Below, piece after piece: positions 1 to 64,000 of a DNA stretch of 64,000 nucleotides (the stretch's first letter is position 1; each line of letters begins with the position of its first letter). The stretch is from Talaromyces rugulosus (taxonomy: Eukaryota; Ascomycota; Eurotiomycetes; Eurotiales; Trichocomaceae), in NCBI RefSeq assembly GCF_013368755.1, contig NC_049565.1, forward strand, positions 186,001 through 250,000, given 5' to 3'. A program made the translations under genes and the position numbers. A model generated the notes under the pieces. The model was not told the origin of the DNA. It saw nothing but the letters and a program-made list of their open reading frames with translations, and ran no database searches.

Positions 1-1135
1 GCTCTATGGAAACAAGTGACCACAATCCCAGACTGGGTGGATTGGGAGCAAATCGACAGAGGCCAGAGAGTCTACTACCGATACGGTCAGCCAATGACTA
101 TTGCGGTTGGTTCCTTGCCTTGGTCTATGATGTTTTAATTCTCATCTGACTCTATCGGTGCGGTTTAATAGCTTACTTTTCAGAGCCTGCTCGGTGGGAT
201 GTAAGTCTTCCTTTCTCCAGCGGCATGAATGCCTACTAATTAGTTCAGGGGGGCTGGCAAGATTGTGGAAACCCTCAGCCGCACAGGAGGGTTTTCTGCC
301 AAAGTTGTTCGTCACCGGCTTCTAGAAACTTTCCAACATACGCTACAAGTTTCTCAATCTTTGGAGTCCATTCGCCCTGGAGGTGCCGGTCACGCTTCAA
401 CCATTCGCGTGCGACTACTACATGCCGCTGTGAGAAACCGCATCCTAAAGCTATCTAGCAAACGACCAACATATTACGACGTTGAGAAATTAGGTATCCC
501 AATAAATGACCTTGATTGCATTGGGACAATCTGCTCTTTTGCGCCCACCGTTATTTGGATCGGTCTTCCACGTCAGGGAATCTACCTGAGCGAGCAAGAG
601 ACCACTGATTACATTGCGCTATGGCGCTTAGTAGCTTGGTATATCGGAACACCTACCGAATGGTTTGAGTCTCCAGAAAAGGCGAGAGGAATCATGGAGT
701 CAATTCTAGTGGCCGAGGTGCATCCAACGCGGATGAGTGGTGTGCTGGCCCGCAATATTATTCTTGGGTTGGAGAAAACGCCCCCCTTGTACGCGTCCAG
801 AGGTGTACTCGAAGCCATGACTCGACAGCTTATCGGAACCGAGTTGGCCAATGCTTTGGGTATTGGACATCCAAGTCCCTTTGCCTGGGCATTTGCTGCC
901 TGGGTGTTTTTATATGGTATTTTATGGAGCTTTATATGTCGGGCGATGCCGTTTGTGGATTCAACACACATCAAGGTTTGTTATTTCTCTTTTCCCATCT
1001 TTTCTCGGTCATGGAAACTAATGATATCAGTCTTCTCGCACTCAGTTCTGGAAGGTGTTAATGGATGTAAAAACGGGACTAGGAAAGGAGACTAGTTTTG
1101 ATTTCAAGTATATTCCACAAGATGAAAAGAAATAG
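1..1135 (+). CDS. MpaB/DUF2236-type oxygenase superfamily protein, 5' truncated
   Basis: Partial gene entering from the left edge. Exons read 1-105, 184-200, 249-975 and 1031-1135, with GT-AG introns between them; all phases fit and 317 residues are visible. The product begins in a W-D-x-x-x-x-GQ...YYRYG region, continues with VETLSRTGGF and a RHRLLETFQHTLQ segment, and ends KETSFDFKYIP. I know this arrangement from fungal proteins of the DUF2236 family (ER-bound oxygenase MpaB/rubber-oxygenase-like, haem or metal dependent). The last intron (976-1030) has no stop at its start, so an unspliced reading gives a false C-terminus. A hydrophobic segment near residues encoded at 885-950 suggests membrane association. 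Substrate unknown. The donor of the first intron (GTTGGT at 106) is the least certain junction. Confidence 0.75.
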
Positions 1136-1478
1136 AAACTACATAGTTTCTCTATCTTTTTAGATGTCTATTCTAAAGGGTCACTGAAGACCTCAGAGCA
1201 CAAGCAGATCAGGTTCTAGACCTTTCAGTGTAATAATTATGACAATCTATTTTTTCCTCTATGTAACATTGAAATAGATTAACACATTCGAGTTCACAAA
1301 CATATCCAATTTCTTTGCTCATGTTTATCTCAACAAAAGTATGTCGTCCGATATAATTCAAACCGGTGGATGAATTAATATCGAAGGTACTAAATAGAGC
1401 AACAATCTTGAGTATGACGGAGTCAGTATGGTAATAAGGATAAATTAACTATGGCTGTAACAACATTTGAAATTTGCT
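1136..1478. other. Convergent intergenic spacer
   Basis: AT-rich sequence between the 3' ends of the two MpaB-like genes. I see no gene; it presumably holds both 3' untranslated regions. Confidence 0.6.
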
Positions 1479-2909
1479 TCAAAACGGGCATCCGCCCGTT
1501 CTTCCCCTCCTAAGGTTTGCTTTGGTCTCCTCCATCTGAGTGACTCCCTTGCCCTCGAAATACCTTGGCCCAACACTCGAAGTCTGATACCCTTCGGGGC
1601 GGTATTTATCTCCTTCATCACCTGGCAATGGCAAGCCAGATACCCGCTTTAACCAGGATGCAGGACCCCAGCGATTCCATAGCGTGGGCTTGACATAATA
1701 CGGGACCGCGTCCCAAATCTTGATGAAATTTCGACCGCGTTCATCGGGTTCTGCAGTAAAGACGTCGTAGCGCATGTAAAACGGACGCGGAAGAGCGAGG
1801 TAGCGCAGAAAGTATTTCCGGGTTTGAAGTATAGAGGAGAAAATTGTACTATAGATTTTATTGGGCGAGTCATACCTAATATCGTTAGTTTTGCAAAAAC
1901 GAGAAAAGGGTGTAGTTAATACGCATACATCATTGCCTTTCTCAATCTATCATCCATGATAAATGAGACAAAGGCTATACCGACCGGTTCCAAGAATCGT
2001 GGCAGCGCAAAGACCAAGACATCAGTGGTCTTATCTGCGACTTCTTTGTTGGCTGCACTGGGCTTCATGTTGGTGATTTCATATGCCTGGCTCCATGCAT
2101 TTAGCTCTTCCAGCCAGTGAAGTCCATCGCGAAATCCACTGGGTCCTTCTTTCGCCCCAGATGGAAGGCCTTCATAGCTGATTGCCAGTGCATCGCCAAG
2201 ACTTTTCCAATATGTGCCAATAGCGCATTTTTCAAGGTCTGTGAGATTGCGCCACTCGTAGGTCTCGATAAAGCGGATTGGTTCCAAAGCGAATAGACTA
2301 AGTGTGTATAACATGTCGTCTTCCAGGATCTTGCCACTCTTGCGGTAGCCTGTATGCAGGAACTTGGTGCGCGCAATGGCCTCGTGTGTTCGGAGCGAGG
2401 AGGGTTCAAAAGCCATGAACTCACCGATTAAGACGGCGGTGTCGGCATATCGTTTGAACGATGTGGCAGTGTCCGAGAACTGCGTTGTTTTGGCCAGCAA
2501 GCTGGATATGGTTGGGATGCCGTAGGTCTATGTCCGGGGTCAGCTTGAAAGAACACAAATGCTAGTCGCTGGTGAAATAAACACATACTCTGAACAATGC
2601 AAACTGAAGGGCCTTCAGGCTAATAAAAGGGAACTCAAGCTGCAGGATATTTTTTTGGATTTCCCATGCGTCGTGGTCGGTCATTCTCCAAAAGGTATCT
2701 CGAGTATACGGGTACTTGTTTTTCAGGTAACGAGCCCGGGAGTAGCGGAGGCGGCCTTGGATGAGAAGGTAAAGGAACAGAGCGGGTAATCCATAAGAAA
2801 CATACTGTTTGAATGAGATGTTCTTGCTCTTTCGCAGATAGCCTACAAGCTGGCTTGCCAGTTGCTTGACGTCGATGTCCTTGAGCTGGACGATTTGGAC
2901 CTTCGACAT
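1479..2909 (-). CDS. MpaB-like ER-bound oxygenase (DUF2236), 438 aa
   Basis: Exons 2909-2589, 2527-1929 and 1875-1479 on the minus strand; introns of 61 and 53 nt, phases 0 and 2, give 438 residues. The N-terminus has a membrane segment (YGLPALFLYLLIQG) followed by a TDxDAWEIQKNILQLEFPF block. The core shows TKTxQF-like, ARTKFLHTGYRKSGKI, GTYWKSLGDALAIS and DDRLRKAMMY motifs; the end has PYYVKPTLWNRWGP and GPRYFEGKG. These match my memory of MpaB, the ER oxygenase that cleaves a farnesyl chain in mycophenolic acid synthesis, along nearly full length (family about 430 aa). The precise substrate here cannot be inferred; no polyketide synthase or prenyltransferase lies in view. It converges with another DUF2236 gene, an unusual pairing. 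Confidence 0.85.
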
Positions 2910-4331
2910 GGCGACTACAGCTGATATTAATTGATGCGTTCTTCGAGCAGCATCCGTTGGATAATAATAATGATAATAATTGAGTAGCAGATAGCATTAA
3001 TTGATCTGTGTTGTTACACCTGGAATTATGATACATTAAATACTTGGCGACATTTCCTTTGTACAACAATAGGTTTTATTCTGGCAGTCGTCTAAACCGA
3101 GGTCAATTGACGACATCGAGAGGCAGATGTCTCTTCATTGACAGCTTCAGAAGTCATCACCGTGCAATAAGCTACAAATACGGTCATAAAAATATCGGAC
3201 CATCCGGAAGGACTGTAAGCGTGCGGAGATGATGCCCGATACCGACGAGCCGAGGGAGCGCGGGGCAATCAGCGACGGTAGGCAGCGGAACCGGTATTTT
3301 CGAACCAAATACAGAGAATCTAGATTGGTTGCTAATTATAACAGTTCACTTGCAGTATACTTCTTGATATCCATGGAAGATCCTTTCTGAAATACGAGTC
3401 TTCTAATTGGTCGTGGCGTGCAACTCGTATAGCCGAGGTATGGGAAGCTATCCAATTCAAGAACCGCAGTCGATCAATTTATCAACCGGGTGAATAATTT
3501 CCGGGTCGTACGATGATTCGTACTGATAGTGGCCATATACTCATCGATCGTTTTTTTTATTCTGGTTGGTTTCATTTGCCTGCTCCTTTCTCAGAAGTAA
3601 AGCACGTTTTCTGGGGGAACAATAAGAGCACGCATGACAGCATGCCAGTAAAAAGAGAAGAAGAAAAAAAGAAAATGGGTAGATAAATTGAACCAGCCAG
3701 CTGGATACGAGAAATTTTGACCTAGGAAAATCGATGGGTGATGCATATATGGACTCTTACCCTAAATACGCCCGCCACCTTTGAGAAAAAAAAGAAAAAG
3801 CTGACTTCCGCGCAATTCAGAAAGATATGGTTTTGCCCAAAACTCAAGTTTAGGGGATTGCTCAAATGCGACAAACACATACAGTGCTATATGAACGGCT
3901 CAGGGTGATCTGGGCTGTTCAATTAAAATAATATCCCGAGCCAAGGCGTGGAAGCCAATTCGATTACATGATAGTTTAAGCAGTCAATTATGACATAGAA
4001 TCAACTACAAGTCTAGAACCCAGTAGTAGTTTGCAATCCCTGCAAGCGTCAAGGTCTAGATTTTCACATCCTAGCCCATAATTTTCTTCCAACGTACAGG
4101 AATATGACGAGCTTTCCTTCCGGAGAGCTAAACACCGGTCTCGTAAGCGAGAAACAAATTAAGCCGCCCACCATGTAGTGACACATCCGATCAGGCAATA
4201 GATCCGTAGCTAGCTAGTACATAGCCTCGACTAGAAGCATCGAATATACCAGAAAAGGAAATCGAGCCACGTGAGCGAGCGCCGCCGGAAAGAAAAACAA
4301 CAATGCGCTAATCCTTTTCTGGAAAATAATA

Positions 4332-4340
4332 TTATCTGAT
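4332..4340 (-). promoter_or_regulatory. SreA-type GATA site, distal
   Basis: The plus strand reads TTATCTGAT, the exact reverse complement of ATCAGATAA. ATCWGATAA is the published consensus of fungal iron-responsive GATA repressors (SreA/Urbs1 class). It lies 359 bp before the siderophore transporter start, which is the right kind of target. Confidence 0.65.
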
Positions 4341-4508
4341 TGATCTGATCGATATTATTGGCTCAAATTAGACTTCACGTCCCCACTGCCGGTATCGGCC
4401 GGCGACGGCACCGTTTTTCATTGGACAGCCCCGCTTAAGACCCACTGCCACCTCTCTTAGCAGTGGGTCTATGTAGGACAATGGACGAATCAGAGCTGAC
4501 CTCTTCGG

Positions 4509-4517
4509 ATCAGATAA
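4509..4517 (+). promoter_or_regulatory. SreA-type GATA site, proximal
   Basis: ATCAGATAA in forward orientation, an exact match to ATCWGATAA, 182 bp before the start codon of the siderophore transporter. Together with the reverse copy at 4332 it predicts repression under iron sufficiency. Confidence 0.7.
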
Positions 4518-4698
4518 GATTGCTTTTTCCCACATTGGTTGGGCGCGGCCCAATGGGCGAGCGAGCCCAGCTGTAGTAGCATGCAGACTCTGCATTATTT
4601 AAAGTGCTACCTCGCTCCCCTTCCCCGATAGCCATCTGCTGCCCTATCCGCTGCTATTGACGCTTCGTCTTTTACCCTTGTGAGCTGTACACACCAGA

Positions 4699-6525
4699 AT
4701 GCGTAGGTTTCGCCTTCGTACGAGTGACGTCCCCGTCGCCGACGTCCCATCGGCACTTGCCGCAGACGAAGAGAAGACGGCTATTGAGTCCAAGGTCGAG
4801 ACGGACGATGCCAGTCCGGTCGATTCCCAAGTCCAGCATGGAGTCCGGGGTGCTCAAGCTGTCACCCAGGTCTGGACGAGGAACCAGCTGCTGTTTGCTT
4901 ATGCCAAGTAGGTTTCCTCCGCGGGGACTGTGGGGGACTGTATGGAGGCTAACGAAAACAACAACAACAACAACAGCATCTGGGTTATCGAATTTGTCCT
5001 AGCCTATTCTTCTGGCATTACATCAACACTTACTCCCTATGTCACCAGCTCGTTTGAGGCTCACTCACTAACGGCTTTGACATCCGTCATTTCGAGTTTG
5101 GTTGCCGGCCTGTTCAAACTTCCTTATGCAAAACTGATTGATATCTGGGGGCGTCCCCAGGGCTTCGCCCTCGTAGTGTCGTGCATGGTCATAGGCTTCA
5201 TCATGATGGCTAGCTGCAATAACGTCAAAACCTACTGCGCCGCGCAGGTCTTCTACATGACCGGCTACAACTGTGTTGACTTTTCATTGACCATCTTCGT
5301 TGCCGACACATCGTCGCTTCGAAACCGGGCCTTGATTATTGCATTTATTGCTTCCCCTTGGATTGCAACCGTATGGGCGTACGGCCCGACAGCCCAAAGT
5401 CTCCTAGGCACCATCGGCTTCCGCTGGGGCTTCGGTATCTGGGCCATTGTTCTTCCTGTCGTGTGCAGTCCCTTGTTCGGGCTCTTTTACTACAATCAGC
5501 GCAAAGCTGAGAAGCAGGGTCTCCTCAACACCGAGCCGAGCGGACGCACTTTTGCCCAGAATGTCATCTATTATGGCCGCGAGTTTGACGTTATTGGCAT
5601 TCTGCTTATTGCTGCTGGACTCGCATTGTTTTTATTGGCTTTCAATATCTACACCTACCAGCCGGACCAATGGCGATCACCGCTGATCATCTGCTTTATC
5701 ATCTTTGGCGGGCTACTGATCATTTTCTTTGCCGTATACGAACGGTACTTGGCTCCGGTGACATTCATACCATGGGCACTGATGAAGGATCGAACTGTAT
5801 TTTTCACCTTCAGCATGATCGCCAGCTTGTATACCGCCTGGTATATTTGGGACAGCTACTTTTACTCCATGTTAATCGTCGTTTTCAACCAAAGCGTCTC
5901 ACACGCTACCTATATTCAAAATATCTATACTGTGGGATCAACCTTCTGGTCGCTCGTTATGGGTGTAATCATCCGGTATAACGGCCGCCTCAAATGGCAG
6001 GCCCTCTACTTTGGTGTCCCTATTACGATCCTTGGGGTTGGGTTGATGATCAAATTCCGCCACCCCGATGTCGACATCGGCTACATTGTCATGTGCCAGA
6101 TTTTCGTCGCCTTTGGCGGTGGCACCTTGGTCATCTGCGAACAAATGACTGTCATGGCTGTCACCACACAGGCGCTTATTCCGTCCATTCTGTCCATGGA
6201 AGGCATGATGACATCGGTCGGCAATGCTATCGGCTCTACAATCGCCGGTGCCATGTGGACTGGTGTCTTCCCCAAAAAGCTCGCCGAGTATTTGCCAGCA
6301 GACGCACAGAAAGATCTCGCCTCTATTTATGGCTCCATAACAGTGCAGTCATCCTACCCAGTTGGAAGCCCAGTACGGGACGGGATCAACCACGCTTATG
6401 GCGATACCCAGAAACTAATGTTGATCGCTGCGACATGTCTCTACAGTGTCACTCTGGCTTCAGTCTTTTTCTGGAGGGACATCAATGTCAAGAAAATCAA
6501 GCAAGTCAAGGGTTTGATCTTCTAA
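4699..6525 (+). CDS. Siderophore-iron MFS transporter (Mir/Sit/ARN type), 585 aa
   Basis: Two exons, 4699-4907 and 4977-6525, joined across a 69-nt intron whose 3' end is a CAA repeat ending in CAG; the split codon gives Asn in YANIWVIEF. Charged N-terminal tail of about 60 residues, then about 14 hydrophobic segments, the usual number for siderophore transporters. Recognisable blocks are the LPYAKLIDIWGR loop, the AQVFYMTGYNCVDF segment and the FRWGFGIWAI segment. Length is normal for the family (about 580-600 aa). The protein should import ferric siderophores at the plasma or vesicle membrane by proton symport; which siderophore is unknown. Two exact ATCAGATAA sites upstream imply SreA-type iron control. 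No siderophore synthetase is in view. Confidence 0.9.
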
Positions 6526-6704
6526 GTGACCCTATCGACACAAATATAAATATAGATATAGTATTGACGTGTTTGTCGAAGATGTGATTCAGTTGGGATA
6601 ATATATGGCAGACTGTAGTCTGCCGGGAAAACCTGTTGGGTATGTACGTAGCAAAATGAAGTATAATCAGTTTTACATGGTGACACCGCAAACAGCATCT
6701 GGAC

Positions 6705-7796
6705 TCATAACTTGGCCGAGTCTGCATCATTAACTAATACGTATCGAAATCGTGCCTTGCCAGCATGCATGTCGGCCAGGGCATTATTGACATCATGCAT
6801 CGGCCTTTGCTCGACCCACGGAAGAACACGCTTTTCGGCCGCCAGCTGTAGCATTTGCCGGATATCTTCCGGCGATCCGATATTCGATCCGGTCAGTTGA
6901 ATGCCCTTTTGGATCAGGGACCACGCATGGAGCTGGGGTAGTGGTCCCTCGGGGGCTCCCACCTGCACAAAGGTCCCTCCGACCTTGAGCAATCGTAGAT
7001 ACTGGCCCAGGGGCATTTCATATCCATCGACCGTGCAGATAATCAGATCCAACGTGCGGGCGTGTACCCTGCCCCATTTGTCTTCCTCGTCCGTGGCAAT
7101 GAAGGAGTCTGCCCCCAGTCCGGTCTTTTCATCCAGTGCGTCCTTTCGTTTCTTCCCCGTTCGCGAGATCGCTACGACGCGACTACACCTCATTGCTTTG
7201 GCCAGCAGAATTCCCAAATGGCCCAATCCTCCAATGCCCACGATACCCACTGACTTGCCCGGTCCTGCGCCGTATTTCCGTAAGGGGGCAAACACCGTCA
7301 CCCCACCGCACAGCAGTGGCGCCGCAGCGGCCGATGGCAAAGCATCTGGAATCTTGAAGACAAAATGCGCTGGACCCCGCCAGCGAGTCGCGTATCCACC
7401 ACAGGACCGGCTTCGGTCAGCGTATCGCCCGTTATACGTTCCGACAATGCGCGAACAGTAGTTTTCCTGTCCGTCGGCACACGCTTCGCAATCAGCCCGC
7501 AGACAGGCGCCGCTCTGCGCGCCGATTCCAACACGATCCCCTAGGCTGAACTTGCTTGAATGAGACACTGCGGAGCCCATCTGTATCACCGACCCGATGA
7601 TTTCATGGCCCAGGACACAGGGGTAATCCGTTTGTCCCCAGCCGGAGCGCAAAGTGTGCAGATCGGTGCCGCAGATACCGCAGTGTGACACGGCGATTTC
7701 GATGTCAGTCGGCGTGAATGGCTTGGGCTGGAACGTAGTGAAGGTGAGCGGACTAGTGGCCGAGTGGGCAACCCAGCCCTTGAAAGTGTTGGCCAT
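6705..7796 (-). CDS. Zinc-dependent alcohol dehydrogenase (cinnamyl-alcohol-dehydrogenase-like), 363 aa
   Basis: Single exon. The open frame extends upstream, but the ATG at 7796 (context AGACATGGCC, product MANTF) gives the normal family length and is preferred. Catalytic-zinc motif CGICGTD at residues 39-45 and GHE at 63-65. A structural-zinc cysteine set follows at about 98, 103, 106 and 114, with a slightly longer first spacing than usual. Nucleotide-binding GIVGIGGLGHLG in the Rossmann half. It resembles the ADH6/CAD group, NADP(H)-dependent reductases of aldehydes and aromatic alcohols. It is convergent with the siderophore transporter, and no pathway link is evident. Confidence 0.9.
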   Translation of the reverse strand: MANTFKGWVAHSATSPLTFTTFQPKPFTPTDIEIAVSHCGICGTDLHTLRSGWGQTDYPCVLGHEIIGSVIQMGSAVSHSSKFSLGDRVGIGAQSGACLRADCEACADGQENYCSRIVGTYNGRYADRSRSCGGYATRWRGPAHFVFKIPDALPSAAAAPLLCGGVTVFAPLRKYGAGPGKSVGIVGIGGLGHLGILLAKAMRCSRVVAISRTGKKRKDALDEKTGLGADSFIATDEEDKWGRVHARTLDLIICTVDGYEMPLGQYLRLLKVGGTFVQVGAPEGPLPQLHAWSLIQKGIQLTGSNIGSPEDIRQMLQLAAEKRVLPWVEQRPMHDVNNALADMHAGKARFRYVLVNDADSAKL

Positions 7797-8069
7797 GTCT
7801 AATGTTTTGTCAAGAATTGGTTCGAAGAGATTGCAGCTGTTCGCACTGAGGATGGAGAAGATACTCGTCGCGGTGTGGAGAAGCTGGTTTTGCCGAGGTC
7901 CGCCTGTCCTTATCGATAAGCGCCTATACATAGAAATCAAACTCTATTAAAGCTGAGGGGGGGGTATTAGCGTGCTAATGATGGAAATTACTTGCCGTGG
8001 AGTCTAATTGCCACGTAGAATGCTCTAGGTTGGCTTCATACCGCCCTATATTTGTAGAAATTCTGGTGA

Positions 8070-9392
8070 TTACATGGTATAAACCAACTTCCTCCCGCTA
8101 ACCTCGCCTTTCCTCAACTTATCCAATCCTATCAATACTCCTTCCAAGCCTCCTTTTTGGGTGTCGTTTTCATTAACACTGACTGGGTGATTTTTAAGCA
8201 CCTTTTTCTGGAGCAACCTTTCCACAATATGCGTGATTTCGACACCAAAATCGTGATCCGCCGCCGAGGCAGGAAGGATTTCTCCTTCAAAGTAATATTC
8301 ATAACCCCAGCAAGAGTAACCTAGAAAAAAACGCTTCTCCACCGCAAATGGCGTGTTCTGTGGGAGCTGTGGATATAGGAGGCACACGTATAATGCCGGG
8401 TTCATGTCTACTTCTCCCGAGTCCCCTTTCAGTGGGGGAGCAAAGGAATTTGCACATATTGCCGCTGTCGGATCCGTGGCCACGGTGTCAAAAGCAAATC
8501 GGAGAGTATTCGAAGTTGCTTTACTTATGAGAGAAGATACATTTGGGCTTTTCTGCATCCCGTCCAGTTATTGTCAGCCTTCCTTGTTTAGAGTTTGTGA
8601 ATCAAGCAGAACGTACGTAGTCGAAAACAGCGTCAGCGCCTAGCCGTTGAGCAAGGTCAAAGTTTCGCGGAGAGCAAGTAGTTACAACTTTATATCCGGC
8701 CCTACATAGTTTCAGTCGTTATTCAAGGTTTTGAAATAAGAGTCAAGGTAAAATACTCACAATTTAGCAAGTTGTATCGCAATACTTCCAGTTGCAGTCG
8801 AGCCCCCATACACTAGTATCCACCCTTTGTCATTAATTTTACCGCCAGGTACTATTGCCTCACTCGATAAGTCAGACGGGATCCCTTGTCCACTGGCGTG
8901 AAACAAGCCCATTCCAGCCGAAAGCACGCCGACTCCCAAACTTGCCGCGTCTTCAAAGTTCATATGGTCGGGAATGTGCATCTGTAGATCTGATTTTACA
9001 ACGATGTAATCTGCAAATGCTCCATGTTCGATATTAAAAGCGTTGCAACCATGCGAGGAGCCAAATACACGGTCTCCAGGCTGGAATGTCCGTGGTTTTA
9101 ATTTCCCAGTAACGTTAACAAATGGCTCGACTTTCACAACAATTCCTGCGTAGTCTAGGCCAATAGTACAACCTTCGTATCGGCTTTGACTCAAGGATAC
9201 AGCTTCGTTGGGGATATCAGGGGGGCCGATGTAGTCAATATCGGTCCAGTCGGCGGGGTTCAAAGCAACCGCCTTGGTCTGGACAAGCATGTAACCTGGT
9301 CGAAGAGCTGGCATGGGCTGGGTAGTTATAACGGCTTGACCAGGAGAGACCTTGACTAGAGCCGTCCTTGACAATGGGATTTCAGATACCAT
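8070..9392 (-). CDS. Enoyl-reductase/quinone-oxidoreductase-like protein (zinc-binding ADH family), 399 aa
   Basis: Exons 9392-8761, 8701-8617 and 8552-8070; introns of 60 nt (GTGAGT) and 64 nt (GTACGT), phases 2 and 0. N-terminal GroES-like fold (ALNPADW, TIGLDYAGIV, PGDRVFG), then the nucleotide-binding segment with VYGGSTATGS, then AGYKVVTTCSPRNF and GADAVFDY. This layout is that of fungal trans-acting enoyl reductases (ToxD/LovC-like) and their stand-alone relatives. No polyketide synthase is present, so a trans-ER role is only a possibility; a general NADPH oxidoreductase is equally likely. It is co-oriented with the downstream alcohol dehydrogenase (273 bp apart) and with the upstream Zn2Cys6 gene, which may regulate it. 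Confidence 0.85.
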
Positions 9393-9788
9393 CTTGGCTT
9401 TTTCAATTTTTGGTTTTCAAGAGAAAATAGTTGAGGTTCACAGCTGCCTAGGAAATATATTTGTATCTTAAAAAAATCAATGTTTTATCTCGAAAACAAT
9501 TCCTCCGCCTATATATACTACTTTCCAAGCAAGAACATGAATAAACGTCAAGTGGTGTCGTGATTTGTAATTCAACATAACAAATGATCCACCCCGAATG
9601 TACTCCGACTATTCGGGGTTCCAACGGTCAGCGAGGAGTATGATGGTGACAAAATATTGCTATTGAGTAACCAATTATATTTCAGCGACCATATATCAAT
9701 TATTAGCCTATACCTATATATCAGTCTAGATAAGCCTAAAAATTAGACAAATCAATGGCAATTTGTTTCTCTGCCCTGTTGTGTTCAC
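9393..9788. other. Intergenic, promoter of the enoyl-reductase-like gene
   Basis: 396 bp, AT-rich, containing the palindromic-looking GAATGTACTCCGACTATTCG stretch near 9596. I see no coding potential. Confidence 0.5.
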
Positions 9789-11414
9789 TCAGGCTCCCCA
9801 GCGTTGGCGAAATTTCTGCAGTGACAAATCAAGTTTTTTCTTGGCAGCATCCAAACGATCATTTTGAAATTCAGAATATTTCATGTTTTTAATTGTGGTC
9901 GAGATAATGAATGCAAAACTAGGAGGAAGCGAGTCCATCAAGGGCAACGAAACATCGCTGTGCACAGTTGTGATATCCTCCGTCATAGTAATGAGCGTGT
10001 TCAAAACTGCGCTGGACTGCCTGCGCAACTCACTCGGGGTCCTTTTGTGAGATTCTTTTATTTGAGGAACTTGGCTAAGAATGTGTAGGTGCAAAATGTA
10101 AAGAGTTCTAGTGGGTAATGTTTAGAAGAGAGACAAGATAAAAATGTTGGGCGGATATTAACTTACCTAATGGCCAACACAATCGGAGTACAATACCGGC
10201 GCAATATTCTTCCATCGCTATCCATTATAATGTTTAGAAATGTACGAAGAGCATGGTCAAGCCCGTCAAGTTGAACCAATCTTTTGTCGAGATCGTCTAC
10301 ATGTAGTGCCCTGAAGACTTGGTCTAAATACCACGCAGCTTGCGCCGTACTTGCAAACCCTCCATATTCTGTTGCATCGGATTCAATCCCACACACAGTA
10401 GAGGTCTCAGAGTTTCCCTGGCTCTTGGGATTTGCCTCGTGTCCCTCTTTTGGCAGTTGAACGCTCATATCAGGAATCTGTGTTACCAGAGGCAGTTTGA
10501 AGTCATCAAGTTCACAAATCAAGGTTCTAATAGGTTTTAGCTCGTGTTCTGCATGAATACCGGGTTAAACACTCTACCTTTCAAGAATTATAATTTGCCA
10601 CCATGTGTTGTATTCATCCTCCACATGTTGACGGTTGCAATATTTCCCCTGTTGGGCTGGCTCCTCAATGTGGATACGAGCTGCCTGTCCCATCCTGGCA
10701 CAGACACATATAGAGGTAATTGCATCATTTAATTTACAGTGAGCGTATTCATATACAGCAATAATTATTCCGGCTTGGATGAGCGGTAGTGAAGGCGGGA
10801 AAATTGCTTGCGCTTGAGCAAAGATTGTCTTAGTTGCCAAAAAGAGTGTCTCTCGATCTAGAGACTGCGGAGCATATGGTGCCAACGCCGGATGGTAGGT
10901 GATTAGACAAATACTCAACAGTAACACCGAAAAGGGGCCAGAGGGGGGTGCCGCATGGTTGGTGATTTCATCGCGGAAACCAGGGCGTGAGATAATCGGA
11001 ATGAAGGCGTGGACGCCGCAAAAGTAGCTAGCGATGACGTCTTCCACAGATCGGCCTGTTGTTTGGACTATTTGAAGAACCTGAAAGTACAGAGTAGAAT
11101 GGGCATTTGTCGGCTCAGGCAGTAGGACATTGGACAAAGCATTTGAGAGAAGTAGGGACGAGCGGACCAAGGCGTTCTGAAACGCGGGCAGCGGCTTTTG
11201 ATGGAATTGTAATGACTGTGGATGGGATGTCGAGGACATATACCCGCACTCCAGCCTTTTCCTACTCTCGTGTTAGTTTGGAGTGAGCTGTTACGATGAA
11301 CAGGCAGTCATACGCTGTGCAATAGCCACAGCTAGGCTCGGCTCGGTCGCATTTTTTCTTGCGCAGTTTACAGTTTACGCATACCGGTCGAACCAGCCCT
11401 GTGGCAGATGACAT
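9789..11414 (-). CDS. Zn2Cys6 transcription factor, 487 aa
   Basis: Four exons: 11414-11314, 11261-10578, 10526-10167 and 10107-9789; introns of 51-59 nt all preserve phase 2. Splicing the first intron completes the zinc cluster, with Cys at residues 12, 15, 22, 29, 32 and 39 (CVNC...KKKCDR...CGYC...C); the unspliced frame lacks the last Cys. The middle contains the fungal transcription-factor domain, including the typical WWQIIILERTLICEL segment, which spans the second intron. The start at 11414 is the first ATG in frame. It heads a minus-strand run with the enoyl-reductase-like and alcohol dehydrogenase genes, so a local regulatory role is plausible but not shown. Confidence 0.88.
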
Positions 11415-11677
11415 TGGCCGTTTGAGCCACAACGCAACGGTCAACTATTTTGTGATCAGAAAAGTTTGAGGGTTCAGGAAGGGAGTGCCGGGATTGCCGT
11501 AGTGTGTGCTAGGTTGTGCTAGGTTGACAGAGGATATAACCCATGGGCCCAAAAAAAGGGAAGAGTGAAGAAAATAATATTTATAATTGTGCTTTTTTGG
11601 GTTTTGCTCGCCACGGCTTTTTCGATTTTCTCCTGGAGGTATTTTGGTAGCCCAAAAAAATTTTTGACAAAAAGACA

Positions 11678-11775
11678 GGTCCTGCCCGGAATCGAACCGG
11701 GGCTGCTCGGAATCTTGTATAAGAGATAATATCTCACATCAGAACCGAGTTTCATAACCACTAGAACACAGAACC
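11678..11775 (-). tRNA. tRNA-Gln (anticodon CTG) with 27-nt intron
   Basis: Reading the minus strand, the acceptor arms GGTTCTG and CAGGACC pair over 7 bp. The anticodon stem is CTCGG/CCGAG, with loop TT-CTG-A before the intron and T after it. The T arm is CCCGG-TTCGATT-CCGGG. The intron of 27 nt follows position 37, the canonical place. A T-run (CTTTTTG) just after the 3' end fits a Pol III terminator. The exons are identical to those of the copy at 12690. Confidence 0.9.
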
Positions 11776-12515
11776 GGTTCTGGGATATAGGAGAATATTT
11801 TGGACCTATCAGACAACGAGTTCCTTTGGGTCACTTTACACTTCCAATGTCTTACTTCTGCGCTTTAATGTTATTTTGGCCTTGGGAAGTTCCAAAATTA
11901 ATAAATCTATCTTCATTCACTAGTAAATAACTAGGAAATTACATTGTAGTTTCTAACATCGTTCTATTTGACTGACTGCATATGGGTTTGAAAGATGAGA
12001 GATAACCTGGTGGTCGGGATATATATATTATACACCGGTTGACCCCAACACAACACTAGTGATTTCCGATTAAATCCACCAACATCAGTACACCAGATCG
12101 TATACAATTATATTATATCCAAATCTGTCAACCAGTAAGGGCTATTACTTCAAAATTGCAACATATAGTACACAGTTGTATCAATTAATTTTCCGGGTCA
12201 CCTTTATAGTCGACGGAATCCAGTATTCATATACCCACCCCTTCACCTTCAAATGGAAACTTTCAAATAAGTTCCGAAAAATTGAACCCTATGTCTACTA
12301 GTATGCACATATGTATTTGACGGCGTCAATAGGCTTAATTATATAGAATCCCTTTTGAAAAAAAAAAAAAAAAAGACTGCCATTTAACTATTTAGTAGTC
12401 GTCGTGACGAAATGTTGGCGTATTTCTCCTCCCAGACGACGGTGGTTGACATTTTACTAAATCCTCCAATGTCAGAAGGTAATAAGATCAAATAGTGGTG
12501 CAGCACATCACAGCG
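11776..12515. other. AT-rich spacer between tRNA-Gln genes
   Basis: 740 bp of AT-rich, gene-free DNA including an 18-nt A-run at about 12358-12375. No LTR or transposase-like sequence is recognisable, although tRNA flanks are common retroelement targets. Confidence 0.5.
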
Positions 12516-12594
12516 GGTTCTGTGTTCTAGTGGTTAGGAACCTCGTTTTTGAAACAAAATTGCGAGTAGCCCCGGTTCGAACCCGGGCAGGACC
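12516..12594 (+). tRNA. tRNA-Gln (anticodon TTG) with 8-nt intron
   Basis: Acceptor GGTTCTG/CAGGACC, anticodon stem CTCGT/GCGAG with one G-T pair, loop TT-TTG-A, then an 8-nt A-rich insert and T38. The T arm is CCCGG-TTCGAAC-CCGGG. Removing the insert leaves 71 nt, as in the neighbouring CTG copies. A T5 run follows at 12600. The anticodon reads CAA codons. Confidence 0.82.
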
Positions 12595-12689
12595 TAATCT
12601 TTTTGGCTGTTTTCCGGGTATATTTTTCTTCCGTTCTAGAAGAAGGGGTTCGCTAATGGTATCAAATAGTAGGCCGGGATTCACATGGT

Positions 12690-12787
12690 GGTTCTGTGTT
12701 CTAGTGGTTATGAAACTCGGTTCTGATGTGAGCCATTGTCTCTTATACAAGACTCCGAGCAGCCCCGGTTCGATTCCGGGCAGGACC
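12690..12787 (+). tRNA. tRNA-Gln (anticodon CTG) with 27-nt intron, second copy
   Basis: The 37-nt 5' exon, the 34-nt 3' exon and the downstream CTTTTTG terminator are the same as in the minus-strand copy at 11678. Only a few bases inside the 27-nt intron differ, so the pair is a recent inverted duplication about 1 kb apart. Confidence 0.9.
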
Positions 12788-13280
12788 TGTCTTTTTGTCT
12801 ACATTGTCTACTAGAGAGACATGTATATATATATATTTTTGTTTTTCGGTGGCCCAGATGGATACACACCACCGAAGCTGTAGGATGTTGTCATCTGTCA
12901 GCTATCTTGATGTTGTAATTTCTTCTCTCTTTCTCCCCTTTTTTGCGGCAGAAGTCCTCCCAGCTTTGTCACCCGCGAAAACAATGTAACAACACTATTA
13001 TTAGTGTACGCAGACAGGTCTATTAGGAAGCCTCAAGTTTTCGACAGGATCTCGAACTAATGGACCAATGACAATCAATAAGCAGGGCGCCGACGAGCGG
13101 GGCCCCCGCCTGTCGGCGCCTTCAGCGATTGATTGGGTACTCTCGATTTATATATTACAACATTAGCAATCCATGCATGGAGAAGAGCACAGGAGAAAGA
13201 AAGACATAAATGGAGCGCCTGCGCCGGAATTGGGTAGTAGTACCTAGATCGTCATTTTAATACTCTCTTCTGCAGTCAGT
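12788..13280. other. Intergenic, promoter of MCH-type transporter
   Basis: 493 bp. It contains an inverted repeat around 13087-13121, where GGCGCCGAC and GTCGGCGCC flank a short GC-rich loop and could form a hairpin or a dimeric protein site. No gene seen. Confidence 0.5.
13087..13121. repeat. GC-rich inverted repeat
   Basis: GGCGCCGAC on the left is matched by GTCGGCGCC on the right, a 9-bp perfect stem around a short loop in an otherwise AT-rich promoter, about 160 bp before the MFS start at 13281. Confidence 0.6.
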
Positions 13281-14737
13281 ATGGCAATCGTGAAAGATGA
13301 CTCGCCTCCTCCAGAGGGGGGGGTCCAGGGTTGGCTCTGCGTCGCTGGCTCTTTCTTGGCTCTGTTTGCTACCTTCGGATTTTTGAACGCGTATGGATTA
13401 TTGTTAGTAGATACAATAGACCACCCTTCTGACATTTGGAAAAAAGGATAGGTGTTTTCCAAACAACTTACGAACAGACCATTCTTCGCCAATACTCCTC
13501 GTCGGATATATCATGGATTTTTGCTGTACAACTGTGTCTGATGTGGGCGCTGGGTCCACTATATGGCCGTATTCTTGATACCTACGGACCTGCTCCCGTT
13601 CTATACCCATGCAGTCTTCTCTGTGTCTTGTCTCTCTGCATGACCAGCCTCGCAAAAGAGTACTACCAGATTTTCCTTGCCCAGGGCTTGGGCTTCGGGA
13701 TAGGTGCTGGAGGTGTATTTACCACCTCGATTGTCTGTGTTGGCCAGTGGTTCGTCAGGAAACGAGGGCTGGCAGTCGGCATTGCCACCTGCGGCTCCAG
13801 CCTTGGAGGTGTTATTTTCCCCATCTTCTTGAACAGAGTGATCGGCTCTGTTGGATTCTTTGGTGCTGTGCGATATACAGCACTGTTCGTCGGTGTGCTC
13901 CTAGCCGCATCTTGTCTTATGGTTCGAGCAAGGCTTCCTCGCAAGAAATGGAATAGCAAACTTCCGTGGCTTGACGTGACCTTGTTCAAACAAAAGCAAT
14001 TTGCCCTCTATACATTCGGTTCATTTCTAGTCATGTACCTCTCCAATGCTGGACTCTATCAACGACGATCACTAATCTGAGATAGGTGGGGGCTTTGGGG
14101 TCCATTTGACTATATATCGAGCATGGCACAGGAGAAAGGGTTTTCGCCGACGCTTTCCCTGTATTTAATTTCCCTCATTAAGTATGTCTGCCCTAAGTAG
14201 TCTCCATGGCATCTAACTGACATGTCGTCTAGCGCTACCTCAGTCCTTGGACGAATAATTCCCCCTTTTATTGCCGATTATATTGGCTATTGTAATGTTC
14301 TAACTGTATCGGCTACGCTTACCGGGACTTCCATGCTCTGCTTGTGGCTACCTTTTAATTACCACTCGTCCCATGCAGGGACTATTGTCTTTGGTTTGGT
14401 ATATGGATTTGTTAGTGGGGCCGTTGTATCTTTGCTCCTACCATGTGTTGCAAAGTTCGGAGAACTAGAAACTCTAGGTCAGCGTTTTGGCACTTTTCAA
14501 ATGGTGATATCTGTTAGGTATATTTTTGATGTCCTTCCGAATACAGCTAGCCTCGCTAACTTCATCAACAGTTGCCTCACTGGTCTTCCGATTATGGGCG
14601 GTATCTTGACTAGACAATCTGGAACGGATTTCGCTGGGTTGCAAATATTTGCAGCGGTGGCCGCTCTTATCGGCTCATCTTGTATAGCGGTCTCAGCACT
14701 ACTATTGTCCCGCTCTCGCCAAACGTGGAGGGTATAA
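13281..14737 (+). CDS. MFS monocarboxylate-transporter-like protein (MCH family), 414 aa
   Basis: Five exons: 13281-13390, 13447-14034, 14086-14181, 14233-14517 and 14572-14737; every junction is phase 2. Start MAIVKDDSPPPEGG followed by GWLCVAGSFLALFATFGFLNA, the standard opening of fungal MCH proteins. Later blocks are GVFQTTYEQ, GVFTTSIVCVGQWFV, the TCGSSLGGVIFP loop, ATSVLGR and GTFQMVIS/TGLPIMGG. About 12 hydrophobic segments are expected. Fungal MCH relatives carry riboflavin, short carboxylates or unknown solutes, so the substrate is open. The last intron (54 nt) is in frame without a stop, so its retention would insert 18 residues. Confidence 0.87.
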
Positions 14738-15369
14738 GGACGACTCTACGCACTATAATACAATGAGATATAAAGGGTGAATCGACTTTATGAAGATCAA
14801 ATGTTTATCGGGGTGTACTTGTATTATTTAGGAAAGAGAGGTGGTTAGAAGAACCAGGTCTACTAGGATAGTTAGATAAACATACATATAGACTTGTGGC
14901 CGGGAAATGGCGGAAATAAAAATAATACTCATGTTTTTGCCAACACTGGGACAATCCATTTTTTTGGAGGAAAAGAAGCAAGTTGATGAGAACAATGGAG
15001 AATGTTCTCGCTGTTCGCCCATACGTCTGGTGACTGGGTAACTTGTGTTATTTTAAACTGGACATTCTATCCTTTAGCAAAATAATTTCAAATTTGAATT
15101 CAAAATGGAGTTCGTCCAAGTCAAATAAAAAAGACGAATCAATAATCTATAACAATTCAGAGAATGTAAAATAGAAGCGTTGATTTTATTGGCCATGGGC
15201 AAATACGGGTCAATTACGACGCTAGTGATTACAACCACATGAAATAATTAATAATCACCAGACCAAGTCCTTATCAACCAACAATTACACGTTGGGGATA
15301 TTCTGCTAGAATTGGATAGTACGTCTATTTATGAATAACCGATAGACTGGCTATTAGATAGCGAAAACC
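14738..15369. other. Intergenic, promoter of Zn2Cys6 gene
   Basis: 632 bp AT-rich spacer between the MFS gene and the Zn2Cys6 regulator on the same strand. No coding signal noticed. Confidence 0.5.
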
Positions 15370-17079
15370 ATGGCGGAGCGAACAATCAAACGCCGTATGA
15401 TGTTGTCCAGAACCCGGACAGGTTGCCAGACGTGCAAGTTAGTTATCTCCGCAATTTTTTTTGCCAGTATTGCATTTTTTCTTGAGCTAAAGAACAAAAG
15501 GACACGACGAGTCAAATGTGACGAGGCCAAGCCTATCTGCCAGCGATGCGTCAAGGCGAACCGCGTGTGTTCTGGTTATTCTATCGCAGAAGCCAAAGAC
15601 AAAAACCCCAAGACTTTGAAAATAACTTACTACGTTCCAAACATATTTTCTGACACAAAGATAATTGGTGGGAAGAGAATCAGTATGGGAAGCGCCCAAG
15701 ACCAACACGCCCTCGACTATTTCTTTCAATGGTGTCTAAAATGCTTCCCGTCCGACTTGATGGTTCATTCCCAATATTACGAGAATCTTCATGAACCGGC
15801 CATAAAGCACGCCATGGCTGCTATGGGCTTGTACTTTGAGATATACAGACACGATATCACGGGAACGGCTCAGACGCAACGATCAATGGCTGCCATGCAG
15901 CACTACGGCAAGGCGATCAGTTCGTTATTACAACAACCAACAAAAGAAACGGAAAGAGGGACTTCATCGACTTTAGTACGGGCATGTTTCCTTTTTGTCT
16001 GCATTGAGACTTCTCAGGGCAATTACAAGTCAGCATTGTCGCATTTGCAATCCGGCTTCAGACTTTTTCAAGAGGGAAAGGAAAAAATGCAGCAGAAAGC
16101 CAATGAAACTCGCAACACACAGGAAGAAAACATTTTTCATTCTCTATTTGGGCGTTTATTGTGTCAACTTACAAATTTTGATGCTGCTGACTGTGCAAGA
16201 TTCTTTGGGCTGACGGATTGGTCCAAGAGTGAACGTATGGCAGAGTTCACAAATCTCGATAATGCTCGGTGGGCTTTGCTCACAATTATCGAGAGATTGA
16301 TTCAGATACGGAGTCTGTGGGCTTCTCATAACGCCTATTCGAGTTTTCTGCCAGATACCGCGAATGCCTACCCCTCGGCTGAAACTATACTTGACCACTT
16401 GGCCCAGGAGATTCATAGACTCGACCAGTGGATTCTGGCATTGAATATATATCTTAGCCATGGTGTTCCGGTATTCCAAGTATGTGACGCTTACGTCCTT
16501 GGGCTTTGCGGGTTTTTCCTCAAATTTCGCATCACAATGGACCGCGCATCGATCGGCTCCGACGACTGTCCACACCTTGATTTTTCGCACATTATAAGCC
16601 TTGGAGAGACACTTCTCCGTGGATATGAGATGTTGCCGCCAAAAGCCTCGTGTGCTCCAGAAGAGACAGCCCATGGAGACAACGAAGAAGCTAAATGTCC
16701 TGTGCATGGGCTATTTATTGATGAGAACCGTTCGCAGTTGCGATTGGACGCCAAAATGTCTGAGGGAAGTTCCTCAGGTCAACAGAAGCTATTCCTATTC
16801 TTAGCCGTGTTTTGTTCGCTCTGTGTTGCTTCGGTTTACTGCTCCGACCCTGAAACGCGCCACAAGGCCCACGATACCGTTTTGAGTGTTTGTCGTTGTG
16901 GAGCTGGGTGGGATATGGATTTGACGAACTACATTGCCCACCTTCTATCTCCACACATGAAGTCATCGAATAACGAGGCCAAAACACCACCATCTGATTA
17001 TGATGCATCATTTAAATTTGATAAACTACTGTCACATGAAACTCATGTATTACTTGCCCAGCTTCGGCTCTTAAGGTAA
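15370..17079 (+). CDS. Zn2Cys6 transcription factor, 548 aa
   Basis: Exons 15370-15437 and 15501-17079. The 63-nt intron sits inside the zinc cluster; after splicing the Cys are at residues 19, 22, 29, 36, 39 and 46 (GCQTCKTRRVKCDEAKPICQ onwards). The start ATG has a good context (ACCATGG). The rest matches the general architecture of fungal specific transcription factors, with a DYFFQWCLKCFPSD segment and helical middle homology region. The intron is a multiple of three with no stop, so an unspliced mRNA would encode a hydrophobic 21-residue insert that breaks the zinc cluster. The gene converges on the SDR at 17183. Confidence 0.9.
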   Translation: MAERTIKRRMMLSRTRTGCQTCKLVISAIFFASIAFFLELKNKRTRRVKCDEAKPICQRCVKANRVCSGYSIAEAKDKNPKTLKITYYVPNIFSDTKIIGGKRISMGSAQDQHALDYFFQWCLKCFPSDLMVHSQYYENLHEPAIKHAMAAMGLYFEIYRHDITGTAQTQRSMAAMQHYGKAISSLLQQPTKETERGTSSTLVRACFLFVCIETSQGNYKSALSHLQSGFRLFQEGKEKMQQKANETRNTQEENIFHSLFGRLLCQLTNFDAADCARFFGLTDWSKSERMAEFTNLDNARWALLTIIERLIQIRSLWASHNAYSSFLPDTANAYPSAETILDHLAQEIHRLDQWILALNIYLSHGVPVFQVCDAYVLGLCGFFLKFRITMDRASIGSDDCPHLDFSHIISLGETLLRGYEMLPPKASCAPEETAHGDNEEAKCPVHGLFIDENRSQLRLDAKMSEGSSSGQQKLFLFLAVFCSLCVASVYCSDPETRHKAHDTVLSVCRCGAGWDMDLTNYIAHLLSPHMKSSNNEAKTPPSDYDASFKFDKLLSHETHVLLAQLRLLR

Positions 17080-17182
17080 TCTCTGACGGTTACTGTGCGA
17101 GGCATTTATTATTTAGCGAATTTTATACTCCGATTAGCAAAATAACGACATTTTATGTACTAAACTATTGACCTTTTGCTCC

Positions 17183-18247
17183 TTACTCCTTGCTCCATCG
17201 ATTGAATAGGTCACTTGGACCATCGAGGGTCGAGCGAATTTTCAGTGTACCCTGATGCTTTGCTGCCACAGCCGCTTCATAGGCTAGACGATATTCTTCG
17301 ATACCATCTACAAATAGGGGGCGCTTCTCCTTCCACCCAGTGACACGTCGGATTTTTTCCGATGATACCCATTGCGTATATTGAAGTAGTGCTTCTATTA
17401 CCCCCGACATGGAACTCCCCCGAGTTTGAGGCTGGTACTCAATCGTGGCGCCATATGACTTGGCTAGTACTTGCAAGATCTCTCCAGCAGTCTCATATCT
17501 AGCATTTGATATGTTGAAAGCTTGACCGCTGACTTCATCTCTTTGGGGATGCTCTGCCAATGCAACATACGCATCCGCACAGTCATCTACATGAGCAGAA
17601 TGCATGATGTTGTTGGGATCAGCGAAAACCTTGAGGGCATCATTTTCTGCTGCTCCTTTCTCCATAAAGGAGAAGAGAGCACCGTAGAAACTAGACCCGT
17701 AGCCGTAAACGTTTGTCGGTCGCAAAGCCGTCATATCGAATGGAAGCTTGGATTCCCGTGCTGTAGTCTCTTCTAGGAGTGAAGCCACATTCACAGCTCG
17801 CGGTTCCAAAATTCGTAATACGTTCAGTGGACTGGATTCGGTGTGGGCAACCAAACTGGGGTCCCCGTGACGCTCCGTCATGCCATAGTCTTTGCAACCG
17901 CTGCTAAAAAGTACCAAGAGGCGTTTGCCGGTTTGGTCCAATTTCCGTTTGCCCAGTTCCACCAGCATGGATTTCACATCCTCGAAATGGGCCTCGTAGT
18001 TAGACCAGTCCTCAGTGTTCGAAACCACAACGTCAAAGACGAGGTCTTGGAGCGATGATTCAAGTACGATGTCCTTTGGGGTGCCAATAACAGGATAAAT
18101 CTCGTTCTGCCGAAGATCAGGTGCGTCTTCGTCGCGGCGAATCAAGCCGTAGGTTTTCCAACCGGCTCGGTTGAATGCTTTGGCTACGGCATTTCCGATA
18201 TAACCGTTAGCCCCTGTAACGAGGACAGTTTGCCGTTTCGATTCCAT
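17183..18247 (-). CDS. NAD(P)-dependent epimerase/dehydratase-like protein (extended SDR), 354 aa
   Basis: Single exon. Rossmann motif TGANGYIG at residues 11-18 with an LVTGA lead, an SSGCKDYG stretch in the central region, then ALRPTNVYGYGS, which in this family follows the catalytic segment. SGQAFNISNARYETAGEI is the usual late block. The standard Tyr-x3-Lys pair is not obvious, as in many atypical extended SDRs. Likely a NAD(P)H-dependent oxidoreductase or epimerase of a small metabolite; no substrate can be named. Confidence 0.85.
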   Translation of the reverse strand: MESKRQTVLVTGANGYIGNAVAKAFNRAGWKTYGLIRRDEDAPDLRQNEIYPVIGTPKDIVLESSLQDLVFDVVVSNTEDWSNYEAHFEDVKSMLVELGKRKLDQTGKRLLVLFSSGCKDYGMTERHGDPSLVAHTESSPLNVLRILEPRAVNVASLLEETTARESKLPFDMTALRPTNVYGYGSSFYGALFSFMEKGAAENDALKVFADPNNIMHSAHVDDCADAYVALAEHPQRDEVSGQAFNISNARYETAGEILQVLAKSYGATIEYQPQTRGSSMSGVIEALLQYTQWVSSEKIRRVTGWKEKRPLFVDGIEEYRLAYEAAVAAKHQGTLKIRSTLDGPSDLFNRWSKE

Positions 18248-19043
18248 TTTTTGGATTTGTGATAAAAGGTATTGCTTGCGTGTAGTAAAGAAGTAAAAAG
18301 TGGATGTAACAAATTACTGTTGAGTTGTGAGCTGGATGTAAACCAGGCTTGTTTTTCCCTGCACATGTGGTTGAGGCGAGGTATTTATATTGATATTTTC
18401 CAATTTATCGGGTCAATACCATGCCGGTTTGAAAGTAATTCTAGTGATTGTTTTCAAATTGCTTCCTGCTCGCAAGACTGCCCCTCCGAGCCCTTGAGTT
18501 TTCATGGAAATATCGCCCAATAGGAAAGAATACCATCTATTTCTTCTGTGATATAGCCATACAAATAGTAGACCTCGTATACGCCTAACTTGCATAGGAA
18601 TGGCCATGTTCAGCAATGAAGGAATTGGCCAATGAGCGTTGTTCATGATCGTGGCTATATCGGGTTAGACCAACACGAGAGGTGGGCCTGATGGGCCATA
18701 AACAACCAATAACCACTCGCCAAGCTTCCATCCCAGCCTATCAGATCTCCCGAATACCAGCCTGTTCTCCACATGGTCGTCCTGATATGACAATGTAATA
18801 GACCTGTAAGTTGTTGGAACAAACAATATGCTCTATGCATAAGATGAAACTCGTCTTTGATAGCTGCTCGACGGTTTTATTCCAGTCCAAAGTATTTACT
18901 ACCGTTTCTATTTGCTTCTCCGAGATCGAACCAGCTGCAACAGTAGAAAAAACATTCTTTATATTTTCTTATCTAATGCTTTTAAAAAGTCTATATAAGT
19001 AATTGTTATGGGAAGGAAACATAGCTCCAGTAATGGCAATCAC
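18248..19043. other. Intergenic, mainly SDR promoter
   Basis: 796 bp. The left part is the promoter of the SDR (minus strand); the right end precedes the permease stop codon. Several in-frame stretches are interrupted and give no convincing gene. Confidence 0.5.
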
Positions 19044-20867
19044 TCAAGAGCGATGTTTCAACCCAATTCCTTTCAGGCCTGAGCCAAAGGTATCATGTGC
19101 GGCGACAACAGTAACTACCCTTCCTTCTCCCTCTGCCAAGATAGTATCACCAGTCCCGGCAACAACAGCTTCACCCAGCTCCGCTGTTCCCTCGGGGGCC
19201 ACGTCCTTTTCCGCAACCTCCCACTCAGTTCCGGCAGCAGCCTCCAAGTTCTTGCCTCGTGTTTCCTGCGCAAAGAAGTAGGTGAAGACGGTGGCCAAGA
19301 GATCGAAGCCCATGAAGATGAGGAAGGTGTATTCACCGATGTTGGAGATCATGTACGGACTAGAAAAGGAGAAGCAGAACGATGATGCCCAGTGGGCGAG
19401 CATGCTGAATGCCAGACCCAGGGCGCGAATGCGGGTTGGGAAAATTTCGGGAACGTAAGCCCATGGTACCGGACCCCAAGAACAGTTGTAAATCTGTATG
19501 CCGTTATGGTCAGTTTCACTGCATCTTTGGCATTAGGGGCTAGAGACGAAGAAAACTTACGATAATGTCCAGGTAAATCATGGCGACGGTAGCCCGTCCG
19601 GCATTCGTCACACTCCCCGTACTCTGGGTGGGAATGTACTTGACAATTAAAGTGATGATTAACATGCACAAGGCCATCAGCGAAGCCCCTCCCATGAGTA
19701 GGCCACGACGTGAGAATCGCTCAGCTAGGACCCAGATGAAAAAAGTGCAGCCGATCACTTTGACAGCACCAAAGAGACCCGTCAGCAACAGGTCTCGGTT
19801 TCCCGAGTTGCCAACAATGAGTTTGAAGTACTGCGGGGCAAAGACAGCCAGAGCACTACTGCCAGTGGTGTTTTGGAAGATGAACATGCTGGGCCCGATG
19901 ATAAAGCGCAAGCGATTGGAAGGGTGCCAGAGCTCGCGGATGGTGAAGTTGTCAGTGGCGGACTTTTCAGCCTTAAGTCCAAATTGGGTTTCATTGAATT
20001 CGGCTAGAGTCTTCTCGCCTTCGTCGCCGCGGATCCAGGTCAGCGATTTCCAGGCCTCATCGCTGCGGTGATTGCTGAGCAGCCATCTGACGGATTCTGG
20101 TAGTGAGAACATGCCGAGGAAGAGAATGCCGCTCGAGACGATTTGCAAGCCGACTGGTATTTGCCACTCGCGCGATGTTCCTGCGATGCTGCCGCTCGCT
20201 GCAACGCCCTGTGCCTCTAGATTAGAATGATGGATGTGAAATCCGATGGGGGAGAGAGGTAGCCTACATAGTCAATCCAGTAGGCGGCGAAGACTCCCCA
20301 GGTATACATCCACTGGTAGAAGGATCCGCAGCGGCCACGAATTTCCTTGGGAGTCATCTCGGCGGTGTACATGGGCACGACAATGCTGAGGCCACCCATA
20401 CCGATGCCAGCCACGATGCGGCCGACATACCAGCCGGCCAACGATCCAGTTTTGATAGTCTGGATCACTGCGCCGACAACAAAGACCAAGGCGGAAGCGG
20501 CGATGACATACTTGCGACCGTACTTGTTCGTGAGCGGATAGACGAAGAAGCAAGAGAGAAACGAGCCGAGCTGCTCCAGGCCGATTGTGAGCGAGCTGAC
20601 CTCCGACTCGGTGGACGATTTGAACTTGAAATCTGCTTGGAATGACTTGTAGGTGAGGACACCACCGGCAACGCCAGAATCGTAACCGGCGAGGAACGAG
20701 GAGATGCTGTGGTGGGTTAGCTTTTTATTTATTTATATATATATATATTTGGGCTATCATTTTTGACAGTTTCCTCCGAGATATACTGACAAGACAATGG
20801 CGGCCAAGTGATAGGCACGCAGCGTGCCGGTGCGGGTGTTCAGCTCGGGGATTTCCAGGAGCGGCAT
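19044..20867 (-). CDS. MFS sugar/quinate permease, 537 aa
   Basis: Exons 20867-20791, 20706-20268, 20208-19561 and 19493-19044 on the minus strand. Sugar-porter signatures are visible: AGYDSGVAGGV in TM1, NKYGRKYV after TM2, VGRIVAGIGMGGLS, PESVRWLLSNHRSDEA, and AQETRGKNLE near the C-terminus in the place of PETKG. The short N-terminus, the TYKSFQADF block and AAYWIDYGV resemble quinate permease (QutD/qa-y) and relatives of about 535 aa. The first donor is GTCAGT, used because only phase 2 keeps the TM1 frame. Plasma-membrane proton symport of quinate or another polyol/sugar is expected; no qut cluster genes are adjacent. Confidence 0.9.
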
Positions 20868-21758
20868 GGTGGAGGAAGCGCAACAGGACTCACGACGTAT
20901 CGCGAAACGGGCCTCTGGACCTGGGACTTTTATTGTTGTTTTAAACAAAAACCGAGTCTTGCTGCGTACGTCAGCCTGGCCAACGCGCGCTGTGCCTCGG
21001 GCCTATCGCGAAAGGCGTAGCAGCACAATTGCGTGCTGCCGCAGCTGCAAGCACGCCATAGAATCCCGCGCGGCGTTGCAATTGCCAATTACTATACACT
21101 ATATAGTATGTTAGCCTGCCAACAGAAACCAATCGCGGGTTACTGGCGAATTACTCTCGGTTTTAAAGGTGAATATCAAAAACTAGTTACGCGGCCGCCA
21201 ATCGGGCTGTTGCCGACCTGCACTGCTTGCGTCTTGCCGCTGCCGGATGTCGTGACGCTGTTAATGTTATCAGTTGCTCTCACGTGGCTGGTAGTGAGTG
21301 TACTGCATGGTAAGTACTAAGTAGTATGCGTAGTGGTTCTCGAAGCACTGTCCATAGGTTATGCCTCCTCGATGCGCTAATTGGTTGTTCTTGGATGCAA
21401 ATCTTGTCGCGTAAAAAAAAAAAAAATAAGAAAACGCGCGTCCTTGTGGCCTAGATGACCACTAATTGAGCCCGAGTAATGTTCATGTTTCGATTGAACT
21501 TTTCCGGTGGCTCTCTGGGGTGCGCTTCGAGAGCGAGGGTATCGTGGTTGTTGACAACCTGACAGGTTAATGCGACATGCTAATTGGGCCACACAATTAT
21601 TCTCGATCCGATATATATGCGCTTTCTGGACCCATTTCTGGACCAAAGTAAGAGAACTTCAATGGGTTCTGTGTGGTGCATGTATAAATTCACCGCGCGC
21701 CATTCCGGCGGCGACCAAATAATACCGGATGCTGATCTCGCAACACGGTCGACTCAAC
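20868..21758. other. Intergenic, permease promoter and bZIP 3' region
   Basis: 891 bp. The start region of the permease is CT-rich on the minus strand. No gene is recognisable in the remainder. Confidence 0.5.
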
Positions 21759-23056
21759 TCACCCCTTAGAGGAGTCACAGTCACCCCTCATTCCCCGCCA
21801 CCACGTGCTCTGTCTCGATAATTCGCCGTCTTTTCCATCGATTAATAGCCGCCATTTCGTCAAAAACCACGGCGCTGCTTCCCAGCTACGCATGTCCCAT
21901 GGTTGGCCGCCAGGGTTCTTTCTCGTACCCCAGCAGACAAGGCCGCCACAAATAATATCCTTCTTGAGCTCAAGCGGGCTAAGAAACGGTGGTGAAGTTG
22001 CGGCTAACGTAATGGCGCATGCTCGAAGGCCCGGGAAGGGGATCAAGTCCAGGATCGGATGATGGGGAAACAATATTTGAGGCAATGTCGGCTGTAAATG
22101 TTTGGGGATTGATGGGCTCGATACCGAGGCTAGAAGTTCCTTGGGGTCGGCTTCTGTCGTGGTCGTAGGCCGATAAAAGGGAGAACAGAGCGACATGCAA
22201 TTCCAGCCAAATAGCGCATCAATGTCGATCCCTAGACATCGCGCATTGGAGAGACAGATCCTCAAGAGAGAAACCTGTGGGAACTCAAGGTTGTTCGCGT
22301 ACGGGTCTGCATGGCCCAGGGGTTTGTTGTGCCTGGGAAACAATTTCTCCAGATCGGCAGGTCCGATTCCATGTTCAGATGCCAGAGCAGCCATATATTG
22401 TAGGTCGTCTTTCCCCGTATTTTGAATGAGCTCCATCGAAGTAAGTTCTGCCGTGTTCTGTATGTCGTCGTGACCGAACTCAGCCGAAACCCCCAGGGAA
22501 AGCATCAGAGTATCTGGCTTCCCCATGTATATGGTGTCGATAATATCTAGTGGAATCGATGGAACTCTCGAAAGAAAGTCATCACCGATAGCTTGGTTCG
22601 TGTTAAGGTGCGGTTGACTCGTCATGTGCATGGATTCATCTTGTAAGAAGCCAAATTCTGCAGAGAGTGATTCCACTGGCAAGGCAAAAGGCTGTACAGG
22701 CTGCTTCTCTGCTGTGCTTATGACTGTGCCCCTTGAGCCTAGCTCCGTAGGCGCGGGGTGCGGCCTGAGCTCTGGGGTTTTTTTGGAGGCTTTCCTCGCC
22801 TTGCGTTCGTTTAGCTGTTGCTCTTGGACTTCTTTCTGTCTTTGGCCTGCATTCAAAAAGTAAGCCATCTGGATGTCTCTCCATCACTAGCCAGGCATAT
22901 GAGCTGAGACTCACGGTATGCCTTTTGCGCAGCTCGATTCTGTGCTTTGCGAGCTGGCGTCATCACGCGCTTGTAGCGTTTCTTGACATTGTAAGTCGTG
23001 CCATGGGTGGCGCTCTCGAGAACAGAATGCAGGTTCCTTTCCATCTTTCTTTTCAT
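21759..23056 (-). CDS. bZIP transcription factor with DUF3425 domain, 409 aa
   Basis: Exons 23056-22915 and 22846-21759, joined over a 68-nt GTGAGT intron in phase 1. The junction completes the basic region RKAQNRAAQKAYRQRQKEV, an AP-1/Yap-like DNA-contact motif at about residues 35-55, followed by a short charged zipper. The C-terminal half carries DUF3425 hallmarks: LRPTPLQ-like LQPTLPQI, HHPILDLIPFPGLR, and a W-rich end with MRSWEAAPWFLTKWR. Such proteins are nuclear regulators of stress or secondary metabolism in Aspergillus. A second in-frame ATG lies four codons downstream. The gene diverges from the NmrA-like gene, sharing a promoter with repeated TTGGCTTA boxes. Confidence 0.88.
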
Positions 23057-23566
23057 GCCCTAGAATCTGTTTGCTCTTTCGTAGGCGACGAGGTTGAAGA
23101 TGGCAAAAGAGGTCAAGTTGGCGGAAGGTGGGTCCTGTAACTACACCTGACCAATAAGGTTGTCCTGTTCCACCTGCAGCCAATAACAGCTCTTTCTACA
23201 GAGGAGCCCCACATATGGCCAACTCCGGTTAGCTCAGATTTGGCTTAACATTTGGCTTACGAATTTTGGACCAATCAGATGCGCTAAGCCAGCGTAAGCC
23301 AACATCGTCTTCATCATCACAACAACCATTATTCAGTAATTGCTCCCAGGAGGAAGAGCGAATGGGGACGAAAAAGTCTTGATGGCTTATTCGATATTTG
23401 TCACAACTGGAAATCATGAAAAATATAAATACCAGCCCCAGATCCTTAGAGATCGGTGGTATCTATATGCATTGATTCATCTAAAGCGGTCTACTTGAGC
23501 AACTCTTTTCAAACACCTCACTTTTTCTTCTACCAAGTGCAACATATCTGTCTCTCCATAAAAATT
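23057..23566. promoter_or_regulatory. Bidirectional promoter, bZIP / NmrA-like
   Basis: 510 bp between divergent starts at 23056 (minus) and 23567 (plus). It contains a cluster of TTGGCTTA boxes and CCAAT elements around 23239-23302 and a TATAAATA-like box at about 23423, oriented for the NmrA-like gene. Confidence 0.6.
23239..23302. repeat. TTGGCTTA box cluster with 10-bp inverted repeat
   Basis: TTTGGCTTA occurs at 23239-23247 and 23251-23259, and its reverse complement core occurs at 23285-23291 and 23293-23302. TTGGCTTACG (23252-23261) and CGTAAGCCAA (23293-23302) form a perfect 10-bp inverted repeat around a CCAAT box at 23271. The symmetry suggests a dimeric regulator site. Confidence 0.65.
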
Positions 23567-24565
23567 ATGGCTGCGAAAAAGACCATCGTCGTCGTTGGTG
23601 CCACTGGTAACCAGGGTTCCTCTGTGGCCCATACTTTTCTGACGCGGCCCAACTGGAACGTCCGTTGTGTGACTCGCAATCCATCGTCTGCTGCTGCTCA
23701 GGATTTAGCATCACTCGGTGCTAGTGTTGTGCAGGCCGACTTGTCCGACATCGACTCGCTGCGGACTGCCTTTGATGGAGCGCATGCCATCTTTGTCAAC
23801 ACCGATTTCTGGGGTCCTTACAGGGCCGATGGAAAAAGGACGCTTGGGGACAGTGATGCTGCCTTCAACATGGAAGTCGACCACGGCAAAAATGCTGCCA
23901 TTGTCGCCGCCGCTCTTCCGTCCCTTGAACGCTTCATATACTCTGCCCTGGGGCCAATGAAGAAACACTCCAAGGGCAAATACCCTCATTCCTACCACTG
24001 GGACTCCAAGGCAACCATTGTTGAATACATCGAGAGCGAGCAGTCAAACCTGGCTAAGAAGACTTCCTACATCTATATCGGTGCTTTCAATACCAATCCG
24101 TTGTTCATGCCTAACATAAACCCAGAGACTGGGCGGCATCAGTTTACGAACCCTTTAAAGAAGGAGCAAATCATGCCCATGATCGACCCTGTAGAGTCCA
24201 CGGGCCCGTTTGTGCAGGCCCTGATTGAGACTGAAGAGCCCGGGGTCAGGTTGCTTGCCTATGATAGCCTTCTTACAATGGGCGAAATATCGAATCTGTG
24301 GTCGAAAGTCTCTGGTAAACCAGCGGATTACGTGGAAGTTACAGTCGAATACATGAACCAACAGTTTGGCATCCCGCTAGAAGTACTCGATGCGGTAGGC
24401 TACTTACCTGAATATGGGTATATGGGTGGGGTTGAAGGGTCAATAGAGCCCGACCAGTTAAAAGTCAAGCCTCAGACTGCATCCTTTGAGGACTGGCTGA
24501 AAAAGCAAGACTGGGAAAGTATTTTGAAAAGTGGGGAGAAGCTTATTGGAAGCGTTAAAGAGTAA
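23567..24565 (+). CDS. NmrA-like NAD(P)-binding protein, 332 aa
   Basis: Single exon. The frame is open further upstream, but the ATG at 23567 (MAAKKTIVVVGATGNQG) puts the Rossmann motif GATGNQG at the N-terminus as the family requires. Further family features: ARSLxxGASVVQADLSD-like segment, HAIFVNTDFWGP, and a C-terminal half with the EYGYMGG block. NmrA-like proteins are atypical SDRs that sense or use NADP; some are redox-linked regulators, others ordinary reductases. Divergent transcription from a bZIP gene hints at shared control. Confidence 0.9.
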   Translation: MAAKKTIVVVGATGNQGSSVAHTFLTRPNWNVRCVTRNPSSAAAQDLASLGASVVQADLSDIDSLRTAFDGAHAIFVNTDFWGPYRADGKRTLGDSDAAFNMEVDHGKNAAIVAAALPSLERFIYSALGPMKKHSKGKYPHSYHWDSKATIVEYIESEQSNLAKKTSYIYIGAFNTNPLFMPNINPETGRHQFTNPLKKEQIMPMIDPVESTGPFVQALIETEEPGVRLLAYDSLLTMGEISNLWSKVSGKPADYVEVTVEYMNQQFGIPLEVLDAVGYLPEYGYMGGVEGSIEPDQLKVKPQTASFEDWLKKQDWESILKSGEKLIGSVKE

Positions 24566-24910
24566 ACTGTTTTCAGATTTTTTTTGTTTAACACACCGCA
24601 TTCCATCAATTGATAATGATAGAACAACAACAAGCAGAATTGATGACCAACATTGCAAGCACAAAGCGACATAAATATGTAAAGGCACAGTTCCCCATTC
24701 TTGCCACACACAGATATGCCATGCCCGTACATAAGAAAACCTAGCCCCATCAATGATAGAATACGGCAGGATACTTCCATACAACACCCCCAAAGGAAGC
24801 ATAGCCTATGTGAATCCAGGCGGAGGGAGCCGCTTCAAACAAGCATTCAAGACCAACCTCAACATTTCCATTGTGTCGCGGCTCCTCGGCGGTATTCAAT
24901 TTCACGGGCC
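24566..24910. other. Convergent intergenic spacer
   Basis: 345 bp between the NmrA-like stop and the F-box/ankyrin stop; 3' untranslated sequence, no gene seen. Confidence 0.5.
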
Positions 24911-26620
24911 TCAGTCATACTCGACGAGAACCTTGATTAGAGGCATGGGGCCTTGACCAACATTCACGTGTAGAACGGGCTTTCTACGCCAATGCGGAGA
25001 GCAAGTAGAATCGGCTCCGTGGCGCAGGAGAAGCTTAACCAATGGGATGTTGGAGTGGATAGTTGCTATGTACAGTGGCGTACCCCATGCTCCCTCCATG
25101 AAGTTGTCGACAAAGTGATTGGGATTCGCGCCGGCCTCAAGAAGCATTGTGGAAATCTCCAAAGACCCACGAAGGACAGCCATCTGCAATGCATTTGCAC
25201 TTCCGGTCGACGGATTAGGATTTCTGCCAAAGGCAAGGAGTCTTTGAACCACCACAGAATTGCCAATAGTCACACATTGGTACAGGTCAATGTCTCGGTA
25301 GACGTAATACCCGAATACTAGGTCTAATATTTCTTCTGTCGAAGTTGAAGCACGGCACAAGGCTTGCGGTGTGCATTTTGCTCTAGAATCGAGGAGCAGA
25401 CGAATGATTTCTTCATCACCTCGGCTAATAGTAGTTTCCAATGGCACCTCCAGATGTGAAGGGCTCGAAGCATTGACATCGGCGCCTTTGTCAATAAGAT
25501 GTTTAATAAGGTTCACACATGCCCCGTGATGAATTGCGGTAATTATGTATTTAGGCCCCATTCCAACTAAATGCTTGTCGGGAAGTGCTTCGACAAGGTA
25601 CCTGGCGGCCTCATCATTTGTAGAAAGATCATGCCGTCGAAGTGACCATGAGAGGGCTGTCGTGTACGCCTTGACTCTTTCCTCCCACGACCGACATCTT
25701 TCAAGGATATGTTGGGCAACTAGTTCCACTGTAGTAACGGGACTGAAGTAAACAGCGTATGAAAGTGCCTCGCGGTCGAAGCGTCTCTTGGCATTTTCAA
25801 TGGAAAGTAGATACTCTACCGCTCTCATGTTATTGCAGCGGATTGCAATGCAAACTGGTGTTCGTCCCCGAGTGTCTTCTTGATGGAGGTTGAAACCGTG
25901 CAACTTTAGAAGACGGAGAACGTCTACGTTGCCATTCGCTGCTGCGACGTGTGCGTAACATCTGCATCCAACCCAGTCACCGCCGAATAGCGACATAACT
26001 TCCTTGCTTGGGAAGAGATCCGCCAATGGTCCGATACAATCTGGGAGTCCGCGACGCACAGCGACCGCTAAGAGATCAGTTCCACTGTCCAAGATCCACG
26101 GCAGTGGTGCGTCGTCCCCATCTGACAATTTGACAGCCCGTACAGTCCAACGAAGAAGTGCACTCTCAGCTAGTGAAGAACTCCCTCTGTAGATGATCAA
26201 CTCCAGACTCAAGCGTCGAAGTATCTGGTCTTTCAGAAGTATGTTCCATGATCCTATGGGAAATTGATATGGTTAGTTTGCATTATTTTCAAGGAAATGC
26301 AGAGACTACTACTTACTACAGACAGTCAAGGCACTGTTAATGTCAACACACACGTCGCACTTTGAGGTGTTCTGATCGATAGGCGTATCCAAGGGGGCGA
26401 TGACATTGCGACGCCTGTACATATGCCAAGAACGACGAGTGCTTAGGTCCCAGTCTGATGGAGTCTCTAGTATCTCCCTACAAGAGTCTGGATAGTGATG
26501 ATCGACGTGTTCTCCTAGAGCAAGAAACTCCCTGAAAATCGCCAAATGTAGCTCAGGGAGCAAAGAATCCCAGCCCTTCGCTACAGCTGGCTTCGCCTCC
26601 TGGACTTCAACAGAAGACAT
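24911..26620 (-). CDS. F-box-like and ankyrin-repeat protein, 548 aa
   Basis: Exons 26620-26317 and 26253-24911 with a 63-nt GTAAGT intron (phase 1). The N-terminus has LLPELHLAIFREFLALG and, across the intron, ALTVCRSWN, the two ends of an F-box-like helix pattern. The rest is built of ankyrin units, for example AHVAAANGNVDVLRLLKLHG, the GACVNLIKHLIDKGADVN unit, ALQMAVLRGSLEISTMLLEAG, and IHSNIPLVKLLLRHGAD. Such proteins may be SCF substrate receptors or other adaptor scaffolds. The start at 26620 lies behind a purine/pyrimidine-rich leader with a 22-nt A-run on the plus strand. Fungal genomes carry many such genes and their targets are unknown. Confidence 0.85.
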
Positions 26621-27133
26621 GGCTCCAGTCAACAAAGGTACACAGCGCAGAAAAGTGTGTGCATGTGGTAAGTGAAGGTAAAGCACAAAAATGAAAGGTG
26701 AAGAGAAAAAAAAAAAAAAAAAAAAAACAAAGAAAAAAGAGGGGGAAGAAAAGGAGGAAGAAACCCACGCACCATGGCAGCACATGGCAGCACTCAAAAC
26801 GACAGCCGAAAAGGGAAGGAGGCTTTCCGGAATCTTCTCCCCTTCCTCACTTCACAGCAACGGCCTCTGCTTCATGGATTTTGTTAAGAGTCAAGCTGCA
26901 GTACAATGGTGACTTCACTGTTATTTGTTCATCTGTTTGCTTGTCTGCATTTGTGTGTTAATACTAAGGGCTGCCTGTGAATACCTAGTGACCTTCACTA
27001 CAGCCAAAGTGCAGAGCTGTTTCACATAGCTCTCAAAAATGCTGATTCCAAACAGATTTGAAACAAACTCAACATCTGGTCGATTCTGAGCCTGATAAGC
27101 GCTATCGAAGCTATTAAAGAAACATGGCAGCAT
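26621..27133. other. Intergenic with homopolymer tract
   Basis: 513 bp holding the leader of the F-box/ankyrin gene and the 3' end of the kinase gene. A 22-nt A-run begins at about 26706 in a strongly purine-rich stretch (pyrimidine-rich on the coding strand, typical of fungal promoters). Confidence 0.6.
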
Positions 27134-28611
27134 TCAAGCCCGTGGGATACCGGCAACTGATGCCAGGACTGCCTGCATAAGAAAGTCATCGTACACAAGG
27201 TCTGCAGCTGCAGGTCGGTTTTCTGGAAGCCAGCAGAGTATTCGGCGCATGAAATTCAGGAATAAATCATGGTCCTTCCCAGACAATCGTTTCTCCTTTT
27301 TTTCGAGGGACCAATTGGTGAGTGGAATCACGCCTTTCCATATCCCTTCGCACAGTTGTCAGAAGTCTCATCGAAGACGGGATATCAAAGCTACAAAAAT
27401 TCACCTTTCTCGTCCCAGAATTTGAAACATTTTGGACTACGGAGCAGGAATTCCGCTGGTGGAGGCCCCAGAAGCGACACCATTTCAGCAAGATGTTGTT
27501 CTTCATCTAGAGTGCCGGACTCGCGAGGCGGGAATAAATGTACGCCCTCAAACATGCGCCATACCTGTCTCTTATTAGACACAAAACACACAATCAAAAA
27601 GAAGCGCATGCTTGCTCACCATCAAACCAAGTCCCCAAATATCCACTTTATGGTCCCATTTCATGTCAAGGATGACCTCTGGCGGCTTGTACGCTCTGAA
27701 CATGATATCCCCTTCTTGGTTTGCACCGTCCAATCTGGCGCCGCCAAAATCGCACAGAATCGGGGGACCAGTGCTCACCGGGGGTGATCGAGAATAATAA
27801 ATGTGGCGATCATGGAGTTTCTTGTAACGTATGGGTCTATAGAACTCGTCCTCTTCGATGCGGGTAAATACTGATTTATCGTCGATGCTCTGAAGAACAT
27901 TGTTCATGCAAATATCTGGGGACTTGTCAGCGCTTGGTCTCTTACGTCTGCGAAATAAATACCGGTGTGTATGACATCTCGGCGATGGATATGGTCTAAA
28001 GCAATGAGCACAAATTGCGTGACCTTCTGCAGCTCGTCCACGGGGATCATCCCATTGGGCATATGTGTGATCAACTCAGTAAGCTTCATGCCCAAAGGCT
28101 CATACAACAGGCAGAAATGCTGGCCATGCGGACCGTCAATCTCGAATGAATCAAGAACAACTTGTACCAACTTCTGCCCAGGGTGGTGGCTGCCGTTTCG
28201 CTTCTTCAAGTGCTCCGACACCATAAGCTCGTGACTGAGCTGCTTCGTGCGCCGAACACACACTTTGAGGGTTAGATGGCAATTGTCTATCAAATCACGA
28301 CACAGCCAGACTGTTGATCCGACGCCATAGCCTTGCTTTGCCACAATTTGGTAGCGCGATTTAATTACTTCCCCGATATAGACAGGATAGTAGTCCTCTA
28401 GCTCGTTGATGGTGATAGTCTCTTCCTCAATCTTTTCTGTTGACTTTGTCTCAGAGAATCCGTAAACTGGCGACTTGAGACTTCTGCTGGTTTTGCTCGC
28501 TTCTGTTGCTGCTGCCGTTGCCTTTTGGCGTGTTGTTAGGAGCAGATGGGTTGACAGTCTTGAGAGGTCGACAGCACATTTTCTTCTACAGGCCAAGCGA
28601 AGCGCAAACAT
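27134..28611 (-). CDS. SRPK-like serine/threonine protein kinase, 438 aa
   Basis: Exons 28611-27963, 27915-27620, 27564-27405 and 27345-27134, with introns of 47-59 nt. Kinase landmarks: GYGVGSTVWLCRD glycine loop, LTLKVCV lysine, catalytic HTDICMNNVL (with HTD in place of HRD), CDFGGAR, YKPPEVILD, and VDIWGLGLMVWRMFEG. The EDYYPVYIGEVIKSRYQIV lead and late LCWLPENRPAAADL block are those of fungal SRPK-type kinases, which phosphorylate SR-dipeptide proteins. Compared with classical SRPKs there is almost no spacer insert. The basic N-terminus RLACRRKC is unusual and could be a targeting sequence. Many such short SRPK paralogues exist in Aspergilli. Confidence 0.9.
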
Positions 28612-31600
28612 AATAAGTCGATAAAGTCAACGCAAATGGCTGATTGAATCTACATGGTCTATGATAGGATTGATTCGCATACGAATGGCTGCGACTTTTT
28701 GACATGCAATGATCGCATCGCTACGTACGGCTTCATACGGATGCGGAGAACTATTCCGCTTTCTTGCGCAAAGTATTTTCTTTGGTATCCTCATTCTCTG
28801 GCAAGATCTGGAGGACAAAAAAGTTTTGCCTTTTGAAAGCGATTATCTGTTTGACTCATAGATACGAGCCTTCTACCGAAGATCACAGTCGGTCTTTTCA
28901 TTTTATCGCGGAAAAGCTCACCGAGAATGAGTCGTCATTGGCTCAAAATCGATCCTTCTTCTCCTTATCACTCTCCTTATTATATACACCACATTATTGC
29001 GGAACCACTGGCAGGGAGACACTAACTATCCGAGCGCAATCCGTTTCATGTGTCCACTGTCATGTCATCCATAGGTTAACCATTAAGATGTTGACCAGTT
29101 GACGAAATCTTCGGTCCAAGTGAGCAATTGTTCTTTTCGCTATGAGCAATCGATAGCCTATGAGGATAGCATTTTGAGCAACATGGTTATTGTATACGAA
29201 CCGTCTATTAGGTTGTTTGCGACACCGATCACTATAGCGCTTGCGGTGGCGATCGTCGACTATCGGTCATAAAGGGGGTCTATGGTTGGCCAGCTAACTT
29301 GGAATGATATGTATGCAACATTGCAATCAAAATAACAGACCTAGCATGGCTTAGATCGCTGCCGATCGCCAGAGCTGCCCCTTCTAGACTCTGCGCTCTC
29401 TATTTGTACAGTGAGTGAGTGACTCGTCAGGAGCATTTGGCGCAATCATCGCCGCGAAAATTTTCTTTTTTTTCTGCGATCGACGAAGAAAAAAGAGGGA
29501 CAAACGACAGTAATAATGCTACGATGCCAGCAGCGATCTGCTCTGATCCGACAAATACCCGACTGCGCTGTTACATATAGATGCAACCCATGTCGAGATG
29601 CTTCGCCCAAGAAGCACAATTTCTTCTTCTTATTAATACGAGACCAAAAGCAGAACTAGCGGCTTTAATAAGTATTAACTAGCGACCAAAAAAAAATTAG
29701 AAAAAAGGCGGGGAACATTGAAGTGAGCAGATATTTTCCAGCTAGTATTATTAATATTCCGGCGCAACCTACGGAATATGGAGGTGCGCTAGCAGATGGG
29801 AAAAAAATTTCCCTCGAATGCATCGGTCAGTTTCCAATAATAATCTCAGGGTCTCATCGCGCGGGGAAAATATGAAGCAGACTGATCGAATTGTCGGTAC
29901 GTAGTGGTGAGCAAAAAAAAAGGTTATGTGTGGATGTAGCGATATGTGGCACCCGGGCTTCGGACAGCGCAACGACGCGACCTCGAATGGAAAAAAAAAA
30001 TAGTAACAGCCGTGGATAAGTTGAGGTCATTATTAATAGCTGTCATCATGTCATGATCAACGGATTTTTCGTGACCTGACAGGCTCGGCGAACTAATAAG
30101 TGTGAGCCACACGCTGGTTTCACAGGCAAAGCCTGGCGATGCTTGACAGTGTCGACACCCGCCACATTTATTCGTGATGCCAGACAACGAAGTATCGGTC
30201 TAGACTTGGGACTGGAGACAAGCTGGATTCTTTTTTGCTTGCAGGTGGCCAGAACGCCCTTGGCCGGGCATCAGGCCTATCTAATGATCTAATCCTTCAC
30301 CAGGGCCAGAAACAGCGAGAAACCGGTTCACGTGGGTCGGTGGATAGCAATACAGCGTATCATCCGTTGTGTCTGCTCTGATGGAGTATGAAACCTGCGA
30401 GGATCCAGCCCAATGCACTCTAGGCTCAGGGGAGTGGCGCAAAGATCGACAACTGGCGACTCCACATAACCCACCTCTATCTCTAGGCGCTTAACAGGGT
30501 CAGCGAAGTCGCCCCAGGACCGGCCGGTCGCCCTAGTCTGTGGCTCGCTCGATAGGTGGTGTGTTTCGTTTCAAGTCCGGTACGCAGTTATCGGCTCGGC
30601 CGTGCTGCTAGCGATGTTAATTCATTCCTGCTTTGGGTCACCGTGGTGGCCGCGAGAATTTCTACCACGAGAATTCCCGCCAGAGCCAGCTAGCTGACCA
30701 AAATAGGTGAAAATACATACTGTACGGAGTAGCAAGTCAGCCTAAGCAGTGCACAGTCGTTTTCAGTTTTCAACCTCTGGCAGAGCAATAATACTCGGTG
30801 GTAATACGCGGGAATGCTTCGGCGAGAATCCGACCTTACGTGAGGCCACATTATACGATAGAGTCAGCATCCGGTGGTCTCTCAGGCTCTCAGCAAGCTT
30901 TGGTGGTGACGTGCTGTCACGGAACTGCTGGGTGACATTCATCAGAATTGACATGCGTGCTTGGAGGACCAAATAAGCAAGTCCCGGAAGAAAAAAAAAG
31001 AGGAAAAAGAAAAAACCCCCCGGTCTTCGTATGCAGGTATGCAGGGGCGCGGTTTACATCGCCGCCTCGCCTTACCGTTTCGAGGTCTTGTTCCTGGCGC
31101 CGGGATCGGTATCCAATGGAATCCCCGGTCAAACCGCCGTCTATAGTGATAAGTCCGGGATAAGTTTCTTCTCCCTCCACATAGCATGCATCGATGATCT
31201 TCCATGAGCCGTCCCTGCCCGAAGGGCGAGACGCCCTACGCCAAGTTCCTCCTGGCAAAAAAGAGCGTGGCACGGTGGAGCATGACTGTTGACGATCAAT
31301 GGATCCTGGGGCGGGTCACTCATGGTGATTGACCACGGGTTTGACGTTTCGAATTCGATGAAGTGAGATGGCACCACTTGGCTAGCTTTTGTGGGCTAAA
31401 TGGCCATAGTCAACACATAAGACCCTCCTTCCCATCCTCCTTGCCCTATTTCCTTCCCTAGTGTTTTGCTCAGCTTCCGGCAAGCCTGTATCTACTCGGA
31501 AAAGGACGACATATAGTCGACTCCAAGCATACATTCATTGGTTTATTATTCTCTTGGACAGACAATTCGATTCACCAACAAGCCATCCCAAAACAAAAAA

Positions 31601-31622
31601 AGACCCAAAAAAAGAAGACGAG
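28612..31622. other. 3-kb gene-poor region
   Basis: About 3 kb with only short open frames that lack family features or plausible splicing. It contains several A/T homopolymers and a GC-richer part around 30200-30700. The right end is the promoter of the Kex2-repeat precursor. No transposon or RNA gene recognised. Confidence 0.5.
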
Positions 31623-32384
31623 ATGCATTTTTCCAAGATCGCAGTCGCCATTGCCCCGTTGATCGGGTTCTCTGCCGCCAGACCTGCTCAACCTTCTGGC
31701 AGCGTTCCTCCTTTCCCATCTGGCACGCCTCCTCCTCTGCCATCGATCAGCCTTCCTCTGCCATCGTTCAGCATCCCGCTCCCATCCGGCTCCGGTTTCC
31801 CTTGGCCGTCTGGTTTCCCATGGGACAAGCGCGATGAGGAGCATCACCGCCACGGATCCAGCTCTAGTGTTCCTTTCCCCAGCAGCTCGTTCCCTCACCC
31901 CAGCGTGACCCCGACACCAGCAGCTTTCCCATGGGACAAACGCGCTGAGGAGTACCCCCGTTACGGATCTAGCTCTGGTGTTCCTTCTCCTAGCAGCTCT
32001 GTCCCTCACCCCAGCAGCTCGTTCCCTCACCCCAGCGTGACACCAACACCAGCAGCTTTCCCATGGGACAAGCGCGCTGAGGAGCACCATCACCACCCCT
32101 CTGGTTCTGGTTTCCCCTTCCCCAGTGGTAGTGGTATTCCTTTCCCCAGTGGTAGCCCTTTCCCTAGTGGATTCCCCTTCCCTTCGGGTTTCCCATGGGA
32201 CAAGCGCGCCGATGACCACCACCACCGGCCTCACCCCTCCGGCTCTGGTTTCCCCTTCCCCAGTGGCAGTGGTATTCCTTCCCCCAGCAGCTCGTTCCCT
32301 CACCCTAGCGGAACCCCGCCTCCTAAGCCCACCGGTGGCATCCCTCCCGCCGGATTCAACCTTGGCTTCGGTTTCCCCTTTTAA
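31623..32384 (+). CDS. Secreted Kex2-site repeat precursor, Pro/Ser/His-rich, 253 aa
   Basis: Single exon from ATG 31623; the frame is open further upstream but only this Met gives a signal peptide (MHFSKIAVAIAPLIGFSAA). The body is low-complexity FPFPSG/PSSSFPHPS sequence divided by four FPWDKR units ending at residues 70, 107, 151 and 195, a spacing of 37, 44 and 44. Lys-Arg is the Kex2 cleavage signal. Each following segment starts with an acidic triplet (DEE, AEE, AEE, ADD) and mostly a His run (HHRHG, HHHH, HHHRPHP). This is the layout of Kex2-processed repeat proteins, whose products include pheromones, repellent peptides and dikaritin RiPP cores. No DUF3328 oxidase is nearby, so modification is not predicted. 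Function unknown. Confidence 0.8.
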   Translation: MHFSKIAVAIAPLIGFSAARPAQPSGSVPPFPSGTPPPLPSISLPLPSFSIPLPSGSGFPWPSGFPWDKRDEEHHRHGSSSSVPFPSSSFPHPSVTPTPAAFPWDKRAEEYPRYGSSSGVPSPSSSVPHPSSSFPHPSVTPTPAAFPWDKRAEEHHHHPSGSGFPFPSGSGIPFPSGSPFPSGFPFPSGFPWDKRADDHHHRPHPSGSGFPFPSGSGIPSPSSSFPHPSGTPPPKPTGGIPPAGFNLGFGFPF

Positions 32385-33669
32385 AGTGATGCGTCGACGG
32401 AATAACGATGGGATATACGGGAAATGGATCTAGCTAGGTAAATGAGCCGGCTCTTATTGGTTTACACAGGCAGTAAAGTTAACGAATCTGTGTTATTAGC
32501 AGCGCAGTTCATGTCTCGCCCTACCGGACCGGCCCTCGTTTATGGGCTTTCTTCTTCTGCCGGTTGGCTTTTGTTGGGAGATATATACACATATTTTTGT
32601 TCCCTTTTTTATCCTTCGTTCAAACCTATAATTTTCAGTTTTAAGGCTTGAAAAACTATACCGCTCGCTACCCATATATTAGACCAATGCCGTTCCATCT
32701 TGCTTGTGTAAACCGAACGGGGTGTTCGGACAGATAGAGAACTCCCCGACTAGTTTGTACAACATGGAAAGACATATTATCACTTAATTCCTGAAACTAA
32801 GCTTTCGTATTGCTTCTAGACTAGTTCTCTGTACTAGACTAATGTTTCTCGGTCCTTTTTGTAGTTAGGCGGAATAGGTTGTCGACTGCTGTTAGTGTTT
32901 CGTTACCCCATTTGCCTATTTGAGCAAGAACTTTGCGATTACCGGATTTGGTAAATGTATTTTTAGTTACGTAAATTTTGTATTCATGGAAGCGTTCGAG
33001 CCGCGAGCAAGAAATTACATGACTGTATGTTGTAAAACCCAGCTCAGGTACTAACTACTAATCTGGACGTTTGAATATCAATACTCGTTTTTCACCCTTA
33101 CAAAGTCCAATATACCGTTTCAACGAAGAAGATATTTAATCGACAAGAAATTTAATCGTCACTTAATCTGTGGCGAGTAATAAACAAATTGGCTGTATGA
33201 GAGGTTTTATTACGAGAAGAGAGATGTGTCAAAAGCCTCGCATATTAAGATGGAACTGCAGCTAGCCAAATTACTGAATTGAGAACCTTAATATAGCCAC
33301 CACAGTCCTTCTTAAAGAACTAGAGGTATTTGCTTCTTCATGGACTCATCGAGCTACGATGGTTGGGTTATTTGCTGAGACTCCTCTGCCCTGGCCTCAG
33401 GATCGTCACACCAAGCCTATCCTCACCCCCACAGAAGGAATCGTACGGGAATTTTGATGTAAATCTTTGAAATTGACATGGATATGGTAATCCTATTATT
33501 TGAATTCCTATTTATCAAAATATTGCTGTGATTCATGATCTTCCAATACTGAAATTCGACAGCGAAATCTCAAATTACGTAAGTAGGCTTATGTAATATT
33601 AGCGATGTCAAGGACTTTTTCACATTACTCGGGATTATCCCTCTTCAATGCACACAACAAATAATAACA
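32385..33669. other. Intergenic, 1.3 kb
   Basis: AT-rich spacer between the repeat precursor and the chitinase on the same strand. Short open frames only; no gene supported. Confidence 0.5.
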
Positions 33670-35073
33670 ATGTGTCTTCCAAGGATTATACTATGTCTCA
33701 TAACACTCCTTCGGCTTGCGTCTTCCAAAAGATGTGTCATGTACCTTACGGGGTGAGTGCCTTGTACTCTTCGCCGGTTTTTTTTTTTTTTTTTTTTTTT
33801 GCCACAGCTGATCCACGGTCCAGACAACATGACGTAGTTCCGGACTTATCTCTCGTTTCAGATGTGACCCACGTCGCTCTAGCTTTTATGTCTTCATCCA
33901 TATTCAATACCCCAGATGCATCCACATGGCCGCTATTCACTAGCGTTGAGCGTGTCCGTGAAAAGTTTCCCGTAGACACAGCCGTCATGGTTGCCATTGG
34001 CGGCTGGGGTAACACGGATGGGTTTTCTGCAGCTGCTGCAAGTGACGAGAGTAGAAAGCTGTTTGCTTCTAATATCCAGAGAATGGTCAACCAGACCGGG
34101 GCAGATGGTGATCGGCGGTGGTCCCATTTGAGGTTCTGGACTTGTGTGCTAACTCTCAATTAGGTGTCGACATTGATTGGGAGTACCCTGGGTAGACTCG
34201 CCGTTTCTCATATTTTAATGAATATCTTGGCTCAATCTGACTTATTTAATTCATAGTGGAAACGGAGAAGACTACAAGCAAATTTCGAACTCCAAAAAGA
34301 AGTGGGAAATTGATGCATATCCCAAGTTGGTCGCAGAAATTCGGACAGCGCTCGGCCCAGACAAGTTGATATCAGCCGCCGTACCTGGACTGCGACGAGA
34401 CATGATAGCTTTTACCAATGAGAACATCGCAGCTCTCAGTGACTCGTTAAACTTTTTCAATATTATGACTTATGATCTGATGAACAGGCGGGACAACATT
34501 ACGAAGCATCACACAGGTATACAACTATCCTTGGATGCAATTGATGCGTACCTCGAAAATGGTCTCGCTCCTGAAATGGCCAATCTTGGGCTTGCCTTTT
34601 ATGTCAAGTGGTTTAAAACTAGCCCCGATGGAGGCTGTTCAAAGAATCCTATTGGATGCAAAACTATACTGATGGAAGACCCGACAACTGGTGCTGACCT
34701 CGGACAAGCAGGTGCCTTTTCCTGGCATGACTCGGTTCCATTGGAACTAAAAGATTCGTTCGACCGAGCTTTAGGAAACGGTCGATATGATCCAAGGGGT
34801 GGTGGCCATTACTTTTGGGACAAGACGGAGAACATTTTTTGGACGTGGGATACTCCGGATGCGATCGCAGAAAAGGTTCCATCTCTTGTAGGTCGGAAAC
34901 AACTCGGTGGTGTTTTTGCTTGGGGGTTGGGCGAGGATGCTCCGGACTTCAAAAACTTGCAGGCTTTGACGACAGGTTATCAAAGCATCTACGAGGAACC
35001 TGGCCAAGGAGCTACCGTTCATCCGCCTGAAAAACCGTCAACACCGGGTGGCCAGTCGAGAGACGAGCTATAA
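33670..35073 (+). CDS. GH18 chitinase with N-terminal signal and C-terminal RDEL, 403 aa
   Basis: Exons 33670-33752, 33824-34107, 34164-34191 and 34257-35073. The first exon encodes a hydrophobic leader (MCLPRIILCLITLLRLASS) and the start of the barrel, MYLTG; splicing at 33823 continues with QHDVVPDLSLVSDVTHVALAF. The second and third introns flank a 28-nt exon that restores the catalytic motif DGVDIDWE (D122-E129, E129 the proton donor). Later GH18 strands are visible as ISAAVPG, FFNIMTYDL, GLAFYVKWF and GGVFAWGLGED. The protein ends SRDEL, resembling an ER-retrieval signal (HDEL/KDEL), unusual for a chitinase. The first intron contains a 23-nt T-run before its acceptor. Confidence 0.87.
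33778..33800 (+). repeat. T23 homopolymer in chitinase intron 1
   Basis: Uninterrupted T-run upstream of the 3' splice site of the first chitinase intron. There are two nearby AG acceptors (33807 and 33823); only the second keeps the GH18 frame. Confidence 0.8.
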
Positions 35074-35533
35074 AAATGATTTCTTGTACTAAATGCTGAG
35101 CTCATGGCAGTTGTTTGTATTTTTGTTTTCTCTACATGGCACGTAGGTATTGGTGAAGTCCTTTATCTGTTTCTCGTGTTATTAGAAGCCGTGTTGGAAA
35201 TCTTGCAAGATACCGACTAGGTTATAACTAGTTTTCTAGAGTGGATCAATTCCACAACATTTAAAAGGAAGTTACTACTACCAACGTGGGTTATAGCCAG
35301 AGTTAGACATCAACTAAAACCGAAAAATTGATATGGAGACATTCAATGTTTGTAGTATTCCCTAGAACTCGAGAATCAGAAGTTGGATAACCCTTAGCAG
35401 TTGTCTACGCCTTTAGAGATAATGTCGAAACTATAGTTTCAAATTCATATTCCGTATATATAGTGATGTCTCATCAAAGTAATACCTGTTCAATCTTCCA
35501 AGGTGTACATGGCAGAGAAGGAGGAATAGTAAT
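35074..35533. other. Convergent intergenic spacer
   Basis: 460 bp between the chitinase stop and the stop of the small GPI-type protein gene. Untranslated sequence, no gene seen. Confidence 0.5.
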
Positions 35534-36130
35534 TTAAAGCAAAGCAACAACACCTACAAAGCCGGCTGCCAACACGCCACCGGCAGCGGCAATAGTCTGC
35601 TGAGATGCGACGCCTGAAGATGTAGTTGTTGCCAAGTATTCATTTTCCACGGAAAGAATTTGACTCTCCTGCAACAGGAGCTCGCTTTGTGCCGAATCGG
35701 GCAAGTAAGTGAACCAGGATGGCTCCGATGTGGTAGAAGCATCAAGCTGGAAAGTGTACCCTCCTTCCCCGATGGAGTCCTGCAAGGAACTGGGGACGGC
35801 GGTTGCAAAAGCCTCCGCGAGAGCATTGGCTTCTGATCGTGTCATTTGAGCCTCATTAAGAGAATAGAGGGCTTGTGCAAGCGAGGTGGCTTTTGCGCCG
35901 GGGAGGCTGGCTGTGATACCAAAGGCTGAAAGGAATTCCGCCCTGTTGTACACTCAAATATCAGCACGTAAAAACAAAGGGAGGGGTATTTCTGGGAGCC
36001 TGGAATCATATGAAAACACTGACATTAAAACTTACGCATTAGTAATGGCGCTATCGGCCGAGGTGGTAGCAGGGTCGGCCATGGCAAAGGCACCCAGGCC
36101 AATGAGACTGATAACTGAGGAAACCTTCAT
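35534..36130 (-). CDS. Small secreted protein with GPI-anchor-like tail, 167 aa
   Basis: Exons 36130-36036 and 35942-35534 over a 93-nt GTAAGT intron (phase 2). Signal peptide MKVSSVISLIGLGAFAMA, a middle region rich in Ala/Ser/Leu with one FTYLPDSAQ segment, and a C-terminal small-residue site (SSGVASQQ) followed by a hydrophobic tail ending in VVALL. That tail has the form of a GPI attachment signal. I do not recognise the family. It sits between a chitinase and a multicopper oxidase, so a cell-wall or surface role is a reasonable inference. Confidence 0.78.
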
Positions 36131-36923
36131 TTTTCTCGGTTGAGGTTTATGCGTAACAAGCAGATTGGGGGATCGGAAGGTAGAAATAAGTCATGATGCG
36201 AATATTTCGGTCGCATTGCCCCTATTTATAAGCGCGCCTTCAGCCTCGTCCACCGCCTTGCTAGCTTCAGCCTCGTCCGGTGTAAATTTTAGGCAGCTAT
36301 ACTACTCAGTAAGACTAAGCAAGCCATTCTATGCTTCGAAATACCGTGCGTTCGAGCTAGGTCTGCAAGTCTACATCCCAACGCCAACGCGGCCATTACT
36401 GATTGGCTTTGGATACGCTAGGCGTTATTAGTTAAATTAAAGCCTGCGGTATCCGAGTCTCCGAGGCCACATCTAATTGCTCATCGCCTAGAAGAGCCGC
36501 AGCGTGACAATGTGGCGTGCTACTAAGTGATTGCGCGGCAGACTAAGTCTGCATAGTCCTTTTCATGATTTAGTTACACTGGAACTTTTTCCTTGTTCTT
36601 CGTTGAATTGTTCGGTCAAATAGACAAGGCCTTAGTCATCTTAATATTAGGCGCCGTAGCGTACTTTTAGATATATTCAGTGGTTCTCTATTTAGGTCCA
36701 TCCAACCGCCGAGGTTTTAGAATTTTCATATTATTACTTGCAGAATTAATTATTATTGTACTCTCTCTTCTGACATTGAGGGAAGTGCATTCGCCCGATT
36801 CTGTCGATCCCCAGAGCTACCAATGTTATTATGCATAGATAAAACCCTGCCCTAGCCAATAATTAAATATTACTGTTGCGTACACTCATTCACCTCTAAG
36901 TCGACATATCGTCTTTTCGACCC
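36131..36923. other. Intergenic, promoter of the GPI-type protein
   Basis: 793 bp, AT-rich to the right. No coding signal recognised. Confidence 0.5.
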
Positions 36924-39280
36924 CTATTCAATGGGCGTGGGCGGGTAGGCGGATCTTTTTCCGGGGTCAATATTATTAGACACAAAAGACAGCAAGGAAC
37001 ATACCCATATGTCAGCGACGCAATAGTGATCTGCCCAGTCAAATCAAGATAATTATCGCTATTTCCAGCTGCATTTCCTTCTAACGGAATCGACTGTTTT
37101 CTGCAAATATGCTGCATTTGTTCTGGGATGCTTGACTGGGTGTCTTGCAACCTCAATGGATCCTCAACGATTGTGAGCATCAACCCCTGCCCCCATTTGT
37201 ATTAGAATTCACCAACTAGAAGTATGGGGAACACTGACAGCGTCCATGTGCCATTCCATATGGCAATGCAAAAGCCATATACCTGGGTTATCCGCTCGGA
37301 AGCGGACTATATAGAAGGAAAGTGGATTTATAAACCATGTGTCTCGGCGCATGGGAGTACTGTTAAAAATGACTTGATCTTCGCTTTTATTAAATTGATT
37401 GCCGAAGCTGTCCCATTCTGAAATGGCGTTGCCGAAATTGCCAATTGCAGGGCCATCCGTCTTCACATTGGAGTGAGTGTAGACACCAGCACCGCGGGCC
37501 GCAAGCTGTACGTTATGCCCATGTACATGGATTGGATGCGGAGTTTCATCTATTGAAATTTTTATTATTACATAAAGTTGGAAGGAAATAAGACAAGACA
37601 AAAAACTGGATGGTACCTAGGTTGTTGATCACGAGTTCGACGATATTACTACCACCCAGGACGAGAGAATTCGTATATTTGCCATAAACGCTATTTGTTT
37701 TCAGTTGGAAGAATCTTTTTAATAGAGTAGGAATTCGAGCCGGTGACGTACTCTGCGTTCACAGCATCATAGTCTGCTGATAGGGCTGTATAAAGTGTCG
37801 GTACCTGTTGTGGAATGTAGGTAATGTTATTGAAGCCAGAACTTAGAAATAAGCAAACTGCACAAGTAATTACTACGTCCATTAGAAAACGATACATACC
37901 GGTACTGTTCATTTCCAGGGGTGGTTTGCTGGAAGAACGATAGATTTAACACAAACTGTTGATCTACACCGCCTTGCCCGAGCAATGGAGCCTCGTCATA
38001 CGGAGTAAGATCGTTATCATCCCAGATTTCGAATGTATAGACGTATGGAGCAGTTTTTATAATCGGGTTGGATGCTATAGAACACTTGTGTCACCAAAAG
38101 TTTCTGGGTCATATCCGGAATATTTGACAAACCATTGTAAACAATAGGAATAGAGGCATTTGGTTGAAACCCCGTATTGGGGATTGCTCTTGAATCCAGA
38201 TCAACCACATTCATCGCAGCTAGCATAGCATAGTTCTTAGCACTAGTGGGTTGCGTTTTTAACAAGACCCCATATCGCTGAGCGCTGCCGAAGAACAAAT
38301 TGTCAACTGTGAACGGCTTCGTGTATACCCCATCAGCCTCGATGACGGTGAAATTATGGTCTTCTAGATACAATAAGAACGATGATAGGGCAGACATGTT
38401 GATCACGCGCAAAAAGTATGTTCGGTTTGACTGAACAAAAAATTCGGTCGAGGGGCTGTCGTTGATTAGGGCTCTGATGGGCACGGGTGAGGCGCCTCCC
38501 CAGGGGTTTTTTGCGACAGCTATTTTCATTAGCTCATCAACTGAAAAGACATCGAAGCAAAACAGAAAACGAGAAATATTACAAAGGTATTCGACATGTA
38601 AGTCTGCGGCCTGCTCTGTATTTTTCGTAAGCGTAATTTCCCCTAGGTAAGAACCACACTCTAAAATACCATGATACCAATCCGTGATAGTCATCACTAT
38701 TTCTTCATCGTAGTCATATGGATTATTAGGGTCATGAATGATCAGCGGGCCCCTCAGACCATCAACGTACTGGCTGGGTGAATGACCTGCAATATATTCC
38801 TAAGCTCAATCGCAAAGCACTATAACCTGAGGGATTTGTTTACTGTGATACCAATAAGTTCCGGGCTGATCCACCTTAAACTTGTAAGTATACGAAGCGC
38901 CTGGAATAATTGGGCATTGAGATGCCATTGGCGCCCCATCGTTAGCATTGTTATCTCTCTGAAAAATGCCATGCCAATGAAGTGTCATTGACTGGTTGCC
39001 AAGGCTGTTGTGTACGTTGACAATAACGGTGTCATTGATATTTGCTCGTAGGGTTGGACTTGGCCATTCGTTATTGATGGCGATAACTGGTCTGAAAATT
39101 GTCTTAATTTCGGTATTCTTAAATCCCAAGGGAAAACACTCACCGTGTAAATTCGCCGTCGGGATTGACTGTGATCCAACCAATATCCCAGTTGTAAGTA
39201 ACGACAGCAGCGTAACTGAAAGGAAAAGATGAAAGGTAAAGAGCAATAATGATTTTCAGGATAAATTGAGAGAGAAACAT
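36924..39280 (-). CDS. Multicopper oxidase (laccase/ferroxidase-like), secreted, 590 aa
   Basis: Ten exons on the minus strand: 39280-39144, 39091-38844, 38786-38670, 38540-38133, 38074-37900, 37841-37752, 37690-37617, 37549-37239, 37186-37005 and 36954-36924. Signal peptide MFLSQFILKIIIALYLSS. All four copper motifs appear once spliced: HWHG, WYHSHSPSQYVDGLRGP, HPIHVHGH and LLHCHMEWHM. The first and third cannot be joined in any single open frame. N-terminal NPDGEFTRPVIAINNEWPSP is typical of ascomycete multicopper oxidases. The last small intron (37004-36955) is inferred from GTATGT and the natural end TYGSAYPPTPIE; without it the protein would read on to 36896 through a hydrophobic stretch. 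Oxidation of phenols, pigment precursors or Fe(II) outside the cell is expected. Confidence 0.87.
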
Positions 39281-41426
39281 GGTTCAGAGCCAGCCAGACT
39301 GGACGGCGTGTACAGAAGAAGCGAAACGGCAGTGGGAGGAAAAGTGACCGGTTGACTACTGAAAATGTGCCCAACTTGTACATCAATTGATAGACACTGC
39401 GCCTATTAAATACTTCAATGTTCATGAGATAAATATGAAACTCCACCAACCAGAGCGTATATATTATAATTCAAATTCAGAAACCGTAAATATAACAAAT
39501 CTCACAACAGTCAAGCCCTATCGGCCACATCATTGCACCGGAGAATAAATGCCGAGGTTGGTGACACCGTTTGCTAATAACGAAGTAATAACGAAGTCAC
39601 AATGTATTACAATCAGATTGCAGTAACTGCCACTAGGACTCAAAATAATCACGAGTCGCAATTTTTGGATATGAAAAGGTAATTCGGAACTAATTGCACT
39701 CCCGATACCACGGTATGGACAGAGATATCAACCCTCTGGATTGACACATGCACCGACCCCCTGCCTTGCTAGTTGACAATTTCCTATATAATACATGGCC
39801 CTGACTCATGTGGCACTGCGTGTAGCTTGTCATTTAGAATGGGCATTTATGGCCATAGCATTTTATGGCTGTCGTGTAACATAGATATCGCCAGATGCCA
39901 TCGCGAAAACAAGAAATCTGGGAAGTGTACAAAAATTACATGGAGATGAGAAAGCCTCATGTTGAAACCCTTGTCTATCATATGATTTGAGTCATGACAA
40001 ATAAGTTACTAAGTGAGCAGCAAAGCGTTCTCCATTATAATTAACATTTATTTCAAATATCAGTGGTATCTATAAGTCCCAGATGCTAGTTGACTATGTG
40101 ACATTCTAGAGACAATGACAGCTACCCCTCACACACGCCATAAATTTTGGTTTGTTACACCTTCGTTTAGAGACGTTGATTACATAGCATAAAAAATATG
40201 GCTTATCTGTAGACAAACTTAACTGTATTGCTGAAAGGAGAAAGCCGTTTTCGCCATTTTGAGGCGCCATAGACCAGTGTTCTACGACCACGCTCTAGAT
40301 AATCTACCCATGAATTCTAGTAAAAATTAGATCTGTATTAAATAGAAATAATTATATTATCATTTAATAGCGCGGCGGCTGTGTTCAAATACTGTCGTAC
40401 GAGGAAAGCCCCCGGTAAACATAGACTACGTTGTAATGCACGCTAGGGGGATCTAATTGTGTCAGACGAGCTTTTTTTATGACTCAATTGATAAGAAAAA
40501 ATTCGCCATCTATGAAAAGAGACCATGTATTCCTTAAAGGGAAACCTAGCCTCTCGTGATGATATTATCAACATCCCAACTTGTTATATGGTGTGGTAGT
40601 AGTAGGTTGCATCCTAAGGCGCCAATATTGCACTGTCATCAGGTTTAAAAGTGATACATTGCACATGTGTCAAATAGATTAAATAATACTAGGAGAATGT
40701 TCCAAGGAATCTTCGGTTCCAGTATGATTGGCCCAACCATGAGATCTAACCAATAAGATGGCAAAAACCTAGACTTGGCAATAAGAATTCCCACCAAATA
40801 TGTGTTCAAAGGTTTAATGCTTTATGACTCAATAGCGATTAACTTTTCTTGCATTGATCTAAACCCCCGTCGGGCAAAACGTGATGTCTACAGCCATGCT
40901 TACTGAATACGGATATGTCATCGGTCAAAACGCGACGTGCATGTGTCACATAGTTTAGCTGACAGATGACCCAGGCTGGTTCACATTTAGATGAAGGCAC
41001 AAACAAGCCTAATCTGATCCATTCATAGAGTTTCAGCTGCAACAAACCCTGTTCAGAAAGTTGTGATGGATGCTAGTTGGGAACACCTTCCAAAAACGGT
41101 AATTCCGTCGGCATCAATCAATACTGTCTCGCTTCTCAACCAGACCCTGCTTCAGAGAGGACGTATAATATGCATCAAACAAGTCCGCACAACGTGAATT
41201 TTTTTCATTTACATAATAATAACATAATCCAAGAATCTACTGCAGAATCGAGGGAATCTAAAACCAGCGACTCTGATTGGCTAGTCGGAGTATATCCAGC
41301 AACATGATTGGCGCAGTGACTCCGAGCTCCGAAATCCGAGACGTCGCAAATTTCTCTCCGCTTCACTTCATATCGCGCAGAAACTGTGCATCTCAGTCCG
41401 ACTGCACGCCCTCAGGACACAGAGAT
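39281..41426. other. Intergenic, 2.1 kb
   Basis: AT-rich divergent region between the multicopper oxidase (minus) and a Zn2Cys6 regulator (plus). Only short frames; the promoters of both genes lie here. No repeats or RNA genes recognised. Confidence 0.5.
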
Positions 41427-43707
41427 ATGTTCCCATCGGCTATCATGCGTCGGAATGGCAAGCCACAATCCTGCGAGCCCTGTCGGAAGTCCAAGCTTCG
41501 ATGTGACCATACCCGGCCTGTCTGTGGTCGATGTACCGCCAGGAATATGGCGCAGCGCTGCTTCTACCATCCTTCGCCGATGACCAAAAGACCTGCGTCT
41601 GACAGCCGCGTCTCGTCTTCGACCCAAGACACGTCGTACCGGAGTGATGGCCGATATCGAGCCCATAAGATCATTAGCCCTAGGTACTTAGTCGCTCTCT
41701 ACGTGATGACGGAGCCGAGATTGCTAACATCGTATCAGTGGCTCTAATGCATCTAGTCCTGGCATGGGAGTTCATCTGGCACCGACAGCGTCTTCGAGAT
41801 TACAGTTGGCTGCATCCCCTGGTTATCTCGGTTCAACGAGCTACTCGGCAGTGCTGGCAGAGCACCAGAAGGAGATTCCTATTGATTCCGAAGCACCGGT
41901 GGGCACAATGCCGAATGCCATAGACCCCGACAGTGCACAGGCCGGTTTCCGGGTTCTTGCTCTGCTGTACAACTTGACCTTCCTCGATGGACTAATTGTT
42001 CGATCCTATAGAGGAAAATGGTACAGGATCTTCCCGACATCTATCATCGAGAAGATCGTGAGCGTCACACGGCGACTTTATGATCATTTCGAGGCCTCTG
42101 AGACTGAGGCTCGATTAAGCGACCTCTCCATTCAAGTCTTTCGCAACTCTTTTAGACCGATGCCTCGCTCTAAAGACATGACAGTGGATGAATATGTCGA
42201 TACATTTACAGGCGAAAACACGCGCTGGGAAACCATTGCTCTTCTGCTCGCCATTGCAGGCAATGCAGTGCTTTCATGCTACGAACAGGACCCCGTTTTT
42301 GCGGAGCTACGAGGGTATAGCGACGGCCAGAAGGAAAATTTCCAAGTAAAGGACCAGCTCTTGTCGCAGTTGTCCGACGCGGCTAGTACATGTCTCACGT
42401 TCTGCGACCATACAGCCGCTTCGAATGAAATTCTAGCCTATGCGCAGTATACCGATGTAGTGGTTAAAACACAGCAGTATGGTGATTCCAGTAAGTTTTA
42501 TTTCCCCCCCGATTAAGTCATGAAAGCCAACAAGCTGAATCGTGGTTCACCAGGCTATCAAGCGTGGCGTCGTCTCGGTGACCTTTCTGCCACGGTGTAC
42601 GCCTCTGGTCTGCACAAGGTCGATGGCCCTGCGGATGAGAACTGTCCATTTTTCTTGAAACAGCTACGACGATGCTGTTTTGCCGCGGCATTCTTCGTCG
42701 ACAAATCCGTGGCAACGTTTGTGGGGCGACCACCCCTGATAAACTTTCGTTATTGCTCGCTTGCCCTTCCTTACGATCTTGATGATGATATGCTTCTTGT
42801 GCCAGGTGTCGCCGAGCAAGATGTTTTGAAACAAGTCGACGTCAACGGATGGGACAAGGATGGGATCAAGCGACGCACAAGTATCGTTCGCATCCGGTTT
42901 CTGCTGTCGATTTGTCGCGACGAGATTCTCGAGATGGCCTTGGGGGATGGGTATCAACGAGATATTCCCCGGAAAGCAGAGTACGTTTAAATTCCCTTCT
43001 TCTTCCTCTAGAGCAAAGATTAACATGATAAAAGAGCAATTCTGGAACGCGCACACAAGGCCTGGGAGCAATGCCCGGCACATCTGCGCTACGATCACCT
43101 CTCCCAGGAAGAACTCAACAACCAACTCCATTGGCAGCACATGGCAGTCACTCTGCTGTACATGGACTACCTGCACAGCCATTTCCTGCTGCACCGTGCC
43201 GTTGTCAAGTACACTGATGCCGGCCAGAAGCCTCTCTTTGACACCGCCAGATCATTACTCTCCACCGTACTTCGCCTTTGCAACGAGCGCGAAGTCACCA
43301 CCGACCGAAGTAAACAGGTCTCATGGGTTGTGTTATACTACGGCCTCCCTAGCGCGTGTGTTTTGGCATTTGAAATCCTGCGACAAACTCACAACCCAGG
43401 GCCTCTCCATCCCTCTGATGTTCATTTGCCACGATCGGAAATCATTCGCAATCTTAGCGTGTTTGTTTCTTGCCTTGCCTGGGCTGCTAGTCCCAGCCCG
43501 AGTCATGGAAATTATGCTGTGTGCCGGGAAGTCGAGAAGAAACTAGCACACATTCTCGACCAGATCCTCGACCCCCCGCCGCGAGTGACTGCACCACCTG
43601 AAGATTTCAGCTTCGTGCAAAATTTTGCGTCGGGGCTAGAGGGGTACTTGGACTGGAACCAGTTCAATAATGGGTACGATTTCAATTCGGATTATTTTGC
43701 TTTTTGA
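41427..43707 (+). CDS. Zn2Cys6 transcription factor, about 702 aa
   Basis: Exons 41427-41683, 41739-42490, 42554-42980 and 43035-43707, introns 54-63 nt. Zinc cluster Cys at residues 16, 19, 26, 33, 36 and 45 (CEPCRKSKLRCDH...CGRC), with an eight-residue last loop. The frame is open to an earlier ATG at 41304 (743 aa); the 41427 start is chosen because clusters usually sit near the N-terminus. The centre shows the fungal transcription-factor domain with YQAWRRLGDLSATVYASGLH followed by LRRCCFAAAFFVDKSVATFVGRPP. It points away from the multicopper oxidase and converges on a RING gene 69 bp downstream. Target genes unknown. Confidence 0.88.
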
Positions 43708-43776
43708 GAGCAAATTCTTAATTCAAATACAAAACAAAATCGGGGTATCTTGCAGTCAAACCAAAGGAAATCCCAT

Positions 43777-44418
43777 TCACACCATCCAGATATAGTCATG
43801 CGCAGGTCGACTCCGTTCGTGAAAAAACTGTTGATGACACATAGGACATGTGTAGTGGCTTCGCAGGTACCACTTTTCAAGACATTGCTTGTGGAAGACG
43901 TGCATGCACTTGAGCTCATGGATGCCGTGTGAAAGCTCGACCTGATCGAAGCAAATGACGCTGCGATTGTTACTATACATCTATGGATAGACAAATAGCT
44001 GGTGCCAGAACATACCAGACAAAATGGCTGTCGACGCTCTGCGACAGACCCAAGGACTCCTTGACGGTTGGCCACCACTCTCCCAATGTCCTCGTGGGCG
44101 AGACAGCCTCGAGTCGTTTCAGACGCTCTAACGAGCTTTTACCGCCGGGGTCTTCAGTGTCTTTGCGACTGCGTCGGTTGAAGTAAACAGCGAGACTGTT
44201 GTTTGGGTTAGCAAGTTCGACCGTAATGCGACAAGATAGCAAGGGCCGTACATCATAGTACAAACAAACAGTAGCGCAATCCCTAGCACGGCACCCAGCA
44301 AAGCCGTGACTGACTGGGAGCCAGGGCTTGAATTGTTGTTATTATCATTATTGTCGGTCTGGTTATTATCTCGTTCGACGAGTGTAGCAAACAAGCCGGC
44401 GTACCGGAGACTACCCAT
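43777..44418 (-). CDS. Membrane-anchored RING-H2 E3 ubiquitin ligase, 176 aa
   Basis: Exons 44418-44252, 44195-44016 and 43960-43777, introns 56 and 55 nt. N-terminal Asn-rich lumenal segment, one transmembrane helix (ALLGAVLGIALLFVCTMILA) formed across intron 1, then a basic linker and a C-terminal RING-H2. Using the acceptor at 43961 rather than two earlier AGs restores the first zinc pair, CVICFDQVEL; the rest reads KCMHVFHKQCLEKWYL and CPMC. The family is of small fungal membrane RING ligases acting with an E2 at ER, Golgi or vacuole membranes. Context gives no substrate. Confidence 0.86.
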
Positions 44419-44735
44419 CCTCGTCGGATATAGTCGAAACGCACGACGGTGTCTGGCTACCGCTTCGTAAAAAAAAAAATAAAAAAAAATAGGAATAGAC
44501 GATGCTCTCTCATAAAACCGAAAAATCTTGATTGCGACCGTTCTCTTTCGCTGTGTCGCACTTCTCGGCCAGGCGCATCAATGTACCAGGTAGAGACCTC
44601 TGCCTTGTGCAACATACACGCCCAGCACTTCACCAATAATAGCACAAGCGACCATGAGGCCGAGTCGCATGATTCATGTTGGTTGGATTCAGTTCAGTTC
44701 ATTCCGAATTAGCACTTTGTAAGGCTTTTATTTCA

Positions 44736-45077
44736 TTATATCTGAGGCAAGGTACAAGTGAGATAAGAGTGAGGGTTTCTTCCGATGTTATAAACCAACA
44801 CACCAGCTCCACCAGTGATGCAATCATAAGCGCACTGGTTCGTTAGTTCCAAGAAGTCTCCTGCGAGTTCATTGATCGTCTAATTAGCTTTGCCGCTTGG
44901 GGCGCCGGTGCTGTGAGGAGAAAAATGCCAGGTTATAGTCGTGACCTGAGTGACCTCGTGTTGCACGACCAGCATGCCCTCGCTCTCGCCAATAAATTGT
45001 ATGATCGTCTCCACTAGAGCCAGACTTAAGAGCTTTATTAACTTTGACTTTATAAAAGAGCAACACTTGGCGAGAGG
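44736..45077 (-). pseudogene. Possible degenerate ORF interrupted by one TAG
   Basis: On the minus strand one reading frame runs from 45077 to a TAA at 44738, interrupted only by TAG at 44882-44880. The text looks protein-like on both sides: IIQFIGESEGMLVVQHEV before, and ELTNQCAYDCITGGAGVL after. There is no ATG until the GML, and CATAG directly before could be a splice acceptor. I do not recognise a family. It may be a decayed gene, a gene with an unseen intron, or chance. Confidence 0.25.
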
Positions 45078-47234
45078 CTATGCAAGCGCACACGGGATGA
45101 TTAGTGTATACAAACAAAGTCAACTGACTCGGATCCTTAATTTCACCACGCTTATCCTCGACCAAAACAAGACAGCGACAGCAAAAATGACAACACTCTG
45201 CAGACAGCTGCCAGTCCCTAGGTCGCCTAGTGCGCGTCCGGCGATCAGCTGTACTGCAACTCACTGCCCCATCCGGGCATCCCATCAATGCGGGGTTTCG
45301 CGTCGCACTGCAAGGATCGACTTTGCAGAGTCATTCTTCTCTTGCCTTTTGGCCTTTGATTTTCTTGTAAATTGTGTTATCTTTTTGCTCGTGAATCTAG
45401 CCCGTTCATCAACTGTTTTAGATCCACCGAGCACCAGGTGGTCCGGCTATTCTTGCTGGACTCGGATGTGGTGGTGTCATCGACTGCTGATAATGTGATA
45501 AGACTACTGTTCCATGGATCATTTAAGTTTGGCCATGCCAAGGCGTATTCCATCATAGGCCAATTCAATAGATATGTGTAGGTTTCTGACCAATCACAAT
45601 CTGAAGACAAAGGGTATCAGCAGGCAACATTATATTGAATCAATCAAAATTAGTGTCAAATGCAGATCAGAAAGCAAACTTTCTTGCTACCGCTGCTTGT
45701 TGGAATAAACAACAAGTTTCACATGTTCTAGACTGCTACTCGGACAACACGTGAAATGAACATACAAGCACCATGTGTCTCCTGTATCGATTGCATAGTA
45801 ACTATAGTTCTCAGAATTAGAGAAGCAGGACAAATGCAAAGTCTCACCAGCTGTCAAGTCGCTTCTAGTCTCAAAAACTTTCCTTGAACTTGGACTCTCT
45901 TCACTTTTACTTGGTCTTTCCTTTCTATTGTCTCTTACAGTAACTAGGGGCTAACACTGTTGATATTGCAACGGGTATTTAACAGCAATGTTGTGTAGAT
46001 TTGCCTTCGTGGGTAGCGTTGATAATTAACAATCAGGGGCCTACCTACTTTATGTCCTTTTTGTTCACAAAGAACGGTGAAGAATTGTACATAAAGACTA
46101 CTGTTCTTTGGGAACCACCGTGTTTCCATTTTGATCCTCTATCGGCTGCGATCAAATTCAAGCTTGGTGGGACTCTAATAAGAATCATTTAATTCTTTCA
46201 TACAAAAACGATATCTGAGAGGTCATACGTGAGGGACATAAAACCGAAATTAAGGCAACCAGCTCACTTGAAAAATCTTGCCGGGATTTCAGAGACTCCA
46301 TAGGAGATGTTAAAGCCATAGCAATTGGCCATCCCAGAGTCAAATGTATGCATAGGATGACTGCATAATTAGAGCTAGCGATGGGGCTATTCTTCCTTCG
46401 GCTTGCTAAACATTTGCAGGCCGAATGTCAGCACGGATCCCGTCGGAAGTAGCTGAAGCAGCTGAGCAGCCTCATTATCCACTTATTTCATACACCCTAC
46501 CACTAAATGTCTAAAAAAGAAAGCCCTTGTAGGTTGTATGACCACACTAATTTAGGGAGTCTCAGATTGGACGGCGTCGGCATGTTATATAGCTAGATCA
46601 AAAGCAAATACTTCTTTATTAGAATTTTCCCTTTAAACTTGCTGACACAATATAGGTGTAGTATTTTCCTCTTGACGATGGGTTCACTTGTACAAGTCTT
46701 GTTTTGAGACACACTGCCTGTGACTGATTTGGTCAACATGAGTTACTGTATGAGCGGCGCCCTATATGTCCTATTACAGGATTGGGCCTGACTCTTTACG
46801 GATGTCGGAGGGACGATCAGCGGACGTCGGGTGTGCAAGAAGCCAAGCTTCACCTAGTGCTTATGCTTATTGCTTCGAAAGCTTGATTGATTGGTAAATC
46901 TGTTATGCTGTTCTGGGATCTGCGGGGTTGTTCTTGAACGAATTGCATGACAAACAACGACTAAATAATGCCACTATGTACTGATTCAGCTTCGGAAATG
47001 CCACCAGCCGTATTCCTCCTAGCCCAATTTGATGTTTTCATTCGTTCATCACCATGAACTTCAATGGGGCGGGCCATAAATGACTTCGGATATTGCTTCG
47101 ATTGGTGAGAACGATCAACTTTGTTGGATATTATGCACTGGTCCATTCCTAAATGATATATACAACCATTCGGGCATTGATACAGCGAAGAGCGGTGTGG
47201 TGGCTAACCCCAATGTTTGACGTCCAACCTCAAC

Positions 47235-47242
47235 TATAAAAG
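47235..47242 (+). promoter_or_regulatory. TATA box of the cysteine-rich mini-protein gene
   Basis: TATAAAAG, 92 bp before the ATG at 47327, followed by a CT-rich stretch (TCTTTTCTTCTCTCATC type) typical of strongly transcribed fungal genes. Confidence 0.65.
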
Positions 47243-47326
47243 GTCGATGATTCCCCTGCCTGGTTTACTCTTTTCTTCTCTCATCATCGATCTCTTCTCC
47301 CAACAAAAAGATCAACTCCAACCAGC

Positions 47327-47536
47327 ATGCGTATTCTGTCGTTCCTCCTCATGACCCTTGCGGCAGTTGCTGTCGCACAAGACTGCTGTGAAGACCCCCC
47401 TGGCTGTGGCTGCCCTGACAACTGCTCCGGCGTAAGTATTCTTCTATAACGTCGAGAAGAGGCCTCCGCAAACTAACCATGAAATTAGGATTGTGCTGGT
47501 TGCTGCCCCGCCGAGGACATGCTCAAACTCAACTAA
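47327..47536 (+). CDS. Secreted cysteine-rich mini-protein, 50 aa
   Basis: Too short to stand out as an open frame. Exons 47327-47431 and 47489-47536 flank a textbook 57-nt intron (GTAAGT, branch CTAAC, acceptor TTAG; phase 0). Residues 1-17 form a signal peptide (MRILSFLLMTLAAVAVA). The mature part of about 33 residues begins QDCCEDPPGCGC and contains eight cysteines, in CC, CGC, C, C and CC groupings, ending DMLKLN. A TATA box and CT-rich leader precede it. The cysteine density could mean a disulfide-knotted effector or antimicrobial-type peptide, or a metallothionein-like metal binder. I recognise no named family. Confidence 0.78.
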
Positions 47537-48032
47537 TCTTCGCATCTTTCATATCCGCCGATCAACATTATGGGCTACACTACGTGTGATTGATGCTATA
47601 GTCGGGGATTTTACTGGGAATAAGGATCAGGCTCTGTCCAACCTACGAACGTTTCCTCGCTTTTTCGAGGGGTCGTGGGATATTAGTAGCTGGAAGTTAC
47701 GCCTTATTCACCAATGCGCCATGATTTTATTGATAATGATGTTGTCACGAAAGTACATTCACTGAAGACAATTTCGTAATTTGATTATTATGATTTTCTC
47801 TAAATAATCTTTACCGTCTTAAACCAAAGAAGTCGAATCAGCATTAGCATGAGCCAGCTGCCAACTGTTTCAAGAGTAGTCCTCAATCGTCCTCAATCTA
47901 TCATTTAATCCACTTTCGCTATTAAAACCACGTTAGATTAAAAATCTAACTATTAAGAATTAATAATACCAGTATAAATATACAAAGATATAAAAGAAAA
48001 ATGATCTAGGGAAAGAACAGATGTGCATTACA
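47537..48032. other. Intergenic spacer
   Basis: 496 bp between the mini-protein and the SDR stop codon; probably the 3' untranslated regions of both genes. The frame across 47493-47765 has no independent support. Confidence 0.5.
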
Positions 48033-49080
48033 TCAAAAACTGTTCACATTCTGCAGAATACCCGGCTGCAGTTTCTCCAACCTTTGGCCAAGTTGTTCCC
48101 AGATAGTGTTGCTCTTTTCAACCCCAGCCTTATCTGTGATGAATGGCGCATATTCTTGCACCGCACCAGCCCGCATATATTTTCCATTGGTTTCCTTTCC
48201 TGCAGACGCCGCTATCACGACTAGCCGGGAACCTTCTTCTGATGTGCGAGCAAACAGAGCTTCAAAAACTCTCATGAAAACTTTCAAAGCACCGTGGAGC
48301 TCGCCAGGCAAGCCTGTTTTGCAGAAACATGGATCAAGAGTATTGACCACGATGGGGTTGGTGGCATCTGAGTTGACAATGGAAGCTAACTTGATGATAG
48401 CATATAGAAGAATCAGCTTGGAAAGATTGTATCTATAATAAAAGAGATTAATACAGCTCCGGAAAGCATTCTTAAGATTACACTCACTGGTTCATGCGAT
48501 TCGAGTGGCTTTCATCACCGTACCAATCGAAAATATTGTCGCCATAGTTCTCAGGGAATTTTGCAACATCATACAGGGCCGAGCCCGTGAATGTCAGATG
48601 TGGTGTCACCTCATATTTATTTGCAGTCTCCTTCAATTTCGGGATAAGCTGCAAGGCTAGCAGAAACGTGCCAATATTATTCACAGCAAGGGTGCGTTCC
48701 GTTCCATAAACGACCTGGTAATTTATTGTCTGTATTCCGGCATTGTTGATCAATACGTCTAGGCGCGGCAGTTTATTTGCACGCTCAACAAACTTCTGGA
48801 CAGAAGCAGGAGACTCGATGTCGAGTTCCCAGACTTCGATGACGTCGGGCTTGCAGTTCACCGAAGCTTCAATTTCAAGCTTTGCACTGTTACCCTTGGA
48901 GGTGTTTCGGCAAGCAATGATCAATTTGCTTGCTCCCAGACGGGCAATATGCCGTGTTGCTTCTTTGCCCAGGCCGGTATTGGCACCTGTGATGATGACG
49001 GTTTTGGAGGCGAAGGAGGAGGTCGGGACGGGGATTTTGGCTATGAGCTGCGTGTGGAAAAAGTTTCCGAGAGACGGCAT
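48033..49080 (-). CDS. Short-chain dehydrogenase/reductase (retinol-dehydrogenase-like), 330 aa
   Basis: Exons 49080-48488 and 48432-48033 with a 55-nt GTGAGT intron in phase 2. Cofactor motif TGANTGLG at residues 31-38, LDVLINNAGI, a catalytic-Ser region (FTGSALYD), and after splicing the Tyr-x3-Lys pair YNLSK at about 199-203. The Arg after NAC (ACRNTSKG) is usual for NADP(H) use. Fungal members reduce ketones in secondary metabolism or detoxification. It shares a 313-bp promoter with the divergent Zn2Cys6 gene, which is probably its regulator. Confidence 0.9.
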
Positions 49081-49200
49081 GGCTGTGGATAATTGGTTTA
49101 ATCTCGCAATGTTGCAGGTTTATGTATTTCCTTTTTTCGATGAGGAACTGGTGACCACCCTACGACCTAAATATACATCCTTTTCAAATGTTGTCTTTAG

Positions 49201-49217
49201 CCCTAGGGTTAGGGTTA
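49201..49217 (+). repeat. Short interstitial telomere-like repeat
   Basis: CCCTAGGGTTAGGGTTAA contains just over two TTAGGG units. It lies in the shared promoter of the SDR and the Zn2Cys6 gene. Such telobox sequences are binding sites for Myb/TRF-like factors, or may be scars of break repair. Confidence 0.6.
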
Positions 49218-49219
49218 AG

Positions 49220-49318
49220 TCCGCGGCGATAACGCCACGGAGATCATAGCCTATATCCGCGGAGATAAGTCACGTGGCGCCTCCTGCACATTGCCACATC
49301 GTGATATCGCCGCGGATA
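49220..49318. promoter_or_regulatory. Three CCGCGG-GATA boxes in a divergent promoter
   Basis: The element TATCCGCGGMGATA occurs at 49254-49267 (forward) and 49305-49318 (reverse), with a third copy at 49219-49231 differing in the first bases. CCGCGG is an inverted CGG pair, the usual target of a Zn2Cys6 dimer. The boxes lie between the SDR start (49080) and the Zn2Cys6 start (49394), suggesting autoregulation and control of the SDR. Confidence 0.6.
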
Positions 49319-49393
49319 CAATCCAGTGCTTCGCATGCACAGAAAACCAGAAGTTTCTTCGGTCGTCTACGGCTAATCGGCTGGTTCAGGACT

Positions 49394-51835
49394 ATGGCTG
49401 CTGTGGCCCAATTACACAAGGCTGGCCGGCGCAATCGCATTCCTCTATCATGTGATCCCTGCCGCAGTCGCAAGTGCGTCAACCAGTTTATTCTCAGCGT
49501 TGTAGAGGATGAATGCATGCTGATGAGGCCAGACTGAAGTGTAATCGCGAGCAGCCCTGCCAGAATTGCACGGCACGCGATGAGCTGTCTGCTTGCAAGT
49601 ACAAGGGCTCAAGGAATGTTTCGACACCAATAGCCCATCATGAAGCACATGGAGATCCTATGCAGCAGCGGATCGATCACCTAGAGGGTCTAGTGAAGAA
49701 GCTTATAGAAACTCAGCGCAAGGATTCCACTGTTGGAGGTAGTGACGTCGGTAATCCCCACCCAAGATCTAAGCATGCAAGTCTCGATGTAGCGTCAGAT
49801 GCTTCAGATGTGGGCCACAGTACCGGAACAACGGTGATTGATAGCACTCATTCTGTGTACAGAGGTGCAGACGATTGGTTTGATGTGCTACAAGAAGTAA
49901 TATCTCCTTTTTTTTTTTTCCAAAAAAGAAAAAAAGAAAAAGAAACTTGGTGACTCTAAAGATCTGACCAATTATAATCCAGATCAACCAACTCAAGAAG
50001 TTCTGGAACCAAAGCCAAGACGACCAGGCCAGCTACCATGACGTGCAGCCCAATCTGTCTCACATGGTTGATGGCTCAAGTTTACTCTTTGGTCATGTCA
50101 AACCTGTTGAAAAAATGGAAATACTGGCAACGTTGCCGCTGAAATCAGAGGTTGATAGGATGATACCCTGGTTTTTCGATCACGAAAACTTTCCCATTAT
50201 AGTTCCCCGTAAGTTGTGCCAGTATCAGACAAGATATAGTTTATAATTATGGACTCACGCTTTTCCCAGCAATACTACATGAGGCAACTTTTATGAGCGA
50301 GGTACCTGTTCCAACACTCAGTTTTACATATATAACCTTTGCTTTTCGACTGATTTAAAGAATTAGTACGGTGAACACTGGAAAAATCCTTCCAAAACAA
50401 ACATCATATGGCTAGGCCTGCTTTTCTCGATTCTTGGAATCACCATGCTCGCATATCGTCAAGTCGGCGAACCACCAGAATACGAAGGCCTCTCCGAATC
50501 GCTGTTCCAACTATACCGGATACGCACAGCGCAGTGTCTACTTGTTGGCGACATTGCAAAATGTTTACCATATACTCTGGAAACCTTGCGTTTCAACGCG
50601 ACTGCCGAGTTAAATCGAAAAGACGACAACAGTCGCGGTCTATGGATAATGACCGGAGTCATTGTTCGGGTCGCAATCAACATGGGTTACCACCGAGATC
50701 CTTCTCAGCTATCTTCTATTTCGGCCTTGCAAGGCGAATTCCGTCGTCGGATCTGGCTGTCAGTAGCGAGCATGGACGATATGTCCTCATTTGGAGGCGG
50801 CTTTCCTCGCATGATCCCGGCAATATATTCGGATACGATGGAACCGCGCAATTTGCATGATTGGGAGTTGTCATTTGACGAGAATACAACCAATCTCCCG
50901 CCATCAAGACCACTGATGGAGTATACCCCAGTGTCCTATATGATTGTCAAGGGCCGCGTGTTTCGAGCGCTCGGCCGCATCGCCGATTTTAACAACAATC
51001 CGACTCTGAACTCTTCTTACGAGACTGTGCTCGAGATCGACAAAGCTTTGAGCGAGGCACATATCCAAATTCCACCGTACATGAGAATCCACCTGGAACA
51101 AGACTCGGATGAGTGCCCGTTTGATCAAACTAGCAAATTAGCTTTCTCAAGTCTGAGTGTCGAATGCATGTATCACAAAGGAATGTGCACATTGCATCGA
51201 AAGTTCATCGCCAAGGCTAGATTCAACTCTCGATTTGATCTTTCTCGAGAACGATGCATTACATCTGCACTGGCACTGCTAAGTTGCCAGCGGTTTTTGG
51301 TGCCCTCTTGGTATCAATTTTCCCAAAGTAGACAAATGCTGGTGCTCGCGGCCATGGTGCTCTTTTTGGAATTAGAACTGCGCCGGCGCGACTCGACAGA
51401 TATGCAGGCATCTTCTTCTATTCTACATGCATTGGAAAAGTCTTGCGGTTTCTGGAAAGAGGCTAGAAGCTCTTGTGAAGAAGCTTCGAGGATACATCAA
51501 ACCCTTGCAAGGATGCTTTCGAGCTTTCGAGACGGTCCTACTAACTCTTCCGCGACTGCTGTTACAACCACTAGTCCTTATCACGCAATGATCACCCCAG
51601 AGTCATTTGAAGACTTCCCGAGACCAATGTTGACAAGTTCGCCATCTCAACCAACTTACGACGAAAAGGGCTTTTCTTTAGAGCGAGATTTATTTACGAT
51701 GCCAAATGACATGGAAATTGACTGGGTTGGTTTTTCTTTTCTTTTTGTTTCCAGAAATAGATATTAATTATGGAATAGGCTACATGGGATTCGTTTATTG
51801 AGGGCAATGGTTTTGAAGACGGAGCTTTATATTGA
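49394..51835 (+). CDS. Zn2Cys6 transcription factor, 705 aa
   Basis: Six exons: 49394-49473, 49533-49896, 49983-50208, 50270-50301, 50367-51725 and 51779-51835. The first splice (acceptor CCAG at 49532) completes the cluster, Cys at 20, 23, 30, 36, 39 and 48 (CDPCRSRKLKCNREQPCQ onwards). A 32-nt exon and the final 19-codon exon (ATWDSFIEGNGFEDGALY) are too short to appear as open frames. The middle is the fungal specific transcription-factor domain: LAYRQVGEPPEYEGLSESL, GVIVRVAINMGYHRDPS and EFRRRIWLSVASMDDMSS. It is transcribed away from the SDR, with three CCGCGG boxes between the two genes. Confidence 0.9.
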
Positions 51836-52610
51836 ATCAGCACCAGCAATTCTTAAAATGCATCGCATCCAAACAATTTCTAGTCTGATAGTGTATTTAA
51901 TTATTCCCGCGATATTTATTATCAACAAAATATTAGATGACTACTTGTGCTGGCATGCAACTCTCTGCCTGCAAATGTAACATAGAAATGAGCTTAATCG
52001 CATTTAGAATTATCACATGTTTCAACCAACAAGATGAATTCCTAATAATGGCCCGTATCCAACCCACGATTAATGCAGGGTAATCAATGGTTCAGCAGTA
52101 ACAATCTGACATAAGTCGTCACCATGTCCGTGGTTAACCGCTAGACCGGTCAGCCCTACTGTATACAACTTGCCCAGCCACAGCTGAAACAGCCGACCAG
52201 CGCCTCGTCCTAAAAAAAAAAAAAAAGGGTAACTCAGAACGGGTCCAAATGTTACGAGTCAGATTGACTCCGTTAAAATTCGGAGTTTTATGGAGGAAAA
52301 TGTTCTTGGTGTTATTAATTCCTGGTGCTCAGTGCATGTATATTGAGCAATGATGTATCTTCGTGTGCTGCGATTGCAGGTCCAGCTGCAATTGTTCAGA
52401 TAGAAAAGAGAGGGAAACAATTAAGAGATAAAAAGAGAAAAAACCGAAACTCATTTGCGCTTTTCCACCAGACTTCAGCGTCCGCCTGAACTCCCAATTC
52501 TGCTCACGTAAAGTTAAAAAGTAATGGAAGTATATTTTCTGCGACCAGCGCGAAATTCAAATCGAGTATATGCTTCGGAATAAAAAAGCCATAAATTTTG
52601 GGAGACAGGA
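51836..52610. other. Convergent intergenic spacer
   Basis: 775 bp, AT-rich with a 15-nt A-run near 52213. No gene seen; it separates the Zn2Cys6 stop from the isoflavone-reductase-like stop. Confidence 0.5.
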
Positions 52611-53658
52611 TTATGCTGCACACCATGCAGCTACTAACCAGTCGACGAATTGTTTTGGTGGATCGTGAATTAATTGCTCGAGACTCGCTCCAGGAAAGTC
52701 GTATCGGCCTTGCAAGGTGGCCATTAGGTGGCGTAGGCGCCATGTTTCAGATGTATTGCCCGTAGATTGAGCATATGAAATAGCGCTGGTGAGAAACTCT
52801 TCACTGACGTATTGGCGTTGAAACTCCACTCCTAAATAAAAGAGAGTTAGACAAGCTCGTGCAAGATTGGACAAAAGCAAGAAAGGGGCCATATACCGCA
52901 CACGAAATATTCTATCGCTGTGACAATGTCGTCGACTTTCATCCGCTCAGCAGCTAAAAGAAACTCATCCGGCCATGTAGGGAGGTCAAGTGCAGCAACA
53001 ACGTAACGAGCCACGTCTTCGGCGGATGTCATGGAGATGCACACATCCGAGGAGGAATGGAATGGGATGATAGCCGTACGCTGTTGGACATTGACAACAT
53101 AGTCACCTTCTCCACATATATATGTTCCAGCGCCGAGTTGCAGAGCCGCCATTCCTCCTGGGTAGAATCTCTCATAGAAAACACCACAGGAAAATGCTGA
53201 AAATTGCATGCCGTATTGGTCCCTTTTCTCAGAGAGCAGAGACATGGCGCTCTTCTGGCCCCGGTCAAGTGGATCGTTTGTCGCTGGACGCTGAAGTAGT
53301 GGTCCCTCGAATTCGGACGGCACGAAGCGGCGAACGTGTACTTCGGCGGCAGCCTCGATAAGTGACAGCTGGGCTGGGCCAGTGACAGTCGAAATGATGG
53401 TATCGACACCAACCAGCTTATAGCGTACATCGTCAAGATTGTCGTAGTTCACGGGGAGGACCTGCCACCCTTTGGCTGTGAGGCCGGGATTTGGCTATAT
53501 TAACATGTCCATCAGTCAGAGTCCATCGAAACAGGGGGCAGCGAGGTAAGGCTGACAGTTCGCGATAAGAAGAAAAACTGGTGGGATGTTTGCGTGGATA
53601 TATAGTGAGCGATGTATTGAGAGAGACCACTGGTCCCTGCCAGTGCGATCTTGATCAT
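52611..53658 (-). CDS. Isoflavone-reductase/NmrA-like oxidoreductase, 306 aa
   Basis: Exons 53658-53557, 53494-52897 and 52831-52611. The N-terminal MIKIALAGTSGLSQYIAHYI carries GxxGxxx in place of GxxGxxG, a variant I have seen in fungal isoflavone-reductase-like proteins. It is followed by HQFFFLSRT, then VDTIISTVTG, RRFVPSEFEGP and FSCGVFYERFYPGG. The first donor is GTCAGC, a weak site fixed by the reading frame. Family members are NAD(P)H-dependent reductases of aromatic or lactone substrates. It converges with the Zn2Cys6 gene and could belong to the same small module as the SDR. Confidence 0.86.
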
Positions 53659-55758
53659 TTGACAAAAGGTAATGGTAGAAACAAGATTAAAGATATATAA
53701 TATTTTTTTAAGCCAAAAGAGACCGGTGATGAGGTACAAATGAAGGAGAGGGTTCTGAAATGAGCGACATAGAAGGGAGGGCAAAAAAAGAAGATGACGA
53801 AGAACAATCAAAATCCGAAAGTGAAAGAACACGAGGCAGCCATGAAAAAAGCTGGTCGAGTTCTGCCTTCTAAAATGGAAGCCTGAGGAGTGGGATAGTC
53901 CAGCCCTTTGATAAAAGAAACGCCCGCAGCAAGATGCCGGCACAGCAATATATGGAAAAGTTTACACGTATGCCGAGTACGTCCAGCCATAGTACCAATA
54001 AGAAAATTTCTAGCGAAGCTTTCGAAGGGCAATTTTAACGTACATGGAAGCCATCCCGATGTAGTCAAGGGCGTCAACCGGACCACAGCGGTGGGCCCCT
54101 CTGAGCGAAAGAAAGAGCAGAGTTCTTCAGCAATGACCAGACGATTTACGTGTCCCATCTGGTCGGCCATTTTTCTCATTGGCCAGTGCGGGAAGACGTT
54201 CTCCTGCCGAGTGCATGTTCGGACGACATTCAGCGGCGATTGGTGGGAGGCCTAATCAAAGGAAGCAACGGTCGAAAGCCGTTAGATGAGGCTTTGTCGA
54301 ATGACGAGGCAGAAGCGAGGTCTAGCCGGGCAGCTATGGGCAGGGTTGTTGATCGTCTCACGCACTCCGCCCCGAACCGGACAAGAGAGCGTAAATGGTC
54401 CCACCGTAAAGGAACGATGGAACGAAAAAAGAGGCATCGGCTGAGAACGGTAGAGCCGATTTGCGGGGCCTGTTCTCCTAGCTCGCGGGACTCACGGACG
54501 GGGTGACTTATTGCTAAATGAGCCATCGACGGCATCTATGTGGTCGTATGCTACAATACAGTGTGCATTGCACTGTACTGTGCATACAGCTGGTGATGGA
54601 TAGCGGATGCGTCAGCCGGGCTGATCAGGCCGGGGCTTCAGCGGCCAGGGCCCGGGGCCCATAGTTGCAGCGGCATCGTAGCGGGGAGGCCGACAGCGAA
54701 AAGACACACTGGAGCTGGAGGGGTGGACAAGAGAGTTGTTTGACCGTTGGAGTTGTTACAAACGAGGGTCAGCCCTTCCCAAACTGGCGGTCTGTCCGGT
54801 GGGCCGCTTTTCAGCCGCATTCCGAGAACAGACTAGCCTGGGTGCCTGAGGGGTAGGGCGCGTAATCGTTGACTAGCAGTAGCAATCATCAGGGGGTGGT
54901 GTTAATTAATGTCGACGCTGGTAGCCTGGAAAGGGAGGTGGTGAAGGCGATCTGGTCTGCTGAGTCCCGAGGGTCGAGCGTGAAGTAACAAGAAGAGGAA
55001 GAAGAATGAAAACAAACAAGGCAACAGCGCCCTGCATGTCAGGTGACGATCGGCGGGCGCGAGGCAGAGACGAAGGCTTGGCAAGGCTGACTCGCACGTG
55101 ATCTCGCGAGCCGCCGGATCAACGCTCTCCCGGTCCGACGGAGCAGGTCACGGGACTGCGCGTGACGACGCGATTGTCGCTTGTTGATCGCGCGATAAAT
55201 TAATTACTAGCAGTAGTAGTACGTACTACACATTTATGTCTGGACTTGCTCGTAATTCGCGCATTCCTCATGCATGGAACTGTTCCAGGAATGAGGGGCA
55301 ATTTAATGTGTCCACAGTGTATGGAACTAGTAGCAGTACGTATCGTCTTTTACTCGGCAATAATAATAATCTCGGTTGTACAAAAACGTCGAGGCAAATT
55401 CAACAATGGCACGGAGTAGCGGTAAAACAAGTCGCAATAATCGAGAAGACACAAAAAAAAAGTAATAGGAGGCGTGATATCAATGTCGGCTCCGCGCGGC
55501 GCACAAAACAGGCGCGTCGTGACTCGTGACTCGTGAGGCCAGCGCGCGGGTCCCTCAGTAATAATAATGCACCGCGATTGTCCCCATACTTCCGCTCTGG
55601 GATAGACCGTGCAGCCCGCGTGCAACACCCACGACGCGAGCCATAATTAAACCACCGCCGGCGTGTCTGCTTCTCGCTTACTCCGTTGCCCTCTTGTGTG
55701 AAGCAAAGCGTCGTGGGTTTTCTTTCTCTCCCATAGACAAGAGAGATCTACTCGGACA
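53659..55758. other. 2.1-kb divergent intergenic region
   Basis: It lies between the isoflavone-reductase-like gene and the homeodomain gene, and GC content rises rightward. A palindrome-like stretch occurs near 54551-54590 (ACAGTG and CACTGT arms). Long leader-type promoters are usual for homeodomain regulators. No gene supported; open frames here overlap on both strands without family features. Confidence 0.5.
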
Positions 55759-57671
55759 ATGCCTACGCTGGAGGACTCGACGTCGTCGTCCATCGCCGCC
55801 AATTCGTCTTCGCCACCTCAGGCTTATGCCTCGGAACCGGCGAACCTCAACTATGCCTTCCTCGTTCACTCGCAGAAAACATTGACACAGAACCTACCGC
55901 CGCGTGTAGACAACAAATTGCTGGCTCGCCAGAAGCGGAGGCGGACGAGGTAAGCAGACTGCTCCGCTTCACCCGTCGGCAATGCAACTAACCAAATGCC
56001 AATCTTGCAGTCCGGAGGACCACGCCGTTCTGGAGGCCGAATACAAAAAGAACCCAAAGCCCGACAAAGCTGCGCGTACCAGTATAGTTAGCCGCGTTGC
56101 TCTGGGCGAAAAAGAAGTCCAGGTACGCGTTTCCGACGCGTCTTTGCCTCGATTCCGATGCAGTGGTGTATGGCTGACCAACTGCTCTTTAGATTTGGTT
56201 TCAAAACAGACGACAGAACGACCGTCGAAAGTCCAAACCTCTCGAGCCTCATGAACTCGTCGGCCCGCGTGCTTCGGGAAGTGCCGCCGATGCCCCGCCA
56301 AGCAGTCAGAATACTGGTTTATCACAGCTTGGCTTTTTGTTTGGGAGCGACGACCAAGAACGAAACGAAGACGAAGACACAAAGGCTGAGGCCGAGCCTG
56401 ATGAGGGTGATGTTGTGCCTAGTGTGTGCAATAACAGCAGCGACGTCGACCTCCCAAGCTCCCAATTGAACGGCGAAATCCCTTCGTCTCAGACAACTCA
56501 TCCGCTGTCTGAAACTGCTAACCAGGAAAAGGCCGTCGAAAAACCCGAGAGTATAGCTGGGCTAGGGATCGACGTGATGTCTAGGAAGCGTGCCTTTTCA
56601 GAAGTTGACGCGGTGCCGCCGCCGGCCGATGCCCAGTCAACACAAGTTGAATTTAAGTCGCCTCCGTCGCTTCGAATATCCATGTCGTTTGATGGCAAGG
56701 CCCTTGTCAGACAAAAGGGAGAGAAAACACCATCTCCTCAAAAGCCACGTGCTTCTGCCCGAATCTCCATGTCATCCGATGGCGAGGCTCTGATTCGGAC
56801 CGAGGATGAGCCGTCTCCCTCCAAAAACCGCATGCGTATGGTACCCAGCCGCACGCGACGACAGTCTGGACTCCGGAGAAGTACAAGCGCAGTTGCCTTT
56901 GGTGGTTTGAGGCCTGCGATAGCGGATCGAGAAGGAGAACCTAAACCCTTTGGGCGCTCCCGTGACGCCCGCATGTGGGAGCTTTACTGCGACACGGACG
57001 CCCGGAGTGCCTTGTCAACCCCAGCAAGCTCTCAAGGTACAACAGGTGCTCGGACACCAGGACTGTACCGTTCGGGCAGCCATCGGTCGCTAGCTCGTAC
57101 CAGCTCGTTTTCGAGGTCCACGTTTTCCGCACGCCCTGAACTTGACAGCCACAGAGCAGCAGTCGAATTTAGCGGAGAGAAACGGAGGAAACTTGGGCGT
57201 ACCGTGTCATCGTTGGGTCGTCTAGAATCGGTTCAGCGGGTTGGGTTAGCAGATCGGTACCCAGGAAAAGCACAGCAGGTCGCTGGAAAGGCATCATCCA
57301 AGGACCAGACAGAGGAGCTAGAGCAGGACGCAGGAGACTCTGACAAGGAGAATTGGTTACCAGGAACACAAGAGCGAGCGGCTCCACGACGACACCGAAG
57401 GGTGGCCTCTCACGCGCCTCGTGCCGTGTTGAAGGAGAACGGATTGCGGAAAAACACCACCGTTGATGATCTTGCTTTGGCGGCTGGTGGCAAAAAAAGT
57501 CGGGCCACGAGAGGCCTGCGCGGCAGCAACAAAGAAAACGAATTCTCGCATCCCGGCAAGATTGATGCTGAAGTGGCTGCGTTTATGTCCAAGACAGGCT
57601 CGTCCAGCCGCGAAGAAGATCTTGACTGTATTCAAGGGCTGCTGTCGTTGAGTCAGGGCGCATGGAGGTGA
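55759..57671 (+). CDS. Homeodomain transcription factor, YOX1/RfeB-like, 593 aa
   Basis: Exons 55759-55949, 56011-56122 and 56193-57671. The homeodomain is spread over all three exons, at about residues 58-117: RQKRRRTSPEDHAVLEAEY, the KEVQ end of helix 2/3, then IWFQNRRQNDRRKSK after the second intron. Helix 3 WFQNRR is intact, so DNA binding is expected. The long tail is disordered, rich in Ser/Pro/Arg, with two near-repeats of RISMSxDGxALxR and Lys-Glu-Asn (KEN) boxes at DKENWLP and NKENEF. KEN boxes are APC/C degrons, which would fit the cell-cycle role of yeast Yox1. Nuclear protein; Aspergillus relatives are called RfeB. Confidence 0.9.
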
Positions 57672-58239
57672 CAGTGCCCAAGAAGAAAAAAAAAAAGAAG
57701 AAGAAATAAAAAAAAAACACACAACAAAACATGAACAACACACAAAACCAATGTGATGATGATGTCTAGCGAGATGGTTTACTTTCCTTTTGTGATTTCC
57801 TTTTTGGTTTCCTATATTTTGTCGCGATGATGCCTCGAGAGCAATTGTCTTTTTCTCTGATGGTTGTACAGTCTGCAGCGAGCGAACCACAGCGTTTTCC
57901 CCTCTTCTTTTCGCCTGTACAATTACGATGGGACGTGAGCAGCGTTGATTAATGAATGCAAATAATTGTTCAAAGTGGAAGAAGCGCAGCCGAGGGGAAG
58001 GAAGAGCCTCTTCTGCCCCTTGCTGAAGGGCACCGCCCGGCCCGATGAGGTCATCCCTCCCGGGCCCGCGTAACATTACTTACCTAGCACTGACTACTTG
58101 GACCGTATTGATTATTCAATGTAGCATGCTTCCTAATTATTCTTCTGGCCGCGTAAATTAACATGTGTCTTTTGTATTCGCAGCAAACGCCAAACCCTCC
58201 ATGTGGAACAACGCTCAGGCAAAATGTGACACGTCAAGT
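57672..58239. other. Convergent intergenic spacer
   Basis: 568 bp after the homeodomain gene, with A-rich runs at about 57686-57716; 3' untranslated sequence. No gene seen. Confidence 0.5.
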
Positions 58240-58842
58240 CTACTTTGCAACCAGAGGAATGCTTTCAACCTGTTACACAATGTTAGCCCATGTGTTTGTA
58301 AATCGATGTCTGCCCCGTGTGTAGACTTACTAGTTCCTCCAATGTCTTGGCTATGCGATCCAGATTGTGGTCGATCGACAGCAGCACATCGAGCTGTAGT
58401 TCCTTCTCGTCCTTCGATGCGTTTGCCAGCATTGGTGGTGGTGATTCTGCTTTTACCGTGTTGCGGCCGTGAACTTGCTTATCCAGATCGTCCTGGATCT
58501 GCAGGCTGATCCTTCGGCTCTCACAAAACTTTGCAGATGCCCGTGAGAATCCATTGGCGGCGTCCTGTTTTCCTTTCACCTGAGGGGGTGTTTTTGGGTG
58601 CTGTTTTCGTTAGTATAAACTTAGGTGTCTTGAGGGAAGGTGATACCTGTGGTGTTTGGAAGATACTGGACCCCGGACGCGGTGGGAGACGCGTTAGATG
58701 GGCTCATAGTCTTCGCTTTTGGTGTGCTTGGTTGCTCCATGACAACTTCGACATGTGGGAGCTTCTTCTTCTTCAGCTTCTTGCTGACATTGTGACTTGT
58801 TGTGGAGGCTTCACATTGTTTTTTTCTTTTGACGTCCTTCAT
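58240..58842 (-). CDS. Small Lys-rich coiled-coil-like protein, about 157 aa, with apparent +1 frameshift
   Basis: Exons 58842-58647, 58579-58331 and 58269-58240. The second intron is textbook (GTAAGT, branch GCTAAC, acceptor ACAG), leaving the C-terminus VESIPLVAK. The first intron (GTATCA, branch ACTAAC, acceptor CTCAG) is also good, but the two exons then meet in different frames. Removing one G from the GGGG run at 58674-58671 would restore a continuous reading TASGSSIFQTPQVKGKQDAA. This is either a sequencing error or a lesion. The protein has a Lys-rich nuclear-localisation-like start (KKLKKKKLPH) and a helical end (LLSIDHNLDRIAKTLEEL). Family not recognised. Confidence 0.6.
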
Positions 58843-59085
58843 TTTGCAGGGCTGTGGTGATTACAACAGACGAAGAGTCTGGATTTGATATGGTCTTGTT
58901 GTTTTCGAAAGCGCGCGGAGACAAACAAGGAGCGTTGTGTGTTTACAGACCAGCCCCGTCATGTGATATCAGGTCTCCATATGCTCACCGCCCGTGCTGG
59001 CCGCTGAAAGTATCTCTCTTATTTATTACAAGTATTTTATGCTTTCAAGAAAGAAAAAAAAAAGGAACAGAGAAAAAAGAACTTG

Positions 59086-60260
59086 CTAGTGGGATACATC
59101 TGTCTCCCTTTCCCTTCTCCCATCCACCATTCTCGAACATCCTGGCCAGGAATCTGGCAACTTCCTTCCCCTGTCAACCCATTGTTTGTTTACATCGCTC
59201 TCTCTCAGGTCACAACGCCCAAACGTCTGGCAGTAGCATTCTTGAGGGTTGAGGCAATACTGCGGAGGCTTGCCGAATATCACTGTATTTGAGTCAGATC
59301 GCTGCTCTTTAAACAGGTACTTGAGAAGAGAAAGCTTACTGTGCCAGGAGTACTCCAGAATCTCGTTGGCGACCTCATCTTCCAGAGGCGTGTTCATCAG
59401 CCACTGTCGATATTTGATGTAATCTTCTCGCGGTCTCTCAAGAATCTTGTCTCGAGACACAGCAAACTGGTTGCCAGTCGGTACCCCAACTACTTCAGGC
59501 AACTCAACACCGGGGAACAGATTAATGAATTCGAAAGGATATTCCAGTTCTGCTGGCTTCAATGTGTTTATCGTCTTCTCGCGCGTGAGCTGTGCAGGCT
59601 CGAGCTGCGCGGGACATCCCCATTGCAGCGCACAACGCAGGTTCACGTATCCCGCAGATTGAACGAAAGAGGTTTGCAGGTCGACGACTGAAATTACATT
59701 GTCTAGCCACACCTGTTAGCACTTTTATCACGCTAGTTCCTACCAGAACACAAAAAAAAAAAAGGAAACTCACCATAAAGAGGATTATCATTAGACCATA
59801 TATACCGTTTGTCACGCAAAAAGACCGTCACGTCGGGCAGGGTGCGATACCGGTCGATTATAAAAGTCAAATAAGCCATTGCCTGGCCGCCCTTAGTTGA
59901 AGGCACAGAAGGAGAAAGAGTGTGCGGGTCGTCGAGACGGTAAATGTTGGCAGGCCAGCTGCTCAGATGATCATGGATCCATGATATGTTGCTTCCCCGG
60001 GTTGTCGACAGGACCAGCTCGAGTTTGCTCAGGGTGGTGTTGCACAAGCCTGGATAAATATTTTTATTGTTGAAGATGCTTGTATGGGTGGTGAGTTTGC
60101 GGCCCATCAGTAGAAGGCAGATGACAAGGCCTGTACATGAGAAGAAATGAAAGTAGGAAGAGCGCTTCGGGCTCGGTTGAGGGGTGGTGCAACAATCCTC
60201 GTGAATGGTCGGAAGTCTCTCTCTTTTGGGGAACAAAAACGGCCTGTTGTCTTGGGCCAT
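59086..60260 (-). CDS. DUF3431 family type II membrane protein, 367 aa
   Basis: Exons 60260-59774 and 59702-59086; the 71-nt intron uses the acceptor CTAG at 59703, the only one giving LYDNVISVVD in frame. Cytoplasmic N-tail, one membrane helix at about residues 37-53 (FFSCTGLVICLLLMG), then a lumenal domain with DUF3431 landmarks: IYRLDDP, AMAYLTFIIDRYRTLPDVTVFL, DNPLYD, GYVNLRC, FPGVELPEVVGVPTGNQFAV, PLEDEVANEILEYSWH and QECYCQTFGRCD. The family is glycosyltransferase-like in fold and spread through fungi, function unproven. Start at 60260 (MAQDN) is chosen as the first Met placing the helix near the N-terminus. Confidence 0.88.
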
Positions 60261-61040
60261 GGTTCGAAATGGTATAAAAAGCCAAAGGATACTGTATATG
60301 CCGTCACCAGGACGGGGTATGCAAAAAAAAAAAAAATGAAAACTCCGATGATACAGATGCAGATACTGATGCAAAGAATATGCAAAGAAACAGATTGAAC
60401 ATTGAAAGAAAGTCCGAGCTGTTATATACCGAGTCGAGGCATATTTTTAGACACAAACAAGGACTTTATCTAAACAAGGTGAAACGACATGCGGCGATAA
60501 AACGCACTGCGAGCGGCCAATCAGGGCGGCGTACCGCCCGTGATAAAAATAGAGACAGATCCCGCGGTTCTGATTGGCGTATGGTCACTAGCCAGCGCTA
60601 ATAGTGGAGTAGAATGGGGAGTCTTGGCGCCAGTAGATCGCGCCAAGCATCTTTTAGCGCCGTATATGATTGGCCAGCTGGTCTATCTATATCTATATTC
60701 TATATATACATGTCTACATTATATTGCCAAGGCACACTCTTGGTATAGTATACACCCTTTACCATGTCAGTTGTAGTTCCCGTCTGCAGCCGCTAGCTTA
60801 ACGAGTTGTGTTTTCTCAAGTCTCAGGGAAAGATCTACTTGGATTCTTGTGATAACTTTATAAATGTCGCTGCCTGATACCTTGATGTTAATTACAGAGG
60901 CAAGGGCTGTGAATAGAATTCCACAGATCCAGGACATTTGCGAAAAAGCGTAATCTTAAGCATAACTATGTTTTCATAATGTAAGTAGATCAACAACTAT
61001 ACCTACTGCGTTGGTTGGGCATAGTCTGCGGCGTCTTCCA
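60261..61040. other. Intergenic, DUF3431 promoter
   Basis: 780 bp. It contains an A-run near 60321 and AT-rich TATATATA sequence near 60697. The right end is the 3' flank of the large terminal gene. No gene seen. Confidence 0.5.
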
Positions 61041-62859
61041 TCAAGCCGAGCCCACGTACTTGGGGGGATCACAGAACTTCTCCTTGGCAAAGGACGTGAT
61101 GCCGTGCACCCCCAGGATGCCAATCCCCCCGCCTAGTCCAATACATTGCGCCGCTAGTCCTACCTTTTGGGTAATGGGCTCTTTGTTTCCAGATCAGTAG
61201 GCGTTCAGAGCAACCGGGGTGATGACTTACCAGGGGAAAGGGTCTTGAGCGCACCACCGGAGATTCCCACCAGGAGAAAGGTGTGGCCTGCACAGTCCAC
61301 CATGCTCCACACATCGTCTTTGCCCTCCCAGATGGTCTGGGTCTCCTTGACTCTAATGGTGATTTCCAGGGCGTAGGTGATCACCTCGATGACCACATCC
61401 ACCACCGCCCGGATTTTATCCTTGAGCTCGCCGATAAATTTCGCAGAGAGATGGAGAAGGAAGGCCACCAGGCTGGAGAGCATCGAGACCAGCCAGCTGG
61501 CCAGCCGCAGGACGTGCGCGGGGAGTTTCTCGTTGGATGGAACAGAGAACAGGTGGTAGAACAGCAGGCCAGTGTCAATCAGCACCCCCCAGTTAAAGGC
61601 GTTGCCATTGCCTGCCGCTGCCGCTGCCGCCGCCAGCGCGGCCAGGGGAGCGCTGGGCGAGGTCGACGGGGGCCGACCGCCGCTATGCAAGCCGCCGAAG
61701 GAGACTACGGCGAAGAGGGTGGAGATGCCCATGGCGGCGAGGCCTGCGATGTTGGCGAACTTGTTGAATGGCAGCAGGCCTTGCTCGGCCACTGTGCCGC
61801 GCACTACTTGGTCCATCATCGAGTGATAGTCGCCCGCCTGGAAGGTCGGGAGCGCGGCATTGCTGACCAGCTTTGCGATGACCGTCGCGGGGATTGCAAT
61901 GATCAAGGCCATGACGTTCAGGACCGACAGATCATCCCCGGTCACCAGTTTATAGAGAGCGGAGAAGACGGGGATATCGATCTTCGCATTGAGAAAGTCC
62001 TTCAGCTTGCCAAAGAGCGTCTCGACTCCGTTCAAAACGCTCTTGGTTAGACCTTTCACGCCCCCAACCACCTGCGCCAAAAAGTCGGCCAGAATCCGCT
62101 CAAACGCGGATTTGGTCGACAGGGACCGTTTGCCGGTAGGCCCGTAGTCGTCCACCAGATTCGTTTGCAACGGCACCACCTGGCCCTCGAACTGGCTGTG
62201 GAAGCCCTGCAGCTGGGCATCCCAGGCCCCATCGGGGTCCCCGGGGTAGTACACCACCGCACCGTCTCGGGCGCCGCCATGTTCAAACTGGCGCCGAGTT
62301 ATGTATGTTAGCTTCGTCTCTCCAAGGAAGACTGAATCGACTAACCTGATACCGCGTCCAGTTGGCCGTCACGGAGCGGCGGGAGATATCCTTGTCCGCA
62401 TCCTTGCTGGCCGACGCGTCGTCGGCCATGCCGTTGACAGCGTCGACATCGGAGGAGCTGGGCCGCTCCTTCTGGCCCAAGGAATGCTCCATCTGCGCAA
62501 AGAAGGTGTCGACCTTGTCTCTCAGCTTGGAGACGTTACCGGCCGCCCAGTCGATACCGTCGTTGGCGATGTTGACAATCGACTGTTGGGCGGCTTTAAT
62601 GTCCTTCCAGTCAAAGACAAAACCGAGCCACTGGATAAGTTTCTTTCCGAGCTCCAGGGCCTTCTTGATCAGCCAGGAGATGGCCTTGGCAATCTGTGTC
62701 AGTGTCTTCATCACCCACCGATACGTCTGCCCAGCGATCTTGACCAGAAACTGAGCTCCGTCAATCACATAGCTCATGACCTTGTCTGCCTGGTGCTCGA
62801 GCCAATGCCAGCCGTCCTAGCCAATCGTCAGTTTCTTCCCCCGATGACCGCGGGCAAGC

Positions 62860-62895
<36 letters not shown>

Positions 62896-64000
62896 GGCTC
62901 ACCCAAAACATGTCTTTGATGCCTTCCGGCGGCGTGCTGCAGATCTCATCAACCCGATATCCCACGGGCGCTTCCCACGGGCGATTGGCGTCAGCCACCC
63001 CGGCGACTAGATACTGGCGCTGTTTCAACGCGGCTTTCAACGCGTCTGCGGCTGCATCGATCTGCTCCTTGTCCAGAGGGCTGTCCTGCATCAGCCGGGT
63101 CCCGTCGGGCAGCGTCACGTCCTCAAGGTCCTGCTCGAGCGCCTTGCTCAACCTCTCGTGCACTGGGCTCGACGGATCGACTGTCACGCCTAGTTGCGGA
63201 TCTGACCCCACCGCGGACACGGTGAAGGTGAAGCTGGAGATATCGTCCGTCGGAATAACGAGCGTCACGTATCCCGCCTGGTCGGTCATCACCGTGACAC
63301 CGCCAGGAGTAGCGACCACCGGCCGGCCGTTCACAATAATACTAACCTCGCCGGAGGCCCGCAGCGTTACTGGAGAGCTGAGCACCGGCACCCCGGCCGC
63401 GCTCAGCGGCATGAGCTGCGTCATGTACGCGGTCACGTCGATGATCTTGGTGAGTGCGGGGGTCACCAACGGCGTCGCGGTCCAGAGCCCGGACACAGAG
63501 TCATGTTCCAGAAGCAACAAGTGGCCGTCGGGGGACGCGGAGATGAACTTTTCGGGATCGCTGACAGTCGCCTTCAGGGGGCAGAAGTAGCCCCCTGCAC
63601 CGTCGGGAATCACCTGCACAGGCAGCTTTAAGGGCGCCAGAGCGAGGTCTGTCTCCAGGTACCCAATCCCCTGCGCCGTATTCTCCGCCCAGATCGAGAT
63701 GCCTACCGGCGACTGGGTGACCTGTAGAGTCTTGACGGCGGCGAACACCCCGTCCGTTGCGATCAGCTTCATTTTTGGCGCCGCGAGTTCTGTCCCCTTG
63801 AACGCATAGAGGCCCGCGCCGCCGACGACTAGATCCGTGTATCCTTCGGCGCCTTGCAAAGTGGCGATGTCACGAGCATCTATTACAAGTCAGCTATGAA
63901 GATGCTGTACGCAAAGAACGCTTACCCGATGGACACGGCGTTATCTCGCACACATAGGGATGCGCTTCACCAAAGGTCCGGAACAGCAGGACGCGGTCGC
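61041..64000 (-). CDS. Large unrecognised protein with beta-propeller-like region, 3' part only
   Basis: Visible exons: 64000-63926 (partial), 63879-62903, 62816-62346, 62287-61231 and 61180-61041, all GT-AG and in phase, about 905 residues. Upstream residues (RVLLFRTFGEAHPYVCEI, DLVVGGAGLYAF, QSPVGISIWAEN, DGHLLLLEHDSVSGLWTATP) look like propeller blades. An Ig-like beta stretch follows (VTLRASGEVSIIVNGRPV), then amphipathic helices (QIAKAISWLIKKALELG) and a hydrophobic, Ala-rich half with several membrane-like segments (VMALIIAIPATVIAKLV, TYALEITIRV). The end reads KEKFCDPPKYVGSA. GC content is clearly higher than in the rest of the window, which also produces long antisense frames. I cannot name the family. 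The start and N-terminal domains lie beyond the window. Confidence 0.75.
62863..62890 (+). repeat. (AG)14 microsatellite inside an intron
   Basis: Fourteen AG units (CT on the coding strand) within the 86-nt intron 62902-62817 of the terminal gene, just after its donor. Length variation would change the intron only. Confidence 0.85.

What the first reader, a model, noticed from the sequence alone, without database searches (positions are those of the whole stretch)
31623..32384. Kex2-processed repeat precursor with acidic and His-rich product starts
Seen: signal peptide, four FPWDKR units 37-44 residues apart, and each following segment opening with DEE/AEE/ADD, mostly then a His run. Established: Lys-Arg sites are cut by Kex2; repeat precursors of this form yield fungal pheromones, repellents and dikaritin RiPP cores; yeast alpha-factor also has an acidic spacer after KR. 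Inference: four related Pro/Ser peptides, three of them with His clusters, are secreted. This may be an undescribed peptide family, possibly metal-binding, and it lies near a multicopper oxidase.
Basis: partly seen in the sequence, partly recalled or inferred. Interest (0 to 1): 0.75.

Follow-up and report, generated by a model that had tools for sequence, protein, structure and literature searches.

The report
Kex2-cut precursor of four peptides
A mould gene, most likely from a Talaromyces species, encodes a secreted precursor that looks built to be cut at four places into a small set of proline-, serine- and histidine-rich peptides; it belongs to a known broad class of fungal peptide precursors, and what these peptides do is unknown.

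Summary
Window 31623-32384 (+) is an uninterrupted 253-aa ORF with a signal-peptide-like start and four FPWDKR units (KR at residues 69, 106, 150, 194), each followed by DEE, AEE, AEE or ADD, three of the four then by a His cluster. By architecture it is a Kex2-processed repeat protein (KEP), a known broad class; no Pfam model matches. All 13 acidic residues lie in the D-KR-xxx cassette, which fits the published preference of cleaved Kex2 sites for acidic or small P1', P2' and P4' residues (PMC2515848), so the acidic start is best read as a cleavage signature. One paralogue was found, with a single WEKR-DDD site. Five relatives were found (two named Talaromyces, three unnamed): one shows FEKR-EED...HHHH directly, and wrong-frame stretches in all five are compatible with KR-HH units. 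No UstYa or tyrosinase match lies in the window, so a dikaritin reading is unsupported. The copper-oxidase neighbour is not repeated at the paralogue. Best reading: four linear, probably disordered secreted peptides, three with a histidine head that could respond to pH or metal. Processing is supported by sequence only; function is inferred. New member of a known kind.

The parts
31623..32384 (+). Precursor gene, 253 aa, one uninterrupted frame, stop TAA
   Evidence: codon-position differences between units
31623..31679 (+). Signal peptide, about residues 1-19 (cut site judged by eye)
   Evidence: hydropathy peak residues 6-16; N-terminus shared with paralogue and relatives
31680..31832 (+). 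Pro/Ser-rich propeptide ending in the first FPWDKR
31815..31832 (+). Kex2 site 1, FPWDKR (then DEE)
31833..31943 (+). Product 1, 37 aa with KR (35 without): DEEHHRHG...FPWD
31926..31943 (+). Kex2 site 2, FPWDKR (then AEE)
31944..32075 (+). Product 2, 44 aa with KR: AEEYPRYG...FPWD; lacks the His cluster
32058..32075 (+). Kex2 site 3, FPWDKR (then AEE)
32076..32207 (+). Product 3, 44 aa with KR: AEEHHHHP...FPWD
32190..32207 (+). Kex2 site 4, FPWDKR (then ADD)
32208..32381 (+). Product 4, C-terminal 58 aa: ADDHHHRPHP...GFGFPF, no KR at its end

Best explanation
The gene encodes a secreted Kex2-processed repeat protein. After signal-peptide removal, the Golgi kexin cuts after the four Lys-Arg pairs, helped by a repeated cassette with Asp before KR and two or three acidic residues just after it. 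This frees an N-terminal propeptide and four related Pro/Ser/Gly-rich peptides of about 35, 42, 42 and 58 residues (after carboxypeptidase trimming of KR). They are linear rather than cyclised and probably disordered. Three of the four start with an acidic plus His head. My best guess is that they act outside the cell, at the hyphal surface or in the medium, with the His head changing charge at acid pH or taking up metal ions. Shown: the ORF, the cassette, the repeat structure, a paralogue and relatives. Inferred: the cleavage itself, trimming, linearity, disorder, location and every statement about function.
For: Sites and cassette. All 13 acidic residues are in the cassette, matching the published bias of cleaved Kex2 sites toward acidic or small P1', P2' and P4' (PMC2515848; passages and sections 7 and 10). 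With that paper's matrix the WDKR sites score 2.09, above the recalled yeast LDKR at 1.86. KR plus acid is kept in the paralogue (WPWEKR-DDD) and in P0002 (PFEKR-EEDFQLHHHH), where neighbouring residues differ. Unit 2 and the paralogue keep the acids but not a His cluster next to them, as expected if the acids serve the protease. Wrong-frame parts of 5 of 5 Talaromyces-type relatives are compatible with KR-[A/D/E]-[D/E/G]...HHRPH units (shuffle mean at most 0.001). Part of a kexin P domain is in the genome. No UstYa or tyrosinase match in the window. His protonation would shift net charge from -3 to +1, -3 to +1 and 0 to +5 in products 1, 3 and 4.
Against: No transcript, peptide or mutant data. 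The paralogue has only one KR, so it is at most a single-cut proprotein. The frame-shifted relatives are only compatible with the units, with stops possible at 29 to 46 positions each; P0009 appears to lack KR where P0005 and P0010 have their first unit. In one unit of P0002 and P0009 the second residue after KR must be Gly while HHH fits, so there the acids are less complete than the His run, against the view that the acids are always the better kept part. Trp at P4 and Asp at P3 are not Kex2's best residues in the published matrix. Nothing tests metal or pH binding.
Confidence: 0.55

Rival explanations
1. Repellent-like surface coat: the Kex2 products assemble on hyphae or spores as a structural or surface-active layer, as U. 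maydis Rep1 peptides do; the His head is incidental.
For: Product lengths 37-58 aa are close to Rep1's 35-53 aa, and Rep1 is also cut at Kex2 sites (PMC4617103 passages). Products are rich in Phe/Pro/Gly repeats.
Against: Mean hydropathy is -0.56 to -0.89 for the four products and Pro is 19-26%, which does not look like an amphipathic fibril former; no sequence comparison with Rep1 was made.
Confidence: 0.25
2. One cell-wall or secreted Pro/Ser-rich protein in which a KR cut only removes a propeptide; low-complexity expansion copied the site without consequence.
For: The paralogue and P0002 begin as signal peptide, propeptide, KR, mature part, with one KR read directly in each. The four units clearly arose by duplication.
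Against: 4 of 4 copies keep both KR and the acidic flank; the KR codons differ by one synonymous change only.
Confidence: 0.2
3. Antagonism or signalling peptides: the released Pro/His-rich peptides act on competing microbes or other hyphae.
For: In P0002 the stretch after KR holds HHHHRPHPSGRPRPSGRPHPSG, Arg/His/Pro-rich. Unit number and sequence differ among relatives.
Against: Three of the window's four products are net acidic with neutral His and the fourth is neutral. Resemblance to Pro-rich antimicrobial peptides is recalled only.
Confidence: 0.15
4. Dikaritin-type RiPP: the cores are cyclised by UstYa oxidases.
For: Kex2 repeat architecture. KEP types G-3 and G-8 with di-His motifs are mostly beside DUF3328 genes (PMC7329392 sections 6 and 7).
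Against: 43 UstYa matches listed in the genome, none in the window; nearest on the contig about 1.49 Mb away. None of 14 tyrosinase matches is in the window. Products are long, and only product 2 holds Tyr.
Confidence: 0.04

Closest known systems
Kex2-processed repeat proteins (KEPs; PMC6339444, PMC7329392, PMC9769878)
   Same: Signal-peptide-like start, at least four fragments on KR cleavage, related segments between sites
   Different: Products of 37-58 aa, Pro/Ser/Gly low complexity with an acidic-His head; not matched to any published type here (supplementary tables and figures could not be opened)
Yeast alpha-factor precursor (recalled)
   Same: Repeated D-K-R followed by an acidic stretch
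   Different: No X-Ala/X-Pro spacer after KR here; products long
U. maydis Rep1 repellent (PMC4617103, passages)
   Same: Kex2 processing to peptides of 35-53 aa
   Different: Rep1 has 12 amphipathic repeats; these products are Pro-rich and hydrophilic on average
Dikaritins (ustiloxin, phomopsin, asperipin)
   Same: Repeat precursor with Kex2 sites
   Different: No UstYa or tyrosinase match in the window; long segments, Tyr in one of four
Umemura KEP types G-3 and G-8 with di-His motif (PMC7329392)
   Same: HH together with Pro in a KEP; G-3 includes Talaromyces
   Different: 57 of 64 G-3 and 45 of 49 G-8 KEPs have DUF3328 genes within 15 genes; no such match in this 64-kb window. The profile figure could not be seen, so identity with G-3 is open

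Membership tests
Kex2-processed repeat proteins (KEPs) | Signal peptide for ER entry | tested here: inconclusive
   Hydrophobic peak at residues 6-16; no predictor was available
Kex2-processed repeat proteins (KEPs) | At least four fragments when cut at KR or RR (PMC6339444 section 24) | tested here: met
   Five fragments after the signal region
Kex2-processed repeat proteins (KEPs) | At least three similar repeats between Kex2 sites | tested here: inconclusive
   Of ten fragment pairs, three have 70% or more identical aligned residues (32/37, 32/41, 28/40); the fragment at residues 152-195 has two such partners. The published programs were not run
Kex2-processed repeat proteins (KEPs) | Actual cleavage by kexin | not testable with these tools
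   Needs peptidomics or in vitro digestion
Dikaritin RiPPs | UstYa/DUF3328 gene beside the precursor | tested here: not met
   43 matches listed, none in the 64-kb window
Dikaritin RiPPs | Tyrosinase gene in the cluster (ustiloxin, phomopsin) | tested here: not met
   14 matches listed, none in the window
Alpha-pheromone precursors | STE13 signature X-A or X-P right after KR | tested here: not met
   After KR: DE, AE, AE, AD
Repellents (Rep1) | Amphipathic repeats forming surface-active fibrils | not testable with these tools
   Only length and mean hydropathy compared
Any Pfam family | Match to a Pfam-A model | tested here: not met
   0 families at E up to 1

The most novel reading that the evidence does not exclude
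A Talaromyces-centred family of Kex2-released peptides whose acidic-histidine heads make them pH-gated metal binders outside the cell, a KEP class acting on metals rather than as pheromone, toxin or coat; it would have been easy to miss because the two named database entries found for it appear to be read in the wrong frame over the repeats.
Probability: 0.13. Interest if true: 0.7.

Novelty: new member of a known kind. Interest (0 to 1): 0.4.

Why it matters
KEPs are widespread and their functions are largely unknown (PMC9769878 abstract). This gene gives a clean case in which a protease cassette, holding all the acidic residues, can be told apart from the likely product, and in which the number of cut sites differs among relatives (one in the paralogue, four here). 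It also suggests that KEP surveys built on annotated proteomes can miss families whose low-complexity repeats are annotated in the wrong frame, as seems to be the case for the T. amestolkiae and T. pinophilus entries found here.

Tried and rejected
Pfam on the protein: nothing. Three capped protein searches scored only 7,991, 7,986 and 7,982 candidates, those sharing most words. They returned ten different proteins. I set aside four: P0006 (Pycnora, PTGTG low complexity, E 3e-5), P0007 (cutinase domain with a Pro-rich N-terminus, E 0.01), P0008 (E 0.93) and P0011 (E 7.5). P0003 (E 8.9e-3 as a single-query hit) is kept as doubtful; its E of 1e-57 is not independent because it was in the query alignment. 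The same holds for P0002 and for P0004 and P0005. P0009 and P0010 were found with an alignment that held the wrong-frame tail of P0002, and match it there.

Dikaritin cluster: rejected. Fet3-Ftr1 iron-uptake pair beside the precursor: rejected, since the one FTR1 match (C6:1560384) lies next to an oxidase match on contig 6 (C6:1558200). Oxidase or chitinase as constant companions of the family: not supported; of 20 Cu-oxidase_2 and 32 GH18 matches listed, none lies in the 20 kb around the paralogue (nearest on that contig C5:4190937 and C5:5006476). ORFs of 130 codons or more in those 20 kb were read by eye. Other PW[D/E]KR sites in the genome: of 19 places, four are this gene and one is the paralogue; the other fourteen were read (ten, four) and, by eye, none sits in a repeat precursor.

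Structure prediction was not run, because a Pro/Ser-rich low-complexity chain would give no usable model. The bacterial promoter scan is not informative for a fungus.

Talaromyces is inferred from relatives; T. rugulosus W13939 is a guess from recalled chromosome number and size, which the paper passages I read did not give.

Full report
What is there. The ORF at 31623-32384 (+) encodes 253 aa in one uninterrupted frame. The N-terminus looks like a signal peptide (hydropathy peak at residues 6-16; no predictor was available). It contains exactly four dibasic sites, all Lys-Arg, all in FPWDKR, at residues 69, 106, 150 and 194. The residues after them are DEEHHRHG, AEEYPRYG, AEEHHHHP and ADDHHHRP. 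Composition is 23% Pro, 19% Ser, 10% Gly and 10% Phe.

More than chance. Shuffling the 233 residues after residue 20 gave four KR in 0 of 20,000 shuffles, but the units are duplicates, so that test overstates the odds. Differences among units 1-4 are most frequent at third codon positions in 6 of 6 pairs, on alignments made at the protein level. All 13 acidic residues of the protein are in D-KR-xxx. In the 35.76-Mb genome, DNA for KR-[A/D/E]-[D/E]-[D/E]-H-H occurs three times, all in this gene; the backward control pattern occurs once.

What the acidic residues do. In a study of Kex2 substrates from four yeasts, cleaved sites were enriched in acidic and small residues at P1', P2' and more moderately P4', uncleaved sites showed no such bias, and the authors relate this to positively charged pockets in Kex2 (PMC2515848; passages and sections 7 and 10 read). 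KR-AEE, KR-DEE and KR-ADD fit that. Unit 2 and the paralogue keep the acids but have no His cluster beside them. I therefore assign the acids to cleavage and the His cluster, if anything, to product function. This is inference from sequence, and one point is against it: in one unit of P0002 and of P0009, the second residue after KR must be Gly in the compatible frame while HHH still fits.

Family. In the same genome one paralogue was found at C5:5141936-5142202 (-), a 153-aa ORF with the same kind of N-terminus and one site, WPWEKR-DDD. Outside, P0002 shares the N-terminus and has GPFEKR-EEDFQLHHHHRPHPSGRP read directly. P0004 (named T. amestolkiae) and P0005 (T. pinophilus) share the N-terminus and were found with E 1.1e-5 and 2.4e-5 before being used in any query. 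From a point in the Pro-rich region, P0002, P0004 and P0005, and P0009 and P0010 throughout, read LTHLADL-type sequence, which fits the PHPSGRP repeat read in another frame. In that other frame, 5 of 5 are compatible with at least one KR-[A/D/E]-[D/E/G]...HHRPH unit: nine places listed, of which two in P0010 are overlapping alternatives. The third frame gives 0 in 5 of 5, and residue shuffles average 0 to 0.001. No stop is forced, but a stop is possible at 29 to 46 positions in each. P0009 appears unable to hold KR where P0005 and P0010 have their first unit (compared by eye). P0003 (E 8.9e-3) has GFAKR-AEHEKEKHHFHG but also a second site, FEKR-AAA; its relation is doubtful.

Surroundings. A GH18 chitinase-like gene lies at about 33648-35073 (+) and a multicopper oxidase at about 37209-38697 (-); the oxidase's best solved relative is Fet3 (E 4.5e-19). 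None of 20 Cu-oxidase_2 matches and none of 32 GH18 matches in the genome lies in the 20 kb around the paralogue. The genome's one FTR1 match is beside another oxidase on contig 6. No UstYa match (0 of 43) or tyrosinase match (0 of 14) lies in the window; the tool calls such counts lower bounds. Part of a kexin P domain is present on contig 2 (57 of 86 positions).

Mechanism. Signal-peptide entry, Golgi kexin cutting at four sites, probable carboxypeptidase trimming, release of four linear peptides. Length and Kex2 processing resemble Rep1 (PMC4617103 passages), but the products are hydrophilic on average. The His heads would move net charge from -3 to +1 (products 1 and 3) and from 0 to +5 (product 4) on protonation, which is why I favour a pH- or metal-responsive extracellular role, at low confidence.

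Known kinds. It fits the KEP class by its architecture (PMC6339444: abstract, second part of results, pipeline section, passages; PMC7329392: abstract, sections 6, 7 and 13, passages; PMC9769878: abstract, passages, section 14). One survey counts 7,878 KEPs, 5,318 of them in 838 types and 2,560 stand-alone (PMC7329392), so a new family is expected rather than surprising. I could not open supplementary tables or figures, so prior listing of this gene family is not excluded. Searches of the paper library for Talaromyces with Kex2 precursors, for KEX2-processed with Talaromyces or histidine, and for histidine-rich Kex2 metal peptides returned no paper whose listing describes such a family (titles and starts of abstracts only, apart from the KEP papers named above).

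Verdict. Observation confirmed; interpretation partly supported; a new member of a known kind, interest 0.4.

Noticed in passing
P0004 (T. amestolkiae) and P0005 (T. pinophilus): Both annotated proteins appear to leave the expected reading frame in the repeat region (LTHLADL where another frame fits PHPSGRP), so annotated proteomes would hide the KR sites.
   Followed up: partly
Own genome, C5:3945341-3955430: Four UstYa matches and three tyrosinase matches within about 10 kb: a likely dikaritin-type cluster elsewhere on the same contig.
   Followed up: no
Own genome, C1:6627364-6634133: Six UstYa matches (some may be exons of one gene) within 7 kb, another candidate RiPP cluster.
   Followed up: no
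window 37209-38697 (-): Multicopper oxidase with Fet3 as best solved relative, but the genome's one FTR1 match sits beside a different oxidase at C6:1558200.
   Followed up: partly
P0007: A cutinase-domain protein with a Pro-rich N-terminal stretch holding LKR-AEKEE, the same kind of acid-flanked KR site in front of an enzyme.
   Followed up: no
window 31572-32303 (-): A 243-aa open frame antisense to the gene, best read as a by-product of the repeats.
   Followed up: partly
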